Positions 1-64,000 of a stretch of 64,000 nt of DNA are shown here, piece by piece. Each line of letters opens with the position of its first letter. The stretch's first letter is position 1. The position numbers and the translations under genes were made by a program. Below the pieces are notes generated by a model. It ran no database searches and was not told the origin of the DNA. It was given only the letters and a program-made list of their open reading frames with translations. This DNA is from Perlabentimonas gracilis (GTDB taxonomy: Bacteria; Bacteroidota; Bacteroidia; Bacteroidales; Tenuifilaceae): the NCBI RefSeq assembly GCF_011174675.1, contig NZ_JAANIG010000003.1:1-64000 (forward strand). Reading direction: 5' to 3'.

Positions 1-90
1 CTTAAAATCCAAAAATAACACCTTAATAAATAACAAAAAAACAAACCTAAAATTAGCCCAAATCACAGATAGATGTTAGTTTTCCGAACA

Positions 91-345
91 TGACTGGGCG
101 TTGCCCCATACCCCACTTACTTTTTTGCCTTGATGCAAAAAAGTAAGCAAAAAAAATCAAGGCTACGCCTGCCTCGCACGAAAAACTACGCTTGCAGGCG
201 GAAAAAATCTGAACTCGCACCTCCTACGTCGGTGCTCAAACAGCAGATTTTTTTACCGCCTGCTGCACTTGTTTTTCGGCTCACCAGCCAATGCCAGAGG
301 GAAAACGAATAGACCTCGGAAAAACGAATCATATTCTAAATTCGA
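91..345. repeat. Dispersed Bacteroidota intergenic repeat with nested hairpins
   Basis: This non-coding stretch holds three nested inverted repeats. A perfect 13-bp stem lies at 116-128/135-147 (CTTACTTTTTTGC, loop CTTGAT). A 7-bp stem lies at 166-172/194-200 (CGCCTGC/GCAGGCG), and there is a short GCACC/GGTGC pair near 216-235. The sequence around 91-165 resembles a repeat I associate with intergenic regions of many Bacteroidota; that is recognition from memory, not a search. Short reading frames across it are low-complexity and not believable as genes. The rest of 1-419 shows nothing else. Confidence 0.5.
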
Positions 346-419
346 GTTTTTCAGCAGACCCTATTTTACATTTTGATTTGAAATGTTTAAGGCATCTATG
401 CTTGAACACGATTGGAGGC

Positions 420-1103
420 TTAGATAAAATCCAAAACCTCAAACTCTTGCTCAAAGGTATTGACCACGAGTAATCGATTGCGAAGCAATGTGCCCTTACC
501 TGTGAGGATTTTTAGCACCTCAGCTACCTGAATTGAGGCAACAAGGGCGGGTGTAAATGAGGGATTACCAACATTCTGCTCAACCCCCTTATCTTGATCT
601 CGGCGGTACAACCTTTCCAGAAGCTTGTCGCCCGGGAATATGGTTGCTACCTGCCCATACCAGCCTGCAATGGCGCCGTACACCATGGGGACTCCATTCC
701 TCTCAGCGAATTTCTGAAGTATAAAACGAGATGAGACATTATCCAGGGCATCGCAAATAACATCATACCCTTTTGTTATCTCCTCGGCGTTAGCTTCATG
801 TACATACACACTGAGGGGCTCAAGGTAAATATCAGGGTTTACCCTTACAACGTGTTCTTTGGCGGCAAGTGCTTTGGATTTCCCTACATTATCCACATTC
901 GAAAGCAGCTGTCGGTTTAGATTGGTTTCGTCAAAAACATCGCCATCAACCGCAGTGATATGTCCAATCCCGAGCCGAGCAAGCTGGTCTACAATGTGGC
1001 CCCCCAAACCGCCACACCCCACCACAAGAACCCTCTTGTTTCGCAAAGACAGGTTCTGCTCGCGGGTGAGCATATTTTCATTCTTTATGTATCTGTTCTT
1101 CAT
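420..1103 (-). CDS. ThiF/MoeB/HesA-family adenylyltransferase of the tungsten-cofactor locus
   Basis: E1-like enzyme of 227 residues. It should adenylate the C-terminal glycine of a small sulfur-carrier protein, here most likely the MoaD-like protein encoded just upstream. The nucleotide-binding motif GCGGLGGHIVDQLARLGIG lies near residue 30, followed by the family's acidic strand and N-R (VDGDVFDETNLNRQL) and the DALDN motif around residue 118. It is shorter than typical MoeB/ThiF and has only two cysteines, so neither the zinc-binding CxxC pairs nor a rhodanese domain is present. It is the last gene of a reverse-strand locus with an aldehyde oxidoreductase and its radical SAM maturase, which points to tungstopterin cofactor assembly. 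A second methionine at residue 11 is an alternative start. Confidence 0.85.
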   Translation of the reverse strand: MKNRYIKNENMLTREQNLSLRNKRVLVVGCGGLGGHIVDQLARLGIGHITAVDGDVFDETNLNRQLLSNVDNVGKSKALAAKEHVVRVNPDIYLEPLSVYVHEANAEEITKGYDVICDALDNVSSRFILQKFAERNGVPMVYGAIAGWYGQVATIFPGDKLLERLYRRDQDKGVEQNVGNPSFTPALVASIQVAEVLKILTGKGTLLRNRLLVVNTFEQEFEVLDFI

Positions 1104-1280
1104 GTTAGTATTGCTTGATTATTGATGTTGAATGTTAGATAGAAGGGCGAAGCCAGAAGTTGGAAAACAGAACACGGAACACACAAATGCCTTGACCGGC
1201 TCAACACAGGTTTTCGGATTTTAACCAACACCAAATAGCTAACAATTCAGCTTAATCAACTCAATTAACTTAAACGCACA

Positions 1281-1505
1281 TCACCCTCCGCCCACAGGAG
1301 GGAATATGCTCAGCGTGTCGCCATCATTCAAATGCTGATCCATCAATCCATTCCGCCCATTAACAAACAGAATAGCTACATCCTCAAGAGGTATGTTAAG
1401 CTTTTTAATAATATCGGAAGGAGTAATATCGCTGGCAACATCCATTATCTGCTCACGCTCACGCCCTTCTCGCAGGGTGGCAAATAGTTTTACTTTAATT
1501 TGCAT
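1281..1505 (-). CDS. MoaD/ThiS-family sulfur-carrier protein
   Basis: Beta-grasp ubiquitin-like carrier of about 74 residues ending in PPVGGG. The C-terminal Gly-Gly is the residue pair that ThiF/MoeB enzymes adenylate and thiocarboxylate. The N-terminal MQIKVKLFATLRE strand and FVNGRNG turn fit MoaD, the small subunit of molybdopterin synthase. I chose the ATG at 1505 because the extra nine residues of the longer frame do not resemble the family. It begins 46 bases after the radical SAM gene and precedes the ThiF-like gene, so it probably supplies sulfur for the pterin dithiolene of the neighbouring tungsten enzyme. A dedicated copy for the oxidoreductase, separate from a housekeeping moaD, is an inference. 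Confidence 0.85.
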   Translation of the reverse strand: MQIKVKLFATLREGREREQIMDVASDITPSDIIKKLNIPLEDVAILFVNGRNGLMDQHLNDGDTLSIFPPVGGG

Positions 1506-1551
1506 ATTAATACTTTTTCTATGTTGATGCAAGGTAGCTTTGTGCTGATGT

Positions 1552-2598
1552 TTATGTGCAAATTACAAATTTTCTCGCCCACAGGCAATCGGAGCAATTG
1601 GGTTCCTCGCCATTACAGTCAAAGTCCACATCTTGGATAAGGCTACACCCCTCTACCAAATCGCAGTCGGGACAAGATGGGTAGTGGTTATTATATATTC
1701 TGTTACGAAATCGGAGATAAGCCTCGCTACTCCATATCTCCATGAGAGGTTTGTCTGCTAAATTTCCGAAGCTGAACTGTTTTAGAGTTTTAAACCTCCC
1801 AAATACCACCTCGCTACCCTGATGGCTGAAACGATAGCAGGGTGCCACCTCTCCCCTGGAAGTGATATAGGTGGCATTACCAGAAACAAAGGCGCAGCGC
1901 CTCTCTGTTTTTAGCTCCGCTTCGGGAAACTGCACACGCAAGCCCCGTTTAAACGAATGGTTACGGATTTTATGAAAAAGTTCCTTAAGCGGTTTGTTTT
2001 CATACCGCTGGTAAAGGATATCATCTGCCTGATCGGGATGCTGTGGCAAAAAGTGCGATATCACCAAATTGCGAATCTGCTTTTCGGCTAGCAAATCCAT
2101 CAGCGGAAATATCTCGTGAACATTCTCTCTGGAGGCCACAAACTGAATATCTAGCCTTGGGTTACCTAATTTGTTCTCCAACTTTAATTGATTCAGGTAA
2201 TCTACTGAGGATATCAGCTCATTAAACACCACGCCCCGATCCTGCATCATTCTATTCTCCATCCCATCAATGGATATAACAATTAGGTCAATGGCTGCAA
2301 CCATATCTTTAGTTAACTTCTCCTTGATAAGAGTGCCATTTGTGGTTAGCAAAATTTCTTTTCCTGCAAGGCTTTTCACCATTTGCGGGAACAACGGAGA
2401 GACTAGAGGTTCCCCCATTCCGCCCAGCACAATGGTTTCAAGACTGCTTATGCTTTTAAGTTGCTTTACAACGTTTTCCCCAAGGCACTGGGTCATATCC
2501 ATAGGTTCATTAACCCACTGATGGCGAAAACATATCCTGCAATCTAAATTACAAGCATCGGTTAGCTCTAGATATACTTTTCTGAGTGGACATACCAT
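1552..2598 (-). CDS. Radical SAM/SPASM maturase of a tungsten oxidoreductase
   Basis: Protein of 348 residues. The radical SAM cluster motif CxxxCxxC is visible at Cys16, Cys20 and Cys23 (ACNLDCRICF), followed by a glycine-rich GGMGEP SAM-binding segment near residue 60. The last 50 residues are a cysteine-rich SPASM-type region (CPDCDLVEGC and further Cys) that should bind auxiliary iron-sulfur clusters. A family of such enzymes is known to occur beside tungsten-containing aldehyde oxidoreductases and is thought to mature them; the gene immediately upstream is that oxidoreductase. The exact reaction is not known to me. A 12-bp hairpin in the 66-base gap from the oxidoreductase may reduce its expression relative to the enzyme it serves. 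Confidence 0.88.
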   Translation of the reverse strand: MVCPLRKVYLELTDACNLDCRICFRHQWVNEPMDMTQCLGENVVKQLKSISSLETIVLGGMGEPLVSPLFPQMVKSLAGKEILLTTNGTLIKEKLTKDMVAAIDLIVISIDGMENRMMQDRGVVFNELISSVDYLNQLKLENKLGNPRLDIQFVASRENVHEIFPLMDLLAEKQIRNLVISHFLPQHPDQADDILYQRYENKPLKELFHKIRNHSFKRGLRVQFPEAELKTERRCAFVSGNATYITSRGEVAPCYRFSHQGSEVVFGRFKTLKQFSFGNLADKPLMEIWSSEAYLRFRNRIYNNHYPSCPDCDLVEGCSLIQDVDFDCNGEEPNCSDCLWARKFVICT

Positions 2599-2613
2599 AC
2601 AACTATAATGTTT

Positions 2614-2642
2614 GAAACCCCCATACTTTTTATGGGGGTTTC
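2614..2642 (-). terminator. Strong hairpin between oxidoreductase and maturase genes
   Basis: Perfect 12-bp inverted repeat GAAACCCCCATA/TATGGGGGTTTC with a five-base loop. On the reverse strand it follows the oxidoreductase stop and precedes the maturase start by 15 bases. There is no long uridine run after it, so it is more likely a partial terminator or a 3' mRNA stabiliser that sets different levels for the two genes than a full stop signal. Confidence 0.55.
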
Positions 2643-2664
2643 AGGTAATATAAGTCAAATTGAC

Positions 2665-4464
2665 CTAGGAGGGAACTCCCAGCGAATCGAGTTTATCTTT
2701 TGTGGGAATACCTTTCTCGTCCCATCCCCTAACCTGATAGTATAGCGGAAGGAGTTCGGCTAACCCGCTTTTCATTCCCTTTGATGGGCCACTAGGTATA
2801 GCATCCTCAATCAATCGTTTTGGTAGTTTATCCTCTGAGGGGTCGATACCTGCTTTCAAGTTCCACACCCTTTCTAAGTTCCATATCCTATCACCTGCCT
2901 CCAGAATATCGGCTGCTGAGTGCTTCTTGCCAGTAACCGCCGAAAACATATCGGCATAATCGTCGGCTGTAAGGGCAAATGAGGTGAAAAGACACAAACC
3001 ACAGGAATCGATAAATGCTGTGAGGTCTTGGAAAATCTTCACCCACTCGGGCTTACCCTTCAGCTCCGTTCTATCAAGCTTTTCTGGCAAGCCAAGTATC
3101 TCAGGGGAGATAAGGTAACCCCTAACATGGCATCCGCCACGATTAGATGTAGCGTACTGCAAACCTTGTCCTTGTATTCCACGCGGGTCGTAAGCGGGAA
3201 GTTCCTGCTTCTTAACGCTCATGGAGAGCTCAGGACGACCATAGGCATCGGCTAAGCGGTATGAGCCTTGCGCCATTAAAGTGGCGAGTTTGCCGTCGTT
3301 ACGACCCATTTTCTTCACCCACTCCACCATTCCATCGGCATCGCCAAACTTAAGGCCAACACCATTTAGTTCATCATCCTTGATAAGTCCTATTTGGTAC
3401 AACTCCATTGCAGTTGCAATGGTTACCCCAGCAGAAATTGTGTCAAGCCCCATTTCGTTACACCAAAAATTGGCCTTTATGGCGGCCTTCATGTCAGAAA
3501 CACCACAAGCAGCGCTGAATGCCCAAACGGTTTCATACTCGGGCCCACCCGTTTCTATCTCATCGGCTTTGGAATATCTTCCACAGGCAATGGGGCATGC
3601 AAAGCAGGATTCGCGCTTAATGAGGAATTTCTCAGCAAGGGTTTCGCCACTCACCTCTTCGGCCTTATCAAAGTAAGATTCCTGAAAGTTATTGGTTGGG
3701 AATACGCCAGCTTCATTTATGATATTCACCAGAACGTTGGTTCCATAGGTTGGGAGTCCAGCACCAGTCACCCCATTTTCTTTGATTTGAACCCTTGATT
3801 TCTTCACAACTTCTTTCAATGCCTCAGGATCAGCCACCTCAGGCTTTGAGGTTCCCTTGATAACAATTGCCTTAAGGTTCTTACTGCCCACTACAGCACC
3901 AACTCCTGATCGGCCGGCGGCTCTATTTAAGTCGTTCATTACAGCAGCCATTTTGGAAAGATTTTCACCAGCAGGGCCAATGCAAAGCACTTTGGCTTTG
4001 TCGGGTGCATTTTTCATCACCTCGTTGGTAGTTTCAATGGTTGTTTTCCCCCAAAGATTTGAGGCATCACGAAACTCAACCTTGTCATCAACAATATAAA
4101 TACTGGTTGGTTTTGCTGCTTTCCCCTCCAAAACAATGGCATCGTAACCAGCAAATTTCATTTCGGCACCCCAAAAACCTCCCGAGTTTGAGCTTGCAAT
4201 GGTACCCGTTAGAGGCGACTTGGTAACAACCATATACCTGCCTCCAGCAGGTGTTGGAGTTCCTGTCATAGGCCCCGCGGCAATAATCACCTTGTTGTTT
4301 GGGTCAAAGGCATCGATGTTTGGATCCACTTCATCGAAAAATATTTTCGACCCAAGCCCACGTCCCCCGATGAATTTAACCGCTTCATTCAGGTTTAGAT
4401 CTTCGAACCTGAAAGTTAAATCGGATAGGTTAACCCTTAAAATTTTTCCTCTGTATCCGTACAT
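2665..4464 (-). CDS. Tungsten-containing aldehyde:ferredoxin oxidoreductase
   Basis: 599 residues, the usual length of the AOR family, which oxidises aldehydes to carboxylic acids and reduces ferredoxin using a tungsten bis-pterin cofactor and one [4Fe-4S] cluster. The N-terminus GYRGKILRVNL, the GGRGLG segment and GPMTGTPTPAGGRY match the AOR N-terminal domain. The cluster ligands are visible as CFACPIACGR near residue 290 and the fourth cysteine in DSCGLC near residue 490. The enzyme lacks a signal peptide and should be cytoplasmic. It is the first gene of a locus with its own maturase, MoaD-like and ThiF-like genes. A sigma-54 promoter 49 bases upstream and a divergent AcoR-type activator suggest induction by a substrate. 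The particular aldehyde cannot be read from the sequence. Confidence 0.95.
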   Translation of the reverse strand: MYGYRGKILRVNLSDLTFRFEDLNLNEAVKFIGGRGLGSKIFFDEVDPNIDAFDPNNKVIIAAGPMTGTPTPAGGRYMVVTKSPLTGTIASSNSGGFWGAEMKFAGYDAIVLEGKAAKPTSIYIVDDKVEFRDASNLWGKTTIETTNEVMKNAPDKAKVLCIGPAGENLSKMAAVMNDLNRAAGRSGVGAVVGSKNLKAIVIKGTSKPEVADPEALKEVVKKSRVQIKENGVTGAGLPTYGTNVLVNIINEAGVFPTNNFQESYFDKAEEVSGETLAEKFLIKRESCFACPIACGRYSKADEIETGGPEYETVWAFSAACGVSDMKAAIKANFWCNEMGLDTISAGVTIATAMELYQIGLIKDDELNGVGLKFGDADGMVEWVKKMGRNDGKLATLMAQGSYRLADAYGRPELSMSVKKQELPAYDPRGIQGQGLQYATSNRGGCHVRGYLISPEILGLPEKLDRTELKGKPEWVKIFQDLTAFIDSCGLCLFTSFALTADDYADMFSAVTGKKHSAADILEAGDRIWNLERVWNLKAGIDPSEDKLPKRLIEDAIPSGPSKGMKSGLAELLPLYYQVRGWDEKGIPTKDKLDSLGVPS

Positions 4465-4512
4465 AATCTATACATTTTGGTTAGTAAATAGCGTTTTCAG
4501 TGATATCAGTTT

Positions 4513-4528
4513 AGCAACACCTAAGCCA
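4513..4528 (-). promoter_or_regulatory. Sigma-54 (-24/-12) promoter of the aldehyde oxidoreductase
   Basis: On the reverse strand the sequence reads TGGCTTAGGTGTTGCT. The invariant GG and GC are separated by exactly 10 bases, as sigma-54 RNA polymerase requires, and the -12 element TTGC is perfect. Transcription would start about 12 bases downstream, giving a leader of roughly 38 bases before the oxidoreductase ATG. The divergent neighbour encodes a sigma-54 activator, which supports the call. Confidence 0.72.
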
Positions 4529-4628
4529 AATTAGATATGGTACAGATCTTTAGCACCATAGAAGAAATACCAAATGATATTTATAATCCAAAGAGCAGCA
4601 AGTGTTATGATTCCTTACAGTTTATACT

Positions 4629-4636
4629 TATATTTG
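4629..4636 (+). promoter_or_regulatory. Candidate -7 element of the sigma-54 activator gene
   Basis: TATATTTG matches the Bacteroidota housekeeping -7 consensus TAnnTTTG. No convincing TTTG -33 box is seen at the usual distance, and the leader would be about 105 bases, so support is limited. Confidence 0.3.
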
Positions 4637-4712
4637 TGTTCAGTATATTTACAGTGCAAGATACGCGAACAGCAAAAGCAAGCATAACGAGTGGTCAGCA
4701 GAGATTATTCGT

Positions 4713-4731
4713 ATTTAGAATCACTCTAAAT
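4713..4731. promoter_or_regulatory. Palindromic candidate operator upstream of the activator
   Basis: Perfect 7-bp arms ATTTAGA/TCTAAAT separated by ATCAC, ending 16 bases before the activator start codon. Position and symmetry would fit a dimeric Fis-type DNA-binding domain, either as the upstream activating site for the divergent sigma-54 promoter (about 200 bases away) or for autoregulation. No second copy was found in the 283-base intergenic region. Confidence 0.4.
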
Positions 4732-4747
4732 TCATTACGCGAGAAAT

Positions 4748-6694
4748 ATGGCTAGCAAAGAAATTAAACAGCGAGAGATTATTAAGAAATCGCATCAGCG
4801 GTGCGAGGAATACGGGGTAAATAAGGAGCAGGTTTTCCCGAGTATTATTCTCAAGGGGGACGAGGTTTCGGATCATCTGGCTCAAAACGACTATTTGCTA
4901 AGAGTAGCATCCCCTTTCATTGACATTCTATATGATGCGGTGACCAACTCTGGTTTTTTTATCCTGCTAACCGATAATGAGGGCTGCATTCTCCGTTCGG
5001 TAGGCGATTCTGAGATTATCGAAGAATCGGAAAAGCTAAATATGGTTGTTGGAGCCTACATGAATGAAAAAAGCATTGGCACCAATGCTATGGGAACAGC
5101 CATAAGTGAGAATCAACCCATTCAGGTAACCGCATCGGAGCATTTCATATCGGCCTACCATCGCTGGACATGCTCTGCCGCCCCCATACACAACTGTAAT
5201 GGGGAAATAATTGGCAGTTTAAATCTTACTGGCGAAAGCCATCTGGTGCATCCCCACACCCTTGGTCTAGTTGTGGCAGCAGTGCGGGCCATAAAAAATC
5301 AGATAATAGCCGACAATACCCTCGAAAAACTCAACGAGACTTTTTCCTACCTTGAATCTATCATTGAATCGGTTTCTGCTGGCATAATAGCGCTAGACAT
5401 TAACGGGAAGATTAAAACCATAAACAACCTGGCGGCTTCAATGCTCAAACTAAAAAAAGAGGTATTTATTGAGACCTCGGTGGGAAAAATACTGCCACAC
5501 TGGAAACGTATTGTAGAGCGGTTTAAACGCGGAGAATCGTATGTTGATGTTGAGACCGAATTCTCGGTGAATGGCATTAGGGAAAGATACGACCTTAGTG
5601 CATACCCAATATTCGACCCCAACAAAAAGATTATAGGAATGGTTGTGGTGATTAAGGTATTACAAAAAATATTTAATCTGGTAAACAAGTACTCCGGTAT
5701 GCGAGCTCACTACACCTTTGAGGATATTATTGGCAAAAGCCCAGAGTTCCGGCAGGTAATTGAACATGCCACACAAATATCTGGATCGACCTCAACCGTG
5801 CTGTTAATGGGGGAGAGCGGCACGGGTAAGGAATTAATTGCTCAGAGCATACATAATGCCAGCCCAAGAAAAAACAATGCATTTATTGCCGTGAACTGCG
5901 GCGCTCTTCCAAAAAACCTGATTGAGAGTGAACTGTTTGGGCATGAAGAGGGTGCTTTCACGGGATCAAAAAAAGGAGGACACGCAGGCAAATTTGAACT
6001 GGCAAACGGGGGCACAATTTTTCTCGATGAGATTGGGGAGATGCCTCTGGATATGCAGGTGAATTTGCTTAGGGTTCTGCAGGAGGGGTACGTAACCCGC
6101 ATAGGAGGATCAAAAAACATTCCAGTAAACGTGAGGGTTATTGCAGCCACTAAAAAGAATTTGATTGAGGAGGTGAAGAAAGGAACCTTTCGCGAGGATC
6201 TGTTTTATAGGCTCAGCGTTATCCCCTTGTTTATACCACCCCTAAGAAAGCGGGGGGATGACAAAAAAGCGCTCTTCGAATACTTCCTAAAGGTTAAGGC
6301 GCAAAAGCTCAGCAAACCCTTCCCGCCAATTTCACAGCAGCTTATTGGGCAAATTGAAAGTTACGAATGGCCCGGTAATGTTAGAGAGCTTGAGAATTAT
6401 GTTGAAAACATTGTCAATTTTAATGGCACCAGTAGCTACAGCATTGTGAATCCACCCAATTCAGCGGACATTGACTTTAAGGCTTCTACAATGAGCAACG
6501 GCAATGGGCTTGAAAAGCATAGCGATGGCATAGGCGTAGACCCGGGATTCACTCTAGAGGAGTTGGAAAGGCAGACCATAGAGGAGTACTTTAAAAACTT
6601 TGAGGGCAATATTTCCAAAATCAGCCGAAAGCTTGGTATAAGCCGAACAACGTTGTACTCAAAAATGAAGAAGTATGATATAAAAACCAACTAG
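4748..6694 (+). CDS. AcoR-type sigma-54-dependent activator (GAF-PAS-AAA-Fis)
   Basis: 648 residues. A GAF-type sensor (about 55-190) has the AcoR-like segment FISAYHRWTCSAAPIH, followed by a PAS domain (about 205-315). The AAA+ domain has Walker A GESGTGKE near residue 355, and the C-terminal Fis-type helix-turn-helix (ISKISRKLGISRTTLYSKMKKY) ends the protein. The sigma-54 contact loop reads GAFTGS near residue 401 where GAFTGA is usual, a conservative change. There is no receiver domain, so a small ligand rather than phosphorylation probably controls it. AcoR relatives regulate acetoin and alcohol or aldehyde catabolism. It is divergent from the oxidoreductase, whose promoter is of sigma-54 type, making that locus its likely target. 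Confidence 0.92.
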   Translation: MASKEIKQREIIKKSHQRCEEYGVNKEQVFPSIILKGDEVSDHLAQNDYLLRVASPFIDILYDAVTNSGFFILLTDNEGCILRSVGDSEIIEESEKLNMVVGAYMNEKSIGTNAMGTAISENQPIQVTASEHFISAYHRWTCSAAPIHNCNGEIIGSLNLTGESHLVHPHTLGLVVAAVRAIKNQIIADNTLEKLNETFSYLESIIESVSAGIIALDINGKIKTINNLAASMLKLKKEVFIETSVGKILPHWKRIVERFKRGESYVDVETEFSVNGIRERYDLSAYPIFDPNKKIIGMVVVIKVLQKIFNLVNKYSGMRAHYTFEDIIGKSPEFRQVIEHATQISGSTSTVLLMGESGTGKELIAQSIHNASPRKNNAFIAVNCGALPKNLIESELFGHEEGAFTGSKKGGHAGKFELANGGTIFLDEIGEMPLDMQVNLLRVLQEGYVTRIGGSKNIPVNVRVIAATKKNLIEEVKKGTFREDLFYRLSVIPLFIPPLRKRGDDKKALFEYFLKVKAQKLSKPFPPISQQLIGQIESYEWPGNVRELENYVENIVNFNGTSSYSIVNPPNSADIDFKASTMSNGNGLEKHSDGIGVDPGFTLEELERQTIEEYFKNFEGNISKISRKLGISRTTLYSKMKKYDIKTN

Positions 6695-6943
6695 CTCAAC
6701 CCTCAACGACTAATTATAATTGATTAGCAAACAAGCCCCGTACGGCACCACGCATCCCGCTTTGTGATTGAGCTTAGGCATTGAATCGAAATGGGCAGGC
6801 TTAACTCTTATAGCAGTTTTCGACAAACACCAATGCAGATTCGAATTAATTCTGGGTTAGAACTTAGTCACAAATCATCGCTTTCAAATCCGTTCTCTGG
6901 ATTAGATTATCTTGAAACCTTTGGGGCGTAGCTGTATGGGCTA

Positions 6944-8104
6944 CTAACAGGCTAGGCTCTTTTTAAGGATTAAAGAAAAAACCGAACCTCGGTTGGGCTC
7001 CGACTCAACACTAATCCTTCCTCCCAACAACTCCGCGTATGACTTGGCGATGAAAAGTCCAATGCCACTTCCACCGAACTGTCGTGTGCTCGAATCATCT
7101 ACCTGCTTAAAAGGTTGAAAGATCATATCGATGTCCTTCTTGTCAATACCCATACCAGTGTCGGATACTCTAACCAGAACCACCTCGTCATCCGATATTT
7201 CGGAGCCATCAAGTACCGATATGGATATGGACCCCTTGGAAGTAAACTTGATGGCATTGTCTAAGAGAACCCTAAGGATATACTGAACCTTTAACTCATC
7301 ATTTACAATAACGACCTCATCAATACCTTTACATTGCAGGGTCAAGTTCTTCTTCGCAACCCTATCTACCGCTTCGCCTACCAGTCTATTAACCATCGCT
7401 TTAATATCAAACGGGGTACTACTCACAACCACCTGATTGCTGAAGATTAAAGCACTTTCTAAAATATTATGAATTGTTCTTAGCAACTCATAACCACCTT
7501 GTATCACCAAATCGGAGTATGCAGCAACCTTGGTGTCGGACGGTAAGTTCTGCTTAATAAGGTTTGAAAAGCCAATAATACTGTTTAGGGGTGTACGTAT
7601 TTCATGTGAGATATTTTGAAGAAACACATTCTTTACCCTATTGGCCTCCTTCTCTCTTCTAATAGCAACCTCCAAGGCCTCGTTTTGTTGGAGCAGCTCT
7701 GCATTTAACCTTTTGTTGTCGCGCTTAACTTCAAAATGTTCGAGTGCATTCTTAAGTGTAATAGTTAACTCATCATAGTTCCATGGCTTTTGAATAAACC
7801 CGTAAAAGCAATTCATATTCATAGCCTTAATCACAACGTCCATATCGGCCCAGGCCGAAGTTATAATGAATATTAGGTCGGGGAACTCATCCTTTATCCT
7901 ATCGACAAATGAGATACCATCTTCCTTGGGCATTTTATAATCCACCAGAACCACACCAATATCATCAGATGATTGAAGGATTGAATAGGCGACTTGAGAG
8001 TTTTCTGCAGTTTCAATGCCAAACGATCGGGAAAGGCTAATCTCAAAACCCGTTAGATTCTCCTTGTCATCATCAACATATAGTATTTTTGAATTGAACT
8101 TCAT
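6944..8104 (-). CDS. Response-regulator/histidine kinase (REC-HisKA-HATPase)
   Basis: 386 residues. An N-terminal receiver domain (1-125) has YVDDDKEN and the phospho-acceptor aspartate in VVLVDYKMP near residue 55. A coiled linker leads to a HisKA domain with the H-box NISHEIRTPLNSIIG near residue 167, then an HATPase_c domain with NAIKFT and GGSGIGLFIAKSYAELLGG. There are no membrane segments, so it is cytoplasmic. The receiver-first order suggests that it takes a phosphate or allosteric signal from another kinase and relays it. It stands alone, 249 bases from the convergent sigma-54 activator, where I see no clear terminator. Its partners cannot be inferred. Confidence 0.92.
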   Translation of the reverse strand: MKFNSKILYVDDDKENLTGFEISLSRSFGIETAENSQVAYSILQSSDDIGVVLVDYKMPKEDGISFVDRIKDEFPDLIFIITSAWADMDVVIKAMNMNCFYGFIQKPWNYDELTITLKNALEHFEVKRDNKRLNAELLQQNEALEVAIRREKEANRVKNVFLQNISHEIRTPLNSIIGFSNLIKQNLPSDTKVAAYSDLVIQGGYELLRTIHNILESALIFSNQVVVSSTPFDIKAMVNRLVGEAVDRVAKKNLTLQCKGIDEVVIVNDELKVQYILRVLLDNAIKFTSKGSISISVLDGSEISDDEVVLVRVSDTGMGIDKKDIDMIFQPFKQVDDSSTRQFGGSGIGLFIAKSYAELLGGRISVESEPNRGSVFSLILKKSLAC

Positions 8105-8174
8105 AGCATTCTATAGAATTAAGCCTATGGCTAATGGTTTAAATCACTGTGTGCAAAACTTAATGGTTAACTAA

Positions 8175-8387
8175 GAAACTGTTTAAGTTTTAATCAACAT
8201 ATTTGTTATCAATTGCCACGGGCTTCAGCCCGTGGATAAGAATTAAGGTGTTAACTTTGGCTTCAGCCAAATGAAATAGTTCCTAATTTGGGCTAAAGCC
8301 CAGCACTCTTTCCTTTGTTTTAACCCACGGGCTGAAGCCCGTGGCAACTTATAGAGTGCTTTACTAGAATAAAATTTAAACAGTTTC
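8175..8387. mobile_element. MITE-like element with 18-bp terminal inverted repeats and four palindromes
   Basis: The ends are inverted copies of each other: GAAACTGTTTAAGTTTTA at 8175-8192 and its reverse complement at 8370-8387, 17 of 18 bases matching. Inside are four short perfect hairpins: CCACGGGCT/AGCCCGTGG at 8216-8235, TTTGGCT/AGCCAAA at 8256-8271, TGGGCT/AGCCCA at 8289-8302, and CCACGGGCT/AGCCCGTGG at 8325-8344. There is no transposase, so it would be non-autonomous. No clear target-site duplication was seen. It sits against the T-tract of the chemoreceptor terminator. Confidence 0.6.
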
Positions 8388-8428
8388 AAAAAAGCCCGCT
8401 CGATATGTCGCCATAAAAGAGCGGGCTT
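8386..8428 (-). terminator. Rho-independent terminator of the chemoreceptor gene
   Basis: Reverse-strand hairpin with 10-bp arms AAGCCCGCTC/GAGCGGGCTT (8419-8428 and 8392-8401) followed by a run of six T. It lies 21 bases after the chemoreceptor stop. Confidence 0.8.
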
Positions 8429-8448
8429 AGTGGTTACTAGCAAATTAG

Positions 8449-10494
8449 CTAAAAGTTTTCGTAGTCGCTATCGCGCTTTTGAGTATCGAATCCCTTGAGG
8501 GTTACGCCCTTTTTGCCAGAAGTATCGGGTTTTGAGGTATTCTTCGCCATAGGCTGACTATAAACCTTAGGTGCAGTTGGGCTTTTGGCTTTTCTCCCAT
8601 TATCAATTCGAAAGAAGCTTATAAGCTCTTTAAGCTGTTCGGCCTGGCTACTAAGCTCCTCGGAACTAGTGGCAAGCTCTTCACTCGAAGCGGCATTCTG
8701 CTGGGTTACGGTGTTAAGCTGCTGAATGGCATTATTAATCTGATCCGATCCGGAGTTTTGCTCTATGCTAGCCGCAGCAATCTCTTGGACCAGCTTAGCG
8801 GTTTTCTCAATCTCGGGAATTAGGCTACCCATTAGTTCCGATGCGTCTTCGGTTACATTTACACTTTTTGAGGCTAGGGCTACAATTTCATCGGCTGCAA
8901 TTTTACTACGCTCGGCCAGCTTACGCACCTCGGCGGCTACCACAGCAAACCCTTTGCCATGCTCACCTGCACGAGCAGCCTCAACGGCGGCATTAAGCGC
9001 CAGAATATTGGTTTGGAAAGCAATATCATTGATAATCCCAATTTTATCAGCAATATTTCGAATAGACTCTAGGCTCTCTTTTGAAGCGTTTCCTACCTTC
9101 TCAACACCCTGAGAAACGTTGAGCGTAATTTTCTCGGTTTGCTGTGCATTATCGGTATTCTGCTGAATATTGGCCGCCATCTGCTCCATCGATGAGCTAA
9201 CCTCCTCGGCAGCCGAGGCTTGCTCACTGGCTCCTTGGGACAGCTGCTGCGAGGCTGAGCTAACTTCAAATCCTGCTCCAGAAATACTATCGGCTCCCGA
9301 CTGGATGTTCTCCACAATATCCTTAAGCTTCTCAACCATATTTCTTAAGGCATCGGCCAGTTCTCCTACCTCATCCTTTTGGTACACGTCAACCGTTACG
9401 CTCAGATCGCCATCGGCAACTTTTTTGGCAAACTCAACCCCTTTGCGTAGGGCCACCACTACCGATTGCACAATGGTTCGAAGAACTAGAATCACCAGAC
9501 CAACGGATATTAGTGTTACTAAAAGTATGGCAATCCGCGTTCTGTTTAATATCTTGTTCATCTCACTCTCGTAAAACCCAACGGTAACGAAAGCGTCAAT
9601 CGGCTCAAAGTACTTCACGTATTGCACTTTCCTTTGCCCCTGCCACATATACTCATCGCGGACAACCTGACCCGTTTTGTGATTTAGCATAAACTTAAAG
9701 AAACCTTCGTTACTAATGTTAGTTCCCACATCGGTGGGGTGTACTACAAGTGTACCATCGGCTCCTACAATGTATGGGTAACCTGTATCGAAGAATTTTT
9801 TCTTGTTAAACAGTGTGGATATTTGGGTTAAATTCTTTTCGGGCATGCCAACGTAAACCATACCCTTAATCTCACCATTAACCCGAATGGGCTCGTATGC
9901 TGTAAGGTACCAATCGTTAACCACCCAGGCACGCCCAGTAAACGTTTGTCCTCGCTCAATGGCCTGAGCAACTGGATTGTCAAATGGTATAAATGTTCCA
10001 AGGGCACGGCTTCCATCGTTGGCTCTAACGTTTGTAGCTATCCTGAGATATCCCTGTGGAACTTTTTGAAAAATCGTTGCTGTTGCAACGCCCATATTGC
10101 TTATGGCATCGACAATCTCGGTACTATTTTGCAGCTGCTGACCATTTAAATACCACTTATTGACATTGATGTTTGATGACGCACCTGTAAATTGATTTCT
10201 CGCGTTGTAGGTGATTAACTCATCGGATGTTTCAATAATTTCGCCTTGACGAGACAGGTAGTTGCTAGCAAGATGTAGCGAGATATTTACCTTTTCTCTA
10301 TTCCCTTGAAGTTCTACAGATATCACCTCTACAAGGTCGTTTACCTGCTCAACCATTCTCTCATCGGTACTGGTTATAATCTGATTTTGTAGCGTTGTGT
10401 TTACGTATATGCCAAAAACGGCAAATGCCACAACCAGAAAGCCCCCCATGATAAGGTTTAGGCGTGTTCCAATTTTAAGATCGTTTAATTTCAT
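8449..10494 (-). CDS. Methyl-accepting chemotaxis protein with Cache sensor
   Basis: About 681 residues. A transmembrane helix near residues 12-34 is followed by a periplasmic Cache-type sensor to about residue 315 ([33 protein letters not shown] and GMVYVGMP fit the Cache3/Cache2 fusion type). A second transmembrane helix ([16 protein letters not shown]), a HAMP domain and a long coiled-coil signalling domain follow; the conserved tip contains [20 protein letters not shown], which contacts CheA and CheW. I chose the ATG at 10494 because GGAGG sits seven bases upstream; the longer frame would start inside that ribosome site. Cache receptors usually bind small organic acids or amino acids. Such receptors are uncommon in Bacteroidota, and no other che gene is in the window. 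Confidence 0.93.
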
Positions 10495-10649
10495 AGTTTT
10501 ATCCTCCATTTAGTTGTTGTTTCCCAATTTAGGTTACCTTGCGATGTAAACATTAGCATTTGCTACAAAGGTTACCACATTACATACCACAACTTACAAC
10601 AACCTCCCTATCATACACTTAAAATATTTAGCCTACACTTACACCGTAT

Positions 10650-10690
10650 AAAAAATGCACGATATTTCGTGCATTACTGAAATATCGTGC
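10650..10690 (-). terminator. Terminator after the PAS kinase, with alternative hairpins
   Basis: The reverse strand can form either a 12-bp perfect stem (10657-10668 with 10679-10690, GCACGATATTTC/GAAATATCGTGC) or a compact 7-bp stem TGCACGA/TCGTGCA over 10656-10673. The hairpin is followed by ATTTTTTA, so it should terminate transcription of the kinase gene before the chemoreceptor. Confidence 0.7.
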
Positions 10691-10718
10691 GCTAGTATGG
10701 CTGGATAATTCTACAAAC

Positions 10719-12371
10719 CTAACCATTCTGTCGAGGCAAACTAAACCAAAACTGACTTCCCTGACCCACTTTACTATCTACCCAAATCTTCCCTCCATGT
10801 ATTTCGACAAACTCTTTGCATATCAACAACCCGAGACCATTTCCTTGCTCATTATTAGTGCCGGATGTTGTGTAGGGTGTTGTAAAGCCCCAGAGCTTAC
10901 TTATATTCTCAGAGCTAATACCAACCCCAGTATCGCGAACACAGATAGTTGTCGACCCAGAATCAACGTTCAAAAGGATGGTAACAGATCCACCAAAATT
11001 TGTGAATTTTATAGCATTGGAAACCAAATTACGCATAACGGCTGTCATCATATTTTTATCGGCAGCTAATATTACTGGTTGCTGAGGATATTCGATAGAT
11101 ATTTTTTTCTGGTTCAATATCGGGGCAAACTCCAATGCAACTCCTTTGCATATCTCATAAAAGTCAATATTTTGAATTTCAGGTTGCATCTTGCCCGATT
11201 GAGCTTTCGACCAAAGCAAAAGATTTTGTAGGAGGTTGAACGTAGAGTTGGATATATCATTAAAAAGATTTAGCAATTTCTCAACCTCCTCTCTTTTGAA
11301 ATCCAGATGATATCTTTTAAGCACATCGGATGTGGATACCAAATTGGCAATCGGGTTCTTCAGGTCATGGGCAAGGATTTGCAGGAATCGATCCTTGTCG
11401 GCATTGAGCTGCCTGAGCATTTGTTCAGTTTCTTTTAGCTCAGTAATATCACGGGTTACACCCTGAATGCCTACTGGCTTACCCTTTTCATCGCGAACAA
11501 AGGAGATGTGCATTGAAGTTTCGATAATAGTACCATCGGCCTTAATTAGCTGTGCCTCCACTACTCTCGACCTATCCCTTTCAAACGATGAGCATTTTTC
11601 GTTTTCAAACTCTTCATTTAGAACCGCTTTAAGATACGCAATGGTTTCGGGGGGATGCCTTTGCTCAACGTTGCGTTTCAGGTACTGCTCAACAGTATCG
11701 CCATGCATCCTCTCTATAGAAGGAGTAACAAATGTAGTGTTCAGATTAAGATCGGTTACAAAAACCACATCGCGAATATTATCGGTAATGCGCCTAAGGT
11801 TAGATTCGCTTTGTATTAATGCTTTCTCTGCTAAATTTTTTCGAAGTGTAAGCGCGGTGAGATAGGCGAAAGAATTAAGCAGGCCTATGCTTGGGTGAGG
11901 CTGATTCTCCCTAAATGCCAAAAGCGTAGTACCATACAGTTTGCCTGACAAAATATGGGCTACACCATAAAAATATTTGATGCCTGTAATTTTTTGCAAA
12001 GCCACATCCACAGCTTTCGGGATTGAACCAAAAGTGATCTGTGTCAACGATTTAGAAACAGCTATTCTCTCCTCAACAATCTGAACATAGGCTTCATCGC
12101 TTAAAGGGCTAGGCGTTTCGAGCACTTTCGATCCAACAATCTTTATCACAGTATTAAGCATGTTGCCGTCACCCTCTATACCCTTTACAATCATTGTCTT
12201 TTGGGCTTCGTTATACAGGCTAAAAAAACCTAACACTGCATTTGTATGCGTTCTAATACTATGAAGCAATGGGACAATAATATCCTGGCCGGCTTCTAGT
12301 TCGGCCAGCTGAAAGGTAAGGGAGTTTAAAAACTTACTGTCCATACTCCCCACTAATGATTCGTCTTTCAT
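10719..12371 (-). CDS. Sensor histidine kinase (GAF-like, PAS, HisKA, HATPase)
   Basis: 550 residues, no membrane segments. The first 190 residues look like a GAF-type sensor, followed by a PAS domain around 200-315 (ITDNIRDVVFVTDLNLNTTFVTPS) with a PAC motif ending in GVTRDITELKE. The H-box is LQILAHDLKNPIANLV near residue 335, and the HATPase domain has NLVSNAIKFTNFGG and a GNGLGLLICKEFVEIHGG G2 box. It should be a cytoplasmic kinase. It lies between the NtrC-type regulator gene (150 bases upstream) and the chemoreceptor, all on the same strand, but a terminator follows it. No receiver domain or adjacent regulator of its own is present. Confidence 0.92.
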   Translation of the reverse strand: MKDESLVGSMDSKFLNSLTFQLAELEAGQDIIVPLLHSIRTHTNAVLGFFSLYNEAQKTMIVKGIEGDGNMLNTVIKIVGSKVLETPSPLSDEAYVQIVEERIAVSKSLTQITFGSIPKAVDVALQKITGIKYFYGVAHILSGKLYGTTLLAFRENQPHPSIGLLNSFAYLTALTLRKNLAEKALIQSESNLRRITDNIRDVVFVTDLNLNTTFVTPSIERMHGDTVEQYLKRNVEQRHPPETIAYLKAVLNEEFENEKCSSFERDRSRVVEAQLIKADGTIIETSMHISFVRDEKGKPVGIQGVTRDITELKETEQMLRQLNADKDRFLQILAHDLKNPIANLVSTSDVLKRYHLDFKREEVEKLLNLFNDISNSTFNLLQNLLLWSKAQSGKMQPEIQNIDFYEICKGVALEFAPILNQKKISIEYPQQPVILAADKNMMTAVMRNLVSNAIKFTNFGGSVTILLNVDSGSTTICVRDTGVGISSENISKLWGFTTPYTTSGTNNEQGNGLGLLICKEFVEIHGGKIWVDSKVGQGSQFWFSLPRQNG

Positions 12372-12411
12372 TCTCTTCTAATTAGTTAATCTTGACCGCA
12401 TAAAAACAACA

Positions 12412-12426
12412 CCATATTTAGTGCCA
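12412..12426 (-). promoter_or_regulatory. Imperfect sigma-54-like promoter of the PAS kinase gene
   Basis: Reverse-strand TGGCACTAAATATGG has a perfect -24 box TGGCAC and correct spacing, but the -12 dinucleotide is GG instead of GC. It lies about 40 bases before the kinase start, like the good sigma-54 site of the aldehyde oxidoreductase. The GC change would normally weaken sigma-54 binding badly, so this is only a candidate. Confidence 0.25.
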
Positions 12427-12520
12427 GCAAGACCTTACATTAGGTAATGAGCCGCATATCGAAGACCCAATGATTAATATAGGAAAAAGGCATAATCGGC
12501 GAAATACGAAATATCAGAGA

Positions 12521-13966
12521 TTAAATGGGGCGTTCAATGCCCAATTTTTTCATACGAGATTCTAGGGTATTAGGATTTATCTTCAAGAGCTCCGCTGCAC
12601 CGTTTTTCCCTCTGACTTTCCACTTGGTATGCTTAAGTGCTTTTAAAATGTGCTCTCGCTCATTCTCCTGAAGAGGTATTATATTTTTGTTTGGATGAGC
12701 AGTTTCTTTGGATGGATTAAACCAACCGCCAATATCGAGCTTGCTACCTGTGCTAAGCACGTAGGCTCGCTCAACCACATTGCTTAGCTCTCTAATATTT
12801 CCAGGCCAGTGATACTCCATTAGGCTTTCCATAGCCTTTTGTGGAATGGCATTAATGCTTCGCCCCATCTCCCTGTTGAGCAATGCTATAAAGTGTTCAA
12901 CAATTAAGGGGATATCCTCCCTCCTGTCGCGCAAAGGAGGAACGGTAATTGGGAGAATATTAAGGCGGTAGAATAAATCGCTTCTGAAAGATCCCTTCTC
13001 AACCTCTTGCTCCAGATTTCTATTTGTGGCGGCAATCAGCCTAAAATCTGTTTCAATAACCCTATTACCGCCTATACGCTCAAACTCTCCCTCCTGCAAC
13101 ACCCTTAGGAGTTTTGGCTGCATAGCCAGGGGCAACTCGCCAATCTCATCAAGGAAAAGGGTCCCTCTGTGGGCGATTTCAAACTTTCCGTACTTCAATT
13201 TGTCTGCTCCTGTGAAAGCGCCCTTTTCATGCCCAAACAGTTCACTCTCAATCAGGGTCTCAGGAATGGCAGCACAATTAATTTTCACGAGCAGACTATT
13301 CTTGCGATTACTGTGGCTATGAATCGCCTTGGCAAAGAGTTCCTTTCCTGTGCCTGTCTCACCAAGCAGTATAATAGAGGCATTAGATTTAGCTGCATGG
13401 ATGGCTTGCCGAAGGGCCGATTTGAGAACTTTGCTTTTGCCCACAATATCAGCGGTCAACCTCTGGTCGAGGAACTCGTCCTTTAGCTGAATATTTTCCT
13501 CCTCCAGCTTCTCCTTAAGCGTATTAATCTCATCGTATGCTAATTGCAATCGCTTAACCTGTCCAACCAAATCATTTATTAAGGTGATATTCTTTTTCCT
13601 TAACTCATGAGCATCAAAAGCACTATCGAGGGTTTGTCTTAAATCCTGAATATTCCATGGCTTGAGTAGATATCGAAAAATTCCACCCTGATTTAGGGCT
13701 TTGAGCATAGCCTCGTTATCATCGTATGCAGTAAGAATTATTATAACTACAGAAGGGAACTCCTCCTGTACCATTTTGGCCAGGTCCAACCCCGTGATGT
13801 TGGGCATACGCTGATCAGTTAGTAGGACTTTAACCTCCTCCTCTGCAATTACTCTTAGGGCTTGCGTTGGATCATCTAGAGTTAAAACAGTATACCACTT
13901 TTTGAGGGCAACCTCAAGAGTAAAGAGGTTATTAGGCTCATCATCAACGTATAAAAGTTTTCTCAC
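12521..13966 (-). CDS. NtrC-family sigma-54 response regulator of the ErcA operon
   Basis: 481 residues. The receiver domain (1-125) has YVDDEPNN and the phospho-acceptor aspartate in VLLTDQRMP near residue 52. After a coiled linker the AAA+ domain carries Walker A GETGTGKE near residue 200, the canonical sigma-54 loop GAFTGA near 247 and the GNIREL motif. The C-terminal region has a Fis-like helix-turn-helix of the type KNGAAELLKINPNTLESRMKKLG. It starts three bases after the stop of the triple-PAS kinase, so the two are a two-component pair in one operon with the ErcA-like gene. It should activate sigma-54 promoters when phosphorylated; its targets are not known, though the oxidoreductase promoter and a weak site at 12412-12426 are local candidates. 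Confidence 0.95.
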   Translation of the reverse strand: MRKLLYVDDEPNNLFTLEVALKKWYTVLTLDDPTQALRVIAEEEVKVLLTDQRMPNITGLDLAKMVQEEFPSVVIIILTAYDDNEAMLKALNQGGIFRYLLKPWNIQDLRQTLDSAFDAHELRKKNITLINDLVGQVKRLQLAYDEINTLKEKLEEENIQLKDEFLDQRLTADIVGKSKVLKSALRQAIHAAKSNASIILLGETGTGKELFAKAIHSHSNRKNSLLVKINCAAIPETLIESELFGHEKGAFTGADKLKYGKFEIAHRGTLFLDEIGELPLAMQPKLLRVLQEGEFERIGGNRVIETDFRLIAATNRNLEQEVEKGSFRSDLFYRLNILPITVPPLRDRREDIPLIVEHFIALLNREMGRSINAIPQKAMESLMEYHWPGNIRELSNVVERAYVLSTGSKLDIGGWFNPSKETAHPNKNIIPLQENEREHILKALKHTKWKVRGKNGAAELLKINPNTLESRMKKLGIERPI

Positions 13967-13969
13967 AGT

Positions 13970-16177
13970 CTACTTTTTTGGTAAATATATTGAAAATTCT
14001 GTTCCTTTACCCTCCCTGGAGTTCACCCTAATCTCCCCATTATGATCGGAGATAATGCCGTGAACAATGGAAAGGCCCAAGCCTGTGCCCTCACCAACCG
14101 GTTTGGTCGTAAAAAATGGGTCGAATATTCGTTGTTCTAGGCCAGCGGGGATACCTATTCCCGAATCTTTTATACTAATTACGTACTTATCCTCATCCTG
14201 AAGATAAGTGGTTTGTATTTCAACAGTACCTTGCCCTTCGATAGCCTGGATAGAGTTAACCAGAACATTAAGAAATACCTGCCCCAACTTTCCTGGGAAA
14301 CAGTATATCTCATCATCGTCGCAAAGGCTTGTGGTAATTGTAATGCTATGCTTATACTTATTATAAAGTATTGTTAGGGCAGAGTTTATCAACTCATTTA
14401 GGCTTGCAACTGACTTATTCTCATCATCGAGCCGTGCAAAGGTACGGAGGCCTTTCACTATCGACATTGTTCGGTCTACCCCAGTACGTATTGATTTAAT
14501 AAGCTTAGGAATTGTTTCCATACTACTTTTCACATCGTATTGGGCATCTATCTGATGAAGTAAGCCAATTTCATCCTGGGGATAAAGCGCCCTAAAGGCT
14601 CTTGAGTACTCACGAATGGCCGATGTTAAATCGTTCACTTCCATCTCTAGGCCAACCACACCACTACTAATAAAATTTATGGGATTGTTTATTTCGTGGG
14701 CAATGCCCGATGTGAGCACGCCCAACGAAGCCATTTTCTCTGCTAAAACAAGTTGTTTTTGCGCGTTCTTGAGCTTTCCAAGGGTATCCTCTAGCTCGGC
14801 TCTTTGGAAGTACAGCTCCTCGTTAATAGAGGTTAGCTCCTCGTTGGCCGCCTCCAGCTCCTCGGTACGAGACTTCACAAGGTACTCTAAATCTTTCTGG
14901 TGCCTTTGTATTTCGAACTCTAACAATTTCCTATCTGTGATATCGGAATGGGTTCCAATAATTCGGACAACATTTCCTTCAGAGTCCCACTCAACCACCT
15001 TACCCCTCCCCCTTATCCACATCCAGGTGTTATCCTTCCTAAGGAAACGAAATTCTACGTCGAAACCCACTGAATCTTTATGAAGTCGAGACTCAAGCTC
15101 TGCTAAACTACGATCCAAATCATCGGGATGAACTCGTTTTTTCCACTCATTCAGGTTATGGGGAAAATCGTTGGGTGAGTAACCTGCTATGGTGTAATAT
15201 CTTTTATCAAAATAAACATAGCCTGTTTTAAGGTTCCAATCCCAAATACCATCGTTAACAGCCTGCAGCGCTAAGTCGTACCGTTCTTCGCTATCCCTCA
15301 ACTTGTCCTGCGCTTTTCTGCTTTCTGTAACATCACGTATTACCACCTGAAGAAACCTATCGTTACCTTTTGCTACTGTTGCTGCTCTTGCTTCGCCATA
15401 TTTCAGTTTTCCCGATTTAGTAGACCATTTCAAGTCGAATGGTTTATCAAGATCTCCCTTAACTGCTCTTTCAAATAGCTTTTTGTAGTTTGCCTCATCC
15501 TCTTTTAAGATAGTAGGAATTGATAGCAGGTACTTACCCTCAAACTCCTCTTTGGGGTATCCTGTTAGTTCAATGAATGCCCTATTCACCGACATAATAA
15601 TACCATGAAGGGAAATGGTAAATATTCCATCGGGTGAAAGTTCCACAATGTTTCGAAATTTCTCCTCACTTGCTTTAGCTGCATTGCGAGCCAGCAAAAG
15701 GTTGTCCTCATACTTCTTCCGCTCAGTAAAATCTCGAATTACAGCAACTAATACTTTTTTCTGGTTCCAAATAATTGGGCTAACAGATATTTGCACATCA
15801 ATAACCTGAGCCGTACCCCGTTGGTATACCTCCCACTCAAACACCATAGTAGTGCCCTTAATTGCTTGGCTCCATTTTGCAATAATATCTTTGGGGTTCA
15901 ATTCTGGGCTCGAAAAATCGATGAGGGAGTAAGCGTCGGCCTTTGAATTATCGATTCCAAGTAGCTCCTCGGCCTTCTTGTTAAGCGACAGCAAGCTTCC
16001 TTTTACCGTATGAATTACAATACTATCGCTAATGCTATCGATTATTGCACTCAGATTTTTTTGATTAGCCTCAAGCGCACTGATCTTTGCCTGCAATTCT
16101 GGGTAATAGCTCTTCTTCATTGAGGTGTCGCCCAGACCAATTATCTTTTTTCTGTACTCTTCCCAATTATTCTCCAT
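13970..16177 (-). CDS. Triple-PAS sensor histidine kinase (ErcS-like position)
   Basis: 735 residues, apparently soluble. There are three PAS domains in series: about 38-150 (IIDSISDSIVIHTVKG), 172-285 (FRNIVELSPDGIFTISLHG, GYPKEEFEGK) and 297-420 (LALQAVNDGIWDWNLKTG, a PAS_3 type). A coiled coil (EELEAANEELTSINEELY) leads to the H-box GIAHEINNPINFIS near residue 493, and an HATPase domain with GEGTGLGLSIVHGI ends the protein. It starts three bases after the ErcA-like gene and ends three bases before the NtrC-type regulator. The arrangement recalls the ercA-ercS pairing reported for ethanol-oxidation control in Pseudomonas, so it may sense the redox or metabolic state produced by alcohols. 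The ligand is unknown. Confidence 0.92.
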   Translation of the reverse strand: MENNWEEYRKKIIGLGDTSMKKSYYPELQAKISALEANQKNLSAIIDSISDSIVIHTVKGSLLSLNKKAEELLGIDNSKADAYSLIDFSSPELNPKDIIAKWSQAIKGTTMVFEWEVYQRGTAQVIDVQISVSPIIWNQKKVLVAVIRDFTERKKYEDNLLLARNAAKASEEKFRNIVELSPDGIFTISLHGIIMSVNRAFIELTGYPKEEFEGKYLLSIPTILKEDEANYKKLFERAVKGDLDKPFDLKWSTKSGKLKYGEARAATVAKGNDRFLQVVIRDVTESRKAQDKLRDSEERYDLALQAVNDGIWDWNLKTGYVYFDKRYYTIAGYSPNDFPHNLNEWKKRVHPDDLDRSLAELESRLHKDSVGFDVEFRFLRKDNTWMWIRGRGKVVEWDSEGNVVRIIGTHSDITDRKLLEFEIQRHQKDLEYLVKSRTEELEAANEELTSINEELYFQRAELEDTLGKLKNAQKQLVLAEKMASLGVLTSGIAHEINNPINFISSGVVGLEMEVNDLTSAIREYSRAFRALYPQDEIGLLHQIDAQYDVKSSMETIPKLIKSIRTGVDRTMSIVKGLRTFARLDDENKSVASLNELINSALTILYNKYKHSITITTSLCDDDEIYCFPGKLGQVFLNVLVNSIQAIEGQGTVEIQTTYLQDEDKYVISIKDSGIGIPAGLEQRIFDPFFTTKPVGEGTGLGLSIVHGIISDHNGEIRVNSREGKGTEFSIYLPKK

Positions 16178-16180
16178 ATC

Positions 16181-17374
16181 CTAAATCGCTTCGGAATATA
16201 TTGATGCCAAATCGGCTTTGGTTGGAACTCTTGGGTTGGTAGCGTTACACGGGTCATTTATAGCTTTATCGGACAAGATGCTAATCAGATCGCTTTTCAC
16301 GCCTTTAGTTCCCAAGGTTGAATCGATGCCAACGCTCTCTTTAAAACTGATAATATATTCGACAATTTGTTTTTTTGCCTCTGGCAAGGCCTTACCCATG
16401 ATATCAACACCCAGTTTCTGAGCAATGGTTAAATACTTTAACTCGGCTTTATTAAAATTGTAATCAACCACATGGGGCAGCAAAATGGCATTACACTCGC
16501 CGTGAGGCAAATCGAGGTATCCACCTAAACTATGGGCTAAGGAGTGCACGCAGCCCAAACTTGCATTGGAGAATGCTAACCCTGCATACATACTAGCCAG
16601 CATTACCCTGCCCCTAAACTGAATATCTGTAGGGTTTTGAATTGATGCCAAAAGATTCGCATTCATAAGGCCAATGGCCTCTAGGGCATACATATCGGTG
16701 AATGCTGAGCTGGCATTGGAAACATATGCCTCAAAGGCATGGGCAAGGGCATCCATTCCAGTGCAGGCGGTTAAAAATGAATCCATGGTGGTAAGCACGA
16801 CTGGATCGACAAGCGCTACATCAGGCACTGTTGCCTTACTTATAATGGCCATCTTGTACTTTTGGTCATACCTGTTAATTATGGCAAACTGTGATAGATC
16901 GGCAGCTGTGCCAGCTGTTGTGGGAATACATATTAGCGGGGGCATTGGGTAGCCAATTTTATCAACCCCTTCGAACTTTTCTATTGATTTGTGGTTAGTG
17001 GAAACAATACCAATGCCCTTTGCACAGTCCATTACGCTTCCACCCCCTAAAGCTAAAATCATATTGCAGCCTGATGCTCGGTAAATATCGGCCCCTTCCA
17101 TCACCTCAAAATCTCTGGGATTGGGCGAAACCGATGAGAAAACGATGTGTTCAATCCCATTCTCCAGCAAACCTTCTTGAAGTTCGGCAAGCCATGGTGT
17201 AGCGGCTATACCTAAATCGGTTACCAGAAGCACCTTTTTACAGCCAAGCTGTTTGCAATAATTACTGGCCAATAGGCGTGCATCAGCGCCAAAGATAAAC
17301 TCTGGCGCCACAAACTTTCGGAGTTCAAGCTGAATATTGTCCGTGTGAGACATATAGCTTTGATTTTTGACCAT
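16181..17374 (-). CDS. ercA: Iron-containing alcohol dehydrogenase homologue, ErcA-like
   Basis: About 397 residues, group III iron-dependent alcohol dehydrogenase fold. The NAD-binding motif GGGSVMD is near residue 100. All four metal ligands appear present: Asp and His of GMDALAHAF, His of CVHSLAHSLGG and His of LPHGECNA. The segment after the cofactor site reads TAGTAADLSQFAI, where catalytic family members usually have TAGTGSE; I recall this variant from ErcA-type regulatory dehydrogenases, but that is memory rather than a search. The ATG at 17374 is used; another at 17353 is possible. It heads a three-gene operon with a PAS kinase and an NtrC-type regulator, so a sensory or regulatory role in alcohol metabolism is likely, with real catalysis also possible. 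Confidence 0.82.
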   Translation of the reverse strand: MVKNQSYMSHTDNIQLELRKFVAPEFIFGADARLLASNYCKQLGCKKVLLVTDLGIAATPWLAELQEGLLENGIEHIVFSSVSPNPRDFEVMEGADIYRASGCNMILALGGGSVMDCAKGIGIVSTNHKSIEKFEGVDKIGYPMPPLICIPTTAGTAADLSQFAIINRYDQKYKMAIISKATVPDVALVDPVVLTTMDSFLTACTGMDALAHAFEAYVSNASSAFTDMYALEAIGLMNANLLASIQNPTDIQFRGRVMLASMYAGLAFSNASLGCVHSLAHSLGGYLDLPHGECNAILLPHVVDYNFNKAELKYLTIAQKLGVDIMGKALPEAKKQIVEYIISFKESVGIDSTLGTKGVKSDLISILSDKAINDPCNATNPRVPTKADLASIYSEAI

Positions 17375-17538
17375 CACATAAATCGAAAAAATTATTACTA
17401 AATTTATGAAGAAAAGTTTAACCTAAGGATTAGATTTACACCAAATCAAAAAAAACGTAGATTAATAGCTCTTCCAGCAAATCGCTTCAAGTAAAATTCT
17501 TTCTCGAGTTAAAGTGCTTTACTTTTCGTCCTTTTTTT

Positions 17539-17546
17539 TAATTTTG
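17539..17546 (+). promoter_or_regulatory. Candidate -7 element of purS
   Basis: TAATTTTG fits the Bacteroidota TAnnTTTG consensus and lies 24 bases before the purS ATG, giving a short leader. No good -33 box is visible. Confidence 0.45.
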
Positions 17547-17569
17547 CGCTAACAAAAAAGCAAATCAGT

Positions 17570-17821
17570 ATGAAATTTATTGCAGAGATAAACGTGATGC
17601 CCCTTAAAGCGCTGCTTGATCCACAAGGAAAGGCTGTTGGAATGGTTATGCAGAACACAGGTTACACCGAGATTTCGAATGTGCGCATTGGTAAGCATAT
17701 TACCCTCGAGATTGAAGCCCCCACCAAGGAGGCTGCTATGGAACGGGTAAACGAAGCCTGCTCGAAAGTGCTAACGAACCCAATAATGGAAGGTTACGAG
17801 TACAAAATTACCGAAGCGTAG
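17570..17821 (+). CDS. purS: Phosphoribosylformylglycinamidine synthase subunit PurS
   Basis: 83 residues, the normal PurS length. PurS is the small dimeric subunit that bridges PurQ and PurL in the split FGAM synthase of purine biosynthesis. The pattern LLDPQGKAVGMVMQNTGY, NVRIGKHITLEIEA and the final NPIMEGYEYKI match the family. It is a single gene here, without purQ or purL. Its stop codon is two bases from the stop of the convergent DAHP synthase gene, with no terminator between them, so the two transcripts must overlap at their 3' ends. Confidence 0.9.
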   Translation: MKFIAEINVMPLKALLDPQGKAVGMVMQNTGYTEISNVRIGKHITLEIEAPTKEAAMERVNEACSKVLTNPIMEGYEYKITEA

Positions 17822-17823
17822 AG

Positions 17824-18918
17824 TTACTCTGCTGCATCATCGGGAGATATAATATCGGCCTGCTTACGGATTGACTCCTTATGGACCAACCGAAGCAGGT
17901 CTTTTACGTATTGGGACGATAGCCCAAGCTTCTCTCCCACCTCAATTCGCATTTTAATCATCTCTTCCCAGCGTCGGAGCTGCATAATGGCCACATTGTT
18001 CTGCAGCTTATACTCCCCGATATGCCTTACAACCTCCATCCGTTGCGACAGCAAATCCAGCAGCTGCAGATCGATGGAATCAATCTTCTCGCGCATCGAC
18101 TCAAGCAAATCGATTGACTCAATGGTTGAGGGAGTAATTTTTCGATACGATAACGAAGAAAGCATTTGCCCCAACACCTCGGGAGTAACCTGCTGCTTGG
18201 CATCGCTAAGAGCTTTTGATGGGTTTACGTGCGACTCTATCATGAGCCCATCCATCGACAGGTCAAGGGCTTTCTGAGCCACATCGGGTATTAGCTCTGG
18301 CTTGCCCGAGATATGGCTAGGATCACAAATAATGGGTAAATCGGGCATAATAGATCTCAGATCGATGGAAACCTCCCACTTGGGAACATTTCTGTACATC
18401 GATTTTTGAAAGGGTGAGAACCCTCGATGAATACCACCTAGCCTGGTAACGCCCACCTTGGCAAAGCGTTCAATTACACCAATCCAAAGTTCCAAATCGG
18501 GGTGAATAGGGTTCTTCACAAGCACAGGTATGTTAACACCGGCCATAGCCGAGGCCAGCTCATCAACGGAGAATGGGTTTGATGAGGTTCGTGCTCCTAC
18601 CCAGAAAACATCAACACCACACCTAAGAGCCGCCTCAACATGCTGTGGGGTAGCCACCTCAACAGCGAGCATCATCCCGGTTTCGGCCTTGGCATCGGCT
18701 AACCATTCTAGCGCTGGCTCACCAGCCCCCTGAAAGGTTCCCGGACGCGAGCGTGGTTTCCACACTCCAGCCCTATACACATCTACCCTTCCCAAAGCAG
18801 CTAGCTGACGCGCCGTTTGCATAACCTGCTCAGGGCTTTCAGCGCTACATGGGCCAGCAATTATTAATGGCTCATCTGTAGATTTGGAGAACCACTGGGA
18901 TATAGGCAGAATACTCAT
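17824..18918 (-). CDS. Bifunctional DAHP synthase/chorismate mutase (type II)
   Basis: 364 residues. Residues 1-260 are a type I-beta 3-deoxy-7-phosphoheptulonate synthase: IIAGPCSAES, YRAGVWKPRSRPGTFQG, and CDPSHISGKPELI are the PEP, erythrose-4-phosphate and metal-binding segments. Residues 268-350 are an AroQ-type chorismate mutase (MREKIDSIDLQLLDLLSQRMEVVRHIGEYK). The protein would catalyse the first step of the shikimate pathway and the chorismate-to-prephenate step; the mutase part may also serve as an allosteric regulator of the synthase, as known for other fusions. This order of domains is common in Bacteroidota. A well-formed promoter lies directly upstream. Confidence 0.95.
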   Translation of the reverse strand: MSILPISQWFSKSTDEPLIIAGPCSAESPEQVMQTARQLAALGRVDVYRAGVWKPRSRPGTFQGAGEPALEWLADAKAETGMMLAVEVATPQHVEAALRCGVDVFWVGARTSSNPFSVDELASAMAGVNIPVLVKNPIHPDLELWIGVIERFAKVGVTRLGGIHRGFSPFQKSMYRNVPKWEVSIDLRSIMPDLPIICDPSHISGKPELIPDVAQKALDLSMDGLMIESHVNPSKALSDAKQQVTPEVLGQMLSSLSYRKITPSTIESIDLLESMREKIDSIDLQLLDLLSQRMEVVRHIGEYKLQNNVAIMQLRRWEEMIKMRIEVGEKLGLSSQYVKDLLRLVHKESIRKQADIISPDDAAE

Positions 18919-18935
18919 TGTTGATTAAATTTTTG

Positions 18936-18965
18936 CAAAGGTAGCTAATTGAGTAGTAAACACAA
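18936..18965 (-). promoter_or_regulatory. Bacteroidota-type promoter of DAHP synthase/chorismate mutase
   Basis: On the reverse strand TACCTTTG (18936-18943) is a perfect TAnnTTTG -7 element, and TTG of the -33 box (18963-18965) lies 19 bases further upstream. Transcription would start about ten bases before the ATG. Confidence 0.7.
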
Positions 18966-19049
18966 GGTATGGGCAATTGTTGAGCCCATGATAATAATTG
19001 TAACACCATTAGCTAGTATCTTTATGGCAAAATAGATCAAAAGCCTGTT

Positions 19050-21419
19050 ATGAACGCTCGCATATTAATAATTGTTGATACTATAAAAGGCCACAAGAGC
19101 ACAGCGTGGGCAATTCTACTTGGCATTATCATCATCGCCCTATTTCTATGCATCAGCAAACCAAGCATCAACAACCCAACCAGCACGGTTTTACTGGGGA
19201 GAGATGGCTCGCTGCTGGCGGCATCAATTGCAGCTGACCAACAGTACCGTTTTCCCCACAACGACTCTGTCCCCGAAAAATTTGCAAAATGCATTATTGA
19301 GTTTGAGGATCGATATTTCTACCACCATCCGGGAATAAACCCGGTGTCAATAATGCGTGCTGCTTACAACAACATCAAGGCAAAGCGAGTAGTGCAGGGA
19401 GGTAGCACCATAACCCAGCAGGCAGTTAGGCTGTACCGTGGCAACAGGCAACGAACAATTTGGGAAAAGATTGTTGAAGCAATTCTATCGCTACGTCTAG
19501 AGGTGGGCACTAGCAAAAGCAACATCCTGTCCATGTACACCTCCAATGCCCCCTTTGGGGGCAATGTGGTAGGGCTCGATGCTGCCGCCTGGCGATACTT
19601 TGGCAGGTCGGCCAGCGAGCTAAGCTGGGCCGAATCGGCTGCTCTGGCCGTGCTCCCCAACGCACCTGCTTTGGTGCACCCAGGGCGCAACCCCGACGTG
19701 CTTATTGCAAAGAGGAACCTACTGCTCAATAAGCTGTACCGCAAAGGAACCATCGACAGCTTAACGTACAGGCTATCGATGCTTGAGCCACCCCCAAGCG
19801 AGCCGATGCCCCTACCCCAATCCACACCACATTTGCTATCCAGAACCATAAGGGATGGTTTTCAAGGGCAATCAATAAGCACAACCATCGACCCTAGGCT
19901 ACAGGAAAGGGTAGTTGAAATAGTAAATCACCATCATGAACAGTTGGCAGCCAACCAGATTCACAATGCGGCCGTGCTAATAATCGATATCGACACCAAC
20001 AGCCCTGTGGCATACGTAGGCAATGTATCGAGCAGCGTATCGGGGAGCTATGTAGATATAATTACTTCGTCGCGGAGTACTGGGAGCATACTTAAACCTT
20101 TTCTTTACGCCGCCATGCTGAATGATGGGATGATACTACCACGAACGCTTATTGCAGATATCCCCACTCAAATTGGGGGCTACTCACCAAAAAACTTCAA
20201 TCCAGGCTACGATGGGGCGGTTCCCGCATCGCGAGCTATTGCCCGCTCACTTAATGTTCCAGCAGTTCGGATGCTTCAGCAGTATGGAGTGGAGCGCTTT
20301 CAGCATATTCTTCAAAAGTTGGGGCTCACCACGCTATACCGTTCGCCTAGCGAGTATGGGCTTTCGCTAATACTTGGCGGCGCTGAAGCTTCGCTTTGGG
20401 ATTTGGCTGGGGTATACGCCGGTATGGCAAGAGACTTGAAGAACTATAGACCCTACCAAAGCAGGTATAGTACCAGCACCTATACTGCACCGCAATATCA
20501 AATCAACAGAGAAAACCCAACAACGCCCTTAACCGAACATAGCGTGCTAAGCGCCTCGTCGATATTCTTCGCCTTTGAGGCGATGAAAGAGGTTGCCCGC
20601 CCCGATGAGCAAGCAGGTTGGCAATACTTCTCGTCGTCGCGATCGGTGGCATGGAAAACTGGAACCAGCTACGGACACAGAGATGCTTGGGCCATTGGGC
20701 TTAACCCCAAGTATGTTGTTGCCGTGTGGGTTGGCAATGCTACAGGCGAGGGGAGGCCAAATCTTACAGGTGTTTCGGCAGCAGCTCCGCTAATGTTCGA
20801 TGTGTTTGGACTTTTACCATCGACGAGATGGTTTGAGCAGCCCATTGATGATATGGTCCAAGTACCCATATGTCGCCACAGCGGCCACCGGGCATCGAGC
20901 ATCTGTTCGCCTGTCGATACACTTTGGATCCCCACCAAGGGACTGGAAACCAACGCTTGCCCTTACCATAGGTTGGTGCATCTAAATCAACAGAAAACAC
21001 ATAGAGTAACCGACAGGTGCGTAAGCGTTAGCAATATGGCGATAGAATCGTGGTTTGTACTTCCGCCTGCCATGGAGTGGTACTACAAGGGCAAGAATTC
21101 GTTTTACAAGCCTATTCCTCCCTATCTGGCTGGATGTGAACCCGAAGAGCAGCAATCCCCCATGGCGCTCCTATACCCCCGAATTGAAAGGGCTAAAATT
21201 TTTATCCCCCGAGATTTTGATGGCCAACCAACACAAATAGTTTTTGAGGTTGCCCACAGCCGACCCCATGCCACCATACACTGGCACTTAAACGATGAGT
21301 ACTTGGGTTCAACCCAAGAATTTCATAAAATGGCACACAGCCCATCCGAAGGATACTACATCCTAACCCTGGTTGACGAAACAGGCAATACCCATAGCGT
21401 TAGCTTTAGCATTGAATAA
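19050..21419 (+). CDS. pbpC: Penicillin-binding protein 1C
   Basis: 789 residues. A membrane anchor (about 20-38) is followed by a GT51 glycosyltransferase domain with the catalytic EDRYFYHHPG near residue 91 and GGSTITQQ near 115. The transpeptidase domain has the active-site serine in STGSILKPF near residue 345, an SLN motif and KTGTSYGHRDAW near 537. The last 80 residues are the beta-sandwich BiPBP_C domain typical of PBP1C. It polymerises and possibly crosslinks peptidoglycan in the periplasm. In many bacteria pbpC is next to an alpha-2-macroglobulin gene; here that partner lies 8.3 kb downstream on the same strand with three reverse-strand genes in between. Confidence 0.95.
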   Translation: MNARILIIVDTIKGHKSTAWAILLGIIIIALFLCISKPSINNPTSTVLLGRDGSLLAASIAADQQYRFPHNDSVPEKFAKCIIEFEDRYFYHHPGINPVSIMRAAYNNIKAKRVVQGGSTITQQAVRLYRGNRQRTIWEKIVEAILSLRLEVGTSKSNILSMYTSNAPFGGNVVGLDAAAWRYFGRSASELSWAESAALAVLPNAPALVHPGRNPDVLIAKRNLLLNKLYRKGTIDSLTYRLSMLEPPPSEPMPLPQSTPHLLSRTIRDGFQGQSISTTIDPRLQERVVEIVNHHHEQLAANQIHNAAVLIIDIDTNSPVAYVGNVSSSVSGSYVDIITSSRSTGSILKPFLYAAMLNDGMILPRTLIADIPTQIGGYSPKNFNPGYDGAVPASRAIARSLNVPAVRMLQQYGVERFQHILQKLGLTTLYRSPSEYGLSLILGGAEASLWDLAGVYAGMARDLKNYRPYQSRYSTSTYTAPQYQINRENPTTPLTEHSVLSASSIFFAFEAMKEVARPDEQAGWQYFSSSRSVAWKTGTSYGHRDAWAIGLNPKYVVAVWVGNATGEGRPNLTGVSAAAPLMFDVFGLLPSTRWFEQPIDDMVQVPICRHSGHRASSICSPVDTLWIPTKGLETNACPYHRLVHLNQQKTHRVTDRCVSVSNMAIESWFVLPPAMEWYYKGKNSFYKPIPPYLAGCEPEEQQSPMALLYPRIERAKIFIPRDFDGQPTQIVFEVAHSRPHATIHWHLNDEYLGSTQEFHKMAHSPSEGYYILTLVDETGNTHSVSFSIE

Positions 21420-21501
21420 GGGGTTATTCATAAAATGTTAGTTAGTATTGGAAATAACCCTAAAATGCATTATCTTGAGGAGTAATAAATTAGGTGGATT
21501 T

Positions 21502-22929
21502 ATGGACAAGTCGAGTATTCCCAAAAGCGTTCGCGAGCTCAACATCCTTATCAAAATCAATCAGGATATTATTAGCACCTTAGTGTTCGAAGATGTTCTT
21601 CAGGCAATAAGCAATGGGATGTCGGAGTTGCTAAATATTGAAACGGCAGCAGTGTATACACTCCACAATGAGCATGAACTACTGCTAGGCGCCACCACAC
21701 CCCCATTACCCCCGGGAGTCCCCCTTGAGGTGAGACTGGCATCCATTGACGATCATCCTCATATAAAAAGGGCTATACAAGATCGAAAATACATTGTAGT
21801 TGACGACACTAAAACAGCTAAGCTTTCGGCATCGGAACAAAGCATTGTCGAACTCCGCAACTTACGAAGCATGCTATTCCTCCCCTTTGTACTTAAGGGC
21901 GATGTACTTGGAGTGCTAATTCTGGGCACCTGCAATGAGGCTAGGGAATACAGCCAGCACGAAGTAAACCTAGGTCAAACCATTGCCAACCATCTTGCCG
22001 TAGCAATTCAGAACGCCAAGCTACACCAAGACATAAAGGACCACAGAGATAACCTGGAGAAGTTGGTACACGAAAAGACCCAAGACCTGAAGACGGCCAT
22101 TGAAGAGCTGCAAGCCGCTAACGATGAGCTTTACGACAAAAATGAAATTATAATCGATCAGAACTCCGAACTAAAAGATACGCTTCAGCACCTTAAGGAA
22201 ACACAGGCGCAACTGTTGCAATCGGAAAAAATGGCCTCGCTGGGTACCCTAACAGCTGGAGTAGCACACGAAATTAATAACCCTTTAAACTTTATTATGG
22301 GGGCATATGCTAGGCTCGAAAAATACTTTAGAAACAAGCCCGACCCAGACTTTAAAGAGTCTGACATTCTTCTGGAAAGCATTAAAGAGGGAGTTGAAAG
22401 GATATCGAATATTGTTAGAAGCTTGAACCAATTTAGCAGAAGTAGCAGCGCTATGGACGAAGAGTGCTGCATCAACTCCATTCTCGACAACTGCCTCACC
22501 ATTCTTAACAACAAGATTCCTAGCAACATATCAATTGAAAAGCGGTTTAACCTCAACAATTTCAAAGTAAGAGGCAACGCAGCAAATCTCCACCATGCCC
22601 TACTAAATATCCTTACAAATTCCATTCAAGCAATTGATGACGAAGGGATAATTAGCATAACCACCACAAAGGATACAATGGGGAGCATTGCTTCTGTGGT
22701 AATTCAAGATACTGGGCGAGGCATAAAAAATGAGGACATAGAAAAGGTAATGGAACCATTCTTCACCACAAAAGATCCAGGTATGGGCACTGGGCTTGGT
22801 CTTTCAATTGCCTATAGCATCATTAAAGAGCATAAGGGTAGCATTGCTTTAACCTCGGATGAAGGCGAGGGTACTCATGTTCATATTAAGCTGCCCCTAA
22901 TACTGCAAACCCAACAGATAAAGAATTAA
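21502..22929 (+). CDS. GAF-domain sensor histidine kinase
   Basis: 475 residues from the ATG at 21502, chosen because GGTGG lies seven bases upstream; the longer frame starts at a TTG with no support. A GAF domain covers about 15-175 (ISTLVFEDVLQAISNGMSELLNIETAAVY). A coiled coil (LKTAIEELQAANDELYDKNEI) precedes the H-box GTLTAGVAHEINNPLNFIMG near residue 256, and the HATPase domain ends with GTGLGLSIAYSIIKEH. No membrane helices or receiver domain are seen. It lies 82 bases after pbpC in the same direction and could be cotranscribed, but a functional link to the cell wall is not evident. Confidence 0.92.
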   Translation: MDKSSIPKSVRELNILIKINQDIISTLVFEDVLQAISNGMSELLNIETAAVYTLHNEHELLLGATTPPLPPGVPLEVRLASIDDHPHIKRAIQDRKYIVVDDTKTAKLSASEQSIVELRNLRSMLFLPFVLKGDVLGVLILGTCNEAREYSQHEVNLGQTIANHLAVAIQNAKLHQDIKDHRDNLEKLVHEKTQDLKTAIEELQAANDELYDKNEIIIDQNSELKDTLQHLKETQAQLLQSEKMASLGTLTAGVAHEINNPLNFIMGAYARLEKYFRNKPDPDFKESDILLESIKEGVERISNIVRSLNQFSRSSSAMDEECCINSILDNCLTILNNKIPSNISIEKRFNLNNFKVRGNAANLHHALLNILTNSIQAIDDEGIISITTTKDTMGSIASVVIQDTGRGIKNEDIEKVMEPFFTTKDPGMGTGLGLSIAYSIIKEHKGSIALTSDEGEGTHVHIKLPLILQTQQIKN

Positions 22930-23066
22930 GCAACAATCCCAAAGCAATACCTAGCATCCTATAGCTCTACTATCGTTTTTAGCTATAGACACGACCAAAA
23001 GATCATTTTCAGAGATATGCAAGCAGAACTCTTTTACAATTCACTCGGCACTTAAACTTAATTCCA

Positions 23067-23098
23067 ACAAAAATCCCTTGAACCTAAGTCCAAGGGAT
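23067..23098 (-). terminator. Terminator of the BNR-repeat gene
   Basis: Reverse-strand stem ATCCCTTG/CAAGGGAT (23091-23098 with 23073-23080) with a ten-base loop, followed by TTTTTG. It lies in the 195-base gap between two convergent genes. Confidence 0.65.
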
Positions 23099-23124
23099 CC
23101 TCGCCAAACCATTAACTATATACT

Positions 23125-26100
23125 TTATATCCACACAGGTATACGACCAGGTGTATATGGAGCACCCTTCGCATCCATCATCTTACGAGCTTCAACAATC
23201 TTCTCCTCAGCAATTACCCTTATGCGCTGAAGAACAGGCGGAAACTCATCCTTTAATATATCGAACTGCATACGAGAGGTTCCGGTAATATCGGAAGTGC
23301 TGTTGAGTTGAGTATAGATAATGTCACGTAACCTCTGGTTCATTGGAACAGCGGCAGGAGGTAACTCCTCGCGGCTAGCACGTGGCGAATGTCCACTGAA
23401 AATGTGCTCAATTTCATTCAGTTCCTTCTCAATTTCGGCTAGGAATGGCATTAGATTACCATGAGATGCTGGCAGGGTAAGCGCAGTTTGCCTCATGGCA
23501 GTAACCTCCGATTGTAAATCGCCAACAAGGCGCTCGGCGCCAACCATTGCCTTCGACAGCTTGGAAACCTCACGCTGGAACGCAACCATCTCCTCACGAT
23601 TTTTTGCGGGAAGAGTTGTGTTGTTTAACGGTTTAACATTGAATTTGGCTGGTTGGGCCAGTTGCTTCACCTCGCCGTTGTGAACCATAGCAACCTCAAC
23701 GGAGTACTCACCGGGCATAACGTAAACACTTCCTCTACTCCGGGCCAGTGGGTTAAACTTATTGGGTTTCTGTGGCCACGTGTTATCGTACGATAAGTCC
23801 CAATTAAACCGCTGAATTCCTTTTGATGGCTTCTGTGTAAACGTTCTTACCACATCGCCCTCAAAATCGCGAATTGTAACCAAGAGGTAAGGTGGAACTT
23901 CCCTCTTTTCGGCCTCCAACTCATCCAGGCTAGGTTGTGGGATGGGTTTCCCTTCCTTGAAAAGAACTTTCTCCATTTCGTGACGAATGGCCTTCTTCAT
24001 CTTTGGCACATCCTTTATGAAAAGGGTAAATGTGGCTCCAAACTCTGGATTAGGTGCTGTGTAGAAGGTCGAACCCTGCCCATACTTCTTTGATGTTTGT
24101 ATGTATAACAATGCATCTTTTATATCGAACAGGTGGCTATCGGCACTGGGCAAATCGGCGGTTAGTTCACGCAGCGGTGCATAGTTATCGAGCACGTAAA
24201 ATCCACGACCAAACGTTCCCAACACTAAGTCGCTCTCGCGTTGCTGAATAGCCAAATCGTAAACTGCAATTGAGGGCAGCCCAGCCTTAAGCTGCACCCA
24301 GCTCTCGCCACCATTTATTGAGAAAAATGCACCAAACTCGGTACCAACAAACAGCAAGTTCTCCTTAATAAAATCTTGCTCAATGGTATGCACCGAGCCA
24401 TTGTCGGGAAGATTGGCTGAAATGGACTTCCAGGTTTTTCCCTTGTCGGCACTCTTAAGCACGTAGGGTTTAAAATCGTCGCGTTTAAGGTTACGGAACG
24501 TGGCAAAAACCACATTCTCGTCGAATCTCGATGCAAACACATCGCTAACATAGGTGTAATCGGGCACACCCGGAAACGACGAAACCTTCCGCCAGGTTTT
24601 CCCTGCGTCCTCAGTAATTTGGATAACGCCATCGTCGGTTCCCACATAAATTAAATCTTCCTTAACCGGCGACTCGTCGAGCGACACGATGGTACCAAAA
24701 AGCGATGTGGAAACATCCTTCATCACTGCATCAACGCTCCAATACTTGCCCATAACAGGCCAGGTGTTGCGGTCGATTTGTGCTGTGAGGTCGTTGGAAA
24801 TAACCTGCCAAGTGTTGCCCCTATCGTCGCTACGGAAAACCTTATTGGCTGCAAAGTACAAACGAGTTGGCGAATGTGGACTAATAATTAATGGGGAGTC
24901 CCAGTTCCAACGGTAAGTATCTTCTCCTTTCCGAGGTTGTGGCTTAATGCGGATTCGCTCTCCGCTCTTCTTGTCGTACCTAACCACGTTACCGTACTGC
25001 GACTCGGAGTATACAATGTCGGGGTTATTGGGCTCCACACGTGCCCAAAAGCCATCGCCACCCACAGTAATAAACCACTCTTCGCTAGTAACACCTCCGC
25101 TCGATGTGTTTTGCGATGGGCCGCCCTGCGTATTGTTATCCTGAGTACCACCATATATGTTGTAAAATGGCTCAGCATCGTCGGTTGTAACTCGGTAAAA
25201 CTGGGTTACTGGTAAGTTTGGAATAAATCTCCAGTCGCCTTCATCAATATTATGGGTTATGTATATTCCACCATCGCCACCAATCATAACGTGCTTATTG
25301 TCGTTAGGGTCAATCCAAAGCGCATGATCATCAACGTGACGCTCCTTATGGCTAACTCTCGACCAAGTTTTACCACCATCGGTTGTAACATGCGAGTATG
25401 TTTCAACTGAGTATACCTTATCGAAATCAACAGGATCACAAAAAATCTCGTTGTAGTACTGACCGCTGGACACATGGCTGCTCATTTTAACCCATGACTC
25501 GCCCCTGTTAGTAGAGCGGAAAAAACCACCAGCATCGTTGGCTGCCTCAATTATTGCGTATAGCACGTCGGGGTTCTGGGGCGATATGGCGATACCCATT
25601 CCGCCCATATGCTCCTTTGGTAATCCATCGGTAAGCTTACGCCAGGTTTTACCTGCATCCACCGATTTGTAAAGAGCAGTCTCAGGGCCTCCGCCAATCT
25701 TGGTAAAATGATGCCTGCGGCGCTGCTCCGATGAGGCGTAAAGGATATCGGGGTTACGAGGGTCGCAAATGATATTGTTGATACCTGTATTCTCGCTAAT
25801 ATTAAGAATCTTCTCCCAATTCTCGCCACCATCGGTGGTTTTGTATAAGCCACGGTCTCCACCAGGGCCCCAAGCAGAACCCTCAGCAGCCACGTAAACC
25901 ACGTTGGAGTTGCGGGGGTCTATTAGGATCATACCAATTTGACGGCTATCTTTTAGCCCCATATTCTTCCATGATTTTCCGCCATTTACCGTTTTGTAAA
26001 CGCCATTTCCATAGCCCAAAGCGCGCTGGTGATTATTCTCGCCAGTACCAGCCCACACCACGTTACTATTGTTCGGATCCATTGCCAAACAGCCAATGGA

Positions 26101-26427
26101 ATAAGCTCCATAGTTTTCAAATACGGGCTTAAAGGTAACACCCTTGTTGGTAGTTTTCCATATATGGCCACTGGCCACTGCCACATAAAACTCGGAATGG
26201 TTATTAGGATTTACCGCAAAGTCGCCTATTCGGCCCGAGGTAAAGGCTGGCCCTATGCCTCTAAACTTTAATCCAGAAACCAGACTGCTGTTTATTAGCG
26301 TGTCTTTAGTTTCTGCCTTCGATTTTTTTTCGGTTCGCTTTTTGGCCTCCGCCACGTTGGCCGAAAACATAAGCAGAACAAGCATGAATGAAATGTATGC
26401 CCTTAAACAATTTTTTGATTTCTTCAT
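23125..26427 (-). CDS. Secreted VPS10/sortilin-like BNR-repeat protein
   Basis: About 1100 residues from the ATG at 26427, which gives a clean signal peptide (MKKSKNCLRAYISFMLVLLMFSANVAEA). Ten Asp-box motifs of the form S-x-D-x-G-x-T-W can be read, for example KTVNGGKSW, KTTDGGENW, KSVDAGKTW, TTDGGKTW, RSDDRGNTW and TEDAGKTW. They indicate two beta-propellers like those of sortilin/VPS10 and of proteins often annotated as glycosyl hydrolases. The C-terminal 300 residues have a beta-sandwich-like section and a helical tail. No catalytic residues can be assigned. It is probably periplasmic or exported, with a role in binding protein or glycan unproven. It is downstream of the TonB receptor on the same strand. 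Confidence 0.85.
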   Translation of the reverse strand: MKKSKNCLRAYISFMLVLLMFSANVAEAKKRTEKKSKAETKDTLINSSLVSGLKFRGIGPAFTSGRIGDFAVNPNNHSEFYVAVASGHIWKTTNKGVTFKPVFENYGAYSIGCLAMDPNNSNVVWAGTGENNHQRALGYGNGVYKTVNGGKSWKNMGLKDSRQIGMILIDPRNSNVVYVAAEGSAWGPGGDRGLYKTTDGGENWEKILNISENTGINNIICDPRNPDILYASSEQRRRHHFTKIGGGPETALYKSVDAGKTWRKLTDGLPKEHMGGMGIAISPQNPDVLYAIIEAANDAGGFFRSTNRGESWVKMSSHVSSGQYYNEIFCDPVDFDKVYSVETYSHVTTDGGKTWSRVSHKERHVDDHALWIDPNDNKHVMIGGDGGIYITHNIDEGDWRFIPNLPVTQFYRVTTDDAEPFYNIYGGTQDNNTQGGPSQNTSSGGVTSEEWFITVGGDGFWARVEPNNPDIVYSESQYGNVVRYDKKSGERIRIKPQPRKGEDTYRWNWDSPLIISPHSPTRLYFAANKVFRSDDRGNTWQVISNDLTAQIDRNTWPVMGKYWSVDAVMKDVSTSLFGTIVSLDESPVKEDLIYVGTDDGVIQITEDAGKTWRKVSSFPGVPDYTYVSDVFASRFDENVVFATFRNLKRDDFKPYVLKSADKGKTWKSISANLPDNGSVHTIEQDFIKENLLFVGTEFGAFFSINGGESWVQLKAGLPSIAVYDLAIQQRESDLVLGTFGRGFYVLDNYAPLRELTADLPSADSHLFDIKDALLYIQTSKKYGQGSTFYTAPNPEFGATFTLFIKDVPKMKKAIRHEMEKVLFKEGKPIPQPSLDELEAEKREVPPYLLVTIRDFEGDVVRTFTQKPSKGIQRFNWDLSYDNTWPQKPNKFNPLARSRGSVYVMPGEYSVEVAMVHNGEVKQLAQPAKFNVKPLNNTTLPAKNREEMVAFQREVSKLSKAMVGAERLVGDLQSEVTAMRQTALTLPASHGNLMPFLAEIEKELNEIEHIFSGHSPRASREELPPAAVPMNQRLRDIIYTQLNSTSDITGTSRMQFDILKDEFPPVLQRIRVIAEEKIVEARKMMDAKGAPYTPGRIPVWI

Positions 26428-26535
26428 AATGAAGGGATTAGGGTTAATAATTGGCATTGTTTTTATTGAAATTAGACAATTCTGATACAATAACTTAAGC
26501 TATGTTATGATTAGCTAAAAATCAACAAAAAAGAA

Positions 26536-28938
26536 TTAGAACGATACCCGCACAGCACCCACTAAGTTAATACCAGCCGCTACCAATCCCGAGCTGTATG
26601 GGCGATATCGCCTGTCGGTAATATTCTCTAGTTCGACATTAAACGATATTGATTTGCTTAGCCTATAGTGCGCACCAAGGTTAAGCGTGTACCATGCTGG
26701 TGAGTATGGATTTCCGTTTTGATCCTGAGCATAAATGTAGGGTTTGCCACGCTCCTCGTCTGCCAAGTTTTTGTAGGCAACCTCACCGCTATAGTGGGCG
26801 TAAAGTGATACCCTAAACTTTTTGTAGCGATAGCTTAATCGCGAAACGCCAAACCAAGGGGCAGCATGCCTTAGCGGACTAGTGGTGCCATCGTCTAGTT
26901 CCTCGGTTCCCTTCTGGTAGCTGAATCGCGATGTGAGCATGAAACCACGGGGTAACATAAGTTCAAAATCGGTCTGAAAGCCCCAAACCTTTGCAAAAGC
27001 AGCATTTTGAATTGCTTGCACCTGACTAAGCACGCCATCGTACACAATGCTATCTTGCCCATTTAAAGTGGCATTGCGCCTAACCATAGCGTTACTGAGC
27101 AGGGTGTAAAAGGTGAGCAAATCAACCTCAAAAATATCGTTGAACTTACGGGTTAGCCCAACCTCGGCGTTGTATGCATACTCGGCTTTAAGGTTGTGAT
27201 TGGGAACGACCACTGCCCCAGGCTCCGAGTCGAAAATTTTCCCAATATCATCAACATTGGGTGCTCGAAAGCCCGTTGATAGTACCCCCTTAAATCGCCA
27301 ATTTTCAGTAGGATTACACGTTAATCCCAGCGAACCTGTTGCGGCTCCATTCTTCACCTTTGCCTTATCGAATGGGAGTGGATAGAAAGCGTCATCAAAC
27401 TGAGCATCGATATAAAAATGGGAATACCTAATTCCAGCATCCAGATCGAGTGTTTCTGTGAGCTTATGCTGATAGGTTAGGTATGTAGCTAATGACAACC
27501 ATTGAGCATACGGATAGCGTGAAGGTCCTTGGGACTCAGCACCAGTATTAATATCCCTGTCAACCCCCGATGAATTCACAAGATTGCCTATGGCCTCGGC
27601 ACCATAAAATAGTTTTTGGTTTGCGTTAATAATCTTTTTGAAATCGGCATTTAAGGATAGGGCATTCACCTTCTCCTTGCGGCTGGTTAGGGTAGTCGCA
27701 TTAAAATCCCTATCGTTACGGCTCTCCTGAAAATATTGATGTGCCAGTTGAAGCGTAAGCTGATCGTAAACCGCAGAACTGGCTATGCTCCTTACTCTAA
27801 AATTATTCATACTCCAGATCTGTGGCCCATAGTACCACTGGGCACTTCGTGGGGATCCGTTTCGATAGTGAATTAGCCTATCGTACCTGTCGTAGTTCGA
27901 TGTTGCTGAGTAGTGAAAACCATAATCGAAGCTCCAACGTGCACTGGATTTAAACGACACCTTCTGCATAACGTTGGTCTGTGAGTATCCCGTTGTGAGC
28001 TGAACTTCGGGATTGGGGTTTGGCAAAACCATATCCACATTACCCTGTCGAACGACATACTCGGGGCGCAGGTACTCGTTGGGGCCAAACGAACCCATAC
28101 GCAAATCATTAAAATTAGTGTAGGAAAAGCTAGTTACAAAAGCCCACTTTTCCCAGCCATAGTTAATATCTACATGACCTGTTTTCTCACCATTTGCTGT
28201 TGAGTAACGTGCCGATGCAGTGCCACCAAAGTCCATACTATCGGTACTTGAGTGCTTAGGCGCAAGGGTGTAAAAACTCATCACCCCGCCAATGGCATCG
28301 CTTCCGTAGATAACCGAGCCGGGGCCAAAAAGGACTTCGGCCCTATCGACAGCAAACGGATCGATGGAGATAACATTTTGCAGGTTGCCGCCACGAAAAA
28401 TGGCGTTATTCATCCTCACCCCATCAACAGCAATAAGCAGGCGATTGGTGGCAAAGCCACGAATCATTGGGCTACCGCCACCCTGTTGGCTTTTTTGCAC
28501 AAACACATCGCCCGAAATGGCAAGCAAGTCGGCTGCTGTTTGGGGATTGTAAAAATCAATTTGGGACTTAGCTATTGGGGTAATCTTTAGCGGAATTTCT
28601 CTAGCAATTTGGCTCCACTTTGAGGCCGAAACTACCACCTGATCGATAGAAAAAAATGATGTTGGCATTGGAACTAGGAAATCTAATCCCTCAAGCTCAT
28701 CGTAGCTATAGTACTGCGTGGTGTAACCAATAATCCTAATTTCGATAAGTGTTGCTCCCCGAAGAGCAGAAATGCTAGCCTGCCCGCCAGAATTGGTTGT
28801 AACCAAAAATCGCGGATTATCGCTGGTTATGGTTACCATACCTAGAGGTTTGGCCGTTTCTTTATCGACCACTGTAAGAGTTTGTGCAGTGGCACTTGAG
28901 ATTATTAGCACGAGAAAAAATGCAAAAACAGTACGCAT
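26536..28938 (-). CDS. TonB-dependent receptor, heme/iron type
   Basis: 800 residues with a signal peptide (MRTVFAFFLVLIISSATA). Residues 20-95 form a carboxypeptidase-regulatory-like beta domain that is common in Bacteroidota receptors. The plug domain (about 105-230) contains GGSPMIRGFATNRLLIAVDG and PGSVIYGSDAIGG, and a 22-strand outer-membrane barrel follows, ending in the aromatic LVGAVRVSF. The plug wording is closest to hemin or siderophore receptors (HmuR/FepA-like). It starts eight bases after a PepSY membrane protein gene, a pairing seen in iron uptake operons. Substrate assignment is an inference, and I saw no recognisable Fur box. Confidence 0.9.
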   Translation of the reverse strand: MRTVFAFFLVLIISSATAQTLTVVDKETAKPLGMVTITSDNPRFLVTTNSGGQASISALRGATLIEIRIIGYTTQYYSYDELEGLDFLVPMPTSFFSIDQVVVSASKWSQIAREIPLKITPIAKSQIDFYNPQTAADLLAISGDVFVQKSQQGGGSPMIRGFATNRLLIAVDGVRMNNAIFRGGNLQNVISIDPFAVDRAEVLFGPGSVIYGSDAIGGVMSFYTLAPKHSSTDSMDFGGTASARYSTANGEKTGHVDINYGWEKWAFVTSFSYTNFNDLRMGSFGPNEYLRPEYVVRQGNVDMVLPNPNPEVQLTTGYSQTNVMQKVSFKSSARWSFDYGFHYSATSNYDRYDRLIHYRNGSPRSAQWYYGPQIWSMNNFRVRSIASSAVYDQLTLQLAHQYFQESRNDRDFNATTLTSRKEKVNALSLNADFKKIINANQKLFYGAEAIGNLVNSSGVDRDINTGAESQGPSRYPYAQWLSLATYLTYQHKLTETLDLDAGIRYSHFYIDAQFDDAFYPLPFDKAKVKNGAATGSLGLTCNPTENWRFKGVLSTGFRAPNVDDIGKIFDSEPGAVVVPNHNLKAEYAYNAEVGLTRKFNDIFEVDLLTFYTLLSNAMVRRNATLNGQDSIVYDGVLSQVQAIQNAAFAKVWGFQTDFELMLPRGFMLTSRFSYQKGTEELDDGTTSPLRHAAPWFGVSRLSYRYKKFRVSLYAHYSGEVAYKNLADEERGKPYIYAQDQNGNPYSPAWYTLNLGAHYRLSKSISFNVELENITDRRYRPYSSGLVAAGINLVGAVRVSF

Positions 28939-28946
28939 TACAAAAA

Positions 28947-29516
28947 CTATTTGTTACGTCGCATACGCTTTGGCCCCCACCATAGCCAAAAGCCTGTAAT
29001 AGTAAAAAGCAATAAGGCCAAACCCATAACAAGGGTATAAATCAACTTGAACATTCCATTGGGAATACCTAAGTAGTGATCCACTAGCGACCCATCATGA
29101 ATCATCTCGATAAAATCGGATCTGCGGCGTTCAACATGAAGCAATTTACCTGTGGCTCCATCAATTTGAACGCCCCAAAATCCTTGGGCAGAAGTAAACT
29201 TAACCGTACCCTTCTCGGCACGAATATCTATTCGATCAATTTCGACGGGGCAATCCAACGCTATAGAATCTCGAAAAACCATATAAGCCCTATCATAAAG
29301 GCTATCTATAGGTAACCAATCTTGCAAATTTGATGATGTGCCTTGGTATGTTTTATCCTGAATGAGCTCGCCACTATGCTTTTTTAAACCAAGTAAAACT
29401 CCTGTAGCTGCCATGATAAAGAAGAGAACAAACAGGGCAGATGCAGTTACCCGATGTAATTTTCGGAAAACACGAATTACAGATGCCTGTTTCGATCGTT
29501 TGGATTGGTTTCCCAT
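28947..29516 (-). CDS. PepSY-associated transmembrane protein
   Basis: 189 residues. A transmembrane helix near 22-45 (TASALFVLFFIMAATGVLLGL) and a second one near 158-180 (FKLIYTLVMGLALLLFTITGFWLWWG) enclose a periplasmic PepSY-like domain. This topology is typical of PepSY proteins that accompany ferric siderophore or heme receptors and may act in reduction or release of iron at the inner membrane. It is the first gene of a two-gene operon with the TonB receptor. The 197-base divergent region to the alpha-2-macroglobulin gene contains a nested palindrome at 29580-29620. Confidence 0.85.
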   Translation of the reverse strand: MGNQSKRSKQASVIRVFRKLHRVTASALFVLFFIMAATGVLLGLKKHSGELIQDKTYQGTSSNLQDWLPIDSLYDRAYMVFRDSIALDCPVEIDRIDIRAEKGTVKFTSAQGFWGVQIDGATGKLLHVERRRSDFIEMIHDGSLVDHYLGIPNGMFKLIYTLVMGLALLLFTITGFWLWWGPKRMRRNK

Positions 29517-29579
29517 AAGAACTAATTAGATGAGACAACAGGAGTATAATATTGAAAACTATATACAAAAGACTTTGAA

Positions 29580-29620
29580 AACCCAATAGAGTTTAACTCT
29601 AGGTTGTATTAACTTGGGTT
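29580..29620. promoter_or_regulatory. Nested palindrome in the divergent PepSY/macroglobulin region
   Basis: A 15-base palindrome with arms TAGAGTT/AACTCTA around one central base (29587-29601) is nested in an outer inverted repeat AACCCAA/TTGGGTT (29580-29586 and 29614-29620). The position between divergent promoters suits an operator, possibly iron-related given the downstream operon, but no known motif is recognised. Confidence 0.35.
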
Positions 29621-29713
29621 TAAATTTAGTGTATATGCCCAAAATATCTTCAATTATCAATACCTTTATTGCTCCAAATCAAAGATTTTACAGAACCCTA
29701 AAACCGATAGAGT

Positions 29714-32700
29714 ATGAAGCTCAAAATCACCCTAATTGCCATTGCAATCTCCTTTCTTTTTGGCTGTTCGCATAGAGAGAAGCCAAGTGACTCCACAACC
29801 GATTTTAGCAGCTATATTGCTGCTCACAGCGCGGGAACCATCTCGAAAAAGCAAGCCGTAAAGCTCAGCTTTTCCACAAACATAGTGGAAACCGAGCAGA
29901 TTGGAACAGAGGCCGATTCCCGAATCCTTCGGTTTAAACCATCGGTCAAAGGGACATCTGTATGGGTTGATGAGCGCACCATAGAGTTCAGACCCACCGA
30001 CAGCTTTAAGGGTGATACGGAGTATCAGGTATCCGTTGCGCTTAATAGAGTTTTCGAGAACACTCCTAAGGACGTTAGCACATACACCTTTACCTTGAGA
30101 ACCATTAAGCAGGCGCTGGAGCTAAGGATTAACGGGTTAGAGTTTTATGGCGATGCATCGCGAAGCGACAGACGCATAAGCGGCACGCTGCTTACTGCTG
30201 ATTTTGCAGATGCAAAAAGCATTGCCGAGACCATTAAGGCCAACCAAAAAGGCAAGAAGCTCGAGGTTACATGGATCTCTTCTGCCGATGGCCGAACCCA
30301 TAATTTTTGGGTTGAGAGCGTTGAACAAACCAATGATACAGAGAAGGTATACATTGAGCTAACTGGTGTTCCCATTGATGTGCATGAGTTGGGGTTCGAG
30401 ACCGTTGAAGTACCACCCAAAGGGGTGTTCAGGGTGCTATCGCACAACGTAGTACAATCGCCTGAGCAGTACATTGAAATACGTTTCTCGGAACCTATCG
30501 ATCCATCGCAAAACTTGCAAGGACTTATAAATGCAAACGGGATTGCCGAATCGAGGGTAATAACCGATGGCAACTTGGTAAGGGTTTATCCCGCCACGCG
30601 GGCATCAGGAACCTTCAACTTCGAAATATCACCCGGTATTCGCAATATCGATGGGCAAAGGCTTAATCAGCATACATCCATCACAGTACCCCTACAAACC
30701 ATAAAGCCTCAGCTGAAGCTCACGGGGCAAGGAGTAATCCTCCCTTCGGCTGGAGGGCTTGTGTTTCCTTTCCAAGCCGTAAATCTAAGAGCCGTGGATG
30801 TGAGCATCTTTAGGGTTTACGAACAAAATGTGGCGCAGTTCCTACAGGCTAGCAACCTCGATGGTTCAAGTGAGTTGACTAGGGTTGGCAGGTTATTACT
30901 TAAGAAAACAGTGATGCTCGACCAAACAGGCCAATCCGATTTCAGCAAATGGAATACCTACAACATCGACCTATCGGAACTAGTAAAAACTGAGCCCGGA
31001 GCCATATATCGAGTTACGCTCAGCATGAGGCGCGAGCACTCCACCTTCATCTGTCAGGGCGACGACTCGGATATGCCAATCACTATGATTGACGAGCAGT
31101 ACGACTCCAGCGACGATATCCCCCGAACATATTACTACTACGACGATATTGACTATGACCTTTACGACTGGCGCGAGCGCGAAAACCCCTGCCACACATC
31201 GTACTACCAACGCAAGTCGGTGCACCGTAATGTGCTTGCCTCCGACTTGGGGATGATAGCAAAAGCAGGCACCGATGGGTCATGGCTAGTTGCCGTCACC
31301 AATTTAAACACTGCACAGCCCATTAGCGGAGTAAATATCGACCTGCTAAACTTCCAGCAGCAAGTAATTGCCACATCGAGCACCGACAACAATGGCTTTG
31401 CCACATTTAACCTTACCGAGCAGCAGGTACCATTCCTGGCCATTGCCAGAAGTGGAGGGCAGCGAGGCTACCTTAAACTCGACCAAGGCTCTAACCTATC
31501 GCTTAGCGCTTTCGATGTTTCGGGAGCAGCAATACAAAAAGGGCTCAAGGGGTTTATCTACGGCGAGCGAGGCGTTTGGCGACCGGGCGATACCCTTTTC
31601 GTATCTTTTATCCTCGAGGATAAGGGCAAAACCCTACCCCAGAACCACCCTGTAACTTTCCAACTCACCAACTCTCGCGGTCAGCTTGCATTTCAAAGCG
31701 TAGCCACCGCATCAACTGGAGGAATGTATTCCTTCCCCGTTCCCACCAGCAGCGATGCTCCAACCGGGAACTACACTGCACGGGTACAGGTGGGAGGCGT
31801 TACCTTTAACCAAGTATTTAAGGTGGAGTCCATAATGCCCAACAGGCTTAAAATTAACATCAACTTCGACAATCAGTCGTTATACTACGGCAAAGTTAAC
31901 CAAGCTAAAGTTAGCTCGGCATGGCTTCACGGAGCCCCTGCCCGTAACCTAAGGGTACAGGTTGACGCCACGCTATCGCAGGCCAGCACCTCCTTCGATG
32001 GATTTAAAGGTTTTTCTTTCGACGATCCAGCCCGGTCTTTCTATGCCGAGGAGCAAACCATTTTCGAGGGAAGGCTCGATGAGCTGGGAGAAGCTAACTT
32101 CTCCCCAAACATCAGCGTTAGGTCATCGGCACCGGGTAAGCTAAATGCTCACTTCACCGCCCGTGTTTTCGAAGAGGGTGGTGCCTTCAGCATCGACAGG
32201 TTCACTATGCCATATTACCCCTATCGTAATTTTGTGGGCGTAAAAATGCCCGATAGCCAGAACCGAAGAAATACCTACATGACCGATACCACCCAACGGG
32301 TAGAGGTTGTAATGGTTACCTCAGAGGGTAAACCCGTGCCAAACAAGATGGTAAATATTGAGGTTTACAAAATTGACTGGCGCTGGTGGTGGGAACGCAG
32401 CAACGAAAACCTATCGCACTACATATCAAACTCATACCATAGGCCACTACAACGCGTCACTGTTAAAACCGATGCCAACGGTAAGGCTAGCTACAACCTT
32501 AGGATTAATCACCCTGAATGGGGCCGCTTCCTAATTCGTGCTGTCGATAACGAAGGTGGACATGCTGCGGGAACCATTGCTTACTTCGACTGGCCGGGGT
32601 GGGTTTCGCGCGACAGGAAAGCAACCCCCGAGGGTGCATCGATGCTAGTTTTTGCAACCGACAAGGAAAAGTACAACGTAGGCGAAAAGGCCACCCTTAC

Positions 32701-35254
32701 CATTCCTAGTTCAGCAGGAGGAAAAATATTCCTTACCATTGAGAATGGAGTAAAGGTATTGCAATCGGTATGGATTGATGCTACGGCTGGCGAAACGCAG
32801 TATACCTTCACCACTTCGGCCAGTATGGCACCCAATGTGTTTATTAGCGCTATGCTAGTGCAGCCCCATGGACAAACGGCTAATGACCTACCCATTCGGA
32901 TGTACGGTATTGCCCCCATTTCGGTTGAAAATCCGCAAACACACCTTACGCCAGTAATATCAATGCCCGATGTAATTGAACCCGAGCAAAAGGTAACTAT
33001 TACTGTTACAGAAAAAAATGGAAACCCCATGGCATTTACGCTTGCTGTGGTCGATGACGGATTGCTTGATCTAACACGATTCCGAACACCTAACCCTTGG
33101 GAAAGATTCTACGCGCGCGAAGCGTTGGGTGTCCGCACCTGGGATCTTTACGATCTGGTGGTAGGGGCATCGGCAGGGCGAATGCAACGCCTCATATCCA
33201 TTGGCGGTGACGACGAGCTTAGCTCCGGGGGAGACAAAACGGCCAACAGGTTTAAACCTGTTGTAAGATATTTCGGCCCATACGAGGTGGGCAAAGGGAA
33301 ACGCGAGCGGATTAGCTTCACCATGCCCAACTACGTGGGTTCGGTTAGGGTTATGGCCGTGGCAGCCAAGGATGGAGCCTATGGCTCGGCCGAGAAAACC
33401 GTGCCAGTTCGTAAGCCCCTCATGGTGCTAGCCACACTACCCAGGGTACTTGGCCCCGAAGAGGAGGTGGTGCTTCCAGTTACAGTTTTTGCTATGGAGC
33501 AATCCGTTAAGCAGGTTAAGGTAAAGGTTGAATCGAACGACCTCCTAACTTTAGATGGCCAAAATCAGCAAACTATAACCTTTAGCGACATTGGCGATCA
33601 GGTGGTTCGCTTCAAGATGCGTGCAGCCTCAAGGCTAGGAGTGGCAAAAGTAAAGGTTACCGCAGAGAGTGGCAAGCAGCGTGCAACGCATGAAATTGAG
33701 CTCGATATTCGTAACCCCAACCCACCCATGACTCACATTCAGGATACCGTGCTAAACGCCAATCAGATTTGGAATGTGCAGTACAGCGCATTTGGTATGA
33801 AGGGAACTAACACGGCTTTAGTAGAACTGAGCACCCTGCCGCCAATCAACCTAGGCGATAGACTTAAATATTTACTTGGATATCCGCATGGCTGCCTTGA
33901 GCAAACTGTATCCAAGGCTTTCCCCCAGCTATTTATTAGCAAGCTAGCCGATGTAGACGATAACGTTAAGCGAAGTGCCGAGGAGAATGTTCGCCATGCG
34001 TTAGATAAAATGCGTAGCTTCCGCACCGCCGATGGTGGGCTATCGCTATGGCCAGGTGGCTCCTACGCCGATGAGTGGGGCACAGCCTACGCCGGGCACT
34101 TTATCCTCGAAGCCCAAAGGCTTGGATACTCCATACCAAGCGGAATCCTCGATGGGTTAAAACACAGCACACGCCGTGTTGCACAGAATTGGTCGCCAGC
34201 AAATAGAGACAGGTATCGCAATAACGAGCTGATGCAAGCCTACAGGCTTTACGTGCTGGCACTGGCCAAAGCCCCCGAAATGGGAGCAATGAACCGCCTT
34301 CGCGAATCGACCAACCTTTCGGTATCGGCCAAATGGAGATTAGCTGCAGCATACAGCCTTGCAGGTAATCCCGAAGCGGCAAAATCGCTAATCCACAATG
34401 TTCCAACAACCGTTGAGAGCTACCGCGAGCAGTACTACACCTATGGATCCGACATTAGGGATAGGGCTATGATTGTTGAAACCCTTATCCTACTAAATGA
34501 TTTCGATAAGGCCATGCCGTTGCTACAGCAGCTCTCGGAGAGGCTCAGCTCAACCATGTGGATGAGCACACAGGAACTGTCGTTTAGCCTTTTGGCATTC
34601 TCAAAATTTGCTGAAGCAAATAAAACCTCACAGGGAGTTGATGCCAATATAACCATACATGGCAAGGGGGGTAAAAGGCACAGCACAAATATGTCGATAC
34701 TTCAGCATTCGTTTGAGCCCGTTCAGCAGGGCACGGCAAAAGTTGAGGTAAAGAACAACGGTGAGGGTATACTCTACGCCAGGCTAATTACCCACGGCAT
34801 ACCAGTGGGTGGCAAAGAGATGACTCAAAGTAATAACGTGCAGGTTGATATTAACTACCATTTAATGAATGGGCAAAAAATCGACCCACAGGCTTTAACC
34901 CAAGGCACCGACTTTTATGCTGATATTAGGGTGTATAACCCGGGCACAAAGGGCAACCTGGAGCAACTTATCCTATCGTACGTTGTGGCATCGGGTTGGG
35001 AAATCCGTACCAGCCGGCTCGACGAAGGACAGGCTGCACGCCCTTCCTCCCCATTCGAATATCAGGATATTCGCGACGATAGAGTTTACACCTACTTTAG
35101 CTTATCACAAGGGCAGGCAAAGAATTTTAGAATTTTGCTAAATGCAGCCTACCAAGGCAAGTACTACATGCCCGGCATTTCGTGCGAGGCTATGTACGAT
35201 AACTCGATAAACGCAAGACAAAAGGGGAACTGGGTTGAGGTGGTGTTGCCGTAG
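29714..35254 (+). CDS. Alpha-2-macroglobulin family lipoprotein with thioester
   Basis: 1846 residues, similar in plan to E. coli YfhM. The signal peptide ends in FLFGC, with the lipidated cysteine at residue 18. A series of macroglobulin beta domains follows, then the thioester motif GCLEQ near residue 1394, which forms the covalent protease-trapping bond, and an alpha-helical thioester domain around it. The bait region cannot be fixed by eye. Such proteins are thought to protect the periplasm from proteases and usually work alongside PBP1C, encoded 8.3 kb upstream. An acidic, tyrosine-rich stretch (YYYYDDIDYDLYDW) near residue 475 is unusual. Lipid anchoring on the periplasmic side is expected from the family. 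Confidence 0.95.
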   Translation: MKLKITLIAIAISFLFGCSHREKPSDSTTDFSSYIAAHSAGTISKKQAVKLSFSTNIVETEQIGTEADSRILRFKPSVKGTSVWVDERTIEFRPTDSFKGDTEYQVSVALNRVFENTPKDVSTYTFTLRTIKQALELRINGLEFYGDASRSDRRISGTLLTADFADAKSIAETIKANQKGKKLEVTWISSADGRTHNFWVESVEQTNDTEKVYIELTGVPIDVHELGFETVEVPPKGVFRVLSHNVVQSPEQYIEIRFSEPIDPSQNLQGLINANGIAESRVITDGNLVRVYPATRASGTFNFEISPGIRNIDGQRLNQHTSITVPLQTIKPQLKLTGQGVILPSAGGLVFPFQAVNLRAVDVSIFRVYEQNVAQFLQASNLDGSSELTRVGRLLLKKTVMLDQTGQSDFSKWNTYNIDLSELVKTEPGAIYRVTLSMRREHSTFICQGDDSDMPITMIDEQYDSSDDIPRTYYYYDDIDYDLYDWRERENPCHTSYYQRKSVHRNVLASDLGMIAKAGTDGSWLVAVTNLNTAQPISGVNIDLLNFQQQVIATSSTDNNGFATFNLTEQQVPFLAIARSGGQRGYLKLDQGSNLSLSAFDVSGAAIQKGLKGFIYGERGVWRPGDTLFVSFILEDKGKTLPQNHPVTFQLTNSRGQLAFQSVATASTGGMYSFPVPTSSDAPTGNYTARVQVGGVTFNQVFKVESIMPNRLKININFDNQSLYYGKVNQAKVSSAWLHGAPARNLRVQVDATLSQASTSFDGFKGFSFDDPARSFYAEEQTIFEGRLDELGEANFSPNISVRSSAPGKLNAHFTARVFEEGGAFSIDRFTMPYYPYRNFVGVKMPDSQNRRNTYMTDTTQRVEVVMVTSEGKPVPNKMVNIEVYKIDWRWWWERSNENLSHYISNSYHRPLQRVTVKTDANGKASYNLRINHPEWGRFLIRAVDNEGGHAAGTIAYFDWPGWVSRDRKATPEGASMLVFATDKEKYNVGEKATLTIPSSAGGKIFLTIENGVKVLQSVWIDATAGETQYTFTTSASMAPNVFISAMLVQPHGQTANDLPIRMYGIAPISVENPQTHLTPVISMPDVIEPEQKVTITVTEKNGNPMAFTLAVVDDGLLDLTRFRTPNPWERFYAREALGVRTWDLYDLVVGASAGRMQRLISIGGDDELSSGGDKTANRFKPVVRYFGPYEVGKGKRERISFTMPNYVGSVRVMAVAAKDGAYGSAEKTVPVRKPLMVLATLPRVLGPEEEVVLPVTVFAMEQSVKQVKVKVESNDLLTLDGQNQQTITFSDIGDQVVRFKMRAASRLGVAKVKVTAESGKQRATHEIELDIRNPNPPMTHIQDTVLNANQIWNVQYSAFGMKGTNTALVELSTLPPINLGDRLKYLLGYPHGCLEQTVSKAFPQLFISKLADVDDNVKRSAEENVRHALDKMRSFRTADGGLSLWPGGSYADEWGTAYAGHFILEAQRLGYSIPSGILDGLKHSTRRVAQNWSPANRDRYRNNELMQAYRLYVLALAKAPEMGAMNRLRESTNLSVSAKWRLAAAYSLAGNPEAAKSLIHNVPTTVESYREQYYTYGSDIRDRAMIVETLILLNDFDKAMPLLQQLSERLSSTMWMSTQELSFSLLAFSKFAEANKTSQGVDANITIHGKGGKRHSTNMSILQHSFEPVQQGTAKVEVKNNGEGILYARLITHGIPVGGKEMTQSNNVQVDINYHLMNGQKIDPQALTQGTDFYADIRVYNPGTKGNLEQLILSYVVASGWEIRTSRLDEGQAARPSSPFEYQDIRDDRVYTYFSLSQGQAKNFRILLNAAYQGKYYMPGISCEAMYDNSINARQKGNWVEVVLP

Positions 35255-35283
35255 GTCTGCTGTTTTATGAAAATAATGCCCCC

Positions 35284-35395
35284 GCTACCGCGCGTGGCTC
35301 CACGTGCGGTAGCCAAGCAAAGAAATTGCTTATGCATGCATAGTAGCAAAAAGGGCTATTTTGACTAGGTGCTTTTGGCTGTAGTAAAAGCCATA
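35284..35395. repeat. Direct repeat copy 1 flanking the KilA-N gene
   Basis: Starts with a 14-bp hairpin (35284-35297 with 35300-35313, one mismatch, GCTACCGCGCGTGG arm, loop CT). It continues with a block that recurs almost unchanged at 36509-36597, including AGTAGCAAAA, GGGCTATTTTGACTAGGTGC and GGCTGTAGTAAAAGCCAT. The rest of the 391-base gap up to the KilA-N gene shows no gene or clear promoter. Confidence 0.8.
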
Positions 35396-35645
35396 CAAAG
35401 TCTTGTTGACTCGATTTAATCGTGCTTGAAAATTCAATTGGTTGAAGGGAAAAAAGAAATAAAGAGAAAATGAGTGCCGAAGCGAATAGTTTATTGTCGA
35501 TTATATAGTTTGGTACCCAACAACATTGAAGCGCACTAGTTTAAACGATAAAGGTTTAGATAGGTTTCTAACAGGATAATTTGGTTTAATGCATTTGGAA
35601 ATAATTTAAACGCACCGCTTTCAGGGAAATTGAATAGTAAAGCAG

Positions 35646-36464
35646 ATGGCAATGAAAAAGACTATAATAGAAGTCAAAGGAAGTGAAATAGCCGTATTAA
35701 AGCATGAGCAGAACGATTACATTTCGCTTACCGATATTGCAAAACATAAAACAGACGACACCAGTGCAGCTATCGGAAACTGGATGCGAAACCGCAATAC
35801 CATTGAGTTTTTAGGGCTTTGGGAAACACTTTACAACCCAAGTTTTAAACCCCTCGAATTCGAGGGGTTTAGAAATCAGGCTGGCTTAAATGCCTTTACC
35901 ATGTCGCCCAACAAATGGGTAAATACAACTAACGCAATCGGTTTTATTGTAAAACCAGGTCGATACGGTGGAACTTATGCTCATAAAGATATTGCATTCA
36001 AATTTGCTAACTGGATTTCAGTTGAATTTGAACTTTATGTAGTAAAAGAATTTCAACGCCTCAAAGAAATTGAAAACAAAGAATTAGGTTGGAATGTAAG
36101 CCGTATTTTATCAAAAATCAATTATCGAATTCACACTGATGCCATCAAAGAAAACCTAATTCCCGAAAAACTTTCTTCTGCAAAAACTAAACAGGTGTAT
36201 GCCTCTGAAGCCGATGTGCTAAATGTTGCACTGTTCGGGTTTACAGCGTTAGAATGGCGAAATGAAAATCCTGAAAAGGAAGGTAATATGCGTGATAATG
36301 CTACCCTTGAACAATTAGTAGTTTTGGCAAACTTGGAAAGTATGAACGCCCTGTTTATTCGCCAGCAATTATCACAATCACAGCGCCTTCTTCTACTTAA
36401 CAAGCAAGCAATCCAACAAATGAAAAGTATTTTATCTGTTCCTGGGTTTAAAAAACTAGAATAA
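35646..36464 (+). CDS. KilA-N domain protein
   Basis: 272 residues. The N-terminal 130 residues match the KilA-N DNA-binding domain of phages and large DNA viruses: ISLTDIAKHKTDDTSAAIGNWMRNRNTIEFLGLWE, then GRYGGTYAHKDIAFKFANWISVEFELYVVKEFQRL. The C-terminal half is helical, with a segment EADVLNVALFGFTALEWR that I associate with stand-alone bacterial members. A second ATG two codons in could also be the start. Function is unknown; DNA binding is likely. The gene sits between two near-identical direct repeats 1.2 kb apart and is more AT-rich than its neighbours, both signs that it arrived as a cassette. Confidence 0.88.
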   Translation: MAMKKTIIEVKGSEIAVLKHEQNDYISLTDIAKHKTDDTSAAIGNWMRNRNTIEFLGLWETLYNPSFKPLEFEGFRNQAGLNAFTMSPNKWVNTTNAIGFIVKPGRYGGTYAHKDIAFKFANWISVEFELYVVKEFQRLKEIENKELGWNVSRILSKINYRIHTDAIKENLIPEKLSSAKTKQVYASEADVLNVALFGFTALEWRNENPEKEGNMRDNATLEQLVVLANLESMNALFIRQQLSQSQRLLLLNKQAIQQMKSILSVPGFKKLE

Positions 36465-36496
36465 TATGAACCTGAGTATTTTAAACAGCCACCTAC

Positions 36497-36597
36497 GCTA
36501 CCTTGCAGGGTAGCCACGCAAAGAAGTTGCTTATACATGCATAGTAGCAAAAGGGGCTATTTTGACTAGGTGCTTTTTGGCTGTAGTAAAAGCCATA
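36497..36597. repeat. Direct repeat copy 2 flanking the KilA-N gene
   Basis: Same orientation as copy 1. The hairpin here is reduced to 6 bp (GCTACC/GGTAGC, 36497-36502 with 36509-36514). The following 83 bases match copy 1 except for a few substitutions and one or two extra bases in homopolymer runs. Confidence 0.8.
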
Positions 36598-36721
36598 ATA
36601 GTAACTAGTGTGGTAGTAGGGGTAAAAGAACGGGATATCTGAAAACTTCTTTAAAACAAAAGTGAGCAAACTTTAATAGATCTACATAAGTGAAAGTTAA
36701 CAAACAACAAACACTAACAAA

Positions 36722-37435
36722 ATGAAATACACAACTTTACTACTGCTTGCAATATCGCTTTTAAGCATTTCAACTTTCTCGCAACCCGACACTACAAACA
36801 CCCACAAAACGGGCTGGATAATTAAGTCGGGCGAAAGGAATTTTACTTTCAAAGCATTAAACTCAGCTTTTAATAATGCAGGAGTTGCGCAATTAAATAA
36901 TCGAGTTTTTGGCTATAGCATTGGAATAGCCTCAAGGAGTATAACCAAGCATACGTATGGAACAGCAACCTTATCGTATTTAAGCGCCAATAATCATGAG
37001 ATGCAACCACAGACACTGTCCTCATCGATTGATATAATGGAACTTGCGCTCAACTATCATTTTGCCCTAAACAACAGCCCAAAATTGCTAGTGATTCCCT
37101 ACGTAGGCTATGGTGTGGGCTATGGAAGTATGCTGATAATCAACAATGACCAAAATGCAACATTTGCCCAGAGCGTAACCAACCTTACGCAAAACGATGG
37201 CTTTAAAAAACGCTACAACATGGAGCATCTGTATGCTTTTGCAAACATTGGTCTTGGGTTGGAAAGGGGCATACGCATAGCATGTTATCAATTATTTATT
37301 GGTTTTAGCAGTGGTTATCAGCTAACAACAAAAAGTGGCTGGGGGTACCCCGACCTTCCAAGCATAAGGCATGGTGGTTTAGAATGGAGATTATCAGTAA
37401 GAGTAGAACCCAATTTTAGAACAAAATATGATTAG
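36722..37435 (+). CDS. Putative outer-membrane beta-barrel protein
   Basis: 237 residues with a signal peptide (MKYTTLLLLAISLLSISTFSQ). The mature part has alternating hydrophobic segments with many Tyr, Gly and Asn (YVGYGVGYGSM, ANIGLGLERG, FIGFSSGYQL), which suggests a small eight- to ten-stranded barrel, though the C-terminus does not end in the usual aromatic residue. No family is recognised. It lies between the second KilA-N repeat and the MFS gene on the same strand; a shared function is not evident. Confidence 0.6.
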   Translation: MKYTTLLLLAISLLSISTFSQPDTTNTHKTGWIIKSGERNFTFKALNSAFNNAGVAQLNNRVFGYSIGIASRSITKHTYGTATLSYLSANNHEMQPQTLSSSIDIMELALNYHFALNNSPKLLVIPYVGYGVGYGSMLIINNDQNATFAQSVTNLTQNDGFKKRYNMEHLYAFANIGLGLERGIRIACYQLFIGFSSGYQLTTKSGWGYPDLPSIRHGGLEWRLSVRVEPNFRTKYD

Positions 37436-37495
37436 CTTTAACCATAATAATTCTTTTATAATCAATACATAAGCAAGCCTTTACACAACCATACT

Positions 37496-38881
37496 ATGCA
37501 TTGGACAAAAAAGCAGGTTTCCATACTGGCCATTGTGGCCATCACATCATTCATGGGAACATTCCTAATATCCTCCATTAACATCGCTTTGCCAGCCATT
37601 GAGAAATCGCTGGGGCTAAACGCCATTACCTTAAGCTGGGTAGTTACCTCATTTTTGCTTGCCACGGCAATGTTCTTGCTACCCGTTGGTCGGTGGGGAG
37701 ACCTTACCGGAATCCGGAGGCTTTTTAAGCTGGGCGTGGTAATCTTCACCCTCTCGTCGTTGCTATGCGGCATGGTGGGTTCGGGAGGTTGGCTTATTGC
37801 GCTTCGATTTATCCAAGGAATAGGTGCAGCATTCAGCAGTACCACTGGGCCAGCAATTCTGGTTTCAGCCTTTCCCCCTCAGCATCGAGGTCGAGTACTT
37901 GGCATATCAGTAGCAGCGGTGTACCTAGGGTTGGCTTTTGGCCCTTTTGCCGGAGGATTTATCACCCAGTACTTGAGCTGGAGGTCGATCTTTTTCATAG
38001 CCTCGGGGCTTGGGGTTGTTACCACCGCCATAGCGTTTATCTTTTTGGGGAAGGATGAACCCAACAGAAACGATGCAACAAGAATGAATCTGAAGGGTAC
38101 CGTTTTTTATATGATTGGCCTAGTGGCGCTGGTGTATGGCTCATCGAACATCCCCTCCATAATGGGTTGGGTGTTGATGCTGGGTGGGGTATTATCGCTT
38201 GGAATATTCTGGCTTTTCGAGAGCCGTTCAGCAATGCCCGTTATCGACACCACACTGTTTACAAAGAACAGGCTTTTTGCCTTCTCGAACCTTGCTGCGC
38301 TAATAAATTACAGCGCCACCTTTGCCATTGTTTTTCTAATGAGCCTTTACCTGCAAAAGATTATGGGCCTTTCGCCCCGCGATGCTGGAACCATACTTAT
38401 TGCTCAGCCCATTGTGATGGCCATATTCTCACCCGTTGCGGGTCGATTCTCCGATAGAATAGAGCCACGGTACCTGGCTACCGCCGGAATGACAATATGC
38501 TCCATAGGGCTTGCCGCTTTGGCATTTCTATCGGCCTCAACCCCCATCTGGTTTATAGTCATAATTTTACTGTGGGTTGGATTTGGGTTTGCCCTTTTCT
38601 CCTCGCCCAACATGAATACCATCATGAGTTCGGTGAGCAAAACGCAATACGGATTAGCCTCGGGCACAGCAGCCACCATGCGGGTAATTGGCCAAATTGT
38701 TAGCATGACCATAGCCACGCTATACTTTGCTGGGTTTATGGGAAACCAACCCATTGAAATTGTTCCCGATCACCTTTTCATCAGCGCCGTACGTTTCGGA
38801 TTCATAACCTTCTCCATCATAAGCCTGGCAGGGATATACTTCTCGTACAACCGAGGGAAAATAAGCAGAGAAACAGCCTAA
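37496..38881 (+). CDS. MFS drug-efflux type transporter (DHA2-like)
   Basis: 461 residues with about 14 hydrophobic helices, the length and topology of the DHA2 (EmrB/QacA) family of proton-driven exporters. Motif A appears as GRWGDLTGIRRLFKLG near residue 65, the WVVTSFLLATA of helix 2 fits, and GPFAGGFITQYLSWRSIFFI corresponds to motif C and the end of helix 5. It is an inner-membrane protein. No membrane-fusion protein gene is nearby, so it probably exports to the periplasm alone. A tiny membrane protein gene follows after 16 bases. Substrate unknown. Confidence 0.92.
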   Translation: MHWTKKQVSILAIVAITSFMGTFLISSINIALPAIEKSLGLNAITLSWVVTSFLLATAMFLLPVGRWGDLTGIRRLFKLGVVIFTLSSLLCGMVGSGGWLIALRFIQGIGAAFSSTTGPAILVSAFPPQHRGRVLGISVAAVYLGLAFGPFAGGFITQYLSWRSIFFIASGLGVVTTAIAFIFLGKDEPNRNDATRMNLKGTVFYMIGLVALVYGSSNIPSIMGWVLMLGGVLSLGIFWLFESRSAMPVIDTTLFTKNRLFAFSNLAALINYSATFAIVFLMSLYLQKIMGLSPRDAGTILIAQPIVMAIFSPVAGRFSDRIEPRYLATAGMTICSIGLAALAFLSASTPIWFIVIILLWVGFGFALFSSPNMNTIMSSVSKTQYGLASGTAATMRVIGQIVSMTIATLYFAGFMGNQPIEIVPDHLFISAVRFGFITFSIISLAGIYFSYNRGKISRETA

Positions 38882-38897
38882 ACCAAATACTAAAGAT

Positions 38898-39086
38898 ATG
38901 TCGAAATCAAACACACTTTTCTTATCAATCCTACTGATAATATCCGCAGTATTAATTCATCTGCTAAAGAACAACCAGATACCTGAGAATTATTTTGATT
39001 TAGTAGGTTTTTTTGTTGGCTTCACCTTTATAGCAGGCGTCGGTTATAGCATTTTACCCTTTATCAAAAGGAAAAACAAAGGTTAA
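38898..39086 (+). CDS. Small two-helix membrane protein
   Basis: 62 residues with two predicted membrane helices (TLFLSILLIISAVLIHLL and YFDLVGFFVGFTFIAGVGYSI) and a basic C-terminus (KRKNKG). It begins 16 bases after the MFS stop, so it should be cotranscribed. No family is recognised. It may be a minor accessory to the transporter, or simply a small hypothetical protein. Confidence 0.6.
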   Translation: MSKSNTLFLSILLIISAVLIHLLKNNQIPENYFDLVGFFVGFTFIAGVGYSILPFIKRKNKG

Positions 39087-39154
39087 GCAACTGCTATACA
39101 TCTCGATCTAAGTATAGATAATCAAAGCTTCTTAGGCATATATTCATTAAAAAA

Positions 39155-39343
39155 AATCACTACTAACCGACTAATAAATATAGATTTAGCTTCGCTCGAA
39201 ATGACAGGCTGTTACGCTGTAAGGGGTGAGGGGGTGAAGGCGGCTACGCCGCCTTCACCCCCTCACCCCCTTAGACCTCTTGAAAGTACTGTCATTTCGA
39301 GCGAAGCGAGAAATCTATATTTATTAGTCGGTCAGTAGTGATT
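39155..39343. repeat. 189-bp imperfect palindrome, MITE-like, between convergent genes
   Basis: The outer arms (about 54 bp) are inverted copies containing ACCGACTAATAAATATAGAT and GCTTCGCTCGAAATGACAG, with a small indel and few mismatches. The inner part is a second hairpin of GGGTGAGGGGGTGAAGGCGGC and its complement around a TAC loop. It lies between the forward MFS/small-protein genes and the reverse E2 gene and could act as a bidirectional terminator. The arm sequence resembles repeats that I have seen in many Bacteroidota intergenic regions. Confidence 0.75.
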
Positions 39344-39350
39344 GTCAATC

Positions 39351-40607
39351 TTACTTAAACTCCTGAATATAATCGCGTACTGCCTTTAGGAACATACCAC
39401 CCAAAGCACCATCAATTACCCTATGGTCGTACGAGAGAGAGAGCATTGCCATTTGGCGAATGGCCATGGTGTCGCCGTGCTCGGTCTCCAGCACAACAAC
39501 CCTTTTGGTAATTGCACCAATGGCCAAAATGGCCACCTGCGGCTGGTTTATAATTGGCGTTCCGGTTAACGTTTCGAACATCCCCAGGTTGGTAATGGTA
39601 AAGGTCCCGCCCTGAATCTCATCGGGCTGGAGCTTGTTGCTGCGAGAACGGGCGGCTAAATCGTTCACCTTTTCGGCAAGTCCGGACAGGTTTAGCTTAT
39701 CGGCATTCTTAATAACAGGTACAATTAAATTACCGTTGGGTAATGCTGCCGCCAGGCCCACATTAATGTCGCGTTTCATTAGTATTTTATCGCCATCCAC
39801 TGAGCTGTTCACCAACGGGTAATCCTTAAGCGCCTTAACTGCCACCTCAACAAACAGGGGGGTTAGGGTTAACTTTTGCCCCTCGCGCTTTTGGAAAGCC
39901 TCCTTCTCGCTGTTTCGCCAATTCACCAGGTTGGTTACATCGGCCTCGATAAAGGAGGTAACATGCGCCGAGGTTTGCTTCGACATCACCATATGATCGG
40001 CAATAAGCTTGCGCATCCTATCCATTTGGATTACCTCAACTGAATGGCCCGCTGACGGTGTAGATGCTTGCTGACTTTGCGCCTTGGGTTTCTCGATAAT
40101 TGCACTGCGCTTGTCGATATAGGCTATTATGTCGTCGCGGGTGATGCGGCCACTAAGGCCTGTACCCTTAACGCTTTTCAACTCCTCTGCCGATATTCCC
40201 TCGCGCTTGGCAATGGTTCGTACCAAGGGGCTTGTTTGAGGCAAAACGTCGGGTTCTGGCTCTTCCATATGCTCCTGCTCTTTTTCAGACTCCTTAGCCT
40301 TTGGTTGTTCAACCTCCTGAACGGGTTCGGGTTTGGACTCTTGATCTACATTAACCTCTCCTCCGCCATCAACCTCTAGCACAGCGATAATTTGTCCTAC
40401 TTGGGGTATATCGCCCTCGTTAAACAGAAGTTCCTTAACCCTACCGGTTGCTGGGGATGGTATTTCGGAATCGACCTTATCGGTGGCCACCTCAACCAAC
40501 GACTGATCCTCAGTTACCTCATCGCCAATGGCCACCAACCATTTGGTAATAGTGGCTTCAATTATGCCTTCGCCCATTGCGGGGAGTGCTATCTCAAGTT
40601 TACCCAT
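39351..40607 (-). CDS. 2-oxoacid dehydrogenase E2 (dihydrolipoamide acyltransferase)
   Basis: 418 residues. An N-terminal lipoyl domain has the lipoylated lysine in VEVATDKVDSEIPSP near residue 43. An acidic Pro/Glu-rich linker (95-125) leads to a peripheral subunit-binding domain (SPLVRTIAKREGISAEELKSVKGTGLSGRITRDDI), and the catalytic acyltransferase domain has SYDHRVIDGALGG near residue 392. It forms the core of a pyruvate, branched-chain or related dehydrogenase complex. No E1 or E3 is adjacent; the fused E1 at 61081-63501 in this window is a candidate partner. The downstream neighbour is the palindrome at 39155-39343. Confidence 0.93.
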   Translation of the reverse strand: MGKLEIALPAMGEGIIEATITKWLVAIGDEVTEDQSLVEVATDKVDSEIPSPATGRVKELLFNEGDIPQVGQIIAVLEVDGGGEVNVDQESKPEPVQEVEQPKAKESEKEQEHMEEPEPDVLPQTSPLVRTIAKREGISAEELKSVKGTGLSGRITRDDIIAYIDKRSAIIEKPKAQSQQASTPSAGHSVEVIQMDRMRKLIADHMVMSKQTSAHVTSFIEADVTNLVNWRNSEKEAFQKREGQKLTLTPLFVEVAVKALKDYPLVNSSVDGDKILMKRDINVGLAAALPNGNLIVPVIKNADKLNLSGLAEKVNDLAARSRSNKLQPDEIQGGTFTITNLGMFETLTGTPIINQPQVAILAIGAITKRVVVLETEHGDTMAIRQMAMLSLSYDHRVIDGALGGMFLKAVRDYIQEFK

Positions 40608-40708
40608 TGTATTTTTATCGATTTTATTCTGTTTTGTTTAGTAACACCAATTACAACGAAATGTTGAGCTAAAGCAATGCCTGCATGCAGCTGAGATATT
40701 TAATTATG

Positions 40709-41416
40709 CTACGATGTAACCTCCTCGAACTGGCGAACCAAATGCTCATTCACGTTTGATGCGTAGCTGCTCGAGGTGGTATAGTAGCTTATTGAAAAAA
40801 CATTTTGCGTTGCGGTTTTATCAACCACCTTTATGGATGGCTCCTTGCTAACGGCAACCCAAGGTAGCAGTAGTAACGACCGTGTAATCATATCGCGTGC
40901 CTCCTGCATAGGGATGGATGTGCTAACGGGTAGCTTCATTTCGTAGCTTTGCAAACTATCGTTCTTGTTGAGCAGGTGAATTGATCCTGAAGCAAGCTGT
41001 GAGTATGGAATTTTTACAAGCTCGCCTTTGTGTGTTTCAATCTCAATAGACCTATACCCAACTCTACGGAGCAATCCCTGATTGTTATGTACCCCAATAT
41101 GCTGGTTTTTCTCAAGGGGCATTTCGGCCTTTAGAATTATGCCCGAAATAAAATCGCGAAGGAAATACCAACCGAAAATTAGCACAATACCAATTGCTAC
41201 GGCGGATACTAGCAAGGGGTAGTATGGTAAATCGTCAAAAAGCTGGTTAATAACCCATAGGCCAAAGGCAAGCCATATAATGAGTTCAACCACAGGGAAA
41301 ATTCTTGCGAGAACCCTGTACACGGCCCTACTATACGAAACGGTACCCAGCACCTTGGATAAATATCTAAGCACCACGAATATTCCAATGGCAAATGCCA
41401 AATAGTAAACTGTCAT
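40709..41416 (-). CDS. MscS-like mechanosensitive channel
   Basis: 235 residues. Three hydrophobic helices at the N-terminus (about 3-18, 35-58 and 66-90) lead into the MscS beta domain: GWYFLRDFISGIILKAEMPL, GLLRRVGYRSIEIETHKGELVKIPYSQLA. The C-terminal domain is a mixed alpha/beta cage segment. It would open on membrane tension and let solutes out during hypo-osmotic shock. The pore helix (about 66-100) is less Gly/Ala-rich than in E. coli MscS. It starts 21 bases after the stop of the giant SLC12-type transporter gene, in the same direction, so the two are very likely one transcript and one osmotic-response unit. Confidence 0.85.
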   Translation of the reverse strand: MTVYYLAFAIGIFVVLRYLSKVLGTVSYSRAVYRVLARIFPVVELIIWLAFGLWVINQLFDDLPYYPLLVSAVAIGIVLIFGWYFLRDFISGIILKAEMPLEKNQHIGVHNNQGLLRRVGYRSIEIETHKGELVKIPYSQLASGSIHLLNKNDSLQSYEMKLPVSTSIPMQEARDMITRSLLLLPWVAVSKEPSIKVVDKTATQNVFSISYYTTSSSYASNVNEHLVRQFEEVTS

Positions 41417-41437
41417 ATTATCAAAATTTTAATTTGG

Positions 41438-44400
41438 CTAGCATAATCCTTTTTCTTGCAAAACAGTTACAATGAATGGCTCGAGCAGGTGATTCACAGC
41501 CCACACCCCAACAAATCTCTCCTCAATTATTCCGGAACGATGCAAGTTTTTAATCAAAACAAGTGTTTGCTCATCGGACTGCCTGAGCACCCGTGCGAGC
41601 CTAGCTAAGCTGCATCGGCGGTGAATAATTATCTGCAGTATAACCACCAGCAGCTCATCGCTTATGCCCCTCAGGTACGAGAGGTTTGGCACTTCGGGCT
41701 TTCGAATATGTATGGTTTTACCCACCACCTTGGTAATACTCGTTAGCCATAGCTGCAAAGCGTACCCAGGGTTACCTTCGGATATATTGAAGTACTTATT
41801 GAAAAGCCTTGCGTAGTTCCATTCGGTTAATTCGCGCTCCTGCTTACCTTTGTACACCAGCGAAAGCCCTCCGGTTTTATGGCGGGCCGTAATTAAATCC
41901 TTTAAATCTTTTGCATCGAAGGGTTGGCACTCTATGCTGCCCATAAACACACTGTCGAACTTCTCAACCCTATTAATAAGCTGGTAAGCAAAAGTGCCAC
42001 AGTTCACAATAAAAAAGTTGTTTCGGCTAAGGTTTTCTATCAACGCATATATTTTGCGAATAACATCCAACCCCTGGTTATGGCGTTCCCACCATAAATC
42101 GAGATCGTTTATTATAATTACTCTTGGCTCGGGATTATTTGCAAGGTAAAACTCTGGATTGGCCTGTGTTCCCAATGCCTTTTGCAACCCCAGCATCAAT
42201 TCGCTGATGCTCGAAGAGCCACCCAGCGGTGCCTTTACAGAGATGACCCTATGCTTAGGGAAGTACTTCTTGGCGATATACTTTGAGAGGGTTGTTTTTC
42301 CTGAGTTCCGATCGCCAGTTATTAGCAATGCACCGGAATACCCCGCATTATATCGCGACACCACCTGCTGCGCAATCCTCTGTTCGGCTGGGCGCTCAAT
42401 CCATAGGTCTTCATTAAGCGTGGTGCTGCCCGAGAATAGGTTAGCGTAGTAGAAAGGCACCTTTTTCAAAACTTCTGCATCGCCAGCAAGCGAGACAAGC
42501 ATCTCCTGAACCGACTGGTTACTTAGCTTGTACTCCTTCTCGAAATTGGTTAGCTTCTGCGCTAGCAGCAACCCCTCACTCTGCGAGTACAATACCCCAA
42601 CAACCTGACGATTTACAAACTTTGAGATCTTTTGAACACTGGATGTAAACCAGCGGAAGCTTGCCTGCGATTTCTTCTTACGCTTCCGAATTTTATCATC
42701 GACCTTGCTATGCACCAGCTGGTGCAAAGGCTCCATGGCAGAAACCAAGTACTGCTGCAGATCAACATCGAACTTGGCAAGCAGGTCTTTAAGTCTTTTC
42801 TCCTCGAGTTCAATCTCACCAAGCAACTCCCCAACAAGCGTAGCACGTTGTTCCTGTTGCGACTCACTTGACGAACTATTGGTTTTCGCTTCATTCTGGG
42901 CAAGCATATTCTCGATATTGAATGCTGCCAAGCGTAGCTTGTCGCGTAGGGTTTTGGCCGTTAGTCTTAGTGAATCGGAAACCCCCTCCATTGAGGTTCG
43001 AGCCTTACTAATAAGTTCCATCCCAACATACAGCTGTACTCTGCGCTTGAAATCGATGCTGCGCACATCGCTTGCCATAAACTTCCCTTGCTCAAGATCG
43101 CTGAAGAAATTGTCGCTATTAACATCAACAAGCTCAGGCATCCCCTCAATAATAGCATTCACATCGCGGAAAAGCACCTCGAAACGCTCCTGCATATGGG
43201 GAGTATTTATCTCATCTATTCGCTGTGTTAAATCCGATGGGTTGGGCAGGTCATTGGACGATAGGTACTGGTTGAGCAGCCCCTTGGCGCTAGCAATTGA
43301 TTTAAGGATATTATTCTTTGTCCAAATATTCAGTTCCTCCACCTGTCGGCTAATCTTCACACCAAGCCTATAGCGCAGCGACATCAGCATGAACTCAACA
43401 TGAATCTTATTGGAGTATAGGGTAAGGTTATCCATCCATACCTGTGGTGCCTGGCCTAGAGTATCGGTAGTATGAGGACGCTTGTTGATTAGCTTGGCGT
43501 AGGATCTGAGCAGATGAGTCGACTCCGGCTTTTCGATAACAAAAATCATCCGTTGTAAACTTTGCACTAAGCTCGAGTTGAGATCGGCAGTGATCTGCTC
43601 TGTAGATTTTTTAAAGTCGGACAGCGCGCTCGACAGGTTGTCTTCCTCATCTGCCAGCAGGCTATCGAGCTCCTTGGATATATCCTCGTTGCCATGCTGT
43701 AGCTGCTCCAACTTATGGGGCAAATCGGTTAAAACTCGTCGGATATTGCTAAAGTACCTGAATGATATGAGGCCAAGCTGAGTGAAGAACTCGTTAAAAT
43801 CCTCGAGCCTGTTCTCATGCAGAAATAGTTCAGCCGATTTTGCCAGATCAACCCTTCGGCTTATGGGCCATCCGAGGAATGCTCCCCTGAGCTTGCACGT
43901 TGCTTTTGTAATACGAATTCGTAAGCTGTCGGTACGACGAATCTTAAACTCGGGGCGCGAGAAGCTAACCACCATCCTTTCGGGTATTTTCACCAGTAAG
44001 CTAGCTGACTTTTGCATAAACACGGCAAGGGCGTCGGCAAGGATACCCTGCCCCTTGGTCAAATCATCGGCTATTAGCTCGGCAATACGGCTTTTGACCT
44101 GAAAGGTATAATCGGAGAGTATCTTGCTGAAAGCCCAAGGGCCCAGCCCGTTTTCCTGCTCAATGGCCTTACGGAGAGACGATAAAATTTTGCTACAATT
44201 GCTCTCAACATCATCATGAAACTGGCTAATTAAGCCCTGAATCTCATTTACTGAGTTGTCAACAAATACGTTTTGCTGATGTCCATACTGCTCGGCAAGC
44301 TTACGAAGTTCGTTGGCAAGTAGTTCCTTCTCGGGATATCTAACAATATCGGAGAGGTTAAAGGCTTGGTTATGGGCCGCCTGGCCTTGGTCGGTGGTGC

Positions 44401-46591
44401 TTACCTCGGGTACTGTGTGGGCATTCACCACCTCGAAGTTCTGACTAGCTTCTATCACCAGCGATGAGCAGGGCAAATCGATGGCACCATTCACGTAGCT
44501 AACCCACGCCGACGACTCCTTATGCATATCCTGATTCATCTCGAGAATGGCCAAGCTGGCATCGGCCGACTCGCGCTTAATGATATCGACCTCGGGTAGC
44601 TTCTCCACCGAGTTATTTATAACCTTAACGGAACCCATTAGCCTTGAGTTGTCGAGGGCCTGATTTGCCAATGCGTAAACGCTATCGGTTTTGGTGGTGT
44701 TGTAGTTAACTATTAGCAGCCGCACCATTGTGCCTCGCCACTCCGAATCGGTGGTGATAAACTTGAGTAGGGCAAGCCCAAAGTTCAGATTACGGCTATT
44801 CCCATTCCACCATAAATCGACCCTTTTAGCTTGGGCCGGCGCTTTATTCTGCTGGTTCTTGAAATTATAAAATACAAGGTTGTAGTTGAGCTTATGTAGC
44901 ACCGAGGCCGTTTCGCAAAACCTTTCGGGGTTGGCCGAGTTCTTTGCCCAACCCATAAGGATGGTGTTTGGCTCAAACCCAGTGAACCCATAAACCCGCG
45001 ATATCATCTGCATACCCTCGTATATGTTTCCGCAAACATGCCTACGGGTAATAATGTTCCTACCACGATGATCGGTTTCTATTGTTGCGGTGGCCGTTCG
45101 GTCGAACAAATAATCTTCCTCGGGCTTTTCAACCAACTCAAAATTGGTAAATACCCCTTGCTTCCCCACTATGGTTCGGCCCATATCCACCAAATGTGGC
45201 CGAGCCTTAGCCCCTCCGCTGAAAAGGATTACGTTGGGGCGCCAGTTTCGCTGATTTCTTGCTGTTGATGATGAGAGTTTGAACAGCCCATACTTAACCA
45301 ACGACGACCAAATACCACCCCACGTATCGCCCGACTGCAAACGAAGCTCCTTACGCTTAAAGAATAGAAATATGGCACCCAGTATAATGGTTGCCCCAAT
45401 CATGGCAATAAAATCGAGCTGAATCATCACCACAAAACAGGCAATGGCACCAATTATGCTTATCCAGCCCGGAATGCGGAACGATGGGCGGAAGTCGGCT
45501 CCAGCCCAATTCTCGATGGCGCAGGTTAGGTTTAAAAACCCGTAGGTGATGATAAAAAACATGGACACCACCCGGGCTATTACGTTAAGATCGCCAATGA
45601 GAATTCCCGAAAGGGCAATAACAAAAGTAAGCAGCAGCGCATTGCGTGGCTCGTTGCCAGCGCCCACCCCCTTGGCAAAAAGTTTGGGTGTAATCCTATC
45701 CATGGCCGTAGCCTGCAGAATGCGGGGTGCTCCTAGTATGCTCCCAAATGCCGACGACAGCGTTGCTCCCCAAATACCTGCTACTACCAAGGGCGAAAAG
45801 AATGAGATATTCATTAGCACACCGGGGTCGTTTATCAACGTATTTCTATCCACAGTATAAGAAAAGAAGAAAACCAAACCGATGTACACAACCAAACCAA
45901 CCACTATGGCGGAAATTGTGCCAAAAGGGATTGATTTCTTGGGATTCTCCAAATCGCCCGACATGGATACACCCGCCTCGAAACCAGTAACCGCCGGGAA
46001 GAATATGGCGAATAGCGCTATCCAAGGTAGCGAGTTGGTGGCCGTGCCCACCAATGCGGTTTGGGGAACCATATCGTGCTTACCAAGCACTATGGACACC
46101 AGCGACAGCAGCAGAACAGCCAGAATAACAAACTGCATTTTTAATGCAAGGTTGGTGCTTATAAAGGTGATTATGGTGACAAGCAGTAGCGTTGCCGCTC
46201 CCGTAATGCGAATAGCATTTAGGGTGGCCTCAATGCCAAAGGCGGTAAGCAGCGTTTCGGCAAAACCTATTAGGTACAGGCTTACGCTAAACGATAGCCC
46301 CACGAAAAGAGCCAACCCCAGTGTTCCGCCTATGGGAAGCCCCAAGCTGCGCGAGATCATGTAGTACGTTCCACCGGTCTCCACCTTTTTGTCGGTGGCA
46401 ATGCTGGCCACGCTCAATCCCGTGGAGGCCGATATAAGATGTGCCACTAGAACAATCCCTAGAGTAGCCCACAGGCCAGCCTGCCCAACTATCCAGGGCA
46501 AGCGGAGATACATGATAACGCCAAGAATTGTAAGAATTGAAGGGGTGAACACACCCTTAAACGCGCCAAACTTATTCCCTTTGGTAGGCAT
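41438..46591 (-). CDS. SLC12-type cation-chloride cotransporter fused to helical region and P-loop NTPase
   Basis: 1717 residues. Residues 1-415 are an APC-superfamily permease with about 12 helices that begins FGAFKGVFTPSILTILGVIMYLRLPWIVG, the SLC12 (NKCC/KCC) signature. Residues about 440-720 resemble the SLC12 cytosolic domain (NWRPNVILFSGGAKARPHLVDMGR). Residues about 725-1370 are long charged helices without a recognised family. A P-loop NTPase follows, with Walker A GDRNSGKTT near 1425, Walker B VIIINDLDLWW near 1490 and a GNPGYALQLW motif; the last 90 residues look like a winged helix. The usual bacterial relative stops after the transporter or its regulatory domain. The next gene, 21 bases on, is an MscS-like channel. 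ATP-gated or volume-linked ion uptake is an inference. Confidence 0.85.
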   Translation of the reverse strand: MPTKGNKFGAFKGVFTPSILTILGVIMYLRLPWIVGQAGLWATLGIVLVAHLISASTGLSVASIATDKKVETGGTYYMISRSLGLPIGGTLGLALFVGLSFSVSLYLIGFAETLLTAFGIEATLNAIRITGAATLLLVTIITFISTNLALKMQFVILAVLLLSLVSIVLGKHDMVPQTALVGTATNSLPWIALFAIFFPAVTGFEAGVSMSGDLENPKKSIPFGTISAIVVGLVVYIGLVFFFSYTVDRNTLINDPGVLMNISFFSPLVVAGIWGATLSSAFGSILGAPRILQATAMDRITPKLFAKGVGAGNEPRNALLLTFVIALSGILIGDLNVIARVVSMFFIITYGFLNLTCAIENWAGADFRPSFRIPGWISIIGAIACFVVMIQLDFIAMIGATIILGAIFLFFKRKELRLQSGDTWGGIWSSLVKYGLFKLSSSTARNQRNWRPNVILFSGGAKARPHLVDMGRTIVGKQGVFTNFELVEKPEEDYLFDRTATATIETDHRGRNIITRRHVCGNIYEGMQMISRVYGFTGFEPNTILMGWAKNSANPERFCETASVLHKLNYNLVFYNFKNQQNKAPAQAKRVDLWWNGNSRNLNFGLALLKFITTDSEWRGTMVRLLIVNYNTTKTDSVYALANQALDNSRLMGSVKVINNSVEKLPEVDIIKRESADASLAILEMNQDMHKESSAWVSYVNGAIDLPCSSLVIEASQNFEVVNAHTVPEVSTTDQGQAAHNQAFNLSDIVRYPEKELLANELRKLAEQYGHQQNVFVDNSVNEIQGLISQFHDDVESNCSKILSSLRKAIEQENGLGPWAFSKILSDYTFQVKSRIAELIADDLTKGQGILADALAVFMQKSASLLVKIPERMVVSFSRPEFKIRRTDSLRIRITKATCKLRGAFLGWPISRRVDLAKSAELFLHENRLEDFNEFFTQLGLISFRYFSNIRRVLTDLPHKLEQLQHGNEDISKELDSLLADEEDNLSSALSDFKKSTEQITADLNSSLVQSLQRMIFVIEKPESTHLLRSYAKLINKRPHTTDTLGQAPQVWMDNLTLYSNKIHVEFMLMSLRYRLGVKISRQVEELNIWTKNNILKSIASAKGLLNQYLSSNDLPNPSDLTQRIDEINTPHMQERFEVLFRDVNAIIEGMPELVDVNSDNFFSDLEQGKFMASDVRSIDFKRRVQLYVGMELISKARTSMEGVSDSLRLTAKTLRDKLRLAAFNIENMLAQNEAKTNSSSSESQQEQRATLVGELLGEIELEEKRLKDLLAKFDVDLQQYLVSAMEPLHQLVHSKVDDKIRKRKKKSQASFRWFTSSVQKISKFVNRQVVGVLYSQSEGLLLAQKLTNFEKEYKLSNQSVQEMLVSLAGDAEVLKKVPFYYANLFSGSTTLNEDLWIERPAEQRIAQQVVSRYNAGYSGALLITGDRNSGKTTLSKYIAKKYFPKHRVISVKAPLGGSSSISELMLGLQKALGTQANPEFYLANNPEPRVIIINDLDLWWERHNQGLDVIRKIYALIENLSRNNFFIVNCGTFAYQLINRVEKFDSVFMGSIECQPFDAKDLKDLITARHKTGGLSLVYKGKQERELTEWNYARLFNKYFNISEGNPGYALQLWLTSITKVVGKTIHIRKPEVPNLSYLRGISDELLVVILQIIIHRRCSLARLARVLRQSDEQTLVLIKNLHRSGIIEERFVGVWAVNHLLEPFIVTVLQEKGLC

Positions 46592-46631
46592 ATTGAAATT
46601 GATTTATTAACTTGATGAGTGCAACGAATAC

Positions 46632-46639
46632 CAAATATA
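46632..46639 (-). promoter_or_regulatory. Candidate -7 element of the SLC12-fusion/MscS operon
   Basis: Reverse-strand TATATTTG fits TAnnTTTG and lies 41 bases before the fusion gene start. A -33 box is not evident. Confidence 0.45.
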
Positions 46640-46704
46640 CGCAGAGGTTACGATATAATGAAGGGATGGGGTGTGAAATTTTGTGAATATTTAGTGCATA
46701 TACT

Positions 46705-46739
46705 AAAAAATACTCCCCAGCCAATAGCTGAGGAGTATT
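46705..46739 (-). terminator. Terminator of the methyltransferase gene
   Basis: Reverse-strand hairpin, arms AATACTCC-x-CAGC/GCTG-x-GGAGTATT with one mismatched pair and a five-base loop, followed by TTTTTTAG. It separates the methyltransferase from the SLC12-fusion operon. Confidence 0.8.
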
Positions 46740-46770
46740 ATAAATATTAACAGAATGATTAAAGCTTCCC

Positions 46771-47577
46771 CTACTTCTTACGCAGCACAAAGTGCCAGTA
46801 CTCCATTTTGCCCGAGGCAAACGACTCGTATCGCTCGGAGCCCTTCGCACCGGCAAACTGGAGAAATGATTTGCGGAGAAAGCCGGGCACTTTATTTACA
46901 ATAGCCGACTCGCGGCGCTCATGGTCGCAGTCGAGTGCCTTAACCACATTCTTGGTAATCTCGGTTTCGCTCACTATTTCCATACCGCTTGAGAGCAAAT
47001 CCTTGCGTATGGACTCCACCTCACCCTTCTTAATCATATCGGCAAAGCAGAAATGGCCTCCCGGCCTTAGCATTCTATTCACCTCGGCAAAAAACTTTCG
47101 GATGCTCTTGTAGCAACGAGCCGACTCCACATTCACCACCACATCGAAGCTCTCGTCAGCAAATGGGGGCTCCTCGGCCACACCGGCAACAAACTGCAAC
47201 CCCTCCACATTGTGGTAGCTGTTGCAAAACTTCACTACGCCCGATGAGATATCCATGGCAGTATACGATTTGGGCTTAAAGTAACGGGTGATGTATGAAG
47301 CACCTCCTCCGCGCCCCGAGCCAACCTCCAGCACATCCTTGTTGGCCACCTCTACGCTACGAACCACATAATCGTACAGCTGAATGCAGTAACGATTTGC
47401 CTCATCGTGGTTCTCGAGTTCCAACGCAGGATCGCCATTAAGGCTTTGGTATCCATAGTTCATGAATACAGCATCCTTGTTCTTGTCGAGCTTAATGATA
47501 AGGTTGTGCCAAACACGCCACATTGGACGCCTGATGGCGGTAGGCATTTCACAGTACTTCTCTACTAACTTGTGCAT
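46771..47577 (-). CDS. Class I SAM-dependent methyltransferase
   Basis: About 268 residues from the ATG at 47577; the upstream frame adds 14 poorly supported residues. The SAM-binding motif is VLEVGSGRGGGASYITRYFKPKSYTAMDIS near residue 95-125, followed by FDVVVNVESARCYKS and MLRPGGHFCFADM. Its general look, with the N-terminal MNYGYQSL, is that of small-molecule methyltransferases near polyketide or quinone-type enzymes. The substrate cannot be determined. It lies 94 bases after the hybrid kinase gene on the same strand and is followed by a terminator. Confidence 0.85.
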   Translation of the reverse strand: MHKLVEKYCEMPTAIRRPMWRVWHNLIIKLDKNKDAVFMNYGYQSLNGDPALELENHDEANRYCIQLYDYVVRSVEVANKDVLEVGSGRGGGASYITRYFKPKSYTAMDISSGVVKFCNSYHNVEGLQFVAGVAEEPPFADESFDVVVNVESARCYKSIRKFFAEVNRMLRPGGHFCFADMIKKGEVESIRKDLLSSGMEIVSETEITKNVVKALDCDHERRESAIVNKVPGFLRKSFLQFAGAKGSERYESFASGKMEYWHFVLRKK

Positions 47578-47671
47578 AAAGGCAATTTTGGGTTTATAAT
47601 TTGCCACAAGATAGCACAATTTAAATCCCTTTAGCTAAGCGCAAGAACTTATGTAGAAAAATAGATATAAT

Positions 47672-50050
47672 CTATTGTTTTTGATGTAACAAGGTGGAGA
47701 CCATATTGAGGAAACGCTCTCTGTTTATGGGTTTTGAGATGTACTCGTCGCAACCGGCCTCAAGTGCCTCCTCCCTATCGCCCGACATGGCGTGAGCGGT
47801 TTGTGCAATAATGGGGATATCGGGTCGAATTTGCTTTACAATACGTGTTGCCTCGTAACCATCCATCACAGGCATCTTAATATCCATGAGGATAAGATCC
47901 ACCTGACGCTGGCTCTTAACATAATCGACAACCTCCTTACCATTCTGAGCCCACACCATGGTTGCATCCAACCCTTTTAGGAGCTGCTTTAGGTAAAGAT
48001 AGTTCACCTCATTATCGTCGGCAATTATAATGTTGGATGTACCTAGTGAATCGTGATTAAGAACTGGCTCAGCACTCCTCCCCTCGGCACACGCATTCTG
48101 CACCCTTTTATTGGGGATTGTAAAGTAAAAAGTGGAACCCTCATGCTCCTTTGAGTCCACCCAAATCTCACCCCCCATCTTAGCCACTAGGGCTTTTGAT
48201 ATGGCAAGCCCCAAACCTGTTCCACCAGCTTGCCTGGAGAAATCAATCTCGACCTGGCGGAAACGTTCGAAAATCATCTCCTGCATGCCTGTTGGAATGC
48301 CAACCCCGGTATCTTCAACAAAAAACTCAATCACATCGGGCATAAGCCTATACCCAAACCGAATAGTTCCCTTGGGTGTAAACTTAAAAGCGTTACCAAC
48401 AATATGGGAGAAAACCTGCCTAAGCCGAGTATCGTCCACTTCAACAATAAACTTCTCGTTGGGTAAATCGATGTATTTTTCAATGAACAACCCTTTCTCG
48501 GCCGCCTTAACAGAGAACAGCATGTACTGCTCGTTGATGAGCTCGTTGATATCTATTTTGTGGGGATCAAGTGAAATTTGGTTGGCCTCAATCTTCGAGA
48601 TATCTATCAAATCGTTGATAATGGCCAAGAGCTGATGCCCCGATTTTTGGATAATGCCAATGTACTCCTGGCGCTCCTCTTCCGATGCTTCACTATTGAG
48701 CAGAAGCTGCGAGAAGCCAAGGATTCCATTCATTGGGGTACGAATTTCATGGCTCATATTGGCCAAGAATGCCGACTTGAGCTTATCATGCTCCTCGGCC
48801 CGCTGCTTAGCCTCAAGCAAGTCGGCATTAATACTTACAATGCGCTCATTGGTCTCGAGCAACTCCTCGTTAAGGGCCAGGTATTCCTCGTTCTGCCGCT
48901 TCAGCTTTACTTCGCTTTCCTTTATCTGTAGCTGTGCTTGCTTACGGTCGGTAATATCGCGAACTATCCCCAACACCACCATATCGCTTTGAGAATCGAG
49001 CACAGCTGTGCTCACCTCAACATCCTTAAGCTCTCCTTTGCTTGTTATTACCTGTAGTTCGAACTGGCTTGGGATCGATTGGTTTTGCTCAACAAAGCTT
49101 AGGTGTTTATTTACATGCTCCAAACTACGGGATGTAAACAACGATTTGAATTGAAAATCGGTATGAGTAACCTCATCAACAGTATACCCAACAATATCGG
49201 CAAAGCGCTGATTAGCATACTCTAGCCTTCGGTTTCGAAGAAGGCAAATGCCATCGAACGCATTCTCGACCAAAGTACGAAATAACGATTCGCTTTCGCG
49301 TAACGCCTCGTCGGCTTGCTTGCGGCTAGTAACATCAAACAGAATTCCCTCCAAGGCTACTAAATTATCGTTATCGTCGTAAACCCCAACACCTTGCTCC
49401 CACAGCCAACGCTCCTCACCGTTGGGAGTTATTATGGGGTACTCAAAAGTAAACGACGATCGCTGTTTAAGTACTTCACTCCATCTTTTCCAAACCCGAT
49501 CTCGATAATCCTCCCTTATGATATTATTAAACGAAACCTTTCTATTCCCTATTAAGTCTTCGGGCCTATAACCAGTAACATCTAAGCATCGACCGCTTAA
49601 ATGCTCCATGGTGTAATCACGATCACACATACAACGGTAAACAACCCCCGGCATATTCTGCACAAGGGTTTTGTGCAATCTACGCTGCTCCCTAAGCTCA
49701 TCGGTTACACGTTTGAGGTGTGTAATATTGTTAACCAGAACAAGAAAGATGTCGTTACCCTGCTCGTTAAGCATAGAGATATGCAGCTCGAGCGTGTAGG
49801 TGAAGTTGTTGATGGATGAAATTGTAATATCGGATTTAACTGGCCTAGGCAGGTGGCTTTGAGCAAATATATCTTTGAGCTTAGCAGACGCACCCTCACG
49901 CATAAAGTCGAACAACAACCTACCCGTCAACTCGCTGGTGCTACACCCAATAATATCGGAGAAGCTTGCATTCGTGTCGAGCAGTACACCCTTTGAGTTA
50001 ACTACAAATGCTGCTGTAGGCAGATGTTTCAAAAAGAAGCCAATAGCCAT
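47672..50050 (-). CDS. Hybrid sensor kinase (PAS x3, HisKA, HATPase, REC)
   Basis: 792 residues, no membrane segments. Three PAS domains: about 8-115 (LPTAAFVVNSKGVLLDTNASFSDIIG), 130-245 (MPGVVYRCMCDRDYTMEHLSG, PAS_3 type) and 252-370 (LVENAFDGICLLRNRRLEYANQRF). A coiled coil precedes the H-box NMSHEIRTPMNGILGF near residue 432. The HATPase domain has FTPKGTIRFG and GGTGLGLAISKALVAKMGG, and a C-terminal receiver domain has its acceptor aspartate in LILMDIKMPVMDGYEA near residue 722. It should take part in a phosphorelay, but no Hpt protein or regulator is encoded nearby. The 378 bases upstream show one inverted repeat and no gene. Confidence 0.93.
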   Translation of the reverse strand: MAIGFFLKHLPTAAFVVNSKGVLLDTNASFSDIIGCSTSELTGRLLFDFMREGASAKLKDIFAQSHLPRPVKSDITISSINNFTYTLELHISMLNEQGNDIFLVLVNNITHLKRVTDELREQRRLHKTLVQNMPGVVYRCMCDRDYTMEHLSGRCLDVTGYRPEDLIGNRKVSFNNIIREDYRDRVWKRWSEVLKQRSSFTFEYPIITPNGEERWLWEQGVGVYDDNDNLVALEGILFDVTSRKQADEALRESESLFRTLVENAFDGICLLRNRRLEYANQRFADIVGYTVDEVTHTDFQFKSLFTSRSLEHVNKHLSFVEQNQSIPSQFELQVITSKGELKDVEVSTAVLDSQSDMVVLGIVRDITDRKQAQLQIKESEVKLKRQNEEYLALNEELLETNERIVSINADLLEAKQRAEEHDKLKSAFLANMSHEIRTPMNGILGFSQLLLNSEASEEERQEYIGIIQKSGHQLLAIINDLIDISKIEANQISLDPHKIDINELINEQYMLFSVKAAEKGLFIEKYIDLPNEKFIVEVDDTRLRQVFSHIVGNAFKFTPKGTIRFGYRLMPDVIEFFVEDTGVGIPTGMQEMIFERFRQVEIDFSRQAGGTGLGLAISKALVAKMGGEIWVDSKEHEGSTFYFTIPNKRVQNACAEGRSAEPVLNHDSLGTSNIIIADDNEVNYLYLKQLLKGLDATMVWAQNGKEVVDYVKSQRQVDLILMDIKMPVMDGYEATRIVKQIRPDIPIIAQTAHAMSGDREEALEAGCDEYISKPINRERFLNMVSTLLHQKQ

Positions 50051-50369
50051 ACTTAATGTTTTATCGAATCAAAATACTGCCGTAAAAAAACAAGTAGGCA
50101 ATATAGGTATTATAAAAAACTAACCCCAAACTTTTTGACGACCTTGCATTAGTACGTGACCACCTGCTAATATTATCCATCGAAAAAAATTCGGGATTAA
50201 TCCTTCAAAAGCCAGAATAATCATATAACAATCCAGTGATACTGCTTTAGTTTTTATGTGCTGTACTAACCTTAATATTTTCCGCTCTAAGAAAACTTCA
50301 TTGAGCTAAACTGCAAGTTTCTTAAAAGCCATTATGTAGAATAATTAAGCAATTTCGCTATGGTATACC

Positions 50370-50402
50370 GTTCGAATTATGGAAAATAATTATCTTTCGA
50401 AC
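50370..50402. promoter_or_regulatory. Inverted repeat upstream of nhaC
   Basis: Arms GTTCGAA and TTCGAAC are separated by 19 bases, ending 26 bases before the nhaC start. It may be an operator or a chance feature; the rest of the 378-base intergenic region (50051-50428) shows no gene or clear promoter. Confidence 0.25.
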
Positions 50403-50428
50403 CTTATTCAACAAAACCCTAAACAGCA

Positions 50429-51916
50429 ATGTCCAAAGAAATTCGCAAGCCCAATATCGTTCAGGCTTTTATACCCATCCTCTTCCTCATCGTTTTTCTG
50501 GTTTTAAATGTGTACTTTTTTGGAGAGGACACTCTTCAAGGGGCAAATCAAATAGCGCTCCTTTTGGCTGCCACAGTTGGGGGTATTGTTGCGGTTTACT
50601 TGGGTCATAACTGGTACGACGTACGAAAGCAGGTGGTAAAAAGCATTAGCTCGGCCATGCCCTCAATGCTTATATTGCTGCTCATTGGATCACTTGCCGG
50701 GACATGGCTACTCAGCGGGGTTGTGCCCGCCATGATATACTATGGGTTAAAAATATTACATCCAAGCATTTTTCTTGTGGCATCGGTAGTTATTTGCGCA
50801 ATGGTATCGTTGGCTACGGGTAGCTCATGGTCAACTGTGGCAACCATTGGGGTTGCGCTACTTGGTATTGGGAACGCTTTGGGATTTAGCGAAGGGATTA
50901 TTGCAGGCGCCATCATTTCGGGGGCATACTTTGGCGATAAGATGTCGCCCCTGTCGGACACCACAAACCTTGCCCCTGCCATGGCGGGCACCGATCTGTT
51001 CACTCACATCCGCTACATGGTGCTAACCACAGGGCCATCAATCCTTATAACGCTTGTTATATTTTTTATACTCGGATTCACCTACGACTACTCTGGTGGT
51101 GAGGCCAACGTGCAAACAACGCTAAATGCCATTGAGAACACCTTTAACATCACCCCATGGCTATTCCTTGTTCCAGCTATCCTTATCATCATCATTATAA
51201 AAAAGATGCCCCCCCTACCTGCGCTAATGACAGGCACTTTGCTGGGTGCAGCCTTTGCTGTGATGTTTCAGCCCCACGTAGTGGAACAGGTTTCGGGGAT
51301 TACTAGCAGCTACACCATGTCGTCGTACGTGGCCATAATGCAAAGCATGTTTGGTGATATTTCGATAATTACTGAGGATGCTCAGGTAAACGACCTGCTA
51401 AGCACCCACGGAATGGCAGGAATGCTTAACACCATATGGCTCATCCTATCGGCCATGATATTTGGTGGTGTGATGGAGGCTGCAGGTTTACTTGTGCGCA
51501 TAACCGAAAGCGTAATCCGTTTTGCCAAAACCACGGGCTCACTGGTGGCCACAACTGTTGGAACCTGTATGTTTTTCAATATAACTGCTTCCGATCAGTA
51601 CATCTCCATTGTTGTTCCAGGTAGGATGTTTGCAAAAACTTACCGCGACCGAGGTCTAAAACCCGAGGTGCTTAGCCGTACCCTTGAGGATTCGGGAACG
51701 GTTACATCGGTGCTAATTCCGTGGAACACCTGCGGGGCTACCCAATCGGCGGTACTGGGCGTTCCCGTACTCACCTATTTGCCCTACGCTTTCTTCAATA
51801 TCATCAGCCCATTCATGAGTATTTTCATGGCATCATTCAACATCAAAATCAGACGGTTCGCCGATGATGACCAGAACGACACGGGCAGCAAGCATATTGA
51901 TATAGACGACGAGTAA
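50429..51916 (+). CDS. nhaC: Na+/H+ antiporter NhaC
   Basis: 495 residues with about 12 membrane helices. NhaC family features are visible: LATGSSWSTVATIGVALLGIG near residue 130, ISGAYFGDKMSPLSDTTNLAPAM near 170 and the SDQYISIVVPGRMF segment near 388. It exchanges sodium for protons across the inner membrane and so controls internal sodium and pH. It stands alone, between a hybrid kinase on the other strand and an aminotransferase gene 243 bases downstream. The last 20 residues are acidic and polar. With the SLC12-type transporter and MscS channel it adds to the ion-homeostasis flavour of this part of the window. Confidence 0.93.
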   Translation: MSKEIRKPNIVQAFIPILFLIVFLVLNVYFFGEDTLQGANQIALLLAATVGGIVAVYLGHNWYDVRKQVVKSISSAMPSMLILLLIGSLAGTWLLSGVVPAMIYYGLKILHPSIFLVASVVICAMVSLATGSSWSTVATIGVALLGIGNALGFSEGIIAGAIISGAYFGDKMSPLSDTTNLAPAMAGTDLFTHIRYMVLTTGPSILITLVIFFILGFTYDYSGGEANVQTTLNAIENTFNITPWLFLVPAILIIIIIKKMPPLPALMTGTLLGAAFAVMFQPHVVEQVSGITSSYTMSSYVAIMQSMFGDISIITEDAQVNDLLSTHGMAGMLNTIWLILSAMIFGGVMEAAGLLVRITESVIRFAKTTGSLVATTVGTCMFFNITASDQYISIVVPGRMFAKTYRDRGLKPEVLSRTLEDSGTVTSVLIPWNTCGATQSAVLGVPVLTYLPYAFFNIISPFMSIFMASFNIKIRRFADDDQNDTGSKHIDIDDE

Positions 51917-52159
51917 CCGTTCCCTTCCAAAATACGCAATAAGCACCTCTCGCTCTTAGGCTCAAGCAATATGGAGTGAGATGCTTGCATTAGCCTGTAT
52001 GTTCAAAAGCATTTGGTTAAAGCCGCAACAAATCAACATAAAAACTTGCCTGTTATAATTACAATCCGTAACTTCGTAGCCATTGTTTTAGATAAATTGA
52101 TTGAAAATTCTTTGATTGCAATTTCAATTTGATACGTTAACCTATAAAATATTGATGTT

Positions 52160-53365
52160 ATGGTAACCGATTTGAACAGCGTATTTTCGAATACTGCCAA
52201 GGGCATGAAGCGATCGGCCATTCGCGAGCTGCTAAAGCTTACCCAAAGGTCCGACATTATTTCATTTGCCGGAGGGCTACCTGCCCCCGACACATTCCCC
52301 ATCGATCAGCTAAAAGAGATTAGCTGCGAGGTGCTCGACACCGAAGGCGCACAGGCTCTACAGTATGGTGCCACCGAAGGCGACATGAAGCTTCGCGAAA
52401 TCCTTGTTGAGCGCTACAAGAAGGAGGGGCTAAAGCTCGATATTAACAACTTGGTAATCACCACAGCTTCGCAGCAGGCATTGGATCTAATCCCAAAAAT
52501 TTTCATCAACCCCGGCGATAAGATTATCTGCGGATTACCCTCGTACCTTGGTGGCCTGTCGGCCTTTAGCACCTATGGTGCGCAGATGGTTGGCATTAAA
52601 CTCGACGACAAGGGAATGCGCGCTGACCTGTTGGAGCAAGAACTCGAGAAGATGAAGGCCAATGGCGAAAAGCCAAAATTCTTATACATAATCCCCGACT
52701 TCCAAAACCCCGCCGGTATCACTATGCCAGAGTCGCGCCGTTTGGAAATTATTGAAATTGCTCGCAAGTACGATGTGCTAATTGTTGAGGACAGCCCATA
52801 CCGCGAACTTCGTTTCGATGGCGAGGTACAGCGCACCATGTACGAACTCGATGGCACAGGCCACGTTATCCTACTGGGAACCCTATCGAAAATATTTGTA
52901 CCAGGATTCCGCATTGGATGGGTTGTTGCCCACGAGGACGTTATTGACAAAATTGTGATGGCCAAACAGTCAACTGACCTTTGTACATCTCCATACGTTC
53001 AGAAAATTGCTGCTAAGTACTACGAAAAAGGCTACTTCGACGAGAACCTGAAGAAGATTATCGACAGCTACCGCATTAAGCGAGATGCTATGCTCGAGGC
53101 CTTCCGTAAGTATATGCCCAAAGGCGTTAGCTGGACCGAGCCCGAGGGTGGCCTATTCCTTTTCCTAACCCTACCCGAGCATATGAACTCCGAAGATCTG
53201 TTTAAAATTGCCATTGAGCAAAAGGTGGCCTTTGTGCTAGGCAGCGTGTTCCACTGCGATGGTAGCGGAAAAAACACCATGCGCTTGAACTTCTCGTTCA
53301 TGAACAAAGAGCAAAACGACGAGGGTGTTAAGCGCCTGGCCGAAGCCATTAAGCAATTGATGTAA
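52160..53365 (+). CDS. PLP-dependent class I/II aminotransferase (LysN-like)
   Basis: 401 residues, fold type I aminotransferase. The N-terminus AIRELLKLTQRSDIISFAGGLPAPDTFP and YGATEGDMKLRE are typical of the 2-aminoadipate/aromatic subgroup (LysN, MocR-related without the DNA-binding domain). The PLP-binding lysine lies in GTLSKIFVPGFRIGWV near residue 238, and NPAGITMPESRR and EDSPYRELRFDG contribute to cofactor binding. It could transaminate aminoadipate, branched or aromatic amino acids; specificity is not decidable by eye. A strong terminator follows, so it is monocistronic. Confidence 0.9.
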   Translation: MVTDLNSVFSNTAKGMKRSAIRELLKLTQRSDIISFAGGLPAPDTFPIDQLKEISCEVLDTEGAQALQYGATEGDMKLREILVERYKKEGLKLDINNLVITTASQQALDLIPKIFINPGDKIICGLPSYLGGLSAFSTYGAQMVGIKLDDKGMRADLLEQELEKMKANGEKPKFLYIIPDFQNPAGITMPESRRLEIIEIARKYDVLIVEDSPYRELRFDGEVQRTMYELDGTGHVILLGTLSKIFVPGFRIGWVVAHEDVIDKIVMAKQSTDLCTSPYVQKIAAKYYEKGYFDENLKKIIDSYRIKRDAMLEAFRKYMPKGVSWTEPEGGLFLFLTLPEHMNSEDLFKIAIEQKVAFVLGSVFHCDGSGKNTMRLNFSFMNKEQNDEGVKRLAEAIKQLM

Positions 53366-53388
53366 GACAACTATTTAACCATAGCTTT

Positions 53389-53423
53389 GGGCAGGTAAAC
53401 CAGCTTTACCTGCCCATTTTTTC
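53389..53423 (+). terminator. Rho-independent terminator of the aminotransferase gene
   Basis: Perfect 11-bp stem GGGCAGGTAAA/TTTACCTGCCC, five-base loop, followed by ATTTTTTC. Confidence 0.9.
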
Positions 53424-53466
53424 TGTGCCTTGCCTTGATATTACTCAAAACCTAGATATATCTTAG

Positions 53467-53474
53467 TACTTTTG
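53467..53474 (+). promoter_or_regulatory. Candidate -7 element of the MATE gene
   Basis: TACTTTTG, followed by C as is common at Bacteroidota promoters, 42 bases before the MATE start codon. A -33 box is not clear. Confidence 0.5.
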
Positions 53475-53515
53475 CACATCAAAACTATTTGCAACCAGTA
53501 ATACATTAGAGCTTA

Positions 53516-54865
53516 ATGCGCAGCTTTTTTGCTAAATATAAAAGTCACCACTCGGCAACGCTAGCGCTGGGCATACCCCTTGTTTTGGGACAACTGGGCC
53601 AAATAATACTCGGCTTTGTGGATGGCGCCATGATTGGCAACTACGGAACCGACGAGCTGGCTGCCGCATCGTTTGCTGTAAACGTGTTCAATATGCCCAT
53701 CCTTTTTGGGTTGGGATTCTCCTATGCGCTCACTCCGTTAGTGGGACAACTTTTTGGGCGTCGAGAACACCTTGAGGTGGGGCAAATGCTACGCAATGGG
53801 ATTGTTGCAAACCTTGTAATGGGCATACTTATCACAGCGCTGATGGTGGTTTTTGTGCTAAAGGTGCGCAGCTTTGGCCAACCCGAAGAACTTTACCCGC
53901 TAATAATCCCTTACAGCTGGGTAATACTTATCTCCCTAATCTTCATAATGATTTTTAATGCGTTTAAGCAATTTGCCGATGGCGTGAACGACACCAAAAC
54001 ATCGATGTGGATTATGATTGGCGGCAATGCCCTTAATATCCTGGGCAACTGGCTGCTGATATATGGCAAGTGGGGATTCCCCGAGATGGGACTACTGGGC
54101 GCAGGAATTGCCACGCTGGCCTCGCGGGTTCTGATGGCCGCCGCCTTTGCGTACATCTTCTTTTTTACCAAAAAGTACAAGCGTTACCTTGTGGGTTACC
54201 TACGTAGCAGCTACAGCCCAATGCACCATAAAACCCTTAACAAGATGGGCCTTATGGTGGGCATACAAATGGCCATGGAGACGGGCATTTTTAACATAAG
54301 TACCATTATGATTGGCTGGCTGGGCACCGTGGCGTTGGCCGCTCACCATATAGCAATCACCATACAAACCATCGGTTTTATGACCTACTACGGCATTGGC
54401 GCAGCCACGGCGGTTAGGGTTAGCAACTACTACGGAACTGGCGACGTTGCCAATGCAAAAAAGGCTGCCAGTAGCGGGCTACATATAATTATTGCCATGG
54501 CGCTAGTAATTGCATCGGGGCTGGTGCTTTTCAGGTATCAAATTGCATCGCTATTCAATTCCGATGCGGATGTGATTACCCTTGCCGGCACCCTACTCCT
54601 TATTGGAGCAGCCTATCAAATTGCCGACGGGCTACAGGTAAACTATGCCAATGCTCTTCGGGGCATATCGAGGGTAAACGCTATGGCAATCATATCGTTT
54701 ATATGCTACTTTATGGTTGCATTGCCAGTTGGCTATCTGCTGGGAATACATTTGCAGTTTGGTGTAGTTGGTATTTGGCTGGGTTTCCCTGTGGGTCTTT
54801 CGCTTGCAGGCGTGTTCTTTTACATCTGGTTTAACAAATCGATTAATAAGATTAGGCGTTTTTAA
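53516..54865 (+). CDS. MATE-family multidrug/sodium antiporter
   Basis: 449 residues with 12 predicted membrane helices in two similar halves, the MATE (NorM) plan. The first half begins LALGIPLVLGQLGQIILGFVDG with the family's VDxxM-like VDGAMIGNYG, and GFSYALTPLVGQLFG follows; the second half has GIQMAMETGIFNISTIMIGWLG and GIGAATAVRVSNYYG. MATE proteins export cationic compounds using sodium or proton gradients. It is preceded by a terminator and its own promoter and followed after 94 bases by the glycosyltransferase gene. Substrate unknown. Confidence 0.94.
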   Translation: MRSFFAKYKSHHSATLALGIPLVLGQLGQIILGFVDGAMIGNYGTDELAAASFAVNVFNMPILFGLGFSYALTPLVGQLFGRREHLEVGQMLRNGIVANLVMGILITALMVVFVLKVRSFGQPEELYPLIIPYSWVILISLIFIMIFNAFKQFADGVNDTKTSMWIMIGGNALNILGNWLLIYGKWGFPEMGLLGAGIATLASRVLMAAAFAYIFFFTKKYKRYLVGYLRSSYSPMHHKTLNKMGLMVGIQMAMETGIFNISTIMIGWLGTVALAAHHIAITIQTIGFMTYYGIGAATAVRVSNYYGTGDVANAKKAASSGLHIIIAMALVIASGLVLFRYQIASLFNSDADVITLAGTLLLIGAAYQIADGLQVNYANALRGISRVNAMAIISFICYFMVALPVGYLLGIHLQFGVVGIWLGFPVGLSLAGVFFYIWFNKSINKIRRF

Positions 54866-54931
54866 GCAATCAGGTTAAGTTTACAATAAATAACCCCTCG
54901 CCTAAGAGTCGGTTTTCAACACATATTTTAA

Positions 54932-54939
54932 TACCTTTG
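54932..54939 (+). promoter_or_regulatory. -7 element that decides the glycosyltransferase start
   Basis: TACCTTTG is a perfect TAnnTTTG element 20 bases upstream of the ATG at 54960. It overlaps the in-frame GTG at 54939, which therefore cannot lie inside the transcript; the ATG is the true start. Confidence 0.65.
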
Positions 54940-54959
54940 TGTGCCTAACCGTATACCCC

Positions 54960-56918
54960 ATGACGCTTTCGGTTGTAATTGTTAACTACAACGTAAAGTA
55001 CTTCCTTGAGCAGTGCCTTATATCGGTATTTAACGCCGCTACGGACATTGCAATTGAAGTGTATGTGGTGGACAACGCCTCGGCCGACGGCTCATGCCAA
55101 ATGGTGCGCGACCGATTTCCGTCGGTTAAACTGATAGAGAATACCGAGAACTACGGATTTTCCTACGCCAACAACCAAGCCCTTAGGCTGGCTAGGGGTG
55201 AGTTTGTGCTTATACTAAACCCCGACACGGTGGTTGAGGAGAGCACCTTTAGCAAGTGCATCGAGTTCATGAGCAAACACCCCGAGGCTGGAAGCCTATC
55301 GGTAAAAATGATAGATGGTAAGGGGAAGTTCCTTCCCGAATCGAAGCGGGCACTACCCTCTCCCTCGGTTTCGTTCTACAAGATTTTTGGGTTCTCTCGA
55401 CTTTTTCCAAAATCTAAAACTTTTGCCCGCTACCACCTTGGTCATCTGAGCCCCGATGACGTAAACGAAATTGAGATTCTTCCCGGTGCGTTTATGTTTA
55501 TCAGAAAAACCGCACTCGATAAGGCAGGGCTATTCGACGAGTCGTTCTTTATGTACGGCGAGGATATTGACCTATCGTACCGCATAATGAAAAGCGGATT
55601 TAAAAACTACTACTTTCCCAAAACCACAATAATTCATTATAAGGGCGAGAGCACCAAGAAGGGCAGCATAAACTACGTGCTGGTTTTTTACAAGGCCATG
55701 ATGATTTTTGCCCGCAAGCACTTCTCGCAAAAGAATGCGTTCCTTTACATTGCGCTTATTTACATGGCCATATACTTTAGGGCTGGACTAAGCATTGCAA
55801 AGCGGATTTTCAACCAACTGGTGCTGCCCATTTTCGATGCAGCAGCAGTTGCTACAGGGTTACTTGTTATTATACCCTTTTGGGAGAGAGTCCGATTTAG
55901 CGCCCCCGATGTTTACCCCAATCATCTGGTTATGCTCCTATCCACATTCTACATCGTAACCTGGATTGTTTCGATTTGGTTTGCCGGCGGATACGATAAA
56001 CCTAACAAGATTGCCGCTTCGGCAAAGGGCGTTGGCATTGGGAGCGTGTTAATTCTAATAGCCTACGCATTACTCCCCGAGGATATGAGATTTTCGCGAG
56101 CAATCGTTCTGCTTATATCCCTTTGGGCTATAATTCTAATACCATTAATTCACCTGATGGTTGGGCTAATTCGTGGCAACCTGAACCATACATTAAAAAG
56201 GGAGAAGCGTATTGTAGTTGTTGGCACACCCAGCGAGGCGAATAGAATTAAGGAAATAATAAACAGCAACAGCGTAGGCTGGAGACTGGTGGGTGAGGTA
56301 TCGCCAAAATCGAATAGCAACAACACAAACCAGCTGGGCGCAATGAACCAACTCTCCGAAATTGTTCGGGTAAACAGCATCGACGAGATAGTATTCTGCG
56401 CCAGCGACCTCTCATCGCAAGAGATCATTAAATCGATGCTATCGCTGGTTTCGCTGGGGGTCGATTTTAAAATTGCCCCACCCGATAGCCTTTCAGTTAT
56501 TGGCAGTAACTCCATCGACACCTCGGGCGACCTATACACCGTGGAGCTGAGCGCCATTACCCAACCGGCCAACAGGCGGATGAAGAGGGTGCTCGACCTT
56601 TTGGTTGCCATCCTCACCATAATATTAGCGCCACTCCACCTCCCTTTCAGCAGAACCACAAGGAAGATGTTTCGCCTTGCTGGACTTGTTATAGTTGGGA
56701 AGTACACATGGGTTGGATTTACACATGGTGCGCAGACCAAGGGATTGCCCCAAATAAAGCCTAGCGTATTTGCACCAGTCCACACCTCTAGCCTTGAGAA
56801 GTTAGATGCCGAGCTGATAGAGAAGATTAATATTCAATACGCTAAAAGCTATAGCGTAACCAAAGACATTTCAATTATCTGGAAAAATATCATCAACAAA
56901 AAACATACTACGCGATGA
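54960..56918 (+). CDS. GT2 glycosyltransferase fused to degenerate glycosylphosphotransferase-like tail
   Basis: 652 residues. Residues 1-240 are a GT-A fold family 2 glycosyltransferase: SVVIVNYN, VDNASADGS, LNPDT (the metal-binding DxD equivalent) and GEDIDLSYR, a rhamnosyl-type signature. About four membrane helices follow (270-420). A Rossmann-like domain (RIVVVGTPSEANRIKEII) then resembles the CoA-binding-like domain of WcaJ-type polyprenyl glycosylphosphotransferases. The C-terminus keeps only the first helix of such a transferase (RRMKRVLDLLVAILTIILAP) and not its catalytic residues. It probably adds a sugar to a lipid-linked envelope glycan. Its stop overlaps the apbE start (ATGA), so the two genes are translationally coupled, though their roles seem unrelated. 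Confidence 0.85.
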   Translation: MTLSVVIVNYNVKYFLEQCLISVFNAATDIAIEVYVVDNASADGSCQMVRDRFPSVKLIENTENYGFSYANNQALRLARGEFVLILNPDTVVEESTFSKCIEFMSKHPEAGSLSVKMIDGKGKFLPESKRALPSPSVSFYKIFGFSRLFPKSKTFARYHLGHLSPDDVNEIEILPGAFMFIRKTALDKAGLFDESFFMYGEDIDLSYRIMKSGFKNYYFPKTTIIHYKGESTKKGSINYVLVFYKAMMIFARKHFSQKNAFLYIALIYMAIYFRAGLSIAKRIFNQLVLPIFDAAAVATGLLVIIPFWERVRFSAPDVYPNHLVMLLSTFYIVTWIVSIWFAGGYDKPNKIAASAKGVGIGSVLILIAYALLPEDMRFSRAIVLLISLWAIILIPLIHLMVGLIRGNLNHTLKREKRIVVVGTPSEANRIKEIINSNSVGWRLVGEVSPKSNSNNTNQLGAMNQLSEIVRVNSIDEIVFCASDLSSQEIIKSMLSLVSLGVDFKIAPPDSLSVIGSNSIDTSGDLYTVELSAITQPANRRMKRVLDLLVAILTIILAPLHLPFSRTTRKMFRLAGLVIVGKYTWVGFTHGAQTKGLPQIKPSVFAPVHTSSLEKLDAELIEKINIQYAKSYSVTKDISIIWKNIINKKHTTR

Positions 56919-57913
56919 AACGAGCATACTTCTTTCTAACCATTCTCATAATGGCAAGCTGTACCACAACCCCAACCAAGGATTACATTAGGCTCAACGG
57001 GTTTACACAGGGTACCACATTCAGCATAACCTATGCCGATAGTTTGAACAGGAATTTTGCTGCATCCATTGAGGAGATTTTGGAGCGAGTAGACAGCTCC
57101 ATGTCACTATACCGCAAAAACTCAATAATCAACCATTTTAACCAAAGCCAAACGGGTATTGAGGTTGACTCACTGCTTGCGCATGTGGTGGAACTATCGT
57201 TACTGTACAGCCAGCAAACCGATGGCGCATTCGATATAACCATAGGGCCACTGGCTCGTGAATGGGGTTTTCACGCAAAGAAAGGCGAGATGCCTAATGC
57301 CGAAATGGTGGCAAGGCTGAAGCAATTCACCGGTTCGGGTATGATTAACCTTGATGGGTTGCATATCACCAAAAAATTTCCCGAAGTTATTATTGACGTG
57401 AACGCCATTGCCCAAGGGTATACCGTGGATTTAATTGCTGAGTTTTTAGACGATATGGACATTTGCGATTACTTGGTGGAGGTTGGCGGAGAGATCCGTT
57501 CCAAAGGAAAAAGCCCAAGGGGTAAGCATTGGCTAGTTGGAATCGACAAGCCTGAGGAAAATGCTCTGTCGGGCGAGAACCTGCAAGTAATCATAAGCCT
57601 CTCGGGCGAATCGCTGGTAACATCGGGCAACTACCGCAAGTTTTTTGTTCGCGAGGGGGTGAAGTACAGCCACACCATCGACCCAACCACGGGTTACCCC
57701 GTTACCCACTCGCTGCTGAGCGCTACAGTTATCGATAAGACTTCGGCACGCGCCGATGCCCTTGCCACCGCTTTCATGGTGATGGGAACCGAGCGAACCC
57801 AAAAATGGCTAAGCGCCAACCCAAAGGTTGACGCTTACCTTATTTTCTCCAACGAAGCCGGAGAGTATGAAATTTGGATGACCGAAGGGATGAAAAAGAG
57901 AGTGGTTGAGTAA
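56915..57913 (+). CDS. apbE: FAD:protein FMN transferase ApbE (lipoprotein)
   Basis: 332 residues. The signal peptide ends in the lipobox MASC (Cys16), so the protein is anchored in the periplasm. ApbE moves FMN from FAD to a threonine in target flavoproteins such as NqrB, NqrC and RnfG. Family features are GFTQGTTFSITY, FDITIGPLAREWGF, DVNAIAQGYTVD, the YLVEVGGEIRSKG strand and HTIDPTTGYPVTHSLLSATV with the magnesium-binding aspartates. The start overlaps the preceding stop. Two small cysteine-containing membrane proteins are encoded convergently 11 bases away, a setting that recalls the apbE-nqrM pairing of Na+-NQR loci, although no nqr genes lie in the window. Confidence 0.94.
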   Translation: MKRAYFFLTILIMASCTTTPTKDYIRLNGFTQGTTFSITYADSLNRNFAASIEEILERVDSSMSLYRKNSIINHFNQSQTGIEVDSLLAHVVELSLLYSQQTDGAFDITIGPLAREWGFHAKKGEMPNAEMVARLKQFTGSGMINLDGLHITKKFPEVIIDVNAIAQGYTVDLIAEFLDDMDICDYLVEVGGEIRSKGKSPRGKHWLVGIDKPEENALSGENLQVIISLSGESLVTSGNYRKFFVREGVKYSHTIDPTTGYPVTHSLLSATVIDKTSARADALATAFMVMGTERTQKWLSANPKVDAYLIFSNEAGEYEIWMTEGMKKRVVE

Positions 57914-57924
57914 ACCAATGCTCG

Positions 57925-58125
57925 TTAACCTTTTTGGCGATCAACAGGCATTCCACAAGCACCTGTTCCACAACCACAGCCAAACGATCGGGCATTACTG
58001 GTGGCTGTTGAACAGTCGTCGCCTTCGGGCTCCTTTTTCTTTAGCAACGAGAAGGCTACAAAGAAAAACCCGACTATCAATGCAAGCATCCCTAGGGTAA
58101 TAAGTGTAAGCTTAAGCGTTTCCAT
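57925..58125 (-). CDS. Small single-helix membrane protein with Cys-rich tail
   Basis: 66 residues. One membrane helix (LTLITLGMLALIVGFFFVAFSLL) is followed by KKK and a cytoplasmic-side tail with five cysteines, including CGCGTGACGMP. The tail could bind an iron-sulfur cluster or metal. It is the second gene of a reverse-strand pair that converges on apbE. The closest known idea is NqrM, a small Cys protein needed for maturation of Na+-NQR and often next to apbE, but the sequence is not a clear match, so the function stays open. Confidence 0.6.
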   Translation of the reverse strand: METLKLTLITLGMLALIVGFFFVAFSLLKKKEPEGDDCSTATSNARSFGCGCGTGACGMPVDRQKG

Positions 58126-58181
58126 TTACTACAATTTAATTTGATTGTAGTTTGTAAACGCAGAGGGCCTGATATTGTTCA

Positions 58182-58418
58182 CTAATTGCGGGCGTGTTCG
58201 TAGCAAGTTCCGCACGTAGCTTTTGCACCTTTCTTGGACCAGCACTTTATCTCATCCTGCCTAGCGCAGGTAATGCCACGCTTGCGCATCTCGCGGTTAT
58301 GCCCCGCCGAGGTCTCGGGGAACTTGTGCGATTTATGAAAAATAACCTTCACGCCCATCAGTAGAAATACCATGGCCATTAAACCTACAACAACGGAAAG
58401 AAGTACTAAAAACTGCAT
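58182..58418 (-). CDS. NqrM-like candidate: small membrane protein with C-terminal cysteines
   Basis: 78 residues. The N-terminal helix (VLLSVVVGLMAMVFLLMGVKVIF) is followed by a hydrophilic tail HKSHKFPETSAGHNREMRKRG and four cysteines (TCARQDE, KCWSKKG, TCGTC). One membrane helix plus conserved cysteines is the plan of NqrM, the protein thought to deliver iron to the NqrD/E site of Na+-NQR. Location beside apbE supports a role in flavin or iron loading of a membrane respiratory complex. Direct family membership is not proven from what I can see. It lies 56 bases upstream of the other small gene. Confidence 0.65.
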   Translation of the reverse strand: MQFLVLLSVVVGLMAMVFLLMGVKVIFHKSHKFPETSAGHNREMRKRGITCARQDEIKCWSKKGAKATCGTCYEHARN

Positions 58419-58593
58419 CGGTATAATATTTTACGCAAAGTAAGTTAGAATTTTGTTCTAAAGGAACATTTTAAATCAATTTTGAAGATCCTTGAGCTGC
58501 TAGAATGTATAAAGGCATACTTTTTGCAATTACCTCAACCTATATATCAACAGTTTACACATTCCACTTATTACGCAGCACATCAGAACTACT

Positions 58594-59127
58594 ATGAGAA
58601 CAGGATTATTGGCACTATTATTAACCATTCTGATTAGCCTACCAGCCTGGGCAAGCCAAGAGGAGGAGCTTAAGCAGCAAATTGAACGGCTAGCCACAGA
58701 GCTGGAGGCAAAATATAGAGGTAGGGGAAAGGTAAAGGTGGCTATCCTTCAGTTTCGCACCAGCGATAATAGGCTTACCCCCTTTAACCAGTTTATGCAA
58801 GATGAGCTCAATAGGATTTACAGCTCAAGCGAACGCTTTCAGGTGATTGACCAGAAAGCTGTAAACCAGGTGCTAATCGATTTTAAATGGTCGCTTGAGA
58901 TGAGTAGCGATTTTAGGCAGTACTCCAATCTTAGCGAGTCAATTTTTATGGCAGTAAGAGAGGTACCCGAGGTTTTTATATATGGGCAAGTAGATGATAA
59001 GGGTGGTAAAGTTCGCTTAACCTGTTACCTTGTTCCAAACGGACTAACCAGCACCAACCTATACTCATCGCAGGAATTCTCTGCATCTGATTTCACCAAC
59101 CGATTACTGGGGAAACCACATCAATAA
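58594..59127 (+). CDS. FlgO/CsgG-like periplasmic protein, short paralogue
   Basis: 177 residues with a signal peptide (MRTGLLALLLTILISLPAWA). The mature part, EELKQQIERLATELEAK then GKVKVAILQFRTSDNR, LTPFNQFMQDELNR and RFQVIDQKAVNQVL, looks like the nucleoside-fold domain of FlgO and CsgG-type proteins that act at the outer membrane. It is a clear paralogue of the N-terminal half of the protein encoded at 59908-60939 (same GKVKVAILQFRT, PFNQ, DELN, VPEVFIYGQ and LVPNGL blocks) and stops where that one starts its repeat linker. No lipobox is present. Function unknown; the set of three genes may form one envelope unit. Confidence 0.75.
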   Translation: MRTGLLALLLTILISLPAWASQEEELKQQIERLATELEAKYRGRGKVKVAILQFRTSDNRLTPFNQFMQDELNRIYSSSERFQVIDQKAVNQVLIDFKWSLEMSSDFRQYSNLSESIFMAVREVPEVFIYGQVDDKGGKVRLTCYLVPNGLTSTNLYSSQEFSASDFTNRLLGKPHQ

Positions 59128-59207
59128 CCGAAAAACAAAACATAGTGGTATAACTTCGCCATAAAGGAATTTAAATCGACCCTAAAACAAACCTAAAACA
59201 CAGAATC

Positions 59208-59759
59208 ATGAAAAAACAACTCATCGCAATTGCAATTATTTGCCTTGCCACATCGGTATTTGCACAGAACAACAAGCAAACTAAAACACCAAAGGATAAC
59301 CCACAGGATTACTGGGTTGCCGTTGAGCGAAATGGGCTGGTTGGCTATATCGATGGATTTGGGAAAGAGGTAGTTGAAGCAAAATACAATAGCATATCGT
59401 CGTTTGGCGAGTTCGCAGCAAGCTGGGCTCTAGTTGAAAAAGATGGCTTGCTTGGCTTTATTGATAAAACTGGTGCCGAGGTAGTTGAACCAAAATACGA
59501 AGCCATTGATAGGTTTGACGAGTTTAAGGAGCACTGGGCGTTGGTTCAGAAAAATGGATTACTCGGGTTTATCGACCTGTTTGGAAAAGAGGTTGTTGAG
59601 CCCAAGTACGATGCCATTTCGCCATTTGGCAACCATATGCCAGAATGGGCATTGATTGAGAAGGACGGGCTGCTAGGCTTTATCGACAAAGCTGGCGAAG
59701 AGGTGGTTAAGCCTATGTACGAGACGATTGACGGCTTCAAATCAGCATCGAGAAAATAG
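59208..59759 (+). CDS. WG-repeat protein
   Basis: 183 residues with a signal peptide (MKKQLIAIAIICLATSVFA). Four WG-type beta repeats of about 37-40 residues follow, each with the core WALVEKDGLLGFIDKxGxEVVEPKYE (written here in pieces: WALVEKDGLLGFID, GAEVVEPKYEAI). Such repeats form beta-hairpin scaffolds in exported Bacteroidota proteins and probably bind proteins. It lies between the two FlgO/CsgG-like paralogues on the same strand, 80 and 148 bases away, and is likely exported to the same compartment. Confidence 0.9.
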   Translation: MKKQLIAIAIICLATSVFAQNNKQTKTPKDNPQDYWVAVERNGLVGYIDGFGKEVVEAKYNSISSFGEFAASWALVEKDGLLGFIDKTGAEVVEPKYEAIDRFDEFKEHWALVQKNGLLGFIDLFGKEVVEPKYDAISPFGNHMPEWALIEKDGLLGFIDKAGEEVVKPMYETIDGFKSASRK

Positions 59760-59871
59760 GCATTTCAATCCCCAACTCATAGCACAAAACACATAATCAG
59801 GGTTAATAAAATGTTTGATCGACTTGCTAAATTAAATTTAAACAGTCTCTTAAATAAAGAAATATTTTAAT

Positions 59872-59879
59872 TAATTTTG
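59872..59879 (+). promoter_or_regulatory. -7 element of the long FlgO/CsgG-like gene
   Basis: TAATTTTG matches TAnnTTTG, 29 bases before the ATG at 59908. It suggests that the long paralogue has its own promoter. Confidence 0.5.
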
Positions 59880-59907
59880 ATTACCCGTTAACCCTAACAC
59901 GAAAACT

Positions 59908-60939
59908 ATGAGAAAACTTACTTTTTCCCTGATCTGCATTCTGGCCTTCTCCTTTTCGGGATTTGCCAACAACGAGGAAGCTCTTAAACAGAGCATTAGT
60001 AAAATTGCTCAGGAACTCGAGTCCAAATACCCCGGCAGAGGTAAAGTAAAGGTGGCAATTCTCCAATTCCGTACCAACGACAACCGCCTGTTGCCCTTTA
60101 ACCAGTATATACAAGATGAGTTAAACTTCCTTTACCGTTCGAGCAACCGCTTTGAGGTGATTGACCAAAACGCTATGAACCGGATAACAGAGGCTTACGA
60201 ATGGTCGCTCGAGATGAGTAACGACTTTAAGAATTACTCCGACCTGAGCGAACAGATTTTCAGGGAAATTGGTATGGTTCCCGAGGTTTTCATTTACGGC
60301 CAGATTAATGACCGGGGTGATAACATAAGTCTTACAGGATATCTTGTTCCCAACGGCTTAAAAAGCACAAATATCTACTCTACCCTTCTTTTCCCATCGT
60401 CGAAGATTACCGACAAGTTACTGGGCAAGCCCATTCGTAAACCACAGTCCAAACCCCAACAACCTCAGGTTGTAGTGGTGGAAAAACAGGTAATTGTGGA
60501 AAAACCAGTGTATATCGAGAAAGAGGTTGTTGTTGAGAAACCAGTTTATGTTGATAGACCCACCCCTCCGGCACAACCCCAAGGGAAATTCACCGGCAAA
60601 ATTGGCGATATGGAATTTGAACTAATTAAGGCCAAAAACTTTGGTGACAGGGTTGAAGTTGAAATGAGCGTTGTTAACAACAAAGCGGACGATAAAATAT
60701 ACTACGTTAACTCCCGCTTTATCGATCCAAATGGAACTGAGTTTGAAAGCCCATATATGCATAGCACTTTACGCAACAGAGATCTGATAGAGGGTATTCA
60801 GATTAAAGGAACCATAACTTTCCGTAGGGGCAGTTTCCAGAACGTTACTAGGATGGCTGTCATCGAGATTCAGGTAGTTGGCGATGGTAACAAGCAGCTA
60901 GGCACATTGCGATTCCGTGGAGTACCCGTTGAGAAATAA
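59908..60939 (+). CDS. FlgO/CsgG-like periplasmic protein, long paralogue with C-terminal domain
   Basis: 343 residues with a signal peptide (MRKLTFSLICILAFSFSGFA). Residues 22-175 parallel the short paralogue (about 60 percent identical by eye). A valine- and lysine-rich repetitive linker follows (VVVVEKQVIVEKPVYIEK, VVVEKPVYVDRP), with a roughly 9- to 11-residue period, similar to spacers of cell-wall-spanning lipoproteins. The C-terminal 120 residues (KIGDMEFELIKAKNFGDRVEVEMSV ... RFRGVPVEK) are an immunoglobulin-like beta domain. The linker would let the N-terminal domain reach across the periplasm. Function unknown; it ends in a good terminator. Confidence 0.78.
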   Translation: MRKLTFSLICILAFSFSGFANNEEALKQSISKIAQELESKYPGRGKVKVAILQFRTNDNRLLPFNQYIQDELNFLYRSSNRFEVIDQNAMNRITEAYEWSLEMSNDFKNYSDLSEQIFREIGMVPEVFIYGQINDRGDNISLTGYLVPNGLKSTNIYSTLLFPSSKITDKLLGKPIRKPQSKPQQPQVVVVEKQVIVEKPVYIEKEVVVEKPVYVDRPTPPAQPQGKFTGKIGDMEFELIKAKNFGDRVEVEMSVVNNKADDKIYYVNSRFIDPNGTEFESPYMHSTLRNRDLIEGIQIKGTITFRRGSFQNVTRMAVIEIQVVGDGNKQLGTLRFRGVPVEK

Positions 60940-60960
60940 TCTATTTACACACTACTTACA

Positions 60961-60995
60961 AAATGCCCCGAGCGACAAACTCGAGGCATTTTTTT
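60961..60995 (+). terminator. Terminator of the FlgO/CsgG-like cluster
   Basis: Stem AAATGCCxCGAG/CTCGxGGCATTT with one mismatch and a seven-base loop, ending in a run of seven T. Confidence 0.85.
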
Positions 60996-61080
60996 GTAAA
61001 CCTTATTTGCAGTTCTTTGTTTGAATTATTACCCTATAGGAAACTATTTAATACCTTTACTAAAACAAACATCTAGGAAA

Positions 61081-63501
61081 ATGGCAAGTAAAAAAACCAA
61101 CATCGAATTCGATAAACAAGAGATACTAAACGACTACTATATTGCAAGGCTAAGCCGCGAGATTAGCTTACTGGGCCGCAAAGAGGTACTAACCGGCAAG
61201 GCCAAGTTTGGTATATTTGGCGATGGTAAGGAGCTTACCCAAATTGCGATGGCCAAAAACTTTAAGGATGGCGATTGGCGCTCGGGCTACTACCGCGACC
61301 AAACCTTTATGATGGCTGCAGGGCTTTTTAGCGCCGAAGATTTTTTTGCTCAACTCTACGGGCAAACCGATGTGGAGCTTAACCCCGGTAACGCTGGCCG
61401 TTCGTTCAACAACCACTTTGGCACACGCTCCCTAAACCCCGATGGCACATGGAAGGATCTAACGGCCATGAAGAACTCATCGGCCGATATCTCCCCCACC
61501 GCCGGACAAATGCCCCGATTACTTGGCTTGGCATGGGCCTCGAAGCTTTTCAGAGAGAACAGGGAGCTACACCAGTACAAAAACTTCTCGAACAAAGGCA
61601 ACGAGGTTGCCTTTGGCACCATTGGCGATGCCAGCACCTCAGAGGGGCACTTTTTCGAAACCATAAACGCTGCTGCTGTGCTGCAAGTCCCTATGGCCAT
61701 GACTGTGTACGACGATGGCTACGGAATTTCGGTGCCCCGCGAATACCAAACCGCCAAAGGGAGCATCTCCGAACTGCTTTCGGGTATAGAGAAGAAGAAG
61801 GGCGATAAAACAGGAATGAAGATATACAAGGCCAAGGGCTGGGACTACCATGGACTAATTGAAACCTTTAGCCAGGGTGTGGATGAGGCACGCACAACGC
61901 ACACGCCGATCCTTTTCCATATCACTGAAATTACTCAGCCCCAAGGGCACTCCACCTCGGGGTCGCACGAACGTTATAAATCAGCCGAGCGATTACAGTG
62001 GGAACAAGATTTTGACTGCAACAACAAGTTTAGACAATGGATAATTGACAACAAGCTGGCCAGCAACGATGAGCTAAAAGCTATTGAGGAAAAAGCCGCT
62101 ACTGATGCCCGTGAGGCAAAAAATGCCGCTTGGAAAAAATACACCGAGCCCATTAAAGCCGAGCGCGATGCCCTAGTTAAGATTATCGACAACCGCTCAT
62201 GCGTTTGTAAGCGCGAGCATATCGACAAGGTTGGCCTAATAACCGCCGAGCTAAAAAAGTTTCCCAACCCCATCCGTAAGGATAACATGAGCTCCGCCAA
62301 GCGAATTTTAAGGCACGTATGCACCGACTGCTCCATCCGTAAGCAGCTGCAAAGCGACCTATCGATATGGATGAAGGAGAACTACGAGAAGGCCAACGAC
62401 CTTTATAGCACCCACCTATACTGCGAAACCGAAAAATCGGCGCTACGAATTAAACCGATACCCGCCAAGTTCTCCGATAAGTCGGTAACCGTAACTGGCC
62501 GTGAGGTGCTTCGCGACAACTGGCACAAGCAGTTTGAGAAAAACCCTCTGCTAGTAGCTTTTGGCGAGGATGTGGGTAATATTGGCGGGGTAAATCAAAC
62601 CTACGAAGGCCTGCAGCAAAAATTTGGTGAGATTAGGATTACCGATACCGGCATTCGAGAAACCACCATAATTGGGCAGGGCTTAGGTGCTGCTCAGCGT
62701 GGACTTAGACCCGTTGCCGAAATTCAATACTTCGACTACCTACTTTACGCCCTGCAAACCCTGAGCGACGACCTGGCCACCCTACGATGGCGCACCAAGA
62801 ACGGGCAGATGGCACCGCTAATCATCTCCACCCGTGGCCACAGGCTCGAGGGTGTTTGGCACTCAGGCTCACCGCTCAGCATGGTTATCAACTCCATTAG
62901 GGGGATATATGTTTGCGTTCCACGCAATATGACCCAAGCCGCGGGTATGTACAATACGCTGCTTGAGGCCGACGATCCAGCCCTGGTAATTGAACCGCTA
63001 AACGGCTACAGGTTAAAGGAGAAAATGCCCGACAATATTGGCGATTTTAAAGTTCCGCTTGGAGTACCCGAAGTTCTCCGCGAGGGAACCGATATAACCC
63101 TTGTAACCTACGGTAGCTGCGTTCGCATTGCACAGGAGGCCGTAGAGCAGCTGCATGAGTTTGGCATCTCGGTTGAACTAATTGATGTGCAAACCCTGCT
63201 CCCATTCGACTTGCCCAACATGGTGCTCGAATCGGTGAAGAAAACTAACCGCGTGGCATTTTTCGATGAGGATGTTCCCGGCGGTGCCACAGCATTCATG
63301 ATGCAAAAAGTACTTGAGGAGCGTGGGGCATTTAACTACCTCGACTCGGAGCCCAGAACCATCACCGCCAAGGAGCATAGGCCGGCCTACACCACCGATG
63401 GCGACTACTTCTCGAACCCCAATGCCGAGGATGTGTTCGAAACGGTGTATGAAATTATGCACGAGGTTAACCCAAAAAGGTATCCAGACCTTTACAAGTA
63501 G
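61081..63501 (+). CDS. 2-oxoacid dehydrogenase E1, fused alpha and beta subunits
   Basis: About 806 residues from the ATG at 61081; the upstream frame adds 20 residues from a TTG with no support. The N-terminal alpha half binds thiamine diphosphate: the GDASTSEGHFFETINAAAV and DDGYGISVP blocks are the GDG...N motif region near residue 180. The C-terminal beta half starts near VTGREVLRDNWHKQF (about residue 470) and has AFGEDVG, DTGIRETTIIGQGLGAA, the transketolase-like EPLNGYRLKE and EDVPGGATAFM. The linker between halves contains CVC and CTDC motifs. Such alpha/beta fusions for branched-chain or pyruvate dehydrogenase are common in Bacteroidota. The E2 that it needs may be the gene at 39351-40607. 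It ends with a terminator. Confidence 0.93.
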   Translation: MASKKTNIEFDKQEILNDYYIARLSREISLLGRKEVLTGKAKFGIFGDGKELTQIAMAKNFKDGDWRSGYYRDQTFMMAAGLFSAEDFFAQLYGQTDVELNPGNAGRSFNNHFGTRSLNPDGTWKDLTAMKNSSADISPTAGQMPRLLGLAWASKLFRENRELHQYKNFSNKGNEVAFGTIGDASTSEGHFFETINAAAVLQVPMAMTVYDDGYGISVPREYQTAKGSISELLSGIEKKKGDKTGMKIYKAKGWDYHGLIETFSQGVDEARTTHTPILFHITEITQPQGHSTSGSHERYKSAERLQWEQDFDCNNKFRQWIIDNKLASNDELKAIEEKAATDAREAKNAAWKKYTEPIKAERDALVKIIDNRSCVCKREHIDKVGLITAELKKFPNPIRKDNMSSAKRILRHVCTDCSIRKQLQSDLSIWMKENYEKANDLYSTHLYCETEKSALRIKPIPAKFSDKSVTVTGREVLRDNWHKQFEKNPLLVAFGEDVGNIGGVNQTYEGLQQKFGEIRITDTGIRETTIIGQGLGAAQRGLRPVAEIQYFDYLLYALQTLSDDLATLRWRTKNGQMAPLIISTRGHRLEGVWHSGSPLSMVINSIRGIYVCVPRNMTQAAGMYNTLLEADDPALVIEPLNGYRLKEKMPDNIGDFKVPLGVPEVLREGTDITLVTYGSCVRIAQEAVEQLHEFGISVELIDVQTLLPFDLPNMVLESVKKTNRVAFFDEDVPGGATAFMMQKVLEERGAFNYLDSEPRTITAKEHRPAYTTDGDYFSNPNAEDVFETVYEIMHEVNPKRYPDLYK

Positions 63502-63531
63502 GGTGCAAATTAGATATCTAAAGATTGTTAA

Positions 63532-63575
63532 CGGTTGAATATGGCTTAAAACCTATTCAACCGCTTTTAATTTTA
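63532..63575 (+). terminator. Terminator of the E1 gene
   Basis: Perfect 10-bp stem CGGTTGAATA/TATTCAACCG with a twelve-base loop, followed by CTTTTAATTTTA. It lies 30 bases after the E1 stop. The rest of the window to 64000 shows no gene, RNA or repeat that I can support. Confidence 0.8.
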
Positions 63576-64000
63576 TAGAGGTAGGTGGTGGTTATGAACA
63601 GAGCGTATCAAAATACTTCGGGTCGATATATGAAAACTCTAAATGGGAAGAGTAGGTACCCTGGGGTGTAATTGACATTTTTTCTAGACAACGAAATTGA
63701 CACGAATGAACTATTGGATTCCAAAAACCTAATCTATCGTCATTGGTTGCAACCACAACTTTTTGTTACCATTCTCCCCCTCACTCAATACGCTGCTTAG
63801 AACAGACTTATTTTTCTACATATTTAGGATTTTGGGTTAGGTTGAACAAACTAGCACTTAGTATGGGTTCTAAAGTGAAAGTATTATCCCATCACATTTA
63901 CAATTTCATTCTTCTTATACAATTTCGGTAGAAATTTTGACTTAATCCTAAACTGGCTTCTTTTTTTTATTTTAGGTTTTGTAGATATATTCTCAAGTTT

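Follow-up and report, generated by a model that had tools for sequence, protein, structure and literature searches.

The window analyzed here, a stretch of 64,000 nucleotides from Perlabentimonas gracilis, carries on its minus strand a single open reading frame (positions 41438-46591) that begins with ATG, contains no internal stops, and extends for 1717 codons. The encoded protein is a fusion whose architecture is, in order, an NKCC-like SLC12 permease, a CCC domain, a helical domain of two repeats, an AAA+ ATPase of the Orc/Cdc6 type, and a winged helix. The SLC12/CCC permease domain spans residues 1-415 (45347-46591, minus strand), as delimited by Pfam AA_permease and alignment to human NKCC1, and the CCC-type cytosolic domain spans approximately residues 440-720 (44432-45274, minus strand), as delimited by TIGR00930 and the NKCC1/KCC alignment. 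The helical domain (residues 743-1299; 42695-44365, minus strand) was assigned by AlphaFold2 and by aligning its repeats to each other with hhalign. It is followed by the AAA+ domain (residues 1378-1632; 41696-42460, minus strand), assigned by PF00004 and an AlphaFold2 model, and by the C-terminal winged helix (residues 1636-1717; 41441-41686, minus strand), assigned by AlphaFold2 secondary structure and a match to ORC2. Within the AAA+ domain, the Walker A motif GDRNSGKT occupies residues 1426-1433 (42293-42316, minus strand), with the conserved lysine at K1432, and the Walker B region VIIINDLDLWW lies at residues 1491-1501 (42089-42121, minus strand). An MscS-like gene of 235 codons (40709-41416, minus strand) lies 21 bp downstream of the fusion. 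The original prediction had described one frame joining all of these parts, both Walker motifs, and the MscS-like neighbor, and each was located as described. Two further genes were noted in the window: a Na+/H+ antiporter (PF03553) at 50429-51916, 3.8 kb upstream of the fusion on the opposite strand, and a bacterial alpha-2-macroglobulin of 1846 amino acids at 29714-35254.

We considered whether so long a frame could be accidental. Preservation by chance was excluded, since orthologs that are 22-59% identical span the entire length and dN/dS for the whole fusion, estimated from two close orthologs, is 0.12. The same pair gives 0.15 for the helical region, 0.05 for the NTPase, and 0.16 for the MscS gene. 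An artifact or a chimeric contig was also excluded, as the same full length recurs across many genomes and phyla. Mean identity to the window protein is highest in the permease (62%) and lowest in the helical region (17%).

The fusion is widely distributed. A search of 60 relatives recovered the full-length fusion in all four genomes of the same genus at 56-59% identity and in five further families at 34-41% identity, while two remoter members were split by the search into pieces of a single frame; 12 full-length proteins could be aligned end to end. A scan of 84,980 species genomes retained 80 loci, 73 of which are full SLC12-helical-NTPase frames. These loci are found in the Bacteroidales, Cyclobacteriaceae, Saprospiraceae, Ignavibacteria, Chlorobiota, Calditrichota, Latescibacterota, Myxococcales/Polyangiaceae (Myxococcota), and Thermodesulfobacteriota, the last represented by Desulfoluna limicola, a cultured isolate with a complete genome that encodes both the fusion and its MscS partner (L197). 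The expectation that the fusion would be conserved in other Bacteroidota is therefore borne out and extends beyond that phylum. Among the observations that the original prediction had named as counting against it, relatives lacking the NTPase and stops between the parts both exist, but rarely: two genomes encode a close SLC12 protein without the NTPase, and an in-frame stop between or within parts occurs at two loci only. The splits at L174 and L125/L233, which we initially read as natural fissions, were not used as evidence, because the halves share a frame and a nonsense change or an assembly error is equally likely.

The permease region is readily assigned to the cation-chloride cotransporters. 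Residues 14-412 match Pfam AA_permease (6e-49), the NCBIfam K-Cl cotransporter model TIGR00930 covers residues 3-670 (4e-111), and the closest PDB relatives are NKCC1 (6e-73) and the KCCs, with the NKCC1/KCC alignment covering residues 449-629 of the cytosolic domain. Alignment to human NKCC1 (7d10) equates A276, S279, and S280 of the window protein with A610, S613, and S614 of the NKCC1 Na+ site, and Y106, P199, and T202 with Y383, P496, and T499 of the K+ site; the roles of these NKCC1 residues are taken from published work (PMC7889885 and PMC7035313). Across 48 full-length fusions, the Na+ site is conserved at A276 in 47, S279 in 46, and S280 in 45, and the K+ site at Y106 in 45, P199 in all 48, and T202 in 42. 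The fusion accordingly presents the hallmarks of the SLC12/CCC family, namely an APC-fold permease with a CCC cytosolic domain, the K+-site tyrosine, and the TM6 proline and threonine, and it retains the Ala/Ser/Ser set of the Na+-dependent SLC12 branch. Because both ion sites are conserved among the fusions, the permease is predicted to function as an NKCC-type Na+-K+-Cl- symporter. The same sites are common to stand-alone bacterial SLC12 proteins in the same order and are thus not peculiar to the fusion.

The remainder of the protein was modeled with AlphaFold2 over residues 700-1717 using 48 homologs, with a mean pLDDT of 82. Modeled alone, the helical region (743-1299) reached a pLDDT of 89.9 and a pTM of 0.85, and it consists of two tandem repeats built of long helix hairpins, together with a small beta element. 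The two repeats match each other in a profile comparison (hhalign, E 1.9e-6). Neither Foldseek, at E<=0.001 against PDB structures, nor Pfam returned a match for this domain, and a PDB profile search with the alignment of the C-terminal portion returned only generic helical and P-loop chance matches. With VIA, the top-scoring structure was a designed helical bundle, whose Z of 12.4 falls within the range noted for unrelated long-helix proteins, so we do not assign the helical domain to a known fold.

The final approximately 340 residues adopt an AAA+ fold with a winged helix in the AlphaFold2 model. PF00004 covers residues 1422-1536, barely over its cutoff (3e-4). The modeled AAA+ and winged-helix portion matches the archaeal ORC2 of Aeropyrum pernix (1w5t) with Z 16.2 over 323 residues, which supports the winged-helix end originally proposed; the AAA+ model also matches NSF D2 (1nsf; Z 14.9), and TnsC is among the nearest structures. 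The P-loop with its Walker A lysine, the AAA+ fold with an alpha-helical lid, and a GNPG-like motif are all present. The lysine is found in 53 of 53 SLC12-linked copies. Walker B follows the pattern hhh[NDE]D and in most copies is succeeded by Leu, Ile, or Met; the canonical catalytic glutamate directly after the Walker B acid was not found in the SLC12-linked copies, and ATP hydrolysis is therefore uncertain. This absence lowers the case for an active hydrolase without lowering that for a nucleotide switch. The tryptophan pair W1500 and W1501 is nearly invariant in, and specific to, the transporter-linked clade, and H1571 and R1570, the latter considered as a possible arginine finger acting in trans, are invariant. 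The region was originally described as a STAND/AAA-type switch. The AAA+ assignment holds, as an Orc/Cdc6 type with a winged helix, but the protein is not a standard STAND protein: a repeat sensor was excluded, since the chain stops at the winged helix in the model.

The MscS-like protein downstream contains an MscS beta-domain (PF00924, 1.8e-9) and three predicted helices, and we refer to its subfamily as compact MscS. Taking all classes together, 81 of 95 helical-NTPase loci have an MscS gene as the immediate neighbor on the same strand. Of the 73 full fusions from the genome scan, 3 run into contig ends, which leaves 70 that could be assessed: 59 have MscS next to them, and 11 were counted as lacking it, one of which (L241) is a frameshifted fusion with MscS adjoining its second piece. 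Of the seven MscS genes in the window genome, two adjoin its two helical-NTPase genes. Many SLC12 fusions (L177, L180, L182, L183, L190, L192, L193, L195, and L201) have a second, larger MscS-type gene (544-621 amino acids) upstream in the opposite orientation.

A profile of these compact MscS proteins was then run against the 295 genomes of the order that had served for the NTPase search. Compact MscS is present in 46 of the 50 genomes with an NTPase of the fusion clade and in 0 of the 245 others; the 50 comprise 39 complete single-frame fusions, with the rest being contig-end fragments except for G135, which is interrupted, and G191, which lacks SLC12. In seven of the 46 (G042, G095, G102, G191, G198, G205, and G311), the compact MscS is an intact separate gene unlinked to the NTPase, as it also is for scan loci L200, L202, L205, and L209, and the genome with L239 has one compact MscS, which adjoins its other fusion. 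Two of the four misses (G139 and G283) are fusions cut by contig ends, and two (G123 and G228) are true misses; compact MscS was also not found for three Chlorobiota-type fusion loci (L221, L228, and L237). Members of families f1, f6, f29, f31, f72, f73, and f110 that lack the fusion also lack compact MscS, and because the contrast repeats inside seven families, it does not reflect shared ancestry alone. Two Bacteroidota genomes have kept an SLC12 protein 56-58% identical but lost the NTPase, and compact MscS is missing from them as well. Conversely, G191 encodes a fusion-clade NTPase after response-regulator genes (L158:3820-6804), with no close SLC12 and with compact MscS elsewhere in the genome. 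The fusion thus almost never occurs without this one MscS subfamily, its near-obligate partner, and the association suspected from the neighboring gene proves far stronger than adjacency by itself would show.

The helical-NTPase is not confined to SLC12 fusions. A soluble class, found at 22 loci, consists of an NTPase of approximately 1000 residues followed by a longer MscS, which is adjacent at 21 loci, the remaining one being at a contig end. In a Trk class of seven loci, the NTPase is approximately 1500 residues long and shares an operon with MscS, TrkH, and TrkA; in a CPA class of two loci, it is approximately 800 residues long and is accompanied by MscS and an exchanger of the CPA family. 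The exchangers at both CPA loci and TrkH/TrkA at two of the seven Trk loci were identified by Pfam, and the other five Trk loci were assigned from similarly sized neighbors with matching N termini. A quick tree separates the SLC12-linked sequences (SH-aLRT 88) from the soluble and Trk-linked ones; the SLC12 side also contains four sequences labeled soluble, namely G191 and three contig fragments. Since related NTPases have MscS as their sole partner at some loci and are joined by TrkH/TrkA or a CPA antiporter at others, the constant pair is the NTPase and MscS, and the transporter is the variable part. In this respect the original interpretation of the module is modified.

Several members of these sister groups have features of their own. 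The window genome encodes a second, soluble helical-NTPase of 1029 amino acids (L026:4048-9102, contig C22), in which the Walker A lysine is replaced (GEMGSGIS); its own MscS follows, and another canonical MscS gene converges on it. An operon in six genomes (L092, L093, L094, L095, L096, and L116) encodes a protein of 414-422 amino acids with no Pfam match, a 1500-residue NTPase whose first approximately 1120 residues carry no assigned domain, MscS, TrkH, and TrkA. At L126:3288-7692 and L127:4690-9135, the genes for an 800-residue NTPase, a short MscS-like protein, and a Na+/H+ exchanger of the CPA family follow one another, and at L101:7947-10134 and L102:5161-7246 a short NTPase of 380-413 residues, without the helical domain, is directly followed by an MscS gene.

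The classes also differ in the MscS pore helix and in the Walker A motif. The fraction of Gly, Ala, and Ser in the pore helix is 0.18 in the fusion partners, 0.17 in the other transporter-linked class, and 0.37 in the soluble-class partners. As counted, this last group also takes in a small number of fragments from the SLC12 side and the two CPA-linked proteins, whose inclusion could only reduce its value. The Gly/Ala-rich TM3a pore helix of conducting MscS channels is thus not found in the fusion partners. The original prediction assigned pressure release to the MscS-like protein, which is now doubtful because the transporter-linked pore helices do not have the canonical small-residue packing. 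The Walker A lysine is kept in the transporter-linked classes and lost in approximately half of the soluble-class copies, so not every NTPase-MscS pair requires nucleotide binding. An atypical pore helix accordingly goes with a retained Walker A motif in the transporter-linked classes, and a canonical pore helix with a frequently lost lysine in the soluble class.

We propose that the fusion and compact MscS make up an osmotic control system of two genes, with the fusion as the subunit that carries both transporter and ATPase, a reading to which we give an even chance. The SLC12 part would import Na+, K+, and Cl-, the helical domain would serve as a scaffold joining it to the AAA+ switch, and sensing of membrane tension or crowding would fall to the compact MscS-like protein. 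Depending on the state of this partner or of the cytosol, the AAA+ domain would bind nucleotide and thereby raise or lower ion uptake, keeping turgor steady. A joint complex of the fusion parts and MscS, a sensing instead of a conducting role for the MscS-like protein, and the control of transport by ATP state, including its direction, are all inferred. Osmotic control is favored because the ion sites are conserved in approximately 45 of 48 fusions, the Walker A lysine is universal in the SLC12-linked set, and the NTPase is the part with a dN/dS of 0.05. It is further favored by the frequency of MscS adjacency in both surveys though the window genome has only seven MscS genes, and by the restriction of compact MscS to genomes with the NTPase, including the seven unlinked cases. 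The two genomes in which SLC12 without the NTPase is also without compact MscS, the retention of NTPase and MscS by G191 without SLC12, the sister operons carrying TrkH and TrkA or a Na+/H+ exchanger, and the loss of the small-residue pore helix in transporter-linked MscS all point the same way. Against it stand the missing catalytic glutamate, the NTPases beside MscS that lack the lysine, and the few fusions (G123, G228, L221, L228, and L237) without compact MscS; moreover, genes that occur together need not encode proteins that touch.

The main rival reverses the flow of information: the transporter or its ion occupancy would be the input, and the helical-AAA+ part would open or close an MscS-type channel as the output. 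The constancy of NTPase and MscS across classes whose transporter is interchangeable or absent fits this arrangement, as do G191 and the canonical Gly/Ala pore helix of the soluble-class partner. However, it is precisely the transporter-linked classes that have an atypical pore helix, the SLC12 ion sites are preserved as one would expect if the transporter works, and two genomes retained SLC12 after losing both partners, and we consider the reversed direction rather unlikely. We regard as improbable the earlier view of independent SLC12 uptake and conducting MscS release within one operon, with ATP gating the transporter only. Adjacency and the MscS fold agree with it, but the genes are retained together even when unlinked, which implies more than shared regulation; moreover, the pore helix of the compact subfamily is bulky, and the genome already has six other MscS genes.

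Two further explanations give the AAA+ domain a different role. It might be an assembly or quality-control factor, with a MoxR/ClpX-like role in building the MscS ring, the transporter, or both, instead of an acute switch. Orc/NSF-type AAA+ proteins do remodel complexes, and the fold matches NSF D2 and ORC, yet covalent fusion suits a stoichiometric subunit better than a catalytic factor, and versions without the lysine persist beside MscS in soluble classes; we judge this very unlikely. Conflict systems often combine large P-loop proteins with membrane effectors, and the locus could in principle be a phage-defense or suicide module in which a STAND/AAA+ sensor drives a membrane effector that collapses gradients. 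This is hardly credible given that PADLOC matches were weak, partial, and confined to the NTPase region, so that no described defense system was matched, that the neighbors in the genus are syntenic housekeeping genes (an E2 acyltransferase and a methyltransferase), and that the locus is under strong purifying selection with intact ion sites.

Osmotic control through the fusion may be one instance of something broader. We tentatively suggest that the helical-AAA+ unit is a general engine across several phyla that couples an MscS-derived tension subunit, a valve turned sensor, to the cation transporter of each lineage, providing direct nucleotide- and tension-controlled turgor regulation. Under such a scheme, the route of coupling could be fusion for SLC12 and a shared operon for TrkH/TrkA or CPA, which we put forward with the same reserve. 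SLC12 proteins set cell volume and chloride in animals, where control is known to act through kinases and cytosolic domains. If the proposal is true, a bacterial NKCC-type branch with an AAA+ switch and MscS would offer a simple system for studying volume sensing and its coupling to transport, and MscS proteins would be used as sensors and not as valves. That the arrangement recurs with TrkH/TrkA and CPA suggests an osmotic control device of general use that is so far undescribed. As the Desulfoluna limicola isolate carries both the fusion and MscS, the system can be tested.

No description of an SLC12-AAA+ fusion or of an NTPase-MscS pairing was found in the open literature, most subscription papers being outside the search. 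Like NKCC1, the KCCs, and archaeal MaCCC, the fusion has a permease with a CCC cytosolic domain, the NKCC1 Na+-site serines, and the K+-site tyrosine, but it bears approximately 1000 additional residues that form the helical domain, the AAA+ ATPase, and the winged helix. To our knowledge, known SLC12 family members have neither the helical domain nor the AAA+ and winged-helix portion. KtrAB and TrkH-TrkA similarly place turgor-related ion uptake under a nucleotide-binding cytosolic part, and one sister NTPase class lies in a TrkH-TrkA operon; TrkA and KtrA are RCK Rossmann proteins, however, whereas the regulator here is an AAA+ domain fused to SLC12 with an MscS-like partner. That partner shares the beta-domain and three predicted helices of the MscS family, which includes MscS and its bacterial cyclic-nucleotide-gated relatives, but it is compact (approximately 235 amino acids), has a pore helix poor in Gly and Ala, and is tied to a specific ATPase. 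With Orc/Cdc6 and STAND ATPases, the fusion shares an AAA+ core, a C-terminal winged helix, and a GNPG-like motif; unlike them, it is built onto a membrane transporter, has no sensor repeats, and has no glutamate directly after Walker B. Each component therefore belongs to a known family, and the helical domain and the combination match nothing found. If coupling between the parts is shown, there is a fair chance that the fusion and its MscS partner represent a new kind of system.
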